Of a stretch of DNA of 64,000 nt, positions 1 to 64,000 are shown piece by piece (position 1 is the first letter of the stretch; the number at the start of each line of letters is the position of its first letter). Source of the stretch: Hyperoplus lanceolatus (Eukaryota > Chordata > Actinopteri > Uranoscopiformes > Ammodytidae); contig CM049396.1 in assembly GCA_026929865.2 (NCBI GenBank), positions 23,579,001-23,643,000 of the forward strand, written 5' to 3'. Below the pieces are notes generated by a model. The model made no database searches, was not told the origin of the DNA, and saw only the letters and a list, made by a program, of their open reading frames with translations. Position numbers and translations under genes: made by a program.

Positions 1-836
1 GAAGCAACAGTAACCTCAAAACTGTAATTCAAAACTGTACAATGATGACTACTGATCACACTATCTGACTAATTGGCCAAATAAATATTCCAATATGGCT
101 GCCTTATGCACATCTAGGAAAATGATGACATTCATTTTCTGTTACCTCATAAAGTACCCTTTCAAAAAAATGTATAACGTTGAAAATTCCCAATAAAAAA
201 TATAAATGATTTTGTCAAGACGCTGTAGAAATACAGTATGAGCAAATAGGACACAATGTTGCCAATGTTTCTGCATGGAAGTTCAAGAGATCCTCCTTTT
301 TCCTACCACTCCATACCAGTGAGAAGAGTACAGATAAAACAAGCACATACACAAATCTTAAGTGTGTATGGCAGAAAGAGTGTGTAATTCTGACCCTGTT
401 GCCAATTGTAAGAAACTGAAAGAGAGAAATGTGTTCATGACCTGAGTCATTATGAATAAATCTTAGGTAAATCTTCCAAATGAATGCAATGTAATATACT
501 CATTTTGGTACCAGAAATAGCAGCATGGTATAGTTTAATAGTGTGTGAAGGTTGAGTTGAGATTTGGGTTGCAGTGACTAAAAAAAAAATTATTCTGTCC
601 CTTCTCACTTGAACCTATACTGTCCCCAAGTGAGTCCCCAGTCAGCCACTGCGATCATTCTATACCGCCCCCAACCAAACGTGAAATGAATTAAACCCTT
701 TTGGAAAAGATCTCTAAATTATTCAGCCGTGCCAAGAGTTTAGCACCTGAAAATGCGATGATTATTTAATAGTGTATAACTGTTTAGGCGACCCTCATGA
801 CGTATTTAAAAGGCAGGTGAATTATTAAGTGCTCAC
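1..836 (-). other. fhit: fhit intron segment left of the 30-nt exon
   Basis: This is intron sequence downstream, in gene orientation, of the exon at 837-866. It begins with the splice donor read as gtgagc on the minus strand (831-836). I looked for the next exon, which in this family starts with the HVHVHV histidine triad, and did not find it, so it should lie off the left edge. No repeat was recognised. Confidence 0.6.
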
Positions 837-866
837 CTTCACAGTTTGTCCGGCTTCGGGGCCGTC
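837..866 (-). CDS. fhit: fhit coding exon, 30 nt (residues DGPEAGQTVK)
   Basis: Seen: on the minus strand 837-866 reads in frame as DGPEAGQTVK. It is preceded by a pyrimidine-rich acceptor ending ttcccactag and followed by the strong donor gtgagc. Known: FHIT hydrolyses Ap3A to AMP and ADP and is a HIT-family tumour suppressor in mammals. Human residues 84-93 are the same ten amino acids, encoded by a 30-nt exon placed just before the catalytic HVHVHV triad (His94/96/98). The exon is phase 0 at both ends, so skipping it would delete ten residues beside the active site without a frameshift. Its partner exon lies 2.6 kb away at 3510-3655. Ten identical residues plus the exact exon length and splice sites make chance very unlikely. 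It is too short for an ORF search. Confidence 0.95.
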
Positions 867-3509
867 CTAGTGGGAACAGAAACAGCCAATTAGAAATCAG
901 TTGGGAATTCAGAAATATGCACATTAATAATTCAGAAAAATGGTTTTGATTTCAGAGGAGCTATAGCACCTCACTTAAAGAAGAACTTCCTCCATTAAAG
1001 AAAAATAATTTCCTCCAGCTTCATTTCATTGCCTGCTTTGTCCTCACATTTACTTATTAATTATACATTTTATTCCATTTCTCTTGAGGGGGAAGATACA
1101 AGACGCAAAATTATATTTTTGTTATACATTTAAATAAAACCTTCAAATAATAGATTCTAAACTTCACTACGGCCGATGACTACAGTTGCGGCCACACATT
1201 TGCAGATAAATGTTATGTGGAATAGAAAATTATGTTTTTTCTCGACGCCAGCTGCTCACTGACAGTGTGTTTCATTGTTCTCATACAGCATCTACAGTAG
1301 ACATTTAACAGTAATAATATTTGAAACAAGTATACTGTTTTTTTATTTATTTATCTGCATTAATATGAACACAGGAGGGTCACATGTTATTTTATATATT
1401 TTAAGGTGAGACACTGCAGGTGAATTGGGTCAACAATGTAACTTATATATCATCATGAATCTTTAGCAGTTTATTACTTAAATTAAAACTATTGTTTTTT
1501 GTGATACAATTTCTTATTGAAATGTTTGTATAAATATTCGAATCTAGTAATGTCTAACTAATTATGTGTATATTTTCATCTATTTAAAGAAACAAAATCT
1601 AGATGTTGGATAACGAGTTCAAATGTTTGTTTCATTTTTACAACATATTAGTGTCCAAAGTATTATGCTGAAGAGATTTTTGCTACAGGCTTATTTCATT
1701 ATTATACCATGCATTTTCTTCAAAAACAAAATGTATCATAAATCAGACAATTAATAGCATTTGAGTAAGTCCTTCTATAATTACCTTTTAGAATAGTGCT
1801 ACAAATGATTATGTAAAGTGTAGTTGATATAAGTTTAACTTAGTTGTTTAATTTCATTGAAGATGTTAAGGGCTTTAGAAGTTGAGATTTTTAGTTCAGT
1901 ATTACAATAAAAAACTGATGTTGAGATAATGGAAGACAAGGTTTAGTCAAATAAGCACCTAAAGGCTCATTTTGGACCCTTTATTTATACTAGTATGAAA
2001 GAAGTCAAATGTGGGAGCAAAATAGAAATCTTAAAACTGACTTGTGCTTTGGATAAACTATGTTTTTGCCTGCAGTGTTTCTTGGCACATACATCAACAA
2101 CCACGTAACACTTTAATATTTCATACACTCTTTCTTTGTCTTCTTTTGAGCATTTATCTACTTCTTAATTTGCTGACAATTCAAAAAAAGTTCTTCTCAG
2201 AATGGCATAAGTTGTGTTCACAATGACATGTATTGAGATAATACTTTATGCGTTACAAAGAAAGAGTAACTTAAAATTGAATGGCTCGAATGCACATCAT
2301 ATATTATAAGTGTTTGTGTTTCTATCCGAAAGTTTATTTGTTCTCCCAGCACCAATCCTCTAGTGAACCCTAATGCTATTCTCATTATGATAATTATTAT
2401 TTGTCAGATGAATGGCAGCTTCCCCCTCCTGCAGCCAATTCTCTTTCCCGATGTTTTTGGCTCTAAACTGCAAGCTGTCACAACTAATCTCCTATCATCA
2501 CTTTTCATCAGTCAAAGATAATGATATCCAGGTAAAGATTTATTCTATGCTGCTCTACTTCTTTGTCCTTCTCCCTCTCCTAACCCTGTGAAACAATCTT
2601 CTCTTGACAGGGCCACAGTGCGAGGCTAGGTGCTACTTTGATATTAGCATATATATCGGCAGTTATGCAGAATAGGGCCGTTCAGTCTGAGGTGCTGTCT
2701 GGATGTCAGAGTCAGCTTTGTATTTAGCTTCCATCACAGAGCTGATCCATACTGAAAACACCAAGCGGCTTCATGCTGCGGTGCCCTCAGATTCTCTCTT
2801 TTCACGTCATTTGGTGTTGTATTGAGTTAAAAATCAATACAATGATACCATACTATTTGCTTAAACTAACCAACATGTTCCAATACAAAGCAATCAGATC
2901 CTTAAGATCCAATTTAAACCCAAGTGACACAAGCCTATAACTTGCCCTCTCAATTTTCTTAGCCCCAGTTAGATGTTACTCTGAGGATCCCTATGCATGG
3001 TAGCCTTTTATTTTGATTTTATTTATTACATTTTTTCCCCCCGATTGATTTATTTGTCTATATATTTTTCTTTTCTTATTTCTTTCTTTTGTCTCTTTTC
3101 TTTTCCATTGTATACATTGTGGTTCTGGTCATCACTGTTGCTATCACCACCATTATTATTGTAATGCTTCAATGTCGCTGTTTTTTGTTGCATAATGATA
3201 CGTTTATTTTTAAAGCGGCAACTGAAAACATTCTTTGTCCCAAAAGAATCTCAACATAACTTATATATTATATGGCCTCTACATTGTTTTATGTAGGAAA
3301 AAAATAATCACAGTCTGACATATCTATGTATGGAAACTTTGAGATCTCCAGAAGAAATTACATTCACGTTAGAACCAAGCCTAGCAGTGCTAGAGTTTGT
3401 TATTTAACACCATTTCAGGGATGAGATTACTCATGTGTATTTTGCTACCCACTATGAACTGGAGTTGAAGCTACAACATGTTTAAACCACTCCTAGGTCT
3501 GTGTATTAC
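867..3509 (-). other. fhit: fhit intron (2,643 bp) between the two exons
   Basis: This intron is bounded by the donor gtaata at its right end (3504-3509, minus strand) and the acceptor ending cactag at its left end (867-872). It is AT-rich. It contains one copy of a dispersed repeat (about 1400-1700). A stretch at about 2380-2830 is repeat-free, with homeodomain-like ATTA words and balanced base composition, and could be conserved non-coding DNA; nothing in the sequence proves that. A pyrimidine-rich run (about 3020-3110) is low complexity. Confidence 0.8.
1400..1700. repeat. Dispersed repeat family, copy 1
   Basis: The stretch opens with gagacactgcaggtgaatt. It runs through an AT-rich body that includes the phrases atctagatgttggata and acaacatattagtgtccaaag. 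The same order of phrases recurs at 12445-12990 and, for the opening part only, at about 20325-20560. This marks a dispersed, moderately diverged family. I could not assign a superfamily or exact ends. This copy has an uninterrupted TTAA where the 12-kb copy carries a MITE. Confidence 0.5.
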
Positions 3510-3655
3510 CTGGATGGCGATGGTGAGCGAGGTGGCGTTGAAGTGTGTCTCCACCAGCTTGGCCACTCTCTGAGCGGTGCTGAATAAATCTGCCACCTCA
3601 TCGGGCTGAAGGTCCTGAAAACGCTCCACTATTCTCAGAGGGCACACCAACACAT
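3510..3655 (-). CDS. fhit: fhit coding exon, 146 nt (HIT domain, residues about 35-83)
   Basis: Seen: on the minus strand the exon starts after ...ctgttcag (3656 and up) with the last two bases of a split codon. It then reads [38 protein letters not shown] and [10 protein letters not shown], and ends CAG before donor gtaata. Known: human FHIT residues 36-83 read VLVCPLRPVERF...SLTFSMQ. By my count 34 of 48 residues are identical (human sequence from memory). In human the exon is also 146 nt, phase 1 at its start (the split His35 codon) and phase 0 at its end. The final Gln corresponds to Gln83, which contacts the substrate phosphates. This segment forms the early strands and helix of the HIT fold; the catalytic triad is encoded further left. 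An open frame continues through both splice sites, so the ORF boundary is not the exon boundary. Confidence 0.97.
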
Positions 3656-3714
3656 CTGAACAGTTTCTGTTAAGGACATTCTGTGCTGAAAACATTACAT
3701 TACAGTACATTTTC

Positions 3715-3921
3715 AATTTATTCAGTTTACTGCATATTGCAAATATTGTAAATAGTTTTCTTTATATTGCACATTTGACTTTATATTATATATATATTAC
3801 TTGTCTTATCTATCCTTTTGTACTTATTGCATCGTGGGTCGGAGCAAGACGTATTTGCGATTCCTCTGTATGTCTGGCACATTTTGCAGAAATTGACACT
3901 AACGTTGACTTGACTTGACAC
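3715..3921 (+). repeat. LINE 3' end fragment
   Basis: The sequence from the TTTATTC-rich start through gcatcgtgggtcggagcaag, ctctgtatgtctggcaca and the closing gttgacttgacttgac has the layout of the 3' UTR and short tandem tail of fish non-LTR retrotransposons. It resembles elements ending in ...acaataaagttgactttgac. No coding part remains. It sits only about 60 bp upstream, in gene orientation, of the fhit exon acceptor, inside the branch-point neighbourhood. Confidence 0.6.
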
Positions 3922-6385
3922 ATTTAGATATTAAAACAGAAAAGTCTTATACATTATAGTGATGCTTCGTGCTATGCTCTCTCTGTTTCACCATGCACAA
4001 ACTAGTTGCATTTCTGCAGTTATGACTAGAAGCCAGGATATGTGTGTAATAAACCAAAATGTGCAGTTACTGAGAAATAAAGCAGGATCTACCAAATGTT
4101 ATGTTTTTGACATCAGCGCTTAACGACAAGATAAGCATGCCCTTTAAGTTGTTTAATGTGTGTAAAATTGTTGCTCGGAAAACTAACAAATATTGTTGTT
4201 GCTTTGATCTTTTTTTTTTAAATAGTAGAAATATTTGATCTTTGTGTATTTTGATATCCAGCTGAGAAACAAGAAATTGTTTCACCAGCATGACATGTTC
4301 CATCATTAAAAAACATTGGTGCATGTTACAACATTTCAATTTGAGACGTAGTGAACACCAGAACATCGGTTCAGTTATGGACTCTACTACTTGGACACAG
4401 TAAACACCCACCCATTGCCCAGGCGCTGCAAGGTGGGGAGCCTCCTTCTGTTTTGTGCCCTGTGGACCATAGTGGTAGACCAATTTCATTTACATTAACT
4501 TTTTGACCCTGTGGGCTTGCCTAATGCCACAGACAGGATTGCTAAATTGGAAAAATATCAATAATTATGTAAATGAGAGATTACATTTAAATTAAATTGT
4601 GTGGGCAAATAGGGCTCTGAACATATAAAGCCTATGTATATAATGTGAACTTGGATATATAAAGTAGTCACAAGGAACATTTTAAATAGTTCTGAAAAAG
4701 TCTCATTCCTCCTCCGGTAATCATAAATTACATGTAGCAATGCAAAGAATGCTAGTTTTTCTTAATACCTTTGTCATGGGTACGCTCACCCAGGAACAAC
4801 AGCTTTTGTCCAAAGGGGCCGCTAGAATTAACACAAACTGAAAGTTCCTCATATCCACTTTAATAGAACAATTCTTAAATACATGTGACAAAATACAATG
4901 TGCCTCCATGTTGGCTCTTGGCGAAAGTGAAAAATGGTCCATTTAATTTCATTCATAACGGTTATGGAACATATTGTTTCCAGGGACATGCTCATCCCAC
5001 GTCAGAACGATTGTACACAGAAAAGTAATCAAGCTCAGAGAGAGAAGAGAGAGAGTCTGATGAGTGGTGTGGCTAACGCAGCGGAGAACAAATCTCCAAA
5101 AGGCTTCAAGAACATGTTGCTTTGCGTTAGCGCTATTGATGAAATGACCATTTGATCAATAACAGTGGCTTAAAGGGAGCAGAGTGAGAGACTTCTCTAA
5201 AGAATGGTACAATATAATAGAAGCTATCAAAGAACATAGATGCAGCAGTGGCCGGCAAAAAAGACTAAAGTAACACAAGGAATTTTCCCTTAGAGCTTTA
5301 TTGCCAGCCAAGAAAATTACAAAAGCTTTATGAAATCAATACATAATTAAACTTGATGATGTTAAATCATTAGAAATTAACAGTTGTATACACATTGCAA
5401 AACCAATACAATGTTAACCAAACAACTTTCTAGTTCTATTCTAGTCCAGCAGTCTTTTTTCATATAGTGTATGTTTTGAGACGGATTTTTTTCAAATATT
5501 TTAACTAAAACCACAGTAGTTTTGACATTTCTTTTTGTGTTGAAAATAGATTTAACTTTAATTTGTTTAATGGAAACAAGATACATCCATAAGGAGTCAA
5601 TTGCAGCTTCATACTATATAGATATGTCCGGCTCTTATTTGCTAATTAAAACAAGATCAACAAATTAACAATCCTAAGTAAGATTTCCCGGACTGACCAC
5701 CATAAGGTTATTTACACATACATTTTTTCCACAACAACACCTATTATGCAAAATGCATTTTTCATGTGTCCCCAGTGTGACTAGAGACTCACAAAGTATG
5801 ATAAAAAACAACACTCTCTCTTTTTCTCCACCTCCACCATTCTGCAAACCTGTTTTCAAAAACCCCGGGCGGCAGCAGGCTCTAAAACGGAGCATTTCAG
5901 ACAGAGGCTGAAAAGAGGTGATTTAGCTATGTCACTGTGAGAAATATAATTTTTTTTTGGACTCTGTTACTACTATAAATTATTTTCATGTTGTATTAAA
6001 AAATACAAAATATACTTTGAATTCTTCACCCAATTAAGGCGAGGGAGATGATGTTAAAAATGCAAACTTTGTTAAGAGAAAACATGAAAGCAGCAAGCGA
6101 TACAGAACGGAACAGATACATTGGAGTACATTGGGCTCCCATGAAACAGCTTCCTGTTGTGAGAAGATGATTACATCTTAGCATTTCATGCCACAGTGGC
6201 CTCGTCTGGGAGACCATTCATCTCAAGAGCCACAAACAGAGGCTCAAATGATCGCTTTGCTCTGTGTGTGGGTATGTGTATGTGTGTGTGTGTTAGAGCC
6301 ACACTTGAATGAAATCACACGTCACATGAGCTGATATCTTCCTTTTCCACATGAAAGATGAGGCAGTGCCGAGGCCACAGAGCGC
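3922..6385. other. Intron without recognised genes or repeats
   Basis: This is AT-rich unique-looking DNA. Open frames at 4067-4489 (minus, 140 codons) and elsewhere show no family motif and no splice-site logic. I treat them as chance openings. Confidence 0.5.
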
Positions 6386-6417
6386 GCACACATGCACACA
6401 CACACACACACACACAG
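6386..6417. repeat. CA microsatellite
   Basis: This is a run of CA dinucleotides with one TG break. A shorter TG run (about 6264-6294) lies 90 bp to the left. Confidence 0.9.
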
Positions 6418-6689
6418 AAAGAGCTTGTTTACTTTGTGTGTGTGCCCAAAGACTGTTTTGCAACAAAGATTTAGCATTAACCTCAGCAAGTTATCCACTA
6501 CACTGCATGGCCTGTCAGATCTGTGTTTGGAAAGCTAAGGCCTTAACTATTTCTTTTAACTCTATTGCACTTACCAAAACATAAAGGAATGTATAGATAC
6601 AGTATAGGAAGGTCGTTTAGAAAGGAAGTCTGAAAGGCCACACCCCTCACCCCCTGAGTCAGACACACTTGACATTCCTTACACAAGTA

Positions 6690-7440
6690 CATCTTAGGCC
6701 TGGGACACAAATGCCATGTCAAATTTTTCGGCTACCACGTTAGCACACTAACGCAGCCACACGTTCAACCTCCGACGCCCGTTGGAGGTGCGTCTGCAGG
6801 GACCCTCCACTTCACCTCAGGAGGCTCGCCTATTTTCTCTCTCTGCTTTAACTGATGGATACATACTCTGTTGACATTCTTATTGACTTTATTCCAGCAA
6901 CTTTTGCTGCAGTTTCACCATTTCCTGGTGCTTCTCTTTCAAAATAAAACTTCCCATAAGCGCAAACGTGGAGAAAAAAAAATATGGCAATGAGGCACAC
7001 GGATTACTGTCGAAACTCAATATTAATCATATGTATCATAAAATGACATGAAACAACTTATTATTAATGTTAATCATCTATGGAAACTCTGTGTAGAAAG
7101 GGCTTTTAGAAGCAGCGCTGCAGCAGCAGCTGAGACGTGGCGTGTGTGGCCAAAAAACAGGGAGAGAGACGCAGCAGTAACAGACACAGACGTGCTCCAG
7201 AGGTAGAAGCAGGATCTGTGTCTCGGACCTTATAGTGCTATACAATAGCCTTTTTGACCATAAAGGACAGCCACAAGTAATCGGAACTTCCGCATATAAA
7301 AGTACAACAAAAACGCATTTAGGTTTTATGTTAGCATTTATTTATGTGGTGAAAGAGTGCTTTTCTTCTGCCCCCCTCTGCGACGATAAAAGGCGGACTT
7401 CTGCTGCATTGACATCTCCCCCAAATTTCCAATTGTGACT
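6690..7440. repeat. Possible DNA-transposon remnant, GC-richer block
   Basis: Base composition rises and CpG becomes common (acgttagcacactaacgc; cgacgcccgttggagg), unlike the neighbouring intron. Small MITEs in fish introns often show this contrast. Terminal inverted repeats could not be set with confidence. It could equally be a CpG-containing unique element. Confidence 0.25.
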
Positions 7441-8820
7441 GCACTGACTGCCAGCTCCATAAGGTAACATACTAACTATAACCAAGAACTTCATACAACA
7501 CCACTTCAAAGATACTGAACTATATCCCTTTAATCATTGCTGTAGAATTATCCAACAGGAAGTCAATGCAGAAAGTAATGAGCATCATGCTAGACCCCCA
7601 GAGAAACCTTCAGGATGCCCAGACCTCAGTAGTGTACACATCAAGAAGCAGACTTTACCCAAGCCTGGTGCTCTGTTCATCATCTCAGCCTCTTTCACTG
7701 TAGGCCAATACAGTCCTTTATTGATGGGATCCCCAAAGGCCTGGGTCGTTGACAGTCATGGGAGGAGGACCTCACCCCCATACAACGTACCGTATGTATT
7801 GGTTCAAGAGGGAAGAGGCTTTCCATATGTCTCTGGCTGGGCCAATCTCATCTCTAGCTCCAAACATCCCCGAGGACAGGATTGAAGAGCCAAAGCATTT
7901 TCCATATAGTAAGAAAAACCATCTGCTCATATCACTATTATTATTCGTCACAACAAGTCATTTGTCTGCTTTCCCCATGATTTACTCTCGGGGTCGTGGT
8001 GCATGTAATAAGAACAAGGCATCACAGATTGGTTTTACATTGCAAATGCAATCATTTCTTTGAGGGAAAACATCTGTCCATTCCCATTTCAAATGACATG
8101 CTGTAGTGTTGCACTACAACAATGACTTCACCTGAGCCTGAAAACACAACCTCTCTGAGGGACCATCCTCATCCTGTCTGTACCAATCGCATCACCTTAA
8201 TTGTACACCATGGTAATAGTTTATTTTTTCTTTTGGGTGTTCACACTGGAAAATAAGCAAATTAAGTAAACTTTATAATGGCCATATGCAGGATAAAAAA
8301 TGCTCCAGATGTGTAGAGTGTTAATGGATACTTATGTCTCCAAATGCTCATGTTGAGGAAGTTTGCATAACACTTGGAAAAGCTCAGGCTGGGGAGAAAA
8401 ACTTTATTTTGAACCAAAATATTCACTTTATTCGATTACGATAAAACAATAATTTTATTTATTGTGACCTGAGCAAAATAAATCCTATCTCATCTTACTG
8501 TAAAAAACCTTATGAATATTTCCCTCTGTATGTTCTAGAGTTCTATTTATCGCTGTGTCAACGAGCAACCTAACCCAGCTAAAGTGAAAAGGATGGAACT
8601 GGCAGGGGCTTTGTACCACAATAACTTATTCTTTAACTAACCTTTTTCAATCACCGAAAGCTACCAGCAGCTAGCCTGGTGAGACCAGCCTGATCTCGCA
8701 AAATTTGCATTAGATTTTTCATCATTCCCTAAATTAGACTCTCTCCAAACACATGTCTGTGTTTATGTAGGAATGAACACATGCACACACAGTGATATGA
8801 GTACAGCATGTAGTGGGCCC
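7441..8820. other. Intron without recognised features
   Basis: Mixed-composition unique sequence. The 104-codon opening at 7749-8063 shows no recognisable domain. Confidence 0.45.
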
Positions 8821-8825
8821 ATTGA

Positions 8826-9065
8826 TATTTGGGGTGGTAGGATGGCCTAGAGGAAAGATGGCCGACCAGTAACCATGGGGACTCTGGTTGGATCTACGGT
8901 GCCCACCGTCCCTACCATTGTGTCCTTGAGCAAGGCACTTAACCCCAAAACTGCTCTAGGGGCGCTGTACTAGGGCTGAGCCTGCACTCTGACCCCCACC
9001 GAAGTGTGGTAACTTGAGAGGGGATATGCGAAAAGACACATTTCAATGGAGCCATTGACTAATAA
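8826..9065 (+). repeat. tRNA-derived SINE
   Basis: The head gtggtaggatggcctagagg resembles a tRNA A-box. It is followed by the phrase gtccttgagcaaggcactta and then aactgctctaggggcgctg, a combination I recognise from fish tRNA-type SINEs. The 3' part ends near taataaagtaac. The B-box is degraded. It is not a functional tRNA gene, because no cloverleaf can be drawn from it. Confidence 0.65.
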
Positions 9066-9504
9066 AGTAACATAACTTAATATTTGTGTGTGCGGGCCTG
9101 TCTCTGCTTACTGGTATTGGAAAATATGTGTTGACCTGGTAAGCAGCTAGTTTTCCCACCTGAGATCACACAAACAACTGTCAAAGCAGATGTTGTGATG
9201 TGGTCCACAGCTGCATACAAGGTCCTATCATTGAACTGACTCTCCCTAGGGAGGAAGGGATACCAGCAGCACAAGAGTTCAAGCTGCTAAACTCCTCTGA
9301 ACAGCCAGCAGAGTATATGGGCGCTGTTGTTAACTGCTCTTTATCTACTGTCTTTGAATCTCAACAGCCCCTTGCAGAAGCTCTTTGAAATATATATTTT
9401 TTATTGTAAAGATCAATTCAAAGTCATGCAGGTAAAATGAAAAAGTAGGCAGAGGTGAAGGTAGAGGTATCAGAGGTATTGATGTAAGTGTTGTATTGTA
9501 ACTC

Positions 9505-9905
9505 AGAAGACTCTACCGGGTGCCACTCCTGTCAGCTCAGAACAGGAAACTGAGGCTACAGTTCGCACAGGCTCACCAAAATTGGACAATAGAAGATTGG
9601 AAAAATCCTGCCTGGTCTGATGAGTCTCGGTTTCAGTTTCGAAGTTCAGATGGTAGAGTCAGAATTTGACATGAAAGCATGGATCCACCCTGCCGTGCAC
9701 CATCCACCATGCCACGTTCAAAGTCACTTAAATCCCCTTTCTTCCATTCTGATGCTCAGTTTGAACTTCAGCACGTTGTCTTGACCTCATCTACATGCCT
9801 AAATGCATTGAGTTGTTGCCATGTGATTGGCTGATTAGCTATTTGTTTTTACAAGCAACTGAACAGGTGTAGCTAATAAAGTGGCCGGTAAGTGTATATA
9901 CATAG
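9505..9905 (+). mobile_element. Tc1-like transposon remnant, 3' part
   Basis: One frame reads NRKLRLQFAQAHQNWT then IEDWKN, WSDESRFQF and DGRVRI. This is the Tc1 transposase segment around the second catalytic Asp (the SDESRF motif). A stop follows. The remainder jumps to sequence of the 3' UTR, with an internal deletion removing the rest of the catalytic core. It ends with cctaataaagtggccggt-like sequence (here gctaataaagtggccggt), the familiar right end of this family. It directly abuts the next Tc1-type element. Confidence 0.75.
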
Positions 9906-9907
9906 TA

Positions 9908-10687
9908 CTGTGCAAAAGTTTTAGGCAGGTGTAAAAAAAAATGCTAAAAAAACTAAGAATGCTTTCACAAATAATTATTTTTATCAATCCTAAAACATGC
10001 TAAGTGAGGGAACAAGGCAGTTATACTGGATAAGCAATGTTTCTCCCAGACAAAGATTTCAAAGCAGACTGTGGCTTAAAGATATGCTGTGCTTTTGACG
10101 AAGCACAAAGAAACGGGCAACATTGAGGATGGTACGCAGTGATCGGCCAAGGAAACGTAGTGCAGCAGATGAAAAACACATCAAGGAAGATGTCTGCCAG
10201 TGGCATCAGCTCAGAACTGGCAGAAACCAGTGTGGTCAAGGTACACCCATCTACTATCTGGATAAGTAAAGAAGTGGCCAGAAGTGGTTTTCATGTAGGG
10301 TTGCAGCCAATAAGCCATACCTCCGACATTGAAACCAGGTCAAGCAACTCAACTATGCACCAAAACATAGGAACTGAGCCTCAGAAAATTGTCAGCAGGT
10401 GCTCTGAACGGAAATTTAAAATAGTTGGCTGTAACAGAAGGCAGGTTGTTCGATGAAGGGCTGGAGAGCGGTGCAATAATGAGTATCTGCAGGCAACAGT
10501 GAAACATGGTGAAGGTTTCTTGCAAGTTTCTGCGAACGGAGTTGAAGATTTGGTCAGGATTAATGGTGTCCTCAATGCTGTATTCACTGCTTTTGTTAAT
10601 TTAAGAAAATAAACTATTCACACTTTTACCGTTTTTGAAAGCATTTGTAGTTTACAGCACCAGCACCTGCCTGAAACTTTTGCACAG
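9908..10687 (+). mobile_element. Tc1/mariner-type element, deleted
   Basis: Terminal inverted repeats read ctgtgcaaaagttttaggca at the left and tgcctgaaacttttgcacag at the right. Both are flanked by TA (9906-9907 and 10688-10689), the Tc1/mariner target duplication. The 780-bp interior keeps short pieces of transposase-like sequence (for example around 10100-10460) but no full frame, and the usual length of about 1.2-1.6 kb is not reached. It is a non-autonomous deletion copy. Confidence 0.75.
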
Positions 10688-11109
10688 TACTGCATACAGT
10701 ATACTGTTTAAATAAGCTATCGCAGGTGGATTTGAAGACATGCTTCTGTTGTGGGGTATCCCAAAAAGTTCCGTTCACACTGTGCTCCGGGATAAAGCTA
10801 AACATATGATTAGAGCCATGAGTGGTGCTGGACTCCAGACACACCCTCCAGCTGGCTGTTAACGAGGGACTTTTAGCTCAGAGAAGTGTGTTCTTCTTCC
10901 CTTTTGATAATTCCACTTGATAGCGTCTTTTCTTTAGACCTCCCCCTCCTTGTTTAAATCTACATATTATCAACTCCACAACTCCAGTAACGAACACATC
11001 CTCATGAAAACTAAAGTTACAGTCTAAAGTGTGTCTTTGCCTTGAGAAGAGGCTCACCGATACGGTCAAGAAGAATGAAGAGAAACCACAAACTCACTCT
11101 CTCTTCCTG

Positions 11110-11118
<9 letters not shown>
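10688..11118. other. Intron without recognised features
   Basis: Unique-looking sequence between the Tc1 element and the CA tract. Nothing was recognised. Confidence 0.4.

Positions 11119-11186
<68 letters not shown>
11119..11186. repeat. CA microsatellite, about 34 units
   Basis: An uninterrupted CA run preceded by a short CT run. The open frames across it (poly-Thr-His or poly-Val-Cys) are artefacts. Confidence 0.95.
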
Positions 11187-11190
<4 letters not shown>

Positions 11191-12444
11191 AACACACTGT
11201 GATGAAGGCAACAGCAGGACCTCAAATGAATCAAAATGCCCTTTCCCCGTGGCAGCTCTGAATCCTGGATGGCCAAAACAAAGAGATCCATCACTGCTAC
11301 TGCTACAATTGGCTCTTTCTGCCCGATTACAGCTGGCTTCAAATGGCCCCCATCACCCAATTATGCTGTGGAAAAAAACGACACAAAGCCACTGACATGG
11401 GCATTCATCTACACACAATAAATATCAAAGGGCTTCAGTGAAGCCATGACTATGTGTCATTGATTTGTGTTTATTATTATGGGAGATGACGTTTTAAAAA
11501 AAGGCCAATTTGGTACAATCTGCTTAGAATATTAGAAAAACCTTTGATCTTAATTATCATTTTATTTCTATGTATTAAAAAGCATAGAGTAGATTAGGCT
11601 TCCTATTCAAAAGTCTTGATTACTTTTCTGAAAATACAAATTTATGATTTGGCTTTTAGTCACTCAGAAAATGAAAAGGAAATAAAATATGTTTTATTTT
11701 GTGCCAAATGGAATCAACTACGTCAGTGATGGAGGAGTTTGGAGGCTTTTATTTGTTTTCACATGCATAGAAGCCATCACCCACCCCAATCCCCTATCTG
11801 AGAACTCGTCAGCCTGTAAGCACGCAATTAAGCCATCTATTTAACCCATTTCTCCCCTCCTTCCCATTATCTTATCTATTTCATTTCCCACATAACCTTC
11901 ATTTTCACTATTTTGTTGATTTTTACCCCCCCAAATTTTTTTCATCCTCAATCAAAAATATATAAACAAAATATTAATCTATTCGATATCTTTTATCAAG
12001 TCTACTATAGACTACTGAGAATCACACACACATTCATCTATTTATTAACAATATTTATAATTTTCTAATTCATCTAATTTTGACGATTTTAGAATATTTG
12101 TTGGTTTGTATAGGAATGTTTAATAAACCTGGACCTTACTTTTAATGTATTTTATTTCATGTTTCTATTTACACAGTTAGATATTAGTTTTGTGATAAAT
12201 TATATTTTTTCAAAACCCTCACTTAACATTCCTAATCATATCATCAATGTAAGAGCTGTGGTGTGTGTGTGTGTGACATGGGGCACGTTTGTGTGTATTT
12301 GTGGTTGGGTGTGTTGTCGGTGTTCAAAACAGGAACATAACTTAGCTTGAGTAAAAGAGATTAAACAGATCAATGACATATCACAACTTTGTCTTTTGTC
12401 TGAATGCCGGTCTCACTGTAAGTCTGTCTTCAGAATGAATTGTT
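11187..12444. other. Intron without recognised features
   Basis: AT-rich unique sequence. A short TG run lies at about 12260-12275. Confidence 0.45.
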
Positions 12445-12990
12445 TGTGGGGCCTTTGGGTGAATAGAGTAAAATGTATAACTTATAAATTTCATCATTGA
12501 CACTTTGCCAGTTGATTACCTACATTAAAACACAAACAAAATGTATAAAAATTGTTTTCATAAATGTTTGAATACATATACAAATTTGACAATATTTCAC
12601 TCATTTTGAGTACATTCGCATCTCTTTAAAGCTGGGGTGGAGGATTTGGGGAGAAAATGGCAGTTGGGGTAGAGATTCGACTCCAAATACCTCAACCGCT
12701 CCACTTGTTCTCTTTGGTCCCTCCCCGACACGCTCTAAACCAACAAAGTCGTGCCAAAGTGAATGGACAGTACCAACAGCCAATAAGAACAGAGAATCGG
12801 AGCCTCGCTCTGATTGGTCAAAGTGTACAGCTCATGTTAATTTTGACCAATCAGAAATCACATACCTCAGCTTTAAGAACCAAAAATCTAAATGTTGGAT
12901 AAAGCCATAGTTACAATCTTATTTTTACAACATACTGTACTAGTGTCCAAAGATTTTACTGAACAGATTTTGAATAGTCTTTTTTTTAAT
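12445..12990. repeat. Dispersed repeat family, copy 2 (interrupted by a MITE)
   Basis: It shares with 1400-1700 the opening (gtgaatagagtaaaatg followed by an acttata phrase) and the closing phrases atctaaatgttggataa and actagtgtccaaagat, in the same order and orientation. The middle is interrupted at a TTAA by the element at 12626-12876. Confidence 0.5.
12626..12876. mobile_element. TTAA-flanked MITE (piggyBac- or Kolobok-type)
   Basis: The termini read agctggggtgg at the left and acctcagct at the right, directly flanked by TTAA on both sides (12626-12629 and 12873-12876). The interior is CpG-containing and has no coding capacity. The uninterrupted relative at about 1400-1700 shows a single TTAA at the matching position, which confirms insertion. 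A truncated, oppositely oriented relative lies at 56808-56938. Confidence 0.75.
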
Positions 12991-13050
12991 TAAAAAACAA
13001 AACAAAAACATACCATGTACAGGTCTTTAAAATGCATGGGAGACATGTTT

Positions 13051-13545
13051 TTAAAGAGGACCTATGATACTTTTCGACTTTTATGACCTATAAACGTTGT
13101 TATAATGATTTATAGTCATGTTAAACCATACTAGAGTATCAAGTAATTACGTACATGCATTTCGACGTATTCCCTGCTGACCGTCTGGGGTGGTTATGCA
13201 GAGCACTAAAAACTATGGCAGCCGGTCGAGCCGAACTTGTTGAAATTTCCGGGTTGTGTCTGTCACGCTGGGGTCGTTTCTGTCATGTTTCCATATATGG
13301 TAATACTGCCGCTCAGGCAAGCTCTGGCTGCATGCATCTCCTCTGACAAAATATTCTCGGTTTTGATAGATAAAATCCAAGAAGGGAAATAAATGTATTT
13401 CACTTCTCCAGTGATGACTCAACCTGACGGCACTCATTATGTTGTTTTGTTCGCAGGCCGTTTTGTGTTCCTTTCCTGCTGATTCACAATGGCCTCTAAA
13501 TGTGCTAGCACATTAACTAGCATGGGGTGAAGTTTCTATAGGTGG
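13051..13545. mobile_element. Probable TTAA-type MITE, right end not defined
   Basis: The left end ttaaagaggacctatgatac has the form of a fish TTAA-MITE family whose ends read ttaaagrrcmcctatgat. The interior is CpG-rich relative to the intron. I could not find the matching right terminus, so the end given is where composition returns to background. Confidence 0.4.
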
Positions 13546-14400
13546 AGTGGTGGAGAGATGGAATGGCTTCATGTATTAGTGTCACCCTCAGGGATTTATT
13601 TTCTCTTCCAGTTGGCAGGATACACATAGAAGCTAGAGAAAAGATGTCTTAAGACGAGTGACTTGCTAATTTATCATCTCCTGATAAAAAAAAAACACTT
13701 TTTAAATTTCCATATTTTTTTTTCAAAAACAGAACATTATTTCAAATTGACATTGCAAAAAAAGTGCACAAACAGGGGCTGTTAAAATAATAATAATAAA
13801 AAAAATGAATAGCTTTAACAAAATGCCATGGACTAAGACAAAAAAAAGACATGTATGCTTTACAACGTCTGAAAAATATGTAGGTTCCTTTTTCAGAGGT
13901 ATTTTCAGTATTTTAATTGGTGAATTCAGTGTAGGGGTGTGGCTCCTATACGCTTAACATAAATACGTTTAGTAAAACTAGCAACATTAATTAAGCTTTT
14001 TCATCATGTAGTAACGTGCGCATCTTTCTGCACAAAGCACAGAGCGAAAGCATCCCTTATGTGCATCAGTCCCTGGCAAATAGCGAAAAAAAGAAAATCG
14101 CTGTTTTAGCAAATTCCATGGACTAGAGTCATTTGCAAACAATGTGACAGTGAGTTGGTTTACTTCAACTGCACAGGAACAATGACGAACCATAATAAAT
14201 ATAAACCTCCAACAGTGACATTGTCGAGTGATGTGACGCAAACATCAGCTGATTGTCTGTGTGCGACGTGTTCACTTAAACATTGGTAAATAGTTTGAAA
14301 ATGTATTACCGGGCATGTCATTTGCTTCCAGTCTGAATGGACTGAACCTTTGCCGTGCTCTGCTCAACTCCTCTGCATGTGAAGTAAACAGCTCCGTGAA
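13546..14400. other. Intron, no recognised features
   Basis: AT-rich, with several homopolymer A runs (13685-13850). Nothing was recognised. Confidence 0.4.
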
Positions 14401-14500
14401 ATAGAGAGTGACTCAACAAATCGATAAGGAAATTTGTTGCCAACACTTTTAGTAATCCAATTTTGTAGGATTTTATCAATTAATTGTTGCAGCTTTACCT
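14401..14500. mobile_element. DNA-transposon terminus fragment
   Basis: The stretch contains aatcgataaggaaatttgtt and ttttatcaattaattgttgc followed by agcttta. This closely resembles a common fish transposon end that reads ...atcgattaattgttgcagctcta. Only one end is visible. Confidence 0.45.
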
Positions 14501-14789
14501 AAACTTAGTTTCTAAGGCTTCTGAATTGATGCCCATGTCGCTGACTTGTTTAGCTCCTTGTATAGGTCTGATGCAGTGCTCACTGAAAGCTCATTGCCTC
14601 ACTTAAGAGCCCATTGGTCCAGTCTCATCATGTTTAGTGTTCACCAGCGTATACCTTGGCCAGGTTTGTGCGCATTAGTACGGTACGCCTATAGAGCATA
14701 TTGGAGCCTGACTGACCAGTGAGCCAACTCATTTGGTGGCTTCAGTCTTGAATAAAAGACGATAATCCCCCTGCAAAGCATCGACCGTA

Positions 14790-14813
14790 GTGTGTGTGTG
14801 TGTGTGTGTGTGT
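14790..14813. repeat. TG microsatellite
   Basis: About 12 TG units. Confidence 0.9.
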
Positions 14814-16360
14814 CTGTTTGTCTGTTTTCAGTGAAGGCTCCAGCAAAGAAGTAGGTGGTGTTGCCTGCCAATGAGAAGACGTAAGCCCCGGGTGCAAACT
14901 GAGCCGGCAGTCAGCGCTGACTGGCAGCAAAGAGAAAGAATGGGAGAGGAATATAAGTGCTTCCCATCATGTTCCCTTCACAAGAACAAAGGCTTTGTGC
15001 TCATCGGGAGTCTTGCCTCACGCTCAAGAAACGTCTACTCACTTTAACCACCCGCAAGCCCTAACATACATCATTCTGGCATCACAAAAACAACAGGGGT
15101 GGGGAAAAAAGACTGAGTAGGAGGAAAAGAACGCAATCTGAATTTCAGTTCAATACACACTCTATTGAGATTTTGTAATTTTGTCATTGTGCCAATGTGC
15201 AAGACTCAATATTGTAAGAGTCTGAGAAGATAAGATTTATTCGTCTGTGGTTGAATATTTTTTTTTTTGGCAGGGATTAGCCAAAGAGAGTGCACTCAGT
15301 GATAAATTGCACCGCATGACGGCTGCCAGAACTTCTATTGACAAAAGAAATGACACCTTTATTTGAGGATGGTTTCAATTCAGTGCAATTCAGTAAAATG
15401 TCCCCCCAGCCACCATCCAGAGCAGATAACAGACAACTTGAGGAACTGGCAACTACTGGCAGCATGGCGCACTTCAGAAAACCAGATTAATCTGAAAATC
15501 AAATTGCATCCAGACAATCAATCAGGCAAAAGTGACACTTCTGCACCCACAATATGGCCTGAGGGAGGAGGCAAAGCTGTTTAGGTCCCCAAGTGCCAAC
15601 AGCCTATACATTTGATCTATGATACTAGGGAGAACCTTTACTGGAAAACACAAGGGCAAGCAAGTGTGGTGTTCTGTGTCCCCATTATAAATACACCCCT
15701 CTGTTTAGAGGGCATATTATTCAGGGACTCCGTTGGGTTTCGTGATTTATGATTGAAATATCCCCCCCTAGCCTGAAACACAGACAAAAGCGGAGGATAA
15801 ATAATCATATTAGGAGGAGAGGCAGTGCTTGAAATTATGCACACACTACTCCATATTCGCCCCATAAAACTGACATGAAGACCTGTAATTTTTGATGAAT
15901 ATACAGTGTGCAAAAAGTGGAGTCGGGCACAGAGTACATAACCGGGAGCAGGCCATAGAAGCTTGTTATAGTACAAAATGAGTTTGTTATCTGCATTTAA
16001 ATGTAATAAGTCAAAATCTAAATATTCAAAAGGAGATCTCAATTATGTTTTCTACATTGACAGGATGCAGTGGCCTTATACATAAAACAAGGCCTTCATT
16101 ATAATGACAGCAACTGACCTCATAGAGGTAAGGTTACTTGTGGTCACGGTAGTATGAGACACATTATACATAATACATAATGTGTTTGTATTCTACTAAT
16201 TTCCTTTTCTGAATATATTTTTCAAGGGAGTATAACTGTGTTCCTAGGTTATGTTTACCACCAGCCATTTCCAATTCAGGAAGTGGGACATTCTGACACC
16301 ATACAGAAGTTGTAGGGAGGATGCCGCTGTGCATGGTTAGACATGCTACACTAAGAACTC
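14814..16360. other. Intron, no recognised features
   Basis: Unique-looking sequence of mixed composition. The 134-codon opening at 15638-16042 (minus) shows no domain and no splice support. Confidence 0.4.
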
Positions 16361-16734
16361 AAATGGTGTTTTTCCATATGAATGTGCTTGCTTGGCTTGG
16401 CTCGGCACATCAGCCCAGCACGGCAGGGGTTTGCATTTCCATTACAGCAGAGCTGCCCAGTTGTGGACATGAATTCAACTGATGATTTGTCGCCATGTGG
16501 TGCTTATGTGTGTTAATGTATTTGACCATTGAATGTACCACCGCACAACTGTTAATAAAACATTAGAAAATAGAAAATTAGGTGCCATCTTGAGTTCATA
16601 AAGTAAAAAATAACTGTCCTGTTTTTCTGTGTATAGCTCTTATAATACATCCATGGATTAAAGTTATAGTAAAGTTTAACATTACCGCAGCCTAAATGCT
16701 AATTGCTGTCAATGGTGTTTTCCATGATAAATTA

Positions 16735-16860
16735 GCACTAATTTTATTTTTATTTTATTTAGCCTTTATTTAACCAGGCAAAATTGCTTGAGGTCAAATG
16801 ACCTCTTTTCCGAGCAAGGCCTGGCCAAAATGGCAGCAGCTAGAATGAATAAAATACAAG
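16735..16860 (-). repeat. LINE 3' tail, antisense
   Basis: Read on the minus strand it gives ggccaggccttgctcgg, then aattttgcctggttaaataaaggc, closing in an AAATA-rich tail. The same ending (tggttaaataaaggtt plus poly-A) is seen in sense orientation at 41561-41697, so the two are copies of one family. Confidence 0.6.
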
Positions 16861-16865
16861 ACAAG

Positions 16866-16972
16866 AAGAAAGCTCAGACATGAGAAAACAGAGATGAAAG
16901 CACAGACATGAGAACATAAGGAGAAAGCACAGACATGAGAACATAAGAAGAAAGCACAGACATGAGAAAAAT
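16866..16972. repeat. Minisatellite, about 27-bp unit, about 4 copies
   Basis: The phrase aaagcacagacatgagaaca recurs three to four times with small changes and a spacing of 27-28 bp. It lies immediately inside the LINE-derived segment. Not a CRISPR array: the unit abuts itself with no spacers. Confidence 0.85.
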
Positions 16973-17515
16973 ACATACATTTCAGTGGGTGAAAAAGAAA
17001 AACAGTTTTCAGACAATGATAAAGTGCTACTCAGTGAAACATTGACACACTCCAAAATTCGCCATTAAAAAACATGTGAGCCGGGTTTTAAAATCATTCA
17101 TAGTGATGAGTTCTTGTAATTTGAGTGTTTTTTGTACTAAGCTAGCGATAAAGTGCACATTTTTGCCACATGGCATGTATGTGGCAAATTCAATTCAATT
17201 CAGTTTATTTAAGAAGGTGACCATACATGGGTTAAAAATGCTAGAATTAGCCAGAAGGCTATTTTTCATCTGTAGTCACATGGTTGTTATATATTCAGCG
17301 GAAGCCATTTACATGTTGCTTCATTGTCACTGAATAATGAAACTGATTCGTCACCGTACAGTGATGTCATCACAGCTTGCTCGGAGACGGGGCCAGCTGG
17401 ATTTGGCCCACCCCCAGAGAAGGTCCATCTTGGGCGTGTTAAAAGTGGTAACGGAAATGCAAGTCAACGCAGTACAGTTTGGTTCGGCACAGCCAAAACC
17501 CTCAAACCACAATTT

Positions 17516-18615
17516 ATGTCCTGTGAGTTCAGGCTACTGAAATCTGAAGGGTTATGGAGGGGAGAGTTGATGCTTTTGGTTGAACAAAATAAATGTGCAC
17601 GTCCAACTGTGAGGTTCAAGTCGATTGATATAATACATAATATTGACTTTTTCAATATTTAATTAGGATCTTTTAAAGTACTTTCAATCAACATAACATA
17701 AAAACATAATTCCTACTAAAGCACCACTGTATATAAATAGCTGGATATGATAATGCATGATGATGTATAAACTATAGGTGCATTGACTGCATGAAGTCGA
17801 TTTCCTTGACACCTTTGATTTAAACAGTTCAACAGCGATGTTTCTTTCCAGCAACAACCTTCATTGTTCCGGTAAATTGTAGTTCCAAGTAAAACTGTGA
17901 CGAATGTAAGATAATTCAAATAAAGTTGTCTTGCTTTTTATGGGGTAGTACCGTACATGCACCTGCTACACCCACGTAAAAACAACATTTTTGGATTATT
18001 TGGATTACAGTCGAGTCAACCGCTTTTCTCATGACACTACTCAACCAATGGTCAAGCTTTCAACTGGCCGAAGTGGGCCTGGCCTGATTTGTCAAGTTTT
18101 TCCTCTCGCTACCAAAGCTGTTAATAAGTTAAAAATAGACTTCCCCCGTCTCCTGGCAATATCTACCTGAGCCCTCATTCAATACCAAGTGTCTCGGTCA
18201 AAGCCTGCCTCCACAATAATTACCTAACTGTCAACTAGGATTAGAGTCTTAAACCACCCTGAGTCAATCCACAATCCAAAGAGAAAAAAAACCTGGGGAG
18301 ATGCACTGTGACATCTCAGCACTGGCGCCTACACTGTCGGATGGAGAAGCAGAAAGGGAAGACAAAAACCTGTAAGGAATCATCTGGGACAAAAAAAATA
18401 TATATTCAACTTTCTTCTCCAAATCCCCATCTCAACAAGATCACACTAGGCTTTGTGAAAGATGGATGTAAGGGCTTAAGTAATGTTTTTCTATATAGGT
18501 TGAAGATTAACATAAGACCACAGAAACGTTACTATAACAGAGCATTTTGTTTCATCTCATCGACCAATACAATATCCAAGAAAGAAGCAAGCATTTGTTT
18601 TTACCCTTTGAGGTT
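17516..18615. other. Intron, no recognised features
   Basis: Unique-looking sequence. The 117-codon opening at 18308-18661 has no recognised domain and overlaps the retroposon tail that follows. Confidence 0.4.
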
Positions 18616-18619
18616 GTAT

Positions 18620-18692
18620 ACACAGTTGAATGCACTTCTTGTAAGTCTTTTTTTAGGATAAATGTGTCAGCTAAATAAATGTAATGTAATGC
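18620..18692 (+). repeat. L2/SINE-type 3' tail
   Basis: The sequence gtaagtctttttttaggata, then gtcagctaaataaatg and a taatgtaatg tail, is a worn version of the fish tail that reads ...gtcgctttggataaaagcgtctgctaaatgaatgtaatgtaatg. Only the tail remains. Confidence 0.6.
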
Positions 18693-20320
18693 GTAATAGT
18701 GTCCTGGATGCTTCTTTGCCAACACTACACAATTGGATGACCTTTAGGTACTGCACATAGAGAACATTTTAATAAACCAGGAGGTTTATTTTATTCTTTG
18801 CAAGGAAAACATGTTTAGTCATTTCTGACACATGCCAAAAATCAAGTAAAGTACATCAAGGGAAAGGCTAAAAAAACATATGAAGAGGCACATTTAAAAA
18901 AGAAAAAAAAGTTTTTCATGGACAACAGCCAGGCTAGGATTTTTTTTTAAATAATGGTTGGTTATACTATAGTTGTCAGTGACTGGGTGCCTAGGCTACT
19001 ACAATATCAATGTCAGAGCTAATCTAAGTATTTTTTCCTTTCAGATTTGTCCTCAAAACTACATTGATTCTGTCCGATCAAATCACTCAAGGTCTCTAAC
19101 CTAGCAGAGATGGGCCTAAAAAAGAAAGAGAATGCATTCCATAGAAATTGGCAGCTTTGTCTCAGGCAATTCATTTTTTATCAATGCTGAGCATGCGTTT
19201 TTATCTGATATTATTAAACAAAAGATTCAAGGATAGGGGTGGGGAAATGGAGAATGTTTTGTGGTAAAGGCTTCCAAGAGTAGGACAAGTAAGCCTTTTG
19301 GATATAAAGGACATTACACCACTCCACTACTCCCCACATCTCTCTATTTCTCTTTGGTCTTCCCCTGTCTGTCTGGACTTGATGTGAGATGCACAGGGAC
19401 CGACTGTCAACCAGAGGAGCAGCTGTTTTTCCAGATCACAGGGTTAAAGCAGTCAGAAAGCCTGGGGGCCTTTAGAGACAGGGACTTGTCAAAGCAATAA
19501 GCCTTGTCTGGGAACAGCAACCCCCCCCCCCCCCCCCGATGCTCCACAGGAACCTTTGTCTTTGTTACAAGCTCACCAGCCTACATGACCATCAAAGAAG
19601 AGCCAAGGACCATTCTCCCAGACTAGGAGGAGACGTTCTGTCATAAATCAATTTTGGGACAATAAAACGCATTAGATTATTTCACACATTTAAAATCACA
19701 TATAAGACAATACAAAATTAGTTCAAGACACATCCGGTAAATCAAATATTTTGGCTGACAGCAGTTATAATCACAATATTGCTTTGTATACCACCATGAA
19801 CATATACAAGAAAGCTTTGCACTTTTTTGAAATGTGTTGAACGTTTAGGTGCTATTGTGAGATTTCTGAGGTAACGATCCCATTATATGAGAATACATCG
19901 TCCACTTAGTTTCCATTTGACACATTGTATAAAAATTTAATTTATATTTTACCTTCTGTCGATAATCAGCCATTCAGTATACAACATTAGGCTACATTAA
20001 CCCACGTATATGCGTACTGAATATGTGACTGACTGAATGCATGAAGGAATTTGCAAATCATTTTGAGAGACAAGCAGAGGGCTTAAGGGCTCTTACTGGA
20101 CACGCTTTGAGACAACCGACTGGCACATGTTTGAGGATGCAGCTTACGGGCAACTTCAGACTCTGTCCCAGCCTGTATAAAGTAAGGGCTGCCAAGACGC
20201 TGTTCCAAAAGCCATCGTCTGCATTTACCCTGAACAGAAAACAAGCACTTTCAACCCCTGGGGGGACTCTCAGGTGTAGAAATGGACATTAAATAATACA
20301 GTGGAATTTTAGTTTCTGTT
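18693..20320. other. Intron, with a 17-C homopolymer
   Basis: Unique-looking sequence. A run of 17 cytosines at 19521-19537 is the only unusual feature. Confidence 0.5.
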
Positions 20321-20324
20321 TGGG

Positions 20325-20560
20325 CGAGACACTACAGGTGAACAGGGTAAACTTTTTACTTATAGAAAAAAAAAACTTATCAATGGATTTTGTGCATTAA
20401 AATAAAAAGGCGAATGTCAGTTTTAAGGATTTCTTATTTTTTTCTGGTGTGGTGACTGCGTCATCAGATGACTTTGATCATTTTATTGTAATTCCATCAA
20501 TGTCTCAGAAGCAAGGTGTACTATTTTCTTATTTTCTTTTTTTTTCTACAAAATGACTTC
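20325..20560. repeat. Dispersed repeat family, copy 3 (5' part)
   Basis: The opening gcgagacactacaggtgaac followed by an aacttttacttata phrase matches the start of the copies at 1400 and 12445. The similarity fades after about 200 bp. Confidence 0.4.
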
Positions 20561-21264
20561 TAACAAGGTTTATGTTGTCAGTTGTTTGAGCATTTCTGCG
20601 TGGATGTAAATCCCTTTTTTTTCTTAAACATTTTAACAATCAGACAGCTTAGTTTTACACTATTTAAGGTAGATGTTTGCACATCATCATGCTACTTTTG
20701 GTGTGAATTTAATTTAGTGGACAATCAACTGTACTTAAATTATAATGCCAGACCATTCCTTTAACTTAACCATTTGGCAATATATGTGAGTGACAAGCAG
20801 AGCGGTGTTGGTAAGATGGAGCTTTGTAAAGGGATTCCAGTGGCCCTTTTTGATATGCCCCCAAGGCTACAGCCCAAAGGCATTTCAGAAACTGTCTTGT
20901 TCCTGAGAAACAGCACCAGCGTTCAAGGCTTTATTATGGTCCCCCTCTGATGTGTTGCATTAAGAAAGAAAAATTGTTTCCTTGTCTTGTGTGTTTTCTG
21001 TTTGATAACACACCTGAAGACATCATTTGTTCTTGAGATGGCAGTTGTAAAAGATGACAAAATGGCTCCCGGTGTTTAGTTTAGCCCTCATCCATGCGTG
21101 CTGGAACCTGTTTTCAGATGTGGCTGTCCTGGACAAAACCTGTGACAGCTCATGTTATGAAGACTGTAAAGGTGTATTATATTTGACATTATTCTATTAC
21201 ATGTACAGAATCATATCTTGTCTACATTTGATTTAATTATTTTTTTTGTATTGTACATTATATC
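20561..21264. other. Intron, no recognised features
   Basis: Unique-looking sequence. Confidence 0.4.
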
Positions 21265-22099
21265 AGTGATTCTTGAGAAGTGGGACACAACCGGGTGAAA
21301 TGTTGAAAAAATACAAACCCTATGTTTTGGCAAATTAAATAACATGTATTTATCCAACATATACTAAGCTACTGACCTAAGCTTTGACACAACATCCCAG
21401 CTTTTGTTTTTTTTACCATCATTGGCCTATCACCACCGTCAGATTTCATGTCTGACGGTGTTGACATATTTAACGTTTCTTAAACATAACAAATGGAATT
21501 TATCTAGTAGCATTTGGTTTTTCTGTTGATGTTAGGTGCTAGTCCTATGAACTAGAGTTCGTGCACAGAGGGGATTGTCGGAAAGAGATGGCTGCTTGAG
21601 GAAGCTCCCATTTATTAACATTTCAACAAACAAGTTGAATATTTGCATAACGTACGTAAGTGTTACCATTTAGTGCAATAGTAGCTACTAGTGTTTTCGC
21701 TACTCGTGTGATCGCTTGCATTCCTCGAGGATCAATCGATTCCTCATTAAACTTTTTTCTATTTTTAGAACGCAACGCATCTGTCTACAGAACAACGGTT
21801 GACCGCAATAAAGCGCTCAATGCTTATGTCAAACAGTCACAGTTGCCATATGATATTAAGGATTTTTTTCCCACAAGTTTAAAACACATTTTCCTCACTG
21901 AAAGTAATTAAATAGATGGGCCACAATTTAAACTGATCCAGTAGGTCTGCGATGGGGGAAAAAAAAGCATGGGCTGTAGTTGTGACAAAAAAAATAGCCT
22001 AAGTCACCATTTAAAATACGAAGGGCAGCAGATAATATAAAATGGTTGTCCTACAATTTAAATACATATAAATAACTCACCAAAGCAGATAGGTAGGCC

Positions 22100-22755
22100 T
22101 ATATCCAACCGCGTACCTAATGCTCACTCCGTGTCCGTGAATAATTACCGCGACTAATTCCTCAATAACGGAACGTTACACCGGTCGGTTTTTGAATCGT
22201 ATCCCCATATTCCCTATTGAAGGCTTCTTAACTGTTGTTGGCTCGGAGCGAATGTGCCTGAAGTAAGCCTTGCTTCTTCTTTTCTTTCCAAGCGGAGAGC
22301 ACATTGCATGCTCACCTGGAGTCTACTCATTACTAACTGAGAGTAACAAGTGGCATCTCCCCTTTTTATAACGTAACTTTATCATCTGCTTTGAAATAGC
22401 CTAATTGGACAGTTATATTCCTGAAAATGTTCTGGAGAAGAAAGGAGAGACCGTGTTCAGCTCCGCGGTGCTGTGGAGGCTGCGCTGCGGTGGCACGGAG
22501 GTGGCAGTTATTTGCAGTTAATGTTTGACACAACGCTCAATTTATTGCACTTGCATCAAAATATTTAATTTTGTTAAACTTTATTTTATCCATTTTGTGC
22601 CGTTTTGTAGGCCTATATAACATTTTAAAATAGGGGCGGCTGCGGCCCGCCGGCCTAAAGGCTACAGTAAAAAAAAAAAAAACTATTTTCCTAATCCACC
22701 AATCGAGTTCATTTGAAACGAGGAGTACTCGATTACTAATGCCCATCCCTAATAG
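22100..22755. mobile_element. Possible nested hAT-like element
   Basis: A GC-richer block ends with gagtactcgattactaatg and cccatcccta. Read in reverse this is the familiar tagggatgggcattagtaat start of fish hAT elements. The other end was not located, so the left boundary is a composition estimate. It lies inside the element at 21265-23488. Confidence 0.35.
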
Positions 22756-22784
22756 CTACAGAACATATACTGTGCTGTGTAATA

Positions 22785-22840
22785 ACAGGGTCGAAAAATG
22801 GGGGAAAAGTCACGACTTATAGTCCGAAAATTACGGTACT
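22785..22840. mobile_element. DNA-transposon terminus fragment
   Basis: The phrase cgacttatagtccgaaaatt followed by acggta is a recurrent transposon terminus in vertebrate genomes. Only one end is present. Confidence 0.4.
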
Positions 22841-23488
22841 TGATCAAAAATAAAATTATCAAAACACTTCAAATAACTTCTTCAGAAATTGTAAGTCGGT
22901 GTTGACATATCATGGTTGTGACACAGGACTTTCAAGATTCGGAATGTAAAATATTCTAAAACTACAACACTTATCAGAGCATAATGACTCTAATGTACTC
23001 AGCAGAGGTAGAATTTGACAAGAGGTCCTTCAAAGTGACAGCTGACCCTTATTTCGCCTGATTTTATTGCATTTAAATGAAATGCCTGACGGTGTTGACC
23101 TGAAGTGGTCCCACCACTTAGAAACCTTATAAAACATGAATGTGTTGTAGAAAAACAGTTTTTATTGATATGAGAGATTATTTAGTGTTGCTTTTGATGA
23201 AAAAAAAAACACATTTATAATCATTAAAGTACATTTTTAATAGGTTTTATTGCATATGAAAGATTAAAACCTTCTCTGAGGACACACTGTTTTGGACGTC
23301 GTGAGAAGATAACAAGTGTCATATATTTGACATAATAATGATAAAATTTAATTTAAGGGGATAATTGTGCTCCAGACATTATATTCTTAAGCCCTAATAA
23401 CATCTACAATTTAAAATATGTTTAGTTTTAAACATAGCAGCAGTTACATATGAAAGACGGCCTTTTTTCCTGGTTCTCAAGAATCACT

Positions 23489-24372
23489 TATGTATATGTA
23501 TGTATCATGGTGTATCTGCACAGTGTCCTTGCACTTGCTCTCTTCACCTGTGTTCCTATTATACATTTTCTTCTTCTATATTGCATTGTTGAAAAGATTG
23601 CATTGCCAATGACTGCTGCTGTGATTGTTGTGCATATGACAAATAAACCCTTTTTCTGCTGGATTTGTTATATTCTAATTGTAGAAATATGCTATTCTAT
23701 GTCATTTACTGTGTCATTATTTTGCATTGGCCATTTACGTTGAGGAGCTCCCCTTAACCTTTAGAATTGCATGCACTTCTGAATCCACAAGATCTTGAAC
23801 ATGAATGGAAAATATTTCATTTCATTATTAAAATGAAGGTTGATATTGATATATAAGTTGATATTTCCACTGTTTTTGAATCCAACCTGTACCCACCCAC
23901 TGAGCATTCAAGCCAACATATGGCGTCTGGTCCACTATGAGTGATGGAAGAGAGTGGGAATGTGGAGGAAAACCGGTGAGATGAGAATCTATAAATGTCC
24001 TTCAGTATGAAAGATGACTTGAGTCGCTCAGCCGTAAAGGAGATCCATTCACATTACTGTTTGAAACAATTATGTGTTAATCGAGAGAGAAGATAGATGG
24101 ACCAATCCGCTCGATTTTTTCATGTAGCATAGGGTATTTCCATGTTACCACTAAAAAAATAAACAACCTTCCGTTTTTGCTTATCTCTTGCAGGTTAAGT
24201 GGGTTACAGTAAGCAGTGCCTTCACAGCAATGTTTGCATACTATATCTGCTAGTGTGCAAATGATGTAGCTTTCAAGTAGAAAAACAAGCAAGTTTTTCT
24301 TTTTGGCAGTGAGTGGACGGCGCCATTCACCATTATATTGTCATTTGGCTACAGTGATACAGTTCTCGTCTA
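23489..24372. other. Intron, no recognised features
   Basis: AT-rich unique-looking sequence. Nothing was recognised. Confidence 0.4.
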
Positions 24373-25093
24373 ATGCTGGGCTTACACTACACAACTTTTC
24401 ACGCAGTTGCAGTCAATCTTCCAATGTCGGACTAAAATCATAGAAGTCGTGCTGGAGTTGTGGTGCACGCCCGTAATCTCAGTCGTTTGGTGTAAGGTGG
24501 TCTTCCGACCCGATTTCTGCCAGTCTTCTTCCCGTCTTGACGTTCCGACATTATCAAACATGTTTGATATTATCGTTAGTCTCAAGCGAAATTACGTAAA
24601 CACTGTCACACTCTCGCATTCACCAAGCACGACGCAGGAGGCGCGGCATTAGTCGCGACCTGTGTCCGCCTGTGCAGGCACTTATTTCGGACACTTTCTC
24701 CTTGAAGCCTCGGCTGGAGAACCAGGCTGACAGCCGCGCAACCTTAACACTTTACCGTCAAATACAGGGTTAGGAGTTAAAGTTTTTGGGGGACGAGATC
24801 AGCAAATAAAGATGGTCAAATAACTAAAGGAAGTCCCCCGCTCGGAATATTGAATTAACTTTTTTTTAATTAAATAATCACTATCGCGTTTGCGGAAATA
24901 ATATTAATCTCAAAAGGAATCTAGTTGTAGTCTTGCAATATGAGACCCCCTGTCTTTTCAAAATCTCACTCTGTGACTGAAAACTAATGACTAGTTGTCT
25001 TCAGGTGTGAGTTGATTGTCTTTAGATGTAAGAGGGTTTCAGTCTTCAGTATTTTCAAAGTCTTTTACAAGTCCTCTAGTGTAAGCCCAGCAT
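24373..25093. mobile_element. 721-bp MITE with TA-type flanks
   Basis: The left terminus atgctgggcttacactac matches the inverted right terminus tagtgtaagcccagcat. Both are flanked by TA (24371-24372 and 25094-25095), although a longer duplication cannot be excluded. There is no coding capacity. It could be a Tc/mariner relative or a hAT MITE whose duplication has decayed. Confidence 0.7.
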
Positions 25094-25678
25094 TATATGA
25101 TTTGGTTGTCGACTTTGTCTCAGCCAAAAAAAAACAGGTAAAGTGGAATTATGTTAGGATATTGCATTTAACGTCACAAAATGACATAGCCAATGTTATT
25201 ATATTTTTTTGAGTTGTGTACTAAAACACAACACAAATGTTTCCATCAATTTCCAAAATCAGAGAAATTATTCATAAAGTGCAGAGCCACTTGTTGCAAG
25301 TACTGTTGCACACAATAACATTAGACATGAAGAAGGGACTTAAAGCACAGAAGCACTATGTATGTATGCCAGAGCAGCAGCCCCCTTCACTCTCTATCCA
25401 GCCCATGCTTTTAATGATTTCTAGTGAAGGCTCTTCTGTCGATGCCCCGAGGCCGCCAGCAATATTAATTCTTCATCAGGATACTTGTTATGCTGCAAGT
25501 TTTCCTGGCTTTGAGTTTCACAAGCAGCTTAAATATACATTAGCAGGTCCGGGTTGAGAGGAGGGGCGAAAAGGAGAGGAGGATGAAGGGGAGAACAAGA
25601 TAAAAGGGAAGAGAAGAACAGTAAAAGTGTTTGGTTCCTTACTCAAAAAAGTATTTTCAAAAGTTGTAGGGGAGAGTG
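25094..25678. other. Intron, no recognised features
   Basis: Unique-looking sequence, purine-rich at 25555-25620. Confidence 0.4.
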
Positions 25679-26065
25679 GCCTAAGTTGTGCCGGTGGGCA
25701 AGTTGTGCCACCTCTTGTTTCTAGAAAACCATAGAAGAAATTGGAAATGTGACCACATATTTAAGAAGAGCCATCCATTAAACTCATCCTGTAAAGAAGG
25801 TAGGTACATGGAATAAGATATAAGCACATTTAAGCTAAAAAAAACTGTTTTTTGCCTTTCAAAGTAAAATTTCCATGATCAAGGTTTTTTGATTACTGTG
25901 TCTGAACAATTATAGACACTCTTGAAAACATTTGACACATGTTTTAGTGCTTTAGTATGCTACACTTTGTGTCTATATAGTTAGCACGATGTCAGCCCTA
26001 AACTGCTGCATCATGCTTACTATCCAAAATTCTGGGGATGGGGTGATTTGTGCCAGAGGGCCTAG

Positions 26066-26400
26066 GTGAGTTATAAGTAAGTAAGTAAGTACAATGTTTT
26101 TATAAAAGCACAATTATAACAGTTTCCACTGTCCAAAGTGCTTTACATAGTGCATTCAGTAGGTAAAAAATTAAGGTAAAATAACAATAACCAAAATAAA
26201 ATACATAAAACCCAGACATCCACATATGAACACAGATAGTAGTGCAGAGGTAAGATAGTTAATGGGGAGGAAAAAACAGGGTGTACAGATGGGTTTCGAG
26301 CCATGATTTAAAGGCAGAAATGGAGAGGGAATTGCATATGCCAGGTGGCAGTTGGTTCTACAAGGGCGGAGCAGCTAGTGCAAAGTACATTTCTGAGAGT
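26066..26400 (-). repeat. LINE 3' fragment, antisense
   Basis: It opens with gtaagtaagtaagtac, continues with gtccaaagtgctttacata and then cgagccatgatttaaagg. This is the reverse of fish LINE endings that close ...tgtaaagcgctttatataaac-(ttac)n. It sits inside the element at 25679-28005 and supplies the first part of a spurious 165-codon open frame. Confidence 0.6.
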
Positions 26401-26404
26401 TGTG

Positions 26405-26563
26405 CCATTGGCATGGCTGTATACGCTGGTCACCAAAAGAAAGTGATTGTCTACAGTAGCTCAGAAGAGACTGACATCTCAATTCCACTTAACAACACCA
26501 CTGAGGAGAGTTCAGATGGCCAGAAAGATGATGATGGTGACTTTGTCATTATGAGCTTTGCAG
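26405..26563 (+). pseudogene. Transposase C-terminal remnant
   Basis: In frame it reads AVYAGHQKKVIVYSSSEE, then an acidic stretch with DGQKDDDGDFVIMSFA. An acidic linker followed by a GDFVxVxFA-like module resembles the tail of some fish DDE transposases. The frame is broken by the insertion at 26564 and resumes at 27073 as DFVIMSFAGKTT before a stop. Assignment is by resemblance only. Confidence 0.4.
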
Positions 26564-27072
26564 AAAGAACCAAGAGTCAGTTCCAGCTTTTTCATTCAAA
26601 ACTGTTCCAGCCTTATCCCAGTTATGAACCGGTTGGTTTCACATCGCCGGAGACAGCCATGGAGCCACAAGAGAGCAACGTCATGACGCACTGTAACGTG
26701 TTTCTCTTGTGGCTAACGCTAAGCTACGCTTTAAGCACAACAACAGCGGCGAATACGTCTTATTTTTACACGTGTTAGCTCTCGCTTTGCTTTCTTAACC
26801 AACGGGACCCATACAGCGTCCCTCAATTTGATCGCTACGTTCGGTTGTTTACGTCTCGTAGTGCGGTGTTTTTAAACATGGCGGGCATGAGGTTTTAGTT
26901 GGTCTGGTTGGTCAGGATAATCCCTCCCCGGCCGCTGGCGCGCCCCTCATCCTGGGGTATGAGTTGAACCGGTTTACGGCCCGGGCGGCTTTCTGGCGGT
27001 GTGAAACCAAACACTGGCTCACTCCAACTAGCCCAGAACTAGCACCGATTTTGCGGCGGTGTGAAAGGCCTA
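26564..27072. mobile_element. 509-bp insertion flanked by a 16-bp direct repeat
   Basis: The 16-mer attatgagctttgcag occurs at 26548-26563 and again at 27073-27088. The sequence between is CpG-rich and unlike the host. Joining across it restores continuous transposase-like sequence. A 16-bp duplication suits LINE-driven retroposition better than a cut-and-paste element, but there is no A-tail and no obvious SINE promoter. Confidence 0.55.
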
Positions 27073-27599
27073 ATTATGAGCTTTGCAGGCAAAACCACTT
27101 GATCTGCTAGGCCTTGTTTAAGAAAATTGACCTTCAATCTTTGTAAAATATTTACTTTATTTACTTACTTTGAAAAAAAAAAAGGTTTTATTTTTTTCAA
27201 GTGCTAGCAAGCGCGATGTGTGCTTGTGTATGGTCATATTCGCGCGAAAGGCCGCGATTTGCAGTAAATACATGTCCACATGTGTCTCCAAGTGTCTCTG
27301 TAGGCTATTTAAAAAGAAATCAAGCAAGTATACTAATAATAACATTGATGAATTATTGGTTATCGCATCACAGAAGGCCTATTGGCCTATAATAATAAAA
27401 AAACACCACCTTAACTATGTTTACAGTTTAAAAATGTTTTGAATGAAATGCAAACCTCAGTGAATCATTTGCTCTTGTTTCTCTGTTCTGAGATTCACAC
27501 AGACTGAGCAGTCTTGTTTAAAAGTAACAAATTGAGCTAATAATAGTTATCTCAACTATTTTTTGTTATCTAATTTGATAATAAGGTGATTGTATGCAG

Positions 27600-27706
27600 A
27601 ATGCTTGTGCCAGAAACTCATACAGTGGTTTTGTACAGATAAATAAATAAAAAAACTTTCTGTCCCCCAGGGGGGGCATGACAGAAAATAATTGAGAACC
27701 ACTGGT
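27600..27706 (-). mobile_element. hAT-type terminus fragment
   Basis: It ends with gggggcatgacagaaaataa and ttgagaaccactg, the inverse of the well-known cagtggttctcaa hAT terminus. The partner end was not found. Confidence 0.55.
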
Positions 27707-28007
27707 CTAATGGATTTGTCTTGCATTACAGTTTATGAGATATATATCAATGGCACAATTTACCCGATGGTATTTTCTCCAATGGCACAACTTACACCAC
27801 AACGGGGGCAAGTTGTGCCACAAGACAACTTTTTTTCCGAAAGCTATATTTCTTAAACAGTTTATTCCAGATCCAAAGTTTTTATTGCCAGGGATGCACA
27901 ACACCCTGAAATATATGTATATATTTGAGTTGGAGACTTTACTGTCAAGGCCTCACTTTAAAGTCACTTTGAGTAAAAAGTGGCACAATTTAGGCCACTC
28001 TCCCCTA

Positions 28008-30528
28008 TTATAACTTAATTTATTACTACATGCCAAAAGTAATTTGTTAGTCATTACGTCACACAAAGCTGGTCCTTACTTCTCAAAATACAGATCTTGC
28101 ATGCACCAGTGGGCGGGCTCTAACGCCTGCGAGTGCACAGCTAAAAAGCCCTATTTGCACGGGGATTAGTATTAAACTAAATGTCTATGGCGACTCGAGA
28201 CAATCTTTTAAACAACTTTGCTGTTTGATAAAGAAACTCTAAACAGTAGCAGGGCTCAAACAAATAGACCAAGGCAACAATACACAAACATATTATAACA
28301 AGCTTATCACAATAGCCCTTCTACAGTAACCTGACAATACTAACGACATACAGTATGCGGTAGGTTTAATCCTTACAAGTTAAAGTCATGACGAAAGATC
28401 ATGAATTTCAGCTGGACTAATTTTACATAGAGATTTAATTTTTTTACTGTCAATAATCACAGGTCAATAGATGAAATATCTGACCACATGGGACAGTGTG
28501 CTATAAAAGGGAGTGGTTGTCACCTAATGACTCATTTTGCAACGATTAGGTTAAAAACTAAATCCCACGGGAACAAGTGATATTATTACTGCCCAACACT
28601 GGAAACAATAGTATGGATGGTAAAATATCAGATATTAAGAAGGGGAAATATATATAACCTACATATAGCAGGAAAACAAGGTATCTAAATGCTATTTGTC
28701 TGTTTTATTGGCTCATACATGTGAAAATGTTTGCTTCTGTATAAATACATAAATATCATCAAAAATTCGAGCAGAGGGATAAGTGTGCAATGAGCCTGTA
28801 AGCCAAACAAACTTTGATTTACGTGTTTGGTAATGAATTTGGTAATTACACTAAATTAAGACCATTTGCTTCAGATGGAGTTCTCAATCTGATAATTGGT
28901 ATCCTTTCACTGGCCTTTGTTCTGCTATGTATTAGGCTTCCTCTAGGACAAAATTAGAGCAATTATTTGGCTCTGTAATCCTGAAGCACACAAAGAGAAA
29001 TGTCTGAGCTGTGGTGTTGTGCTGGCAAAGCCAGGGAGGCCCTATTGATTTCGGATACAGTACATATATCTTATCTACAGTTTATCTAGATTTTGTAAAT
29101 CATCACATATGACTAAAAAAACAAGTTAGGTTGCTACAACAAAGTCTGACTAAATAAATGCAGGCATTTAACCGGTAAGACAGGTTGTAAAAAGGCAAAC
29201 AGTTTATGCACAGTATCTTAGTCATTTTATTTAAAGGTCAGTAATATAATGCATGCGTGGTTATGATTCACTAGGTCTATCATTAATTAAACTACACTAT
29301 ACAGAATGCATTAGGACAACCATGAGACAACAACGTCTCGTTTGAAGTTTTGAAATAGTTTTTTTTATTTGCAACTGCAAGTGGTGAATTCTTGGCTGCT
29401 GAATAAAGAATGAGAACATAGAAAAAGAAAGTAGCGAAATAAATCTTTTGAACTTTCCTCTCTTCAAGGTAGCAACCAGCATCGTGTTCCACAAGTATCT
29501 CTCCACAGCCCTTGTAACACACAGTAGTTTAACATCATAGGCTTCTATATTTAAAAATGTCTCGCTGCCCTGTTCCCATTGTATTGTACTCATTATCACC
29601 ACCTTACTCCCTGTTCATTTTGTCTCTGTTTATTTTACCATTTCCTCTCAACCTGCTAATTTACACCTTTGTCTACCTCATGGCTTTCTAAAAAATACTG
29701 GGTTCAAACTACAGGTTCAAACTAACAGAAACATGCAGTTTCATTGCAGAAAAATAATACCACTTAGTGAAACGCACCTAGAGCCACAACCAAGCATCAA
29801 CAAGAGAGTGACTTTATGCAATCACAATTATGTGAATTACTAAAAGAGTGCATGGAAAAACACATGAAAAAGTGCAAAATAATATCTTACATTGACCAAA
29901 TCAAACATCTAACCACCCACATGTTCCAAATGTGTCATTTGATGGACAGCATACCTCGAATTAACCATGAAACCTATACCATGTAATGGTTGGACCATTA
30001 AAGGAACTAGTAGATATTAGTGACCATAGGCATACTGAGAAACCATTAGCCAAATGATTCTGAAGTATGTGTCACCAGCCAATGGTATTGAAGGTTTACT
30101 TCATACATTCAACGTGCATGCATGTGGGTGTGCTGCTCCACTCAACATTAATGTCCCATTGTACTGACAACATCCAACTGTGATGTCTAAGTGTACTGTA
30201 AAATCGATTTTTCCCCCTGTGTTGTGCTACATTACATAGCAAGTTTGAGTGTGTGTGGGAACATGCATCAAAGAGAACATTTGCCAGCTTGCCTTGCCTC
30301 ATTGTAAATTAATAAGAGGAGACTATATATAGTAAACCATTCAGCCATACCCACTGGAGAACAGCTCACTGTGATGTTACTTTCAATGCCATACTGTATA
30401 AAAAATATAATTGGCTAATTGGATATGAAGCCTCCACATCTACCAGTTTATTTAACATCATTAAATTTGTAATCCGTAACATTACCATCTATTTTATTGT
30501 CTGTTAAGTACCTAGCCATCAAATAGTT
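28008..30528. other. Intron, mostly unique
   Basis: There are no repeats that I recognise. The stretch at about 28790-29010 has balanced composition with repeated AATTA-type words and could be conserved non-coding DNA. The overlapping openings at 29292-29602 have no domain. Confidence 0.4.
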
Positions 30529-31244
30529 ATGCCTTGTTTCCACCGACTAGAGCGGGTCGGGTCGGAGAGGTTCGGTCCGGTTATTTTGGCTTTCCATTTG
30601 CCAAAAGTTGGGTAGGGTACGGATATAAGCGTGCCTAACTGCTCTAAGCCGCTCCTATTTTCGGTACTCCTCCGTTGGGGTACCAGCCGCCTGAAAGGGT
30701 GCTGAAAAGGCAGAGCTACGCACTGTCGTCTGTTGATTGGTCGAAATAATCATTTACGCCGTCTGTAGTCACCTCGGCAAGAGAGAAGAGTCTTGTGTTT
30801 TGGCGAAAAATGTGAGCGCAGCACTGTTTAATGTGTGTTGTTTTTCCTCGCCCTTAAATTAATCAGTGGGATAAATTGTGGCCCACCGCTACGATGTCAC
30901 GTAGCTGCCGCAGCCAGCGCTGTTCACTCACTGTCTCTGTCAGTTTGCACCGAGCCGTCTCTGTGAATTTACCGGCGTAATATGCTCACAAAACGGGGGG
31001 AATAAATAAATTAGCAGCCGGTTTGGCCAAGCGAAAATGAGAGGCCGCTGGCTAGACCACAGTTGTTCCACAGCCCGATAGTTTGACCCATATTCTGCCG
31101 GCGGCTATAGCAGTCCAGCCGAAACCCTGCCCTACCAGTAAGGGTAGGGTCGGCGGTTGAAACACCACCGCTATTCTTAAAAGCTAGCTGTCCTGCTATG
31201 AGCCGCTCCGACCCGACCCGCTCTACTCGGTAGAAACGAGGCAT
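30529..31244. mobile_element. 716-bp CpG-rich MITE with 38-bp inverted ends
   Basis: The left end atgccttgtttccaccgact plus agagcgggtcgggtcgg is matched by the inverted right end with three to four changes. A 3-bp GTT flanks both sides, which would suit a PIF/Harbinger-like enzyme, but a decayed 8-bp hAT duplication is possible. The interior is GC-rich with no transposase. Confidence 0.7.
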
Positions 31245-32050
31245 GTTAAAGTGAAATGTTAGACAAACTGTTTTTTCCTGTAAAGACACCCTGAACTCAT
31301 AAAGCTAGCTCTGCTCATTACCGGTAAACGCTATCTCAGCAAGGTTCTTGGGATTTGCTGCTTCAATCTCTCTCCCCACACCCAGCCACCCTGAAAAATA
31401 TACTGTTTCAGAAATATTCCTTGTAGCACCTTTAAAAAAATTCTATCACACTGATAATTAAAAAACAAGAATAAAACAGGTCAAAATCTTTCTGCCAATG
31501 GAGTGATTATCTGTCCATACTTTTGCTGTGATCTGTTTTTCCGTCTTCTCTGGAGACACATGCTAAGTTTACATGATGTTATAGAAAATCCATTTATTGT
31601 GTTAGTCCGACTGAAAATGTACTGAATCGAATGTTCTCACACTCAAGCTAACACACCCAGATAATGTGACTGAAAGCCGAGCTACTCCTGCATGTATACA
31701 TTCAATCGGACTGTAACTTTCCTTGAATGAGTATGCTCCACACTGTACCGTGTGTCACTTTGACCTGGAACAACCTGTGCGTGTCTACAGCACCTTACGA
31801 AATTTACAGAGCTGTAAAGTTTGGCGCTCAACTTGATACCACTTTGCTGCTAGGTTAGGTCAACTGGAAAAAGGGTGAAATACTAACTAAGTTCAAAATG
31901 TCTGAGAGGAGGCATATCGCCACCTATCGTAGCGGAGTTAGACTTATTTGGTTAATAAATCAATTCCACTCCTGTGCTCGTATACTAGGACAAGGACAGT
32001 AATTAATTAAATAGCCTAGTCGAGCAAAAACCAAAGCGCCCCTTAACTGT
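31245..32050. other. Intron with a possible MITE remnant
   Basis: The segment at about 31560-31750 (gtttacatgatgttatag, then gttagtccgactgaaaatg, then caatcggactgtaac) looks like a worn MITE, because gtccgactgaa and its inverse both occur. Boundaries are not set. Confidence 0.3.
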
Positions 32051-32113
32051 GCAAGGCAAGTTTATTTATATAGCATAATTCAGACACAAGGCCTCAAAGT
32101 GCTTTACGTGCAT
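32051..32113 (-). repeat. LINE 3' tail, antisense
   Basis: The phrase aggcaagtttatttatatag followed by ggcctcaaagtgctttac is the reverse of the common fish LINE ending with ...gcacttt...tatataaataaacttgcc. Confidence 0.6.
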
Positions 32114-35100
32114 GTAAATGTCCTGACTGATACATTTCTATAGGTAGAGGTTGACGTAATGTGTTGTTTTCAGAAAATATTATTTTGAGCAGTAAATAAC
32201 AAACAAAATCCCTTGTGAGTGTGGATCTGAGCTTCGAGGCCAGCAGTGTGGATGTAATCATTATTAAGCATGGACGCTGCAGATGCCACTAAACAAGCAT
32301 TGCCTTCTGAGCCATTAACTGCTGTTCAGCTTCAGCAACTTCCCCATTGACTTTTCTCTCTAGAGCGGCCGCCTCTCTCCGCTTAAGGCTACACTCACCG
32401 CAGAACTCTATCCACCTAAGCTCTTTAGAGACGCCATTAGAGCAAAGAAAGACACCGTTTGTGAAGACACAATGTATATTGGAGAGTTAATCAAGCTGCT
32501 TAATTCGCCCGGGGCCCATTACTCACTGTGGCTTATTTGTGTGGTCAAGAAGACAAAATACGCTGCATGGCAAATAGACACAATGCTCCTTTAATCTTAG
32601 AGCCTGCGAAAAAAAGGGAAACAAACTACCTGTCAATCACTTAAATTGCAACATGCTTTTTCATTAAAAGTTCAAGAAGTCTTCAGTGTCGGCAAACAAC
32701 CTCAGAGCCTCAAGTCTGCTCAACTGTAAACACGAGACTATTTCCTTTGCCTACATTGCACTGCATAAAACCATTTGACTTTTAAATTTAATCTATCAGG
32801 CAACCGGTTTTAAAACCCGCAAACACAATAACGGCTTTAAAGCGTATCCACCAGATGGCTCGTCCCTCATAAATAATCAGGTCCAGGAGTTAACATTGAT
32901 TAGCGGTGGGCGGGAAGATGGTTGACAGGATATCATTTTATTCTTCACAAAATGTTTTCCACCATGTCCCCATCTGGGAAAACCAACAACAAAACCTTCT
33001 CAACAATTCTTCCATTTTCTACCAAACTCTGATTTACCAAATATATAATAAAAGATATTTAGGTTTAGACTTTGGTGTTGAAATCAGTCACTCATCTGAT
33101 TTTAAAGAAATATATGTATATATATTGAATAATAACAATACATTTGTGTACAATCTTGACAAATTAATTGGCAAAGCACATCCTATCCTTGATCTTCAAC
33201 TTCACTGATAGACACTTAACATATTAAAAACCTAATAACGTGTTGGTTAATCCAGTTTTGATGGGGTTTTCAAATGTACAGTATATGTTCCATTTTCCTG
33301 CTGGAAACAGCAGTGTTCATATGCAAACAGATTAAAATGTGAATGTCTACAACCCATTACGGTTTACTTTGAGAGTAGATATGTACATAGACATAGTTTA
33401 TATCTGGCCCTTGTTTTAAAAAGCAAACATGAAATGGATAGAACTTGTTTTTCACAGCAGCGACCCTCTTCCAACTCAATCCCAGAAGCAATTAAATCAT
33501 GGAGACCTGTGTGACGTGTGTTTGATGAGTACCATCCAAGTTCCTATACTTAATTATACAAGCAAAGACTGTACACATATAGGAGATGAATAATTTAGTA
33601 AGCTAATATTAGCGTTTAGAGCACAGTTCCACTGTAACCAACTGCAGTTCCTAAAAAAGGTTGTACACAAGGTAACATGGCAGTAACTTGTGACCCATCT
33701 GTACCACTTGAATTTAGAGAAAGGAGAGGTTCAGGTTAGTAAAGGATTGGACTGTCAATCATCTTTGTACATCCTGTGGGATAACACTATCGACAACAAC
33801 AAAAAATCTCTTTCAGACCCTTGATGACCATGGTAAAATCTTTAGTCCGGCAAAAATTGGGCGCACACAAAAATCTGGAGCTTTCATAAAGAGGACAATG
33901 TTCATAAGTACTCTCAACCACAACATAAGCAAAATGCATATTTTAGATTAGATACAAAAATTAATCCTGAACAGACGTAACACAAAAGTACAATATTCCC
34001 TTCTGGAAACAATAAGTACAAGTACTTTATAATTGTAATATTGTAAATTTTCATCGATGGTTACTATATACGTTTTTTCTATGTCTTGGTTAGAGGACAA
34101 GGCGTGTAACAATATCATTGAGTGATAGTTTGGAATACAGAAAACAAATTGTATGCACATTTCAGGCACATACATTGCCAAGTAAATGTTTGAACTGTTT
34201 TGAAATGCTGCAGGGGCTACAGTCATTGTCATTTTGGCTGCAATAAATCAATAGATGTGTTGCCCAACTGACAGGGGCTTACTGGTACAACAGGCACCAT
34301 TTATGTGTGTAATAACAGCTCACTCCTATTGTATGTTCAAGGTTACAATAATAAACTGCAGTTTCTTTTATTTTTCTCCAAACCCTCTATTTTTCTTCTC
34401 TTCCTAATGCTTGCTTAGGCTGCCCCATTAAAGCGGATGCAGATGATGTAGGTCCGCATCAGTACATTTCTTTCCGCAAGCTTTGTCTGCATTGAAGCCA
34501 TGTCTAAATCATGAGAATTATTAAGATTAATAATACAATTTGTAGTAAAAGCCTTTGATCCTAAAGTACATACACCAATGTCCACGAACGTCTCTGTACG
34601 ATCAGTGATATCTGTAGAGACAGACAGGACTGCCGGAAGACAGTGAAAAAACCTACTGTATAATGAAAGACTGTTAGGTCCTCTCACAGGTGCAGGAGAG
34701 AGGGGGGGCTCATGAATGCACACACAGCAATCACTGTGGTTTGGCTTGCAGGCAGCAGAAATGTTAATTTCAATATATTTCAATTTAATTTTAATATATT
34801 TAAATACATGAATCCTAGCCGGTGGCTGATTGACTGGAACAGAGCAGACATATCTTTAAATGGTGACTACAGGTGACTGTGCTTTGGGCTTGACAGGCAG
34901 CTTACTGTCATGTTATAATGACAATTATTCAGGGAAATTAGAATAGATCTACATACAAGTGTATCCAGTAAGTAATTACTGCTTGAAGAAAATTGCTGGT
35001 GTGCAAACTCCTGCCCTGTATCAGCTATAAACTCTGCTTGTATGACAATTTCCAATACGTGATAAACCCCACCCACGTGCATCAATAATGGCACAGATAG

Positions 35101-35400
35101 ATTGCCAAACTGGAAGGGGTTCTGAATTTACCTTAGTAGTAAAAAAAATGCAATTATAAAATCAAATACAAGCATCAAACATGACACGACTGCGTGTGAC
35201 ATGATTAATGATAATTAATGATTAACATGATTAATATTTAAAATCAACTGATTAGTTAACCATCAACTATATATCCACACTAATGACACCTACTACGAGT
35301 AACTTTTAAACGTTCATTAAACAGTCTAATTGTTCCTCTGATAATATTCGGTAACAGCAAACAAGACCGTGAGAGAAAATAATGCAATTTTTAAGTAATT
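32114..35400. other. Intron, mostly unique; possible conserved non-coding stretch
   Basis: The stretch at 32220-32860 is repeat-free, has balanced composition and many ATTA/TAAT words, and looks like typical conserved non-coding intron DNA; conservation cannot be shown from one sequence. The rest is AT-rich and has no recognised elements. Confidence 0.35.
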
Positions 35401-35411
35401 AGCCCTCACCC

Positions 35412-35765
35412 TATAGAGGTAATTCCATCCAAAAGTTCCCGTCAAACTGCTGTCTTTAACTCCAAGACTGTTTGTCCAATTTGAGATATTGAATATAATG
35501 GTATAGGATAGGGAGGCCCTGGTGAAGATCGTGTATTTAGTGTCAAACATGTGAGAACTAGATCAATTTAGAAAATTGGTGGGAAAACCTGCACGAAGGC
35601 ATAGAAAGGTTATTTCATCCAAAACGTCACCTCAATCTGCTGCACCTAACTGACTGAATTAAAACACAGAACAGCAAGAAGTTGACAAATGAGCAGTGTG
35701 AAAAGTGTGTCTGTAGTGTGAAAAATTTGAGAACGAGATTAGTTTAGGAAAGTGGTACCGACTGG
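35412..35765. repeat. Degenerate tandem duplication, unit about 190 bp
   Basis: Two phrases recur in the same order about 190 bp apart. Gtaattccatccaaaagttc corresponds to gttatttcatccaaaacgtc. Gtgagaactagatcaattta corresponds to ttgagaacgagattagttta. The two units are much diverged, so the duplication is old. It probably lies within a larger unclassified repeat that may extend to about 36180. Confidence 0.45.
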
Positions 35766-36467
35766 ATCTACCAAGAGATTTCACTATTTTTTATTTTATG
35801 GTTTAGAGTTCAGAGAAGTCGATGGGGCCTTTTGTCACTTGGAGGTTCACAGCTCTCAATGTATTGGTCCGTTTGACAGAATAGACACGTCTACAGCCGG
35901 GAAAATATTGTCTATGTTTTGATGTTTATATTACCTATAAGGAGTTTTACTTGTGCTATTGAGAGTGAGTTGTTTATTATTTTTCTGTTTGATTTTCTAG
36001 TATCTTTGCACTCTAGCGCTGGACAGAAGAATGTTTCTGAACATTTTAAAGTTGAAATTAAGTTTGTATGATTGAGTAGAATGGATTTGAAAGGACGGCA
36101 TTTTGCTGAGCGATATTCGGGCTTTTATTTTGTCAGAACAAGGTTAATTTCTATGAGCTTTTGATTCTGACATGTTCGTAACAGAACAATCAGAATGCAT
36201 GGTGTAAGCAACGTCACATTCACAGCTGGAACCGTTTACAACCAAACAGGACTTTCCTCAAATTTAATGCTATTATCTGAACTCAGAAATGATGTCTTCA
36301 ATGACTGGATGCAGCTGCTGCAGCAAAGCTTAAGACTGTCGCACAGCCGTCCTAAAGTACGTTCTGAAGCAGCTGTGGTTTAAGATCCAGTACCAACAAC
36401 TTACTTTATCAGTATTTGGTGAACCCATTAGTGAAATAATAGGAATATATGTTTTTTAAATTAAGTG

Positions 36468-36942
36468 GGTAACACTTTATAATAACTATCCGTTGTAACT
36501 TGTTAATAGATCATTAGTAAACTCTTAATTAATGATTATTAATGATTTGTTAAGTGTTTGTTAGCAGTTTGTTAAGGATTTATAACAATGGTAGATAGTT
36601 AATAGCTTAATAATTGAATCAGTTCATCTGGGACGAGGCTGAAATAGGCTATAGACTATACACAGTTCATGGGCAACTGAGGGCAGCCCCATTTTCAAAT
36701 ATTTTTAAATAAACTCAATACACACTGTGCATGCCATGGACTTGAACGTGACGTGATCAGTTAATCTCGGATTACCTCCCAGATGAACTGATTCAATTAT
36801 TAAGCTATTAACTATCTACCATTGGTATAAATCCTTAACAAACTGCTATCAAACACTTAAAAAATCATTAATAATCATTAATTAAGAGTTTACTAATGAT
36901 CTATTAACGAGTTACAACGGATAGTTATTATAAAGTGTTACC
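36468..36942. mobile_element. 475-bp hAT MITE with 165-bp inverted arms and 8-bp duplication
   Basis: The ends are ggtaacactttataataact and its inverse. Both arms run about 165 bp to gaatcagttcatctggga and its inverse, leaving a centre of about 145 bp. The 8-mer attaagtg flanks both sides exactly (36460-36467 and 36943-36950), the hallmark of hAT transposition. There is no coding capacity. A larger element with the same ggtaacactt start lies at 57929-60594. Confidence 0.9.
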
Positions 36943-36950
36943 ATTAAGTG

Positions 36951-37525
36951 TTCATTGAACCTTTTGACGTAATACACAATTTCTCAAAAAAACATTTACG
37001 TATGTGATGTTTTGTATCATATTTGACACATCAGCCATTTATGGAAATGTATTGATCAGAACAACATACAGTATATTTTAGTTTAATAGTTTAACTCCCA
37101 ACAACTTTTTTGTGACACACTTGACTATCAGTCTAATGAATGTTGACACCCATCCCCTCGGCCCGAGTTTATTCGGATATTTGCTGCCATCTGTGTGATG
37201 CTGCTGGGGTTAATAGGATAGGTGGTAGAGCAGTAGCTGGGCGAGACCAAGCATAATGTGCAGGATTATTGTGAGGAGGCTTGGAAAGGAATGCGGCTCC
37301 ACCACCATACAGTGGCTATTATCCCAAGTCCCTGTGCGCTTGTTTTTCTTGAGTTCCCTATCTAAAACCATCAGCCCGCCCCTCCATCACAATTAGCTCA
37401 TCAGCACAGCCCCACCATCTCAATCATTTATAATGCACCAGGGGATTTCACACCATCATTCTAAGAATAAAATGCCCACACATTCTTGCTAGGTTGTCAT
37501 TCACTTTAATGTGTTTTGACAACTA
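36951..37525. other. Intron; possible conserved non-coding stretch
   Basis: The stretch at 37140-37500 is repeat-free and of balanced composition, with phrases such as cacaattagctcatcagc. It is a reasonable regulatory-element candidate, unproven. Confidence 0.35.
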
Positions 37526-38389
37526 CACTCAACAAAAATATAAACGCAACACTTTTGTTTTTGCTCCCATTTTTCATGAGATGGACTTAAAGATCTAAAA
37601 TTCATTCCAGATACACAATTGTACCATTTCTCTCAAACATTGTTCACAAATCTGTCTAAATGTGTGATAGTGAGCACTTCTGCTTTGCTGAGATAATCCA
37701 TCCCACCTCACAGGTGTGCCACATCAAGATGCTGATCTGACATCATGATTAGTGCACAGGTGTGCCTTAGACTGTCCACAATAAAAGGCCACTCTGAAAT
37801 GTGCATTTTTTTTTTATTGGGGGTCTGGGGACTCAGAACCAGTCAGTATCTGGTGTGACCACCATTTGCCTCATACAGTGCAACACATCTTCTTCGCATA
37901 GAGTTTATCAGATTGTCAATTGTGGCCTGTGGAATGTTGGTACACTCCTCTTCAATGGCTGTGCGAAGTTGCTGGAGACGGCTTATGGTGGAGAAATGAA
38001 CATTCAATGCACGAGCAACAGATCTGGTTGACATTCCTGCTGTCAGCATGCCAATTGCACGCTCCCTCAATGCTTGTGGCATCTGTGGCATTTTGCTGTG
38101 AGACAAAACTGCACATTTCAGGGTGGCCTTTTATTGTGGACAGTCTAAGGCACACCTGTGCACTAATCATGATGTCAGATCAGCATCTTGATGTGGCACA
38201 CCTGTGAGGTGGGATGGATTATCTCAGCAAAGCAGAAGTGCTCACTATCACACATTTAGACAGATTTGTGAACAATGTTTGAGAGAAATGGTACAATTGT
38301 GTATCTGGAATGAATTTTAGATCTTTAAGTCCATCTCATGAAAAATGGGAGCAAAAACAAAAGTGTTGCGTTTATATTTTTGTTGAGTG
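37526..38389 (-). mobile_element. Tc1-like element, internally deleted, 279-bp inverted repeats
   Basis: The element begins cactcaacaaaaatataaac and ends with the inverse, flanked by TA at 37524-37525 and 38390-38391. The left arm 37526-37804 and right arm 38111-38389 are each 279 bp and almost identical. Between them lies one short transposase-derived frame on the minus strand. A full-length relative would be about 1.6 kb, so roughly half has been lost. The near-identical arms and the open frame suggest a fairly recent copy. Confidence 0.92.
37843..38106 (-). CDS. Mini-transposase: Tc1 N-terminal helix-turn-helix joined in frame to the C-terminal tail
   Basis: The 87-codon frame starts MSHSKMPQMPQALRERAIGM and continues LTAGMSTRSVARALNVHFST, then ISRLQ. 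This is the first helix-turn-helix of the Tc1 paired-like DNA-binding domain. It then passes directly to QLRTAIEEECTNIPQATIDN and ends RRRCVALYEANGGHTRY, the last residues of the same transposase family (comparison from memory). The second DNA-binding half and the whole DDE catalytic core are missing, so it cannot catalyse transposition. The junction falls at a Leu-Gln/Gln-Gln-Leu overlap, consistent with deletion at a short shared sequence that kept the frame. If made, the product could still contact transposon ends. No promoter or transcript evidence. Confidence 0.7.
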   Translation of the reverse strand: MSHSKMPQMPQALRERAIGMLTAGMSTRSVARALNVHFSTISRLQQLRTAIEEECTNIPQATIDNLINSMRRRCVALYEANGGHTRY

Positions 38390-38456
38390 TAAATCAAACA
38401 TTGCTGTCTCGACTGGACCACAGACAGCATATACTGATTACTCACAGCTCAGTTTG

Positions 38457-38460
<4 letters not shown>

Positions 38461-38487
<27 letters not shown>

Positions 38488-38489
38488 CC
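38461..38489. repeat. CA microsatellite
   Basis: About 14 CA units. Confidence 0.9.
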
Positions 38490-39105
38490 ACACTGTGCAC
38501 ACATGTTGTCCTACAAGAGATTGTTGTTGTAAATAGTTGCTCTAGTTTAACCTGTTCACGTACATTTGTTCGGATATCAAAAGCCACTGTGAGTGTCCTG
38601 ACCTTTGCAGTATTGCAAGTGAACCTTCCAGCCTCAAGCTGTCTCACCCAAACGTATGAGTGTGGCCTGCAGAAGGCTGCTGGGGATGGATTCACTATAT
38701 CAGAAATTTTTTTTTTAGAATACATGGCAATCAGTTAGAGGTCTGACCTTTCTACTGTTTTCTACTGTGTATTGAAGCCTGTGTTTTCAATTTCTTATAG
38801 TGTAATGTGGAATGTGGAATTAAACTACAATACAAATTGTAACATAATAATACATGTTCTGTGTGAATATTTGTTTTGTTGTGCACAGTTAAACAAATGT
38901 AAATCAATCGCGTTATTTGGTTTCATATCCAAAAAGCAGAACCACAATAGTTCACTATACTGTATACACATTTGAGGAGATTTTAAATATGTTCTGATAG
39001 TATATTCCCTAAGTAAGAGTGCAAAGTATAGCACCCAAAATGAGGTGTGGTTTTCAGTGGGAAAACAAGTCCATACTGCAACATTTGAGTGATGGTTCTA
39101 GCAAC
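38490..39105. other. Intron, no recognised features
   Basis: AT-rich unique-looking sequence. Confidence 0.4.
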
Positions 39106-39370
39106 CCTTTCTCATCAAAATTACGTTCCCAGAGGACTATTCGGCATTCTCAATTACGTTTGACCATTTACGTATTTTGTCCGTGATTACGTTTTTATGA
39201 ACATATTCGGCATTCTCAATTACGTTTGACTGAAAAACGTATTTTGTCCGAAATTACGTTTTTATGAACATATCGCAAACAAGTTCGTTCTCAGCCTAGA
39301 GCTGTTCAGGATGCTCAATTACGTTTGGCTACAAAACGTATTGATTACGTTTTAATAAACATATCGCATA
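39106..39370. repeat. Subterminal array of TTACGT words (left copy)
   Basis: TTACGT occurs eight times and the inverse-type aaaacgta twice in 265 bp. The repeating frame is cggcattctcaattacgttt, then acgtattttgtccg, then attacgtttttatgaacata, in three progressively diverged versions. The right arm carries the same array inverted at about 45318-45582. Such reiterated short words at element ends are typical of transposase-binding sites; here that is inference. Confidence 0.8.
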
Positions 39371-39546
39371 CATTCGTTCTCAGCCTATTTTTAGCCATTT
39401 ATTTACCTCTAGGATTATGTTTGGTTGAAGTGTGCATTGTCTGGGCGGCTGCCTGAACTACAGCGCTGCAGGAAATTAATATGTTCCATAGATATGTTCA
39501 CATGTTTCTTCATTCATTCATTCAAACAGGAAATCGACGTTCCGAC

Positions 39547-39640
39547 ATGGCCACGCCCCCTTTGGGTGGAAAACAAAGCGATTTTGACTATAATGCAAAA
39601 AATTGCGGTCCAAAACGGCACAAAAAGAAAACGATCAGAG
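39547..39640 (+). other. Candidate first exon inside the left inverted arm
   Basis: An ATG in good context (G at -3 and +4) at 39547 opens 31 codons, MATPPLGGKQSDFDYNAKNC then GPKRHKKKTIR. The frame ends at cagag before gtaaataag, a credible splice donor. The KRHKKK cluster resembles a nuclear-localisation signal. If real, it would be an N-terminal exon of the parent element's gene duplicated into the inverted repeat. The equivalent region of the right arm is similar but not identical. No family recognised; chance remains a real alternative. Confidence 0.3.
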
Positions 39641-40796
39641 GTAAATAAGTTACAATTTGACCGACAGACACAATGTTAAGATCCTTTACAACTACTCTGC
39701 CAGCTAGATAACGTTAAACTAGACTACGGAACTACACAGGGCTGCAGGGAAAATAGGGTGACGTCAGACGCACGCCCCTCTACAAACCAATCAGTATCGA
39801 GGAATGCTAAACGAGCCTATCGGCAGCCCTGAGCTAAAAAGATTTCTAGCGAGACCTATGTACTTTATTTTCATAATCTTGATATTGCGAATTCATATGA
39901 TCTGTCTGAAGTCTGATAGGCTAATTCTCAAGAAATGTTCGGTACACAAATAGGCTACGTGCCAAGCTGTTGATCAACTGGACACAATCAAAGATAGCAC
40001 ACACACACACAGCTGACAAGAGCGCTCCCTCCCTCCCTCCACCCGCCGCCGAGTTTTTTTTCCCAGAGCAAATTTTTGAAGTCAAGGGTTATCATGGTGA
40101 CACAAATACGTCACACTTCAGCTAGTAAGTGCATAAACATATGTTTTGAAAACATATCTAGCGAGAAATACATCAGAATATCATTATATTCGGTAATTGG
40201 GAGTATCTGATCTCTATTTGGTTAGTTTGCTGACGTATTTACCACCGTTGCTATGTAATCCTACATTTCCCATCATCCTTTTTAGGGCTGGGTGGACCCG
40301 TTCGACTCCTATCAGAGTGTCTGCCGATTCAGGGCGCATTCCATTTACAATTCAGGGCCTCCGCCGTAAAACCACAAGTCAGACATGTTCACACGGCTGA
40401 CACTTCCGTTCTGCCCCATCATAATAAAAAAAACTTAACAGGAAGTAGGTTACATTATTCCCCTCCTCCGAAACGTCCCCGTTTCCACACAGAAACATCA
40501 TAAGGGCCCTTAGGAATAATGGAACCACTTACAGAAACATGCTGCACTACCAAAAAATTAATAAAATAACTTGAATTGAACACATTCTTTATAGGCCTAC
40601 CCTAAACCTTAAAGCATGTAGGCTAGGGAAACTATTTCTGTAAGAAAAATGTGTTTTATAGCCTTTGTGGTTGTATAATTTAAAGTTTCTGATCAAATAT
40701 GTGGCGGATTATACATGAAATTATAAAACAATTAAATGTACAGTTTAAAATTTCATTGAATAGGCTTCTTGAACTTACTAAAGCAGTACTCTACAA

Positions 40797-40798
<2 letters not shown>

Positions 40799-40846
<48 letters not shown>

Positions 40847-40856
40847 TGCGTGTGTC
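40799..40856. repeat. Compound TG / CGTG microsatellite
   Basis: A TG run passes into about six CGTG units and back to TG. CGTG runs are CpG-containing and prone to left-handed DNA. Confidence 0.9.
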
Positions 40857-41560
40857 ACATCTTGTAGCCTACCCTGACAGGGATTTGGTTGTTTTCTTTT
40901 AGTTAATGATATTAAATGTTGCTATAAATTGTGCATAGCCTACACATAATATAAAACTAGGTGCATATTGAATGTGAATCCTGCAACTGAAAGTATTTGG
41001 AAGGAGTAGGCCAGTTACTCAAATGGGAGTAGTTTAAAGATTGCTTTATTCATGATTTTGACCTTAAAAAGGTAGAATTTTAGGCAGTCTTATGAACAGT
41101 GCTTAATCAGTGTTTGCGGTGTGGTGTGGCAGTGTTTATTATTTTCTGCATATGCAGTTGACTCAGTATATTGTCCCCTGTCTTAATGGTAAGTGGTCTT
41201 GACGGCGGTTTGTCCACCACACACTTGGCATGATATACAGGTGAAATTTGAATATCGTGCAAAAGTTCATTTATTTCAGTAATTCAACTTTATAGGTGAA
41301 AATAATATCTTATACAGACTCATTACATACAAAGTGAGATATGTGAAGCCTTTATTTTTTATAATTGTGATTATTATGGCTTACAGTTTATAAAAACCCC
41401 AAATTCAAAATCTCAGAAAATTAGAATATTACATAAAATCAATAAAAAAAGGATTTTAAATACAGAACTGTCGGCCCTCTAGAAAGTATAATCATGCATA
41501 TGTACTAAGTACTTGGTTTGGGCCCCTTTTGCATGAATTATTGCCTAAATATTGCCTCTA

Positions 41561-41697
41561 TATGTTGTGAGTGTATTATTGTGAGTGAACATGTAACTTG
41601 TTGCTGCCTCTTGGCCAGGACTCCCTTGAAAAAGAGGTTTTTAATCTCAATGGGACTTTCCTGGTTAAATAAAGGTTAAAAAAAAAAAAAAAAAAAA
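41561..41697 (+). repeat. LINE 3' tail with poly-A, inserted in the left Tc1 arm
   Basis: The phrase ttggccaggactcccttgaa, then ctttcctggttaaataaagg, then about 20 A is the ending of a common fish non-LTR family. It is the same family as 16735-16860. It is absent from the opposite arm. Confidence 0.7.
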
Positions 41698-42607
41698 GCG
41701 TGGCATGGATGCTATCAGTCTGTGGCACTGCTGAGGTGCTATGGAAGCCCCTGGGTTGCTTTGATGTGGCCTTCAGCTCCTCTGTATCGTTGGGTCTGGT
41801 GTGTATCATCTTCCTCTTGACAATAGTCCATAGTTTCTCTATGGAGTTCAGGTCAGGAGAGTTGTCTGGCCATTCATGCAGAGTAATACCATGGTCAGTC
41901 AACCAGTTACCAGTGGTTTATGGTACCGTGGGCAGGTGCCAAGTCTAGCTGGAAATGGAAATTGTCATCTCCATAAAGCTTGTCAACAGACAGAAGCATG
42001 AAGTGCTCCAAAATCTTCTGGTAGATGGCTGTGGTGACTTTGGACTTGATAACACAGTGGACCAACAGCAGCGGATGACATGATACCTCAAATCATCACT
42101 GATCCAAATTAAATGTTGCGTTTCATTTGGAAATCAAGGTTCCACAGTCTAGAGGAAGAGTGGAGGGGCACAACATCCAAGGGGCTTGAAGACCACTGTC
42201 AAGTTTCAACAGTCAGTGATGATTTGAGGCACCATGTCATCTGATGGTGTTGGTCCACTGTGTTATCAAGTCCAAAGTCACCACCAGCTGTCTACCAGGA
42301 GATTTTAGAGCACTTCATGCTTCTGTCTGTTGACAAGCTTTGTGGAGATGCTGAATTACTTTTTCCAGCAAGACTTGACACCTGTCCACAGTGCCAAAAC
42401 CACAAGTAACTGGTTGACTGACCATGGTATTACAGTGTTGATTGGCCAGACAACTCTCCTGACCTGAACCCAATAGAGAAACTATGGACTATTGTCAAGA
42501 GGAAGATGATACACACCAGACCCAACAATACAGAGGAGCTGAAGGCCACTATCAAAGCAACCTGGGCTTCCATAACACCTCAGCAGTGCCACAGACAGAT
42601 AGCATCC

Positions 42608-42671
42608 TTTGGAAGCGCATTGTGAAGCGCCTTGTGACCCTGGTCTGTGAAGGGCGCTATATAAATAAAAG

Positions 42672-42703
<32 letters not shown>
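42608..42703 (+). repeat. LINE 3' tail with (TTAC)n, inserted in the right Tc1 arm
   Basis: The phrase gaagggcgctatataaataa, then a (ttac)8-9 tail, is flanked by a short catcc duplication. It belongs to a different non-LTR family from the left-arm insertion. Confidence 0.7.
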
Positions 42704-42705
<2 letters not shown>

Positions 42706-43042
42706 TCCATGCCACACCGCATTTAGGCAATAATTTGTGCAAAGGGGGCCCAAACCAAGTACTTAGTACATATGCATGATTATACTTTATAGAGGGCCGA
42801 CATTTTTGTATTTAAAATCCTTTTTTTATTGATTTTATGTAATATTCAAATTTTCTGAGATTTAGAATTTGGGGTTTTCATAAGCTGTAAGCCATAATAA
42901 TCACAATTATAACAAATAAAGGCTTGAAATATCTCACTTTGAATGTAATGAGTCTATATAATATATTAGTTTCACCATTTAGGTTGAATTACTGAAATAA
43001 ATGAACTTTTGCACGATATTCTAATTTTTCGAGTTTCACCTG

Positions 43043-43436
43043 TATTGATAAGAGATTTATTCTTGTTCTTTTCATACGGGCAGCGACATTCCACGTATGT
43101 ATCGCGCTGGACCTGTGGTGTAGCATTGGGCGAGGAAGCCTTGACAGCGCCCTGATTTAATCTGCAAGGTTAAGATCCCTCTATAACAGTTTTTCCAATG
43201 ACTCTAGCCTATTTTGTTCAAACTGCCTTTGTATTTCACATCCCTCAATTAGCACCTGTCACTTTCACATGGGCCTATTTTAAATAAATATTCAGATGAT
43301 TCAGCAGATGCAAGGTGTGTCAGTTCTGTGTGCAGTTCACAGGACAGTTTACAGGGACAGGGAACAGGTGGACAGTAGTGTTCGGGCATGGTAGGAGCTA
43401 CACACCTCTTAAATTTAACCAAGGTTGAGAGATGGA
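43043..43436. other. Core of the 6.5-kb element, no recognised feature
   Basis: Unrecognised sequence between the Tc1 fold-back and the LINE piece. Confidence 0.4.
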
Positions 43437-43439
43437 TAT

Positions 43440-43800
43440 GGATTTTGGGAGGACCAGGAGGACTAGGCTAAATCTCCATTCTGGGAGAAGAGGTTGAGTT
43501 GATGGAGGGCTACAGAAACCTGGGCATTTAATTAAACAACAGACTGCATGAAGGGACAGCGCAGACTCTACTTCATGAGCAAATCCTTATTAACCTGTTA
43601 CTAAGCCCAGTTGGTTGTGGAGAGAATGATAATGCACAAGCTGCTGAAGATGATGGACAGCATCACCTTCAGCTATTTGACCACTACAGAAAGTCATTCC
43701 TGATACAATCCACAATAACTGCTACTACAATGCCACACTTTCCCTATGGCAATAAATAAAGTACATTATCCATCTATAAGTCCATCCATCCATGCAGGTA
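43440..43800 (+). repeat. LINE fragment: reverse transcriptase 3' end and tail
   Basis: In worn frames it reads VVERMIMHKLLKMMDSI-like and later YRKSFL-like sequence. These match the region after the reverse transcriptase of fish non-LTR elements (YRYLG..., ...YRKSFLP...). It ends with aataaataaagtacattatc and a (tccatcca) tail. No intact frame remains. A related piece lies at 61425-61800. Confidence 0.6.
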
Positions 43801-44452
43801 TATTTAAACAACGCCTATGCATATGGGTTCTGTATTATAATCTCTGAAGGACACACCTTTTGGTTTACTATTTCCACAAGAAAACAAATGAGCAAACAAA
43901 AAGCTTAATTTTCCATATTGGGCCTTCAAATTGATCATAAAATCAACCTTGCGGTAAAGAACACCAACTGAATACATTGCTGGAAAGGTGCTAATGTTGA
44001 GAGTGTGAAGATTGTACAATTTTACATTTAAACACACCTACAATTCACCACCATGCTTTTGATTAGATTTAATTTATTTGCACAATAAAAACAACAAAGA
44101 ACATTGGCCACAGAAATATAAAATATAAAACATTTTTTAAAAGGCAACATATTGTGCAGGTGAGATATATATATATAAAAAAGTTGTGAATGATATCTTA
44201 CTTCAAAGATCATTTAATGTAAAATACTGAAGAAAATAGAAGTAATTTAATCCACAAGGTTATACAGAGGTAAAAAGACAAGCAAAGTGGGTATATGGTT
44301 GTAGTTGTCCTGCTTATTTAACTGTAAAGGCCGCCTACAACTCCTTATTCGTGATAACCATCAAACTACATCGTGCACATTTACTGAGTGACGATTGTGT
44401 TGCATTTCTCACAAACAACAATGATCATCTCACAACGATTTATGCTCTTCGT
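43801..44452. other. Core of the 6.5-kb element, no recognised feature
   Basis: AT-rich sequence leading to the right arm. Nothing was recognised. Confidence 0.4.
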
Positions 44453-45589
44453 AGCTCAGGGCTGCCGCTATAGGCTCGTTTCGCGTCACGTGACATTCCT
44501 CGACATTGATTGGTTTGTAGAGGGGCGTGCGTCTGACGTCACCCTTCCTCAGGTCGGCAATACGTCATCTAGACAGAACTCTCGTGGCAGTACTCAAAGA
44601 CAGCGCGATCATTCAAAATAAGCGTTATAGCTCAAATCTGCAATGTCCTGAGCTGTTTTGTGGTTTACAAAGTAAAAAACAAACATCATGGTTTTATTCC
44701 TTTGCCATGCCCCCAAAAATTCCCCTAAAGAAGGGCTGTATGACAGCAGGAAGCTCCCGGCTGCGCTCTGCATTCAGTGGGAGTTTGCTATCGTAACGAA
44801 CAATTAGTTCACGTGTAATCAGCTTACATAGAGACTCAGTGAGGTGAATATATACATCAGGGCATGATATCTCTGGCCAATGGGTCGGATCATTGCGCCA
44901 GATTGATGCTGAGAGACTAGACACACATAGTTTTAGATTGATCAAATTAATCATTTAACGTTATCTAGCTGGCAGAGTTGTTGTAAAGGATCTTAACATT
45001 GTGTCTGTCGGTTAAATTTTAACTTATTTATCTCTGATCGTTTTCTTTTTGTGCTGTTTTGGACCGCAATTTTGCATTATAGTCAAAATCGCTTTGTTTT
45101 CCACCCAAAGGGGGCGTGGCCATGTCGGAACGTTGATTGCCTTCACCAGTTTGTTTGAATGAATGAATGAATGAATGAAGAAACATGTGAACATATCTAT
45201 GGAACATATTAATTTCCTGCAGCGCTGTAGTTCAGGCAGCCGACCAGACAATGCACACTTCAACCAAACATAAGCCTAGAGGTAAATAAATGGCAAAAAA
45301 TAGGCTGAGAACGAATGTATGCGATATGTTTATTAAAACGTAATCAATACGTTTTGTAGCCAAACGTAATTGAGCATCCTGAACAGCTCTAGGCTGAGAA
45401 CGAACTTGTTTGCGATATGTTCATAAAAACGTAATTTCGGACAAAATACGTTTTTCAGTCAAACGTAATTGAGAATGCCGAATATGTTCATAAAAACGTA
45501 ATCACGGACAAAATACGTAAATGGTCAAACGTAATTGAGAATGCCGAATAGTCCTCTGGGAACGTAATTTTGATGAGAAAGGTTGTTTT

Positions 45590-45985
45590 TGGAGTTGTGT
45601 TTTCTTTTTTTTAAAAAAAAAAAAAATTAAAGAACCTTTTTTTTGTGGTAGTAGTTTTTTTTTTTATTAAAAGGATTTTTTTTTGGGGGGGTGTTTAAAA
45701 TTTTTTGTTTAATATACATGTTTTTTTTGTGTGTGTTTTGTTTGAGGGGAAGAATTTGTGTTTGTTGAAGTTTAAACCCGTAACGAAAAAAAAAAAGAAG
45801 GAGTTGTGGCCGGCACCAACAAAAAAATTAGACAAAAGCCACCACTAAAATAAGAAAAGGAAAGAGGAAAGGGAGGTAAAGAAAACTTGGAGTTTTTTAA
45901 AAAAAATACACCACAAAAAATGAGAACCCCCAAAAAGGGGGGAGGATATGACTTTTCCCCCCCCCCCCCAAAGCCCCAAGAATGT
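45590..45985. other. Homopolymer-inflated stretch, suspected low-quality assembly
   Basis: Runs of 7-14 identical bases (T, A, G and C) occur every few bases here, including 13-14 C at about 45957-45970. This density is unlike anything else in the window. It begins within 10 bp of the right end of the 6.5-kb inverted repeat. The sequence looks like single-pass long-read error rather than biology. Confidence 0.6.
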
Positions 45986-46950
45986 CCAGTGAAGAAATGT
46001 TTTTCTACATTAACACGTGACAACTGCAGAGGTCTGCATAGAAGGAAGTTTAGAGTTGTGACAAACACTCTAGCGCTCTATTCCCTCATTCCCTCATTCA
46101 CGAGTCAATTTCTACTTAGTGTTGCTAGAGAGAGCTTGTCATACAAGCGACTTGAGAGCATCTAGTTTTCAGCTGGCTGTCTCTTTGGTGCTGCTCCCGA
46201 TTACTTTATTGCAATTAAATCAAACATGATACTGTATCATGCTTTAGCTTCATGTCACTTATTTGAAAATAGAATATTTCTAATGTGTGTAATTCTGTCT
46301 TAAAATCATCCTAGCAAGCAAGAAAATTAAGTTTTTTCATCATGATACAGTGTATAAATAAATTTGAATTTATCTCCATCAAAAACATACATAGAGACAC
46401 CCCATTAAAGACATGCACACACATTCAGAGACTTCAGATTCACGTAGATTCAATCGCCTTCTTTCCGTTTGATCAAGGAAATCCTCAGCAGTAGATATGA
46501 TTTGATATGGGAATGAGTCTGGGGTATACACAGTGGCCCCCTTCATCAGAGGGAATCAGTTTTTTTTTTATCTCCCTTTGCCTTGGACAAGCTTTCCTCT
46601 TTGACAGATCAAGCATAAACAGGCCTTGATCAACGGATTACTTATTATTAAAAACTCCCACCACTTCAAGAGCGGCCTGCTGTGACAGATGTTCCACGTG
46701 CAAAACGCCCATGATCATTCATGGCCAGTGATTTAGTGAAGGTTGGAGTTATTACTCTGAAACCAAACTCATAATCAGAGTGATAACATCAATGTAAGCA
46801 CTCACTTATAAAGGTTAATGCAAAAGAGAGCGTTCATGATTTGGGCCTTCTAGGACAGTTTACAGTGTGATTCTTTTTTATAAAATAGTGACACCGTTTT
46901 AGGTAAATAATGTGAATGTACTGGAGCTTAGGGTCTAAGGGCAGAGGGTG
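45986..46950. other. Intron; possible conserved non-coding stretch
   Basis: No repeats were recognised. The stretch at 46440-46860 has balanced composition with homeodomain-type words and is a candidate conserved region. Confidence 0.35.
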
Positions 46951-46954
46951 TCGT

Positions 46955-47046
46955 ACTGTGTACAGACTGTGAAACCCTGAGGAAAATGGCTATTTGTGAT
47001 TTTGGGCTATAGAAATACAACTGATTTGAATTTGATTTGATTTGAG
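46955..47046 (+). repeat. LINE 3' tail with TTGATTTGA repeats
   Basis: The phrase gactgtgaaaccctgaggaa, then gtgattttgggctatagaaa, then aactgatttgaatttgattt is a worn copy of a fish LINE ending (...gatattgggctatataaataaaactgacttgacttga). Confidence 0.65.
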
Positions 47047-47662
47047 TTCCGGGGGGATATTCTGGTGCTTCATGTAAATACAATTGCGGAAACATAAGTT
47101 GGAACTAAATTTTAAACCCATCCAGCCTGTGAAAAGTGTTGCATAATGATCCTCTACAAAAAATAAATGGCAGAAAATGGTGATGCAGTCAGCTGTTAAT
47201 GTAAATTAGTATACAGTAGGTTGTGGATGTCGGTGTTACACCAGAAATGGATGGGTTGGGATTCTCCGGCCCTCTAAATGTGCACGGCCAATTTTACCCT
47301 CACTTTATGCGCGGGCCAATCATAATCTGCAGTAAGAGGTCAAACACACAGAAATGCAGGCTCCCTAAACCTGCTGTTAGTAGATTCAAATAGTGGACTA
47401 GTGAAGCCATGGTGGATCTATGGGTGATTTCAGGCTGTAGAGAGTAGACTACCAATAGTCTGGATGAGTATAGTCCTACATCAGCTTCTGTGAGGAATGC
47501 CGTGTACTAACACACACCACGGGGATGCCTTTTACAATGAAAGACCCAATCACAGCTAAACTCAGACAGCTACGGTTAGAAGAACTATTTAGGAGTCGGG
47601 CCAAGGACAGACTTTAAGACTAAAATAAAAGGTTTAGTAAGGCGTTAAAACAGGCCAAACTA

Positions 47663-47754
47663 TTATACTATGAGAAACATCACCAGAAGTTCTCAGCAGA
47701 TGACTGTCTGGCTCTGTCTGAAAGGGTTTTTGCTAGATAACCAGGTGTAAACCT
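47663..47754. repeat. 92-bp direct repeat, copy 1
   Basis: It matches 47960-48051 over the full 92 bp with about eight differences and no length change. The shared core is cagaagttctcag, then gactgtctggctctgtctga, then agataaccaggtgtaa. The copies are 297 bp apart. Confidence 0.85.
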
Positions 47755-47959
47755 AAAGCCCCCCACTGAACCGTTTCAATGCCTTGCGCTAGGCCAGTGA
47801 CCTAATTGTGTGGCTGGCTCATCCTGGAGCCAGGAATGAAAAGCTGATGCTGTGTCTGGCTCAAACCCTGAACACCAATGTAGAAATTGGATTTCCAGCA
47901 GTAGTATTTGATGTTGGCACTGGAAATAGATAATGCACTTGCAGATTCATCTGTAATGA

Positions 47960-48051
47960 TTATAGTATGAGAAACTTCACCAGAAGTTCTCAGCTGAAGA
48001 CTGTCTGGCTCTGTCTGAAAGGGTTTCTGCCAGATAACCAGGTGTAAGCCT
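47960..48051. repeat. 92-bp direct repeat, copy 2
   Basis: Second copy of the repeat at 47663-47754. The sequence between the two is not itself repeated. Confidence 0.85.
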
Positions 48052-48228
48052 GATATGTCCCAATTATTAACACATGTTGGTGATCATACACTACTCAGTT
48101 GTTTGTCATTTGAAAAATGAGGAAGAAGACATTAGCCTGTTCTCTTGTTTTCCAGGTATTTCAAGATGGATGAAGAAAAAACTTCCCGAAAACACAAGTT
48201 GGGCGAAATTTCATGACCACAAACACTC

Positions 48229-49285
<1,057 letters not shown>

Positions 49286-49289
49286 GAGT

Positions 49290-50990
49290 TCTGCATTTTG
49301 CAGTTGTTTGCGGCGCAGGGAGATTTTTTATATTGTTGCGGGTGGGTCTGGGCGGTCAGGTTAATAAACTGCAGCTATTGTGGTTGTGCCATTTGGCGAT
49401 GGAAATGTATATCAGAGATTTAAGGGAGGATTGGCAAGTGTATCCTGTTTGAGCAAGTGTGACTGCTTGTCTCTCTCTCTCTCTCCAAATTTCTCTCTCT
49501 CACACACACATTGACAGACAGGCAGGCAGAGAGAAAGAGAGAGCGCGCTTTGGTTTATAGTTTTGCGATTGTGATTGTCACTGACTTTATATTGGTGAGT
49601 TGCCCTAATGTGGGACACTGCCTAATGTGGGACACCTAAGGTCTAGAGCATGTATCTCTTATTTCTAACACATGTAAATAGATAATATTGTTGTCAAACC
49701 CAAGCAGGGGTTCCCTGTGATTGAAATCACATGAATTTACAATTTTGATTTTAAAGATAAGGGAGGGGAAACAGTCAAAAAGGAAGTAAACCATGTGAAG
49801 TCCAGAAAAAGGACAGTGACATAGGTTTGAGAGGAACTCAATGCTAAGGCTATACGTTTTTCATTAACAAAACAATGTTGCCATTTGTTATCAGATTATG
49901 TTTATGATACAATTATGCATCAAAGTATGCAATAATATTGGTAAAATGTTTTAAGTTTGTTTCATCTTCAATCAATCTGTAGCTGTCCCACATTCGGAAA
50001 GGTGTTTCCAAAAGTGGGACAGCATGATTTGCCTAATCTGGGACAGTCATTTAAATTGGGGAAATACACATGCAGGAAAATCAAATGTGCAATATGAATT
50101 TTATTCAAGGTTTACAGGTCTAATACTCTTATAAAGAAAGCATCCCTGGAGCAAATAGAAATTAACTCAACCCTGTGCCTAGGAAATGGTAATTTTCTCA
50201 TGTCCTATGTTAACTCAATGTTATTACAGGTCAGGCTATAATGGCAAAGCGCAGAGTTGGGATATGAAGCCAGGGCAAGAAAAGTATTGTTCAAATTGAA
50301 ACCATCAAACCTGAGTAATGTACCTAAAAACATGAGTGTTAATGAGCAGATACGTTTGATTTGAATTAGTTAAGGGGATATTGTTTTTTTCTGGGATATT
50401 GTTTTTTTCTGCATAATACAGACTGTCCCAGATTAGAGCGACACACTGTCCCAGATTAGAGCAAACCCATTTTCTTGAGCAATTTTGCACATGGACCACT
50501 AATATACGTGCCATTACTTCTCTGAGTATGATATCTGAATTATTTCTTCTCTTTTAATTAGCCAACATCTTGGGGATTTCAGAATGGTATCATGTATGAG
50601 TCAAATGTATAGGCTCCATATGTTGATATTGTACATCAATTTAAATTGCAAAAAGTGTCCCACATTAGGGCAACTCACCCTGCTTAACCATCTCTGACCT
50701 TCTGTCTAGATCGCAAGCATCTCAGACGTGTTTTACTCGTGCAGAAACGCTTTTATTTGAATCTCTGCTGCTGTACGGGGCTCGCGCCTCAGCTGTGTCT
50801 CACGGCAACGCAACGCAACCTGAATTCTGTGATTTGTGTCAGTACAGCAGCCTCATATTCAGCGGGCGGGTTGCGGCGAGAAACCTTGCGGGAGCGAGCG
50901 GGCGGTTGTGGACACACAAGTAGCGGGAACGGGTGGGTGCGGGTTGAATAAATTAGGCCTGCGCAGATCTCTAACATCAGGCAGTCACAA
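49290..50990. mobile_element. Possible GC-rich MITE split by the element at 49594
   Basis: The left flank (gcgggtgggtctgggcggtc) and right flank (gcgggcggttgtgg, gcgggaacgggtgggtgcgg, then gcctgcgcagatctctaac) share an unusual GCGGG-rich composition that stops on both sides. They probably were one element before the insertion. The ends are approximate. Confidence 0.35.
49594..50679. mobile_element. 1.1-kb DNA element with iterated ctaatgtgggaca words
   Basis: The termini are ggtgagttgccctaatgtgg at the left and the exact inverse at the right, continuing to 25 bp. The core word ctaat(g/c)tgggaca recurs in one orientation near the left (49604, 49622, 50034) and inverted near the right (50424, 50448, 50655), with partial copies at about 49986 and 50017. 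There is no target duplication and no coding capacity. The reiterated word suggests a transposase-binding array. Confidence 0.65.
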
Positions 50991-51600
50991 GTAAAATGTT
51001 AAAAACTCATATTCTATTTAATCTTCTTAGGCTTATATATTGCAAAGCTTTCTTTATGGCCACACTGATGTGAACATTTAGAATAGGTTTCCCTGATTTG
51101 AATCAGAAGGCACTGTCCTATGTAGTTCAAGAGCTGACAGGTATTACCTTATCGGTATTCAACAAAAAACACAATTTCACCCTTTCATGCCAATATTCTT
51201 GCATGTTTTAGGCCATGTTGTACTATTACTTATTTACACTTTACTCGTATATCACAGCTATTGCAATCCATTCTGCTGTCTTTTTCGAAAATAGTTTGTA
51301 CTTTTCCATCATTCCAAGCTACAATTCATGTCTATTTATTATCATGCCCAACTAAAATAGATACTCTTGCAACATCGTTTGAATAGTGTGAACCAATCCA
51401 GTGTAGGCTACTGTATATCAAATCTGCATCATTTTTGGTCAAATTTACATTATTGTTATGCGGAAAATGCAATCCAAACCCTTCAAGTCACAATACAAGT
51501 ATAATAATGCAACTTAATAGTGTAATTGTTTTAGTAGCCGTGCAGCTGGGCTATGGTTGAACAAACTAATTAACTTTATAAAATGTGTTGTCCGACCCTG
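50991..51600. other. Intron, no recognised features
   Basis: AT-rich unique-looking sequence. Confidence 0.4.
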
Positions 51601-51604
51601 TCAA

Positions 51605-51782
51605 CAGCCTGCTGTCCTTAGAGCGTCCCCCTAGAGGTGTAGGCGTCGCAGCAGACCCGGATTCAAATCCGACCTGGGTCAGTTATCTGGATGTCTTCCC
51701 CCTCTTTGTCACATTTCACCTCTGCCTCTCCAAATCTGTCTATTAAAGTAAAAATGCCAAAACATAATCTTTGAAAAAAAGC
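51605..51782 (+). repeat. tRNA-derived SINE
   Basis: It contains a B-box-like gattcaaatccgacctgg. This is followed by atgtcttccccctctttgtc and ctgtctattaaagtaaaaat, then an A-rich tail. This order is the typical 3' body of percomorph tRNA-SINEs (...cattccccctctctctc...ctgtctaataaaggcaaaaatgcc). Confidence 0.75.
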
Positions 51783-53021
51783 CAGCGGTCTTTACAACAT
51801 AAGAAATCGAAATGAGGATAATTATCCAGACATAAGTCCATGCATGGTGTTGCACTCAAACAGTAAAAAAAATAGTTTTGTAAAACAAAAAGTTGTTGAA
51901 TTAAGGAACTTGTGAATGTAACCAAAGCAAAAATGAGGCTTCTTCCCAAATGTGTTCAGCTGATTGATGCTAGGTAGAGTAGAGATGACAGCAAAAAAAC
52001 AAAAACAAAAGCAGATCCATGACATGGTGCTTAACTCCAAAAATAAGTGAATAAAGCACCGCAGATAAGAGCTACACCAAAACCCAAAGGCAGTTGCAAA
52101 TAAGTAAAAGACATACCGATGTGCCCCACACACACACACACACACACATTGAAGACCACACTTCAGAAGCAGATGCCTTCCAGCTGCTCAGAGATTAAAT
52201 TCCTTGGTGTAACGCTGCAATATCTGCGCTAAGACACAAAACACTATCACTGCTTTCCAATGCCATTATCGAGGGAGGATGATTGCCAAAGGAAAACATA
52301 TGGTTCTATCTACAACACAGCATAAAAACCCCACAAATAAACACTTGTGATGGGCACCTTCGTAGGTTTACAGTTCAGTCAGTTCTCTTGTGGATGTAGG
52401 CATTGTTTATGCAAAGCTTTTCATTGGCTCTGCTGCCACCACATCTATACAGAGCTTTCATTTGGTGGCCATGAACACAAGGTGACAATGGTATGCTGGG
52501 AGGAAAGAGAATCAAAAGATGTGTGTGGGTGTTATCTGTGATGCGATGGGGAGGGGGGGGGAGAAAGAAAAAATAGAAGCTGTTCCAAAGACTGTTTTTA
52601 CCAATAGACAATTGATTTTGACAGTTAATTGAAGGCCGTGCTTATCTCGAAAGCAGCTTTTGTCTTCTGTATTTTCCCCCACTGCAGTCATCATCTGCAT
52701 ACTGTATTAACTCCCCTCCTGCTACCTGAACATAAAATGGAGCCCAGCAAAGAGATAAGCTGACTGTTTTATTGCCACCTCACCAGACAGAAAAACTTTA
52801 CTCCAGCATGTAGCAAGAGGAAGTCAAATTTGCATTTAAATAGCAACACATATTTTATCATCTAACTCGATTTGATGCAACATCAGTTGACACACAGTAA
52901 AAAAAAAAAAAAAAAAAAACAATCAAGACAAGGAGAATGGGGGGGGGGGCAGAAGAGAAGAGGAAAAATATCTTGAAAAACAACAAAAAATACATATACA
53001 CTGATTTATTCTCCGGATGTC
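51783..53021. other. Intron with simple repeats
   Basis: It contains a short CA run (52129-52148), G runs (52548-52561 and 52939-52949) and an A run of about 20 (52900-52919). No elements were recognised. Confidence 0.5.
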
Positions 53022-53024
53022 TAA

Positions 53025-54032
53025 GGGTGTATTCACACATGCTGTGTTTAGTTCGGTTGAAACGAACTCAGGTGCACTTCCACCTTCGGTGCGCATCTTT
53101 CAGACAGGTGTGAATACAGCAATCGCACCCGGGGGCGGACCAAACAAACGCTCCGAGACCCAGCTGAAGAGGTAGTCTCGATGCGCTTCGAAACGCACTC
53201 TGCTGCAGTTCGTTTGTGGTGTGAATTTGGCCGGACTCGATCCGACCCAATTGCAGGAAGCACTGCGCCTTTTCTTTCTTTTCTTTTTTAATAAATCGCC
53301 ATCAGCTTCACATTATGGGAAAGTGTTGTTGTCGCCATTGTTAGGAAGATTAGTTGTGGTTTGACCGGGAGCCCCGAGCGAAAATATTACATTTGATAAT
53401 GACGCGTGCGGATCAGCGATCAGATGGAGAGGAGCGTCTCCCGTAGCCTACAGTGCCAACAGGTTCACGCTGCGCTTTGCATGAAGTGTGTGTTTTTATT
53501 GTTCTTCGTTAATACTATCCCCGTGTCAGTTTGGTGCTGAACTGCGCCGAACTGACACCCAGCTGATACACAGCTAAATCAGCTGTGTTTCAGTTTGAGC
53601 CTATTCTTCACGCGAGCCGCGCGTCCAGCAGCAAAAATACAGTAAAAATGATGTTTCACATCGTAGGCTAGAAGCCACATAACGTGGCATTGACATGGGG
53701 CTACATATTATAACCATATGAAACAATAATTATTTGATGTGTTTCTTCTTTATTTATAGGCTAGATGTAGGCATTTTTATTATTTTTAACCATATTATAT
53801 CAATGATATATTTCGCAGTTTTTACTTCGTTCTTCCTGCTTCTCTCCACCCCAGAATGTCTGTCCAATGAATGAATGACTTCAGATCACGTGTGGTTTTG
53901 CTTCGTATTGCTGGTTCACTTGCAAAAGGGGCAATATGAAAGTGGACCACACCAACAAAAAAAAAATCCAAATTCTATTTGGTCTGGACCAAAGCAAGTG
54001 AACTAACGGACTTTCCATGTGTGAATACACCC
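53025..54032. mobile_element. 1.0-kb PIF/Harbinger-type MITE
   Basis: The ends gggtgtattcacacatg and catgtgtgaatacaccc are perfect inverses. They are flanked by TAA on both sides (53022-53024 and 54033-54035), the TWA-type 3-bp duplication of PIF/Harbinger. The interior is CpG-rich with no transposase, and includes cgttcaccaaa-like and caccttcggtgcgc inverted words. Confidence 0.8.
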
Positions 54033-54035
54033 TAA

Positions 54036-54870
54036 GACAGGAGTATGAGTATATTTATCACATGAAGGCGTATAGCTCTGTGAGCAGGACTGGGTTGTTA
54101 CACACCATCAGTTTCCTGCTAATAAAGTTAAATCTACGATACACAGCTTGGAATGTTTCATATGGCAGCCAGAGGTAACTGCTGGACCTTTGAGGGCTTC
54201 ATTCCTTACAGTAAAAGTCATGTCATTGCAATAAAGTGTGCTCTATTGTGGCCTACATCTACTTTCAGCAGTTTGTGGTAGAGCTGATTCTCACTCCTTC
54301 AGGAAGTCAACTGTCATTCTACAGACTGATCAAATGTCAAGGACAAACGTTTCCGTAGACAATTTTGCAACGGGATAGTTCTTCAGCTCTCTGAGAAATA
54401 TTCATACTATTAAGTGACATGGTACTTATTCTGTTGTATTTGGACACTTTCCTTACTAATTACCCAAGTCAATTACTTAAGTCCTCAATAAAAGACCTCA
54501 ACATATAATGGAGTCCCGCAAGAAATATGGCAGGCTGTTTTTACTGCCACCTCAGCCGAGAGAGGAAATGGGTAGTTTGCTCATGTTCTTTCCACAAAGA
54601 CATTTGTACGAGTGTTTTACTATCTGCTACCTCAATGGTTAATATTTGGTTGAATTTGGCCAACTAAAACAACTCTGTTAAGCAAACAAACTTACCAATG
54701 GCAATCCCCTGATTACTAAGTATTTAAATGGTGTAGTGTATTATTGGGTAATTACAGTGTAATAAGTTCAAAAAACTACATATGAAGTATTAAGAAAAAT
54801 CTTCACTATTACCCATCAACCTAACTAAGTATTGTGTAGTTGTGACCGGATGGTTGGTGTTAATTCAGTT
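54036..54870. other. Intron, no recognised features
   Basis: Unique-looking sequence. Confidence 0.4.
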
Positions 54871-54871
54871 A

Positions 54872-54985
54872 CATTATTTTTTTTTTTTTTTGATTTTTGG
54901 AGTTTTTCGGTTAGCAGCGATGAGGACTGAGCCTCTAGGGGACACTCTAACCACTGAACAACGAGTGCCCCTAAGAAAGTAGTCG
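54872..54985 (-). repeat. SINE, antisense, with A-rich tail
   Basis: Read on the minus strand: ggcactcgttgttcagtggt, then tagagtgtcccctagaggct, a degraded tRNA-like head, then aaccgaaaaactcc and a long A tail. It is short and carries no separate body. Confidence 0.6.
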
Positions 54986-55407
54986 ACCAGTTCTATATAC
55001 ACTATTTTTATTCTAATTTTTGCTAAGGGAAATTCAGTTTCACTCAATATTGCGCCCCGGGACCACATTCTACACACTTGATCTACACTCATATGTCAGA
55101 ATAAAACTGACAGGTTTTTACTCCGGTGCTCCAGATGAATCTCCCCTCATAATGTTCCCCTTACACATGTATATTGCCCTCTCTTTCATTTCTCAATGAA
55201 TACACTTAATCGTGGCTTTGGTCCTGGAGCAGAATTATGCATGGGCTAGTGAAATGAGAGCGCTGAGCCATTAATCAGATAGTTGTAACTGTCATGGATG
55301 AGGCCATTGCCTATTAAAATGTATGTCCTTTTAATTTGACCATGTGACGTTGGCAAAGTACAGCATACATGCCTCAACCTCCCTTTAATAGCCTGTCGAT
55401 TTACTCC

Positions 55408-55452
55408 ATACATACATACATACATACATACATACATACATACATACATACA
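55408..55452. repeat. (CATA)n microsatellite, about 11 units
   Basis: A pure CATA run. Confidence 0.95.
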
Positions 55453-55653
55453 ACATACAGTAATAGGCCAAGCCAAGGGCACATGTACTGTTGCAGTGAT
55501 CGTGATCAAGGTCAATGATGCAGTCAGTTTTGTGTTTACTAGCATGACTCATGGTTTGATTCAGTGGGACAGCAGTTGATCATGTTAAAGGGGTATCAAT
55601 ACTGAATATTCTCTTTATCTCTAACTGGACAGTAAACAGCCATGGATTGTGTT

Positions 55654-55706
55654 AAAGGGATAGTTCAGTATTTTTGAAGTGGGGTTGTATGAGGTACTTG
55701 CCCCCT
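55654..55706. mobile_element. TTAA-type MITE fragment
   Basis: The phrase ttaaagggatagttcagta, then gaagtggggttgtatgaggt is the terminus of a very common fish TTAA-MITE. Only about 50 bp remain. Confidence 0.6.
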
Positions 55707-56807
55707 TTATTCTATTAAACATTGCTAAACCGCCTAAGCAAGGCCTATCACACAGTATAGAGAACAACTTCTGCACATTAGATTGTCAGTGGACACTTTT
55801 TTTAATCACAATCAAGAAAAAATTTGGGAAAATCCATGCCTTGGATTACCTGATTCTGTACCTGGAGAAAGTAGGAGATGAAGGAAACCAAGGCCGGGGG
55901 GCCAATCCAGCCACTGAACAATAAACTGGATTAACTACAGAGCAGGATGGCTTTTCAATGGGACACCAAGAACTGCAACGGTATGGTTTTCATTAAGATT
56001 TAGCTTGACCCTTTGGTCTAAGCATCGGCCATTATTCAAGAGGGACTCTCAATTTAGCTCCAAGACCGGACAAAAGAATAGGAAGAGCAAGGGGGGAGGT
56101 CTCTAACAGTAGTGCTCGAATATGGAGATAAGTTACCAGTAAATTGCTATACTGTATAAGAACAATGTATTAGTATTATAATTTATTTAGACTGTTCTCC
56201 TAACCTCAAGCAACTTATAATATCGGATGCCACCCTTACTCTCCCTGAGTGATTTTGTATCAGTCATTCTCACAGATGTATGGAGTTCTCGAACAGAGAG
56301 AGAGATAGATCTCACAACTGAATGCTGTGTACTGTGGTAGGGGATTTCTAAGAGTGAAGAAGGTCCTGCCAACATATCACCAGCACATCAGCTGTCCTAT
56401 GCGTGGTGGTAGCATGGCCCTCCGACAACCCCCGTGCATGGGTTAATGAGATAATCTTTGCATCTCTCATCACTTATTTAATGTACATGCCTTAAGAACA
56501 ACTAACCAGTTTTTGGTGATACAAAAGGCCCAGGCCCCCAGTCACCAAGTAAGACAGAGCTTATCCTTCAAAAAGTACTGAAATAAATGGCGCCTATATA
56601 ATGTAGTTTACCTAACTGTGGCTATGATGTAAGAGGGAAGATCACCCACTCAAACCAGTGTGGTGATGACAAATAATGTCCTTTATTGCAGCAGGTAATT
56701 ATCTAATTAGCTACTACCCCCCAGAATGACCAGCAAATATTAAATACGCATACATACTGTATATGCCTATTTACACAGCTATTTACAGCATGAGCATGCA
56801 TCAACAC
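55707..56807. other. Intron, no recognised features
   Basis: Unique-looking sequence. Confidence 0.4.
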
Positions 56808-56938
56808 TTAGCGTGTCAGGGAGGGACCATAGGGGAGAGACCAAAGAGAACAAGTGGAGCGGTTGAGGTATTTGGATTCGAATCTCTATCCCAACTGCCA
56901 TTTTCTCCCCAAATCCTCCACCCCAGCTTTAAAGGGGA
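56808..56938. mobile_element. Truncated TTAA-MITE, same family as 12626-12876
   Basis: It is the reverse complement of the left half of the 12.6-kb copy: tagcgtgtcagggagggacc, then aagtggagcggttgaggtat, then ccaaatcctccaccccagct. It ends precisely at a TTAA (56939-56942). The other half is missing. Confidence 0.75.
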
Positions 56939-56994
56939 TAAAAGTAAGGAAATAATAAGATAAGTAAGAATCATGTGTCATGTCAAATTAAGAT

Positions 56995-57800
56995 AAGATA
57001 CTTTATTGTCCCTTACATAACATTAAATGGAAATTTGCCCTTGAAATTCTGACATAAAACATTCTGTGATAAAGTACTAAAATCATAAATATATTAGAAA
57101 CAAGAGCAGGATGTTTGATGATAGTTAAAAACGAATGCCTTGAAGGAACCAAATGAAGTAATAGATCTCAGTGAGCGGGGCAGGTTGTTCCTATTAGATG
57201 GCACTTTAAATTTAAAGGCACGTCGCCTAATTTCTTTGGAGATTCAGGGAACTAAGGGAAAGGGGTGCTCTTTATTCCTTAAACTATATATAAAGATATA
57301 TCTGGGATTAAATATGGTTTTAAATTTGAAGGATAGTTAAAGAAAATGCATTTAAAAATAAACTGCAGACCATAGAAATGCCTTCTAGACGTACAAGTGT
57401 TAACCAGTTCAGCGACTCATACATAAGGCAATGATGGGTTCAATAGGGACACCTCACAAAAAATTAACAGAGCAATCTAAGAAAATATTTGTTTCTCTGT
57501 GTTATTCTGGTCAATAATATCTGCATGATCTAGTTTTGTTACTAAGAGCCGTGAAATAATAGTTTTTCCCGACCTGTAGTGTGAAACAGTTGATAGACCA
57601 ATAAAGCATTCTCAGGCCGCAATTTACTTCTTAAAACAGAGTCAATTTGAGGTTTGAAAGAAAGCTGAAAGTCAAGCAAGGGAGTCATGAATCTAAATTC
57701 CTCCACTTTATCAAGTGCTGTTCCATCAAAGAAATGAATCGACCAATTATTTGCTAGGTTCAGATACATAAGAAGATATCTTTGACAAAAGCAGTTTAGA
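56995..57800 (-). repeat. LINE fragment, antisense, with reverse-transcriptase C-terminal remnant
   Basis: The left end gataagatactttattgtcc is the reverse of a LINE 3' terminus. Further right, the minus strand (57542-57769) keeps a 75-codon opening with HFFDGTALDKVEEFRF, then LLDFQLSFKPQIDSVLR. This resembles the region after the reverse-transcriptase catalytic core in fish non-LTR elements (...VxxYKYLGxxLDxxLSFKPHI...). It is degraded and 5'-truncated. Confidence 0.65.
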
Positions 57801-58239
57801 AAAATCCAGCATGTATAAGGTAAGATAAGTTTAGTTGTTTGTAGTGTACAGAATATAATAATATAGGGTTAGAATATTTTTATAGTAACACATCAATACT
57901 AATGTTAAATGTACACTATAAATCAAAAGGTAACACTTAACATTAACTAACCGTTAATAACGGCTAAATTGAAGATGAAAAGGCATTAACTAAGCATTGA
58001 CTAACTGTTATGTTTATTTAATGGTTAACAAAGCATTAGTTATCGTATGCTTAATTTAGCATTAACTAACCTTTAATAACTAAGCATGCACTGTTTGTTA
58101 TGCTTAACTACTCGTTATTAACAGTTAATAGTCTTAGCCAAGCATGAACTAACAGTTAATGAATTTTATCAAACAAACTGGACACTTTAAATCAGCATGT
58201 GGATTTTGTAGGCTGTGCGCTTGACACAGCTTTACATAT

Positions 58240-59293
58240 CAGGGCTGTACAGTGCGAAAGTTTTGATCGCATTTGCTACTGAAATTGATCACGTGCAATG
58301 ATGAATACAATTCCACTAGCACGAGTGCGACAGCTTGCTAATGAGCAGATGCTGTCAGTCTGAGACACAGAGGAGTGCTGCACAACACTGCTTAGAGTGC
58401 TCTACATTAACACTCTCCAAATTCGGGTAAATGTATTCTTAGGCAAGTAAGTTATTGAGTCCACCCTCCACTTTGGCTGGTGAAAGATGTGTGCTCGGGA
58501 CCTGTGCTTGTGCGGCGATTAATACACTTCACCAACGGTAATAACCGGAAGGAGACGGCACACAGTTAAGTTAGTGCGTGTGCAAACAGAACATTTCCTG
58601 TGCGCCTTCACATTAAAAGTCTGTTACTAGCCAAACGTGAGTTGAACAAGAAGTTAGCGCATCACAGCCCTGCAGTGCGCTAGCTTGAAAATCAACTGCT
58701 TCAGCTGCAGAGAGCAGTCAACGGTAGTCTTTTTAAACAACGTTTGAAATAACTGATAAGCCACTGAAGAACTACTCCCAACACATTCACAACAACCTAT
58801 TTAACTTATTCCAAATTTTACCAATATGTATAGGCCTACTTATTTATTTAATAGGCTATGTTTAATGTTTTAAAGTTTGGATTTAATTAACAGAAGGACA
58901 TTTAACAAAAAAAAATTATTATTATTGTGAATATGATAATGATATGTATATATACAGAAAATATATAGATATTAATTTTATGGGGAGAAATAATTCTGAA
59001 TCAGCAAAACATTACAATTGGCAGGTTAGATTTTTTTGTCTAAATTGCAATCAGTGCACCCCTATTAATTTTTCTACAATTATTACTGCACACACTAGGA
59101 TATGATATTAATTGAGAATTTCAAATGAGACCAAGATGACAGGCTAAAAGGTAATTAGAGCGAAATGTATGGGTTAAGGTTATGCAAGTTTTCGATCATA
59201 CTTTGTGTGCTACTGAATTTATTTTTGTGCTACTGATTTTTTTTGCTTGCTAGCACCAGTGCTACCACCTAAAAAAATAAGCGTACAGCCCTG
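58240..59293. mobile_element. Nested 1.05-kb hAT-like element with a 5-bp duplication
   Basis: The ends cagggctgtac and gtacagccctg are inverses, flanked by catat on both sides (58235-58239 and 59294-59298). CAGGG starts are usual in hAT elements, and 5-bp duplications occur in one hAT subgroup. It lies within 57929-60594. Confidence 0.65.
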
Positions 59294-59354
59294 CATATTT
59301 ACTTACATTTTTCATAGGACTTGAACGCCCAAAAAATGCCAAAAAAATATCAAA

Positions 59355-60480
59355 AAAAGATCTGTATCTGTAATTCTACACTGCCGTCTGCTGGGGAGGC
59401 GACATGGCAGATGAAAACACCAGGAGGCTGGACAACGTGTTTAAAGCTCCCATATTATACACTTTTCTGTTCTATCCGCCATATTATATGGTCATAGTGG
59501 TCCCTAATACGTTTTTCTTTAATTGTTTGCTGAAAAAAACTTTCAGATCATTTATTGTAGTATGCCTCTATTCAGCTAATCTCACAATGGCCTATTTTTA
59601 AAACCAACCTGCAGCTCCCCTCGTAAATATACAATCTATGAGCTCACCCCGCCCCTCGCCCTCTGTCTGTTTGTAAACAATGATGACGTATTTGCCGTGC
59701 CTGTGGCTACTGCAAAGCTAGCTCGGGAGCTAGCTGCTAAAAATATAACTAAAATCAGAGAAAAAATTTATTTTTAAAGTTTGACGACTACACTACTACC
59801 TTCCAATGCTTTGTCTTGCTAAAAACGAGGCATTGTCAGACTGCTGTGGGGAATCTAAATGGGTTATAATGAGCAAACGATCGATGCTTGTCCCAAAGCT
59901 AATAGCTATACACCAGTCAGGTAAAAATGCCAATAAAAACATTTCTTTCAGTTTTACCGTTTGAAAAAAAGCACAAGTAGCTTCCTATCCGTTATGTTAT
60001 TAAAAACAAGGCTGCTGTGGTTGAGATAAATTATTGGATTATGCAACATTCATCATGCTTTACCGTAGGCTACTACAGGCATCTTGTCGCTTAGCAACAA
60101 GCAAACAACAAGGGGGTGAAGGAATATTTTTCCAGAGGATCTCGGGGCCGTGGACCAATAAGAAATAGGGGGGTGGACTGCACAGTGGAAGCTTCTGGCT
60201 TTCCAGTTTTTGACGTCAGAAACGGGGAGAATTCTCACTGGAGTATATTGGGGGGAGAGGTGGAGGGTTTCAGAAAAGGGGAGAGTGAGAAAAGGAGAGA
60301 GCTTTCTTCTTTTTTTATACTTTGGCAGTCTGTAGGCACACCGTAGACCCATAATTATGTTCAAAAACCTCGGAAAAGTGCATTTGCACAATATGGGAGC
60401 TTTAAGACGCGGCTTCAGTGCTGGGTAGTCACAGAAACTGTTGGTGGAGACATGCACACAGAGTAAGCTGCAGGCAAATT
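59355..60480 (+). repeat. LINE fragment, split by a MITE
   Basis: The part before 59441 (gatctgtatctgtaattcta, then cgtctgctggggaggcgaca, then aacaccaggaggctggac) and the part after 60405 (cggcttcagtgctgg, then gagtaagctgcaggca) are collinear with the uninterrupted relative at 61425-61620. Confidence 0.8.
59445..60401. mobile_element. TTAA-flanked 957-bp MITE inside the LINE fragment
   Basis: The ends agctcccatatt and aatatgggagct are perfect inverses, flanked by TTAA at 59441-59444 and 60402-60405. The LINE copy at 61.5 kb has a single TTAA at the corresponding place (gtgtttaagaggctgcttc), giving a natural empty site. The interior has no transposase; the 145-codon opening at 60053-60490 runs across its edge and is spurious. 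Confidence 0.88.
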
Positions 60481-60594
60481 GCTTAACCAAACATTAACTA
60501 ACTGTTAACTAAGCCTTAACAGTTAGTTACTGATTGATAAGCATTAACTAATAATTAACTGACAGTTATTATACCCATATTGTAAAGTGTTACC

Positions 60595-61424
60595 TATAGT
60601 ATTTAATATGTATTATTCACATACATATATAACAATATATGTAAAAACAATAAAATTGTCACAAAAAAGAAATAGATTGTGTTTGTGATATAAATTATAT
60701 TGAATGTTGTCTACGCACCGTCTTTATAAAGAAACATAAGGATGGATGTACTCAATACAAAGATGGATGTACGCTTAATGCATACACATACATGTATGTT
60801 TGCATATATAGTACATTAAAACTGTGTGTGAATCAATCTGTCAAGTGCATGGTTGTGTTGTTAGTTACCATACGCTACCATTTGTCTGCTTTCCGGTGTT
60901 GGGGTTTGAGCACACAAAGAAGAGGCCACTTGTTCTCCAGCAGGCATTGCCAACACTCCATCACCATAGAGAGACATCTCTCAGTGGACCCAGCCTACAT
61001 GCTCCACAACACACGCAATCTGTTTAGTAAGACAAGGCATGACGCTTGTTTGAGCGTGTGCTCAACTGTGTGCACGCTTGCCTTCTGTGTTTTTAACAGC
61101 TATACATCTGAGAAATTAAATGTACGTGAACCTTTGCAGCAGATGGGAAGATGTAGGAGACCCTAAATTTGATTGTGTTGTAAATCAAAAGTCCAGCTAT
61201 TCAGGAAAACAATTAAAATACTCTGGACTGTGTGAATAAAAAAAGGGCGTCAACACCTGACTTTCAGAAAACATTGCTTATTTTTCTATGTATGTTTTAT
61301 ATAGATTGTTCCCCGGATATTTCAAATTGTGCCAAAATGCACAAATTCACAATTTTCAAACAACAGTATACTACACTGACGTTGCTTTTACAGAACACTA
61401 TGCATAATTCTGTGTCTGTTCAAC
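60595..61424. other. Intron, no recognised features
   Basis: AT-rich unique-looking sequence. The 124-codon opening at 60792-61166 shows no domain. Confidence 0.4.
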
Positions 61425-61800
61425 CGAAAAAAAGATCTGTATCTGTAATTCTATGCTGCCGTCTGCTGGGGAGGCGACATGGCTGATGAAAACACCAGGA
61501 GGTTGGACAAAGTGTTTAAGAGGCTGCTTCAGTGCTGGACAGAAACCTGGACTCACTGAAGGTGGTGGTGGAGAGACACACACATGGGAGTAAGCTGCAG
61601 GCAATCATGGACAATGCCAGCCACCCTCCCCCCTTAGAAACACACACCCACACACACACACTGGACAAAGTGCGAGAGTGTTCTTATTCATGTATATACA
61701 GTATATTTACCTTGGCTCTTTTACATGCAATTTAAATAATGTGCAATATTGCTCCCTTTTTATTGACTTATTTTACCGACTGATGTTTAGGCAATCCACC
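61425..61800 (+). repeat. LINE 3' region, uninterrupted relative of 59355-60480
   Basis: It carries the cgtctgctggggaggcgaca phrase and a worn coding tail. The tail includes VVERHTHGSKLQAIMDNASHP, which matches the end of a non-LTR second ORF (family pattern VVERxxxxKLLxIMDNASHPL). AT-rich 3' UTR follows. A short CA run lies inside. Confidence 0.65.
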
Positions 61801-62072
61801 TTCTAACTATGTTTTCATTATTTTCTTCTTTTTTATTATCTTAGTGTGTTACATGTATCTGTCTTTGTTTTATTGTAAAAAAAAACATATAAAAACAAAA
61901 AAGTAAAGTAAAGTAAACTATCCGTGTCTGACTGATTCTACGTGCTGGTGGTGTGATGTGGAAGGGCAGGAAGTGGCTGGTGTGGTGTCAGTGTTTGAGA
62001 GGAGAGTGAAGGACAAAGCTTTAGCCCCTCTTACTCTCACTCTCTCCATGACAAGCTGTGGCTGATGGGACC

Positions 62073-63610
<1,538 letters not shown>

Positions 63611-63613
63611 ACC

Positions 63614-64000
63614 AGGGGCCTCATTTATCGACGCTCGTACGCACATTAGAGGGCGTACGCCACCCAGTACGCAACCTTTGTGATTTATCAAAAGCAAACT
63701 TGACGGGAAGATGTGCGGTCCTCCACGCACACTCTAACCCATTTGTACGCACATGCCCCCACATGTATGAAGTGCGAGAAATAACGTGTTTGTGTAAAAT
63801 TAATCCAGATAGGCCTATTATAAGCCATGTAGGTCTATCATATATTGGGAGTTCCTTTGCAAAACGGATGCAGCCATTCTTACAACTAATAAACAAATGC
63901 CTCCACGGATTATTCCATGGAGTGGTATAAAAAAAGTAAAAATAAAAATTAGGATCTTAAATAGCCTACAAATTAGAGTGCAAATTTTAAAAAAACAACA
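63614..64000. mobile_element. DNA-transposon left end, running off the window
   Basis: The start caggggcctcatttatcgac followed by several tacgcac words (gctcgtacgcacatt, gggcgtacgcc, agtacgcaacc, tttgtacgcacatg) matches a frequent fish transposon terminus (...ggggcctcatttataaa...gcgtacgcac...). The partner end is not in the window. Confidence 0.55.

What the first reader, a model, noticed from the sequence alone, without database searches (positions are those of the whole stretch)
39106..45582. Unclassified 6.5-kb inverted-repeat element with an ACGT-word array at each end
The arms are 743 and 1,130 bp long and nearly identical in their outer 500 bp. The outer 260 bp hold about ten ACGT cores (mostly attacgttt) in three tandem sub-repeats, strikingly CpG-rich for a fish intron. 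Inner arm sequence has TGACGTCA and CCAAT words. The termini cctttctcatcaaaattacg do not match any superfamily I know, and no 2-, 3-, 4- or 8-bp duplication is evident. This is the best candidate for something undescribed in the window.
Basis: partly seen in the sequence, partly recalled or inferred. Interest (0 to 1): 0.8.

Follow-up and report, generated by a model that had tools for sequence, protein, structure and literature searches.

The report
Young long-armed DNA transposon in fish
This is one of many nearly identical copies of a large DNA transposon that appears to have spread recently through a fish genome; no transposase of its own was recognised, and its repeat arms contain the broken start of a gene from a different transposon.

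Summary
The inverted repeat is real, but the right flank beside it (45583-45962) looks like faulty assembly, so the window alone misleads about the ends. Other copies in the same genome resolve this. All 18 copies tested have a target-site duplication: 14 of 7 bp, 4 of 8 bp. The exact 24-base terminus occurs 70+69 times genome-wide, control 0. Fifteen copies differ by a median of 0.3% (sampled through perfect matches, so biased towards young copies).

The arms are composite. The outer ~420 bp holds three tandem units with ten ACGT cores. Inside it lies the 5' end, with a broken first coding exon, of a YqaJ gene of the kind found in ISL2EU-type transposons of this genome. A Tc1-like palindrome, whole or partly deleted, is in all 20 long copies fetched, so it is older than the burst.

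No transposase of its own was recognised, so it is probably moved in trans. Duplication length and long repetitive arms best fit the P superfamily (Galileo-like). ISL2EU fails on duplication and terminus. The mobilising enzyme was not found, and Repbase and other fish genomes could not be searched.

The parts
39095..39101 (.). Predicted left copy of the target-site duplication (7-bp form); its right partner is lost in the faulty flank
   Evidence: Inference from the position of the terminus in 18 other copies; not verifiable in the window
39102..39524 (+). Left outer arm: terminus CAACCCTTTCTC plus the ACGT array (three tandem units within 39138-39392) and a spacer; not found in the ISL2EU-type loci
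39525..39842 (+). Left inner arm: sequence like the non-coding leader of a YqaJ gene (39529-39581 matches L118 at 81%), with the exon region absent, then a block with TGACGTCA and CCAAT words
39843..41243 (.). Left interior, no recognised coding
41244..43027 (.). Nested palindromic Tc1-like element with outward-facing DDE_3 remnants; present, whole or partly deleted, in all 20 long copies fetched
43028..44445 (.). Right interior, no recognised coding
44446..44545 (-). Right inner block with TGACGTCA and CCAAT words, 83% like 39755-39842
44816..45144 (-). Start of a YqaJ gene (leader and first coding exon, with stops) homologous to L118/L119
45160..45585 (-). Right outer arm: ACGT array and terminus; reads GGTTG at the end where the other copies tested read GGGTTG
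45583..45962 (.). Faulty-looking homopolymer-rich flank, not part of the element except at its first bases

Best explanation
A non-autonomous, recently amplified cut-and-paste DNA transposon family with long composite terminal inverted repeats. SHOWN: one unit, most often 6.4-6.6 kb, with CAACCC...GGGTTG ends, 7- or 8-bp duplications, 139 exact termini, low divergence in the sample, no recognised transposase of its own, the 5' end of a YqaJ gene in the inner arms, and a Tc1-like palindrome acquired before the burst. INFERRED: a transposase supplied by another element binds the ACGT array near each terminus, pairs the ends, excises the element and inserts it with a 7- or 8-bp staggered cut. The enzyme is probably of the P superfamily (Galileo-like). 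The inner arms grew when one arm captured the 5' end of an ISL2EU-type element and the extended arm was copied to the other end.
For: TSDs in 18 of 18 copies tested, 14 of 7 bp and 4 of 8 bp. 70+69 exact termini, control 0+0; 111+104 with up to 3 mismatches, control 0+0. 46 pairs among the 100 listed places. 15 copies differ by 0.1-2.0%, median 0.3%. No other Pfam domain above its cut-off in the window copy; the extra DNA of four long copies holds nothing (L100, L102) or only reverse transcriptase (L103, L092). Array identical between arms while the next part has 10 substitutions in 324 positions. Galileo has 7- or 8-bp duplications and arms that recruit tandem repeats, coding pieces and other transposons (PMC4168063, passages). 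P-type transposase domains exist in this genome (19 matches).
Against: No P transposase was found inside a copy: none of the 16 of 19 matches that can be checked lies in a listed pair, though the list shows 100 of 139 exact termini and no mismatched ones. The best P locus (L141, 7 kb) has no arm similarity. The duplication lengths and arm build are shared by unrelated enzymes in principle. Binding of the array was not tested.
Confidence: 0.55

Rival explanations
1. It is an ISL2EU element (PHIS superfamily) with unusually long arms, moved by the DDE_Tnp_4 transposase of relatives such as L118.
For: The arms carry the 5' end of a YqaJ gene homologous to L118/L119, where YqaJ is convergent with DDE_Tnp_4.
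Against: ISL2EU makes an AT duplication and its arms usually begin GG, up to 259 bp long (PMC4482050, section 5). Here duplications are 7-8 bp, the end is CAACCC, and the outer ~420 bp is not found at L118, L119 or the 2.2 kb upstream.
Confidence: 0.07
2. It is moved by a transposase of another or undescribed superfamily with 7-8-bp duplications, not P.
For: No enzyme identified; the P assignment rests on duplication length and build only.
Against: Dada lacks terminal inverted repeats (PMC3706591 passages); Kolobok ends begin RR (PMC9587614 passages); hAT makes about 8 bp (passage) whereas 14 of 18 here are 7 bp.
Confidence: 0.35
3. The palindrome is an assembly artefact or a local inverted duplication.
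For: The right flank looks faulty; inverted duplications lower nanopore base-calling accuracy (PMC7229812, abstract in the listing).
Against: The same unit stands at many sites with duplications, and the two arms differ.
Confidence: 0.01
4. The array is mainly a promoter or enhancer of the captured YqaJ start, not a transposase-binding site.
For: It lies upstream of the gene start in the right arm and is CpG-rich.
Against: The gene start is broken and missing from the left arm, yet the array is identical in both arms. Not decisive: both roles can coexist.
Confidence: 0.15

Closest known systems
Galileo (P superfamily, Drosophila)
   Same: Long, internally repetitive inverted arms; 7- or 8-bp duplications; arms that recruit tandem repeats, coding pieces and other transposons; many non-autonomous copies (PMC4168063 passages; PMC3573991 abstract in the listing)
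   Different: Host is a fish; the recruited gene piece is from a YqaJ gene, not its own transposase; no P transposase found in a copy; terminal sequences not compared
ISL2EU (PHIS superfamily)
   Same: The inner arm is homologous to the 5' end of the YqaJ gene at ISL2EU-type loci of this genome
   Different: 7-8-bp instead of AT duplication; CAACCC instead of GG start; arms longer than the 259-bp maximum in PMC4482050; no DDE_Tnp_4 in the element
Zebrafish P element Pdre2
   Same: Fish host; target duplication of similar length (8 bp)
   Different: 13-bp terminal repeats beginning CATACC (PMC10983969 passages); no long arms
Foldback element Tetris (D. virilis)
   Same: Listed as a foldback transposon with long terminal inverted repeats (PMC4079207, title and abstract in the listing only)
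   Different: Not compared at sequence level

Membership tests
P superfamily (Galileo-like) | 7- or 8-bp target-site duplication | tested here: met
   14 of 18 are 7 bp, 4 of 18 are 8 bp; rule from PMC4168063 passages
P superfamily (Galileo-like) | P-type (THAP/RNase H-like) transposase in an autonomous member with the same ends | tested here: inconclusive
   19 PF21788 matches in the genome; 16 checkable, none inside a listed pair; list incomplete; L141 without arm similarity
P superfamily (Galileo-like) | Long internally repetitive arms (trait of Galileo, not of all P elements) | tested here: met
P superfamily (Galileo-like) | Terminal sequence homologous to known P-superfamily ends | not tested
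   Only the printed Pdre2 end was seen; it begins CATACC, here CAACCC
ISL2EU | AT target duplication | tested here: not met
   7-8 bp in 18 of 18 copies tested
ISL2EU | Arms usually begin GG | tested here: not met
   CAACCC
ISL2EU | DDE/THAP transposase and YqaJ genes | tested here: not met
   Only a broken YqaJ start in the window copy; no DDE_Tnp_4 or THAP match in six-frame scans
Kolobok | Ends begin RR (TTAA duplication recalled, from no call) | tested here: not met
   Ends begin CA; duplications are 7-8 bp; rule
Dada | 6-7-bp duplication and no terminal inverted repeats | tested here: not met
   Long terminal inverted repeats here; rule
hAT | About 8-bp duplication | tested here: not met
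   Only 4 of 18 are 8 bp; hAT transposase not searched

The most novel reading that the evidence does not exclude
A vertebrate lineage of Galileo-like transposons, or a still undescribed superfamily with 7-8-bp duplications, whose transposase recognises an ACGT array. It enlarged its arms by capturing the start of another transposon's exonuclease gene, and it moved until very recently or still moves.
Probability: 0.3. Interest if true: 0.6.

Novelty: new variant of a known kind. Interest (0 to 1): 0.48.

Why it matters
Long-armed, array-ended DNA transposons of this build are described from Drosophila (Galileo), where copies have caused chromosomal inversions (PMC2775673, title and abstract in the listing). 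A young family with tens of 6.5-kb copies in a fish would be a natural system for asking how inverted arms grow, how another transposon's gene start becomes part of an end, and whether such copies rearrange chromosomes or spoil assemblies. It also shows why a single copy beside a faulty flank looked as if it had no target duplication.

Tried and rejected
Rejected: (1) My first reading of an exon 1 (MATPPLGG...) spliced to an exon at 44909. In L118 the same stretch has no start codon and lies upstream of the first coding exon, and a search with the spliced peptide found no candidate. (2) ISL2EU membership, suspected from the YqaJ fragment: fails on duplication, terminus and coding content. (3) Assembly palindrome: refuted by the copies. 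(4) Matching the faulty right flank to the left flank after homopolymer compression: scores 36 and 27 against a background 95% point of 40, no signal; the simpler shuffle control had looked significant (1 and 0 of 200). (5) The P transposase locus C10:6567423 (L141) as partner: only simple-sequence and chance-level matches to the element within its 7 kb; a longer element is not excluded.

Led nowhere: array patterns in viral contigs and genome contigs, 0 hits. The YqaJ alignment in viral contigs gave 80 loci, not studied further; in genome contigs no relative was confirmed. The exon searched alone gave no protein at E<=0.01. Rfam at gathering threshold gave no match in the window. NCBIfam, PHROGs, PADLOC, structure prediction and fold search were not used.

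Biases: the probe held the window's own exon letters. As a control, a profile from the 33 N-termini without a tblastn hit at the exon still ranks 44697-44954 first of 2,221 pieces (16.2 bits, E 0.0014; next 5.5 bits). 68 of the 120 listed proteins entered the profile. In one search, 30 of 32 hits at E<=0.01 fall at the exon and 2 (both from P0026) elsewhere in the window. L089-L108 were chosen from perfect array matches, so the low divergence and array conservation are biased; the arm-to-arm comparison inside the window is not. Of 20 long copies, 18 were scored for duplication; L098 (damaged right end) and L103 (second end outside the fetched stretch) were dropped.
Full report
OBSERVATION. The inverted repeat stands as described. 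Arms 39106-39718 and 44954-45582 are 95% alike over 631 columns, and an inner block at 39755-39842 / 44446-44545 is 83% alike. The outer 287 bp are identical; the next 324 compared positions hold 10 substitutions and 20 gap columns (Fisher p 0.002 on substitutions). The outer array holds ten ACGT cores per arm, against 2.2-2.3 in shuffles, and CpG observed/expected of about 2, against 0.46 for the window. It is built of three tandem units with three cores each, the middle core of opposite sense in the second and third units. Units within an arm differ (60 of 62, 48 of 56 and 74 of 85 aligned bases alike, with 41, 44 and 19 gap columns), yet the arms are identical unit by unit.

WHY THE WINDOW MISLEADS. 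The stretch 45583-45962, right against the right arm, is the most homopolymeric in the window: 46% of bases in runs of four or more, against a median of 9%. Copy L098 shows similar damage at its right end. Long inverted duplications are reported to reduce nanopore base-calling accuracy (PMC7229812, abstract in the listing); which technology was used here is unknown, so this is only a plausible cause.

COPIES. The genome holding the window (806.7 Mb, 527 contigs) answered after many busy replies. The 265-bp array had 218 candidates; the 40 scored were all 100% identical. Twenty long stretches were fetched, and all hold the same element, some with insertions or deletions. The terminus is CAACCCTTTCTC...GAGAAAGGGTTG. 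Eighteen have both ends readable and all 18 have a target duplication: 14 of 7 bp, 4 of 8 bp; 13 of the 18 are 6.41-6.56 kb long and the rest 5.6-7.7 kb. The exact 24-base terminus occurs at 70 forward and 69 reverse places, against 0 and 0 for the reversed control, and at 111 and 104 places with up to 3 mismatches, control again 0. Of the 100 places listed, 92 form 46 +/- pairs, 34 of them 6.4-6.6 kb long, and 8 are single. Two of the singles are this window's copy and L098, with damaged right ends, and one is the last of the cut-off list. Pairwise divergence among 15 copies (window, L089-L102) is 0.1-2.0%, median 0.3%; by region the mean is 0.00-0.38% outside the Tc1 part and 2.31% in it. 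These copies were picked through perfect array matches, so the whole family may be older and more varied than this sample.

CONTENT. The Tc1-like palindrome 41244-43027 has DDE_3 remnants facing outward on both sides and TA at its edges. It is present, whole or partly deleted, in all 20 long copies, so it entered before the burst. Its central 0.9 kb is inverted relative to the window in L090, L097 and L102 of the 14 copies tested and in L105, which accounts for part of the higher divergence there. Six-frame Pfam scans of the inner arms and interior of the window copy gave nothing above a curated cut-off. The extra DNA of the longer copies L103 and L092 contains reverse transcriptase, that of L100 and L102 no match; these are later insertions. 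The 8.7- and 12.1-kb pairs were not read.

THE CAPTURED GENE START. Of 120 listed database proteins with YqaJ/SWIM features, 38 hit the right inner arm by tblastn at E<=0.05, best E 2e-7. A profile of 68 N-termini finds it alone in the window at 23.4 bits (E 7e-6), against at most 9.7 bits in 20 shuffled sets. The genome's own YqaJ loci (68 matches) include L118 and L119, which match the arm over 352 columns at 65% (E 3e-13) and the exon at 58% of 45 residues (E 1e-14). L118 with L140 has a YqaJ domain and, convergent to it, DDE_Tnp_4, the gene pair that PMC4482050 and PMC9179366 give for ISL2EU (passages; section 5 of the former). No THAP domain was seen there and the right end was not found, so I call them ISL2EU-type. 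L118 and L119 become alike only from L118 position 114, close to where the match to the arm begins, and the outer ~420 bp of the arms has no match at L118, L119 or the 2.2 kb upstream of L118. So the arm is two pieces: an outer part from an unknown source and the 5' end of an ISL2EU-type element inside it. The first coding exon in the window is broken by stops (tblastn alignment of P0010), and the left arm lacks it.

MECHANISM. Shown: one mobile unit, its ends, its duplications, its youth in the sample, and the composite arm. Inferred: movement in trans, since no transposase of its own was recognised; the array as transposase-binding subterminal repeats, since it is repeated, shared exactly by both ends and the least changed part between the arms; and arm growth by capture and copying. 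The last has a precedent in Galileo, where tandem repeats, coding pieces and other transposons were recruited into arms and whose duplications are 7 or 8 bp (PMC4168063 passages). P-type transposase domains are present in this genome (19 matches). None of the 16 that can be checked lies inside a listed pair (the list covers C1 to part of C15), and L141, around the best one, has no arm similarity. The P assignment therefore rests on duplication length and build, not on the enzyme.

OPEN POINTS. The array could also act as promoter or enhancer; nothing here separates the two. Of CpG columns, 0 of 18 differ between arms in the array and 2 of 12 in the next part, too few to tell youth from low methylation.

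NOVELTY. Repbase, Dfam and other fish genomes were out of reach. Literature searches on long inverted repeats, foldback, YqaJ, ISL2EU, palindromic Tc1 and P superfamily listed no paper recognisable from title or abstract start as describing this element; the lists were capped, so this is weak evidence. I rate it a new variant of a known kind: a long-armed DNA transposon, probably P-like, in a fish, with arms that include part of another transposon.

Noticed in passing
window 41244-43027 and copies L090, L097, L102, L105: The nested Tc1-like element is itself a palindrome made of two inverted transposase 3' ends, and its centre is flipped in some copies, as if palindrome arms recombine.
   Followed up: partly
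window 45583-45962; L098 right end: Homopolymer-rich, faulty-looking sequence directly beside the right end of a long-armed copy in two of the copies seen; such elements may damage assemblies systematically.
   Followed up: partly
L118, L119, L140 (own genome C9 and C1): Two ISL2EU-type copies 98.9% alike over 3.1 kb; beyond the DDE_Tnp_4 part L140 has long ORFs that I took by eye for a DIRS-like retroelement (not tested).
   Followed up: no
own genome C10:6567423-6567785 and C7:1556020-1556385: P-superfamily transposase domains in open frames of 495 and 615 aa (the second match with one TAG), which could be domesticated or mobile genes.
   Followed up: partly
window 26263-26778: A 171-aa open frame without a Pfam match at E<=0.1 and without a phage relative.
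   Followed up: partly
own genome C13:14210292-14214101, C5:21146267-21158333, C14:7641510-7650179: Pairs of exact termini with unusual spacing (3.8, 12.1 and 8.7 kb) that may hold different interiors.
   Followed up: no
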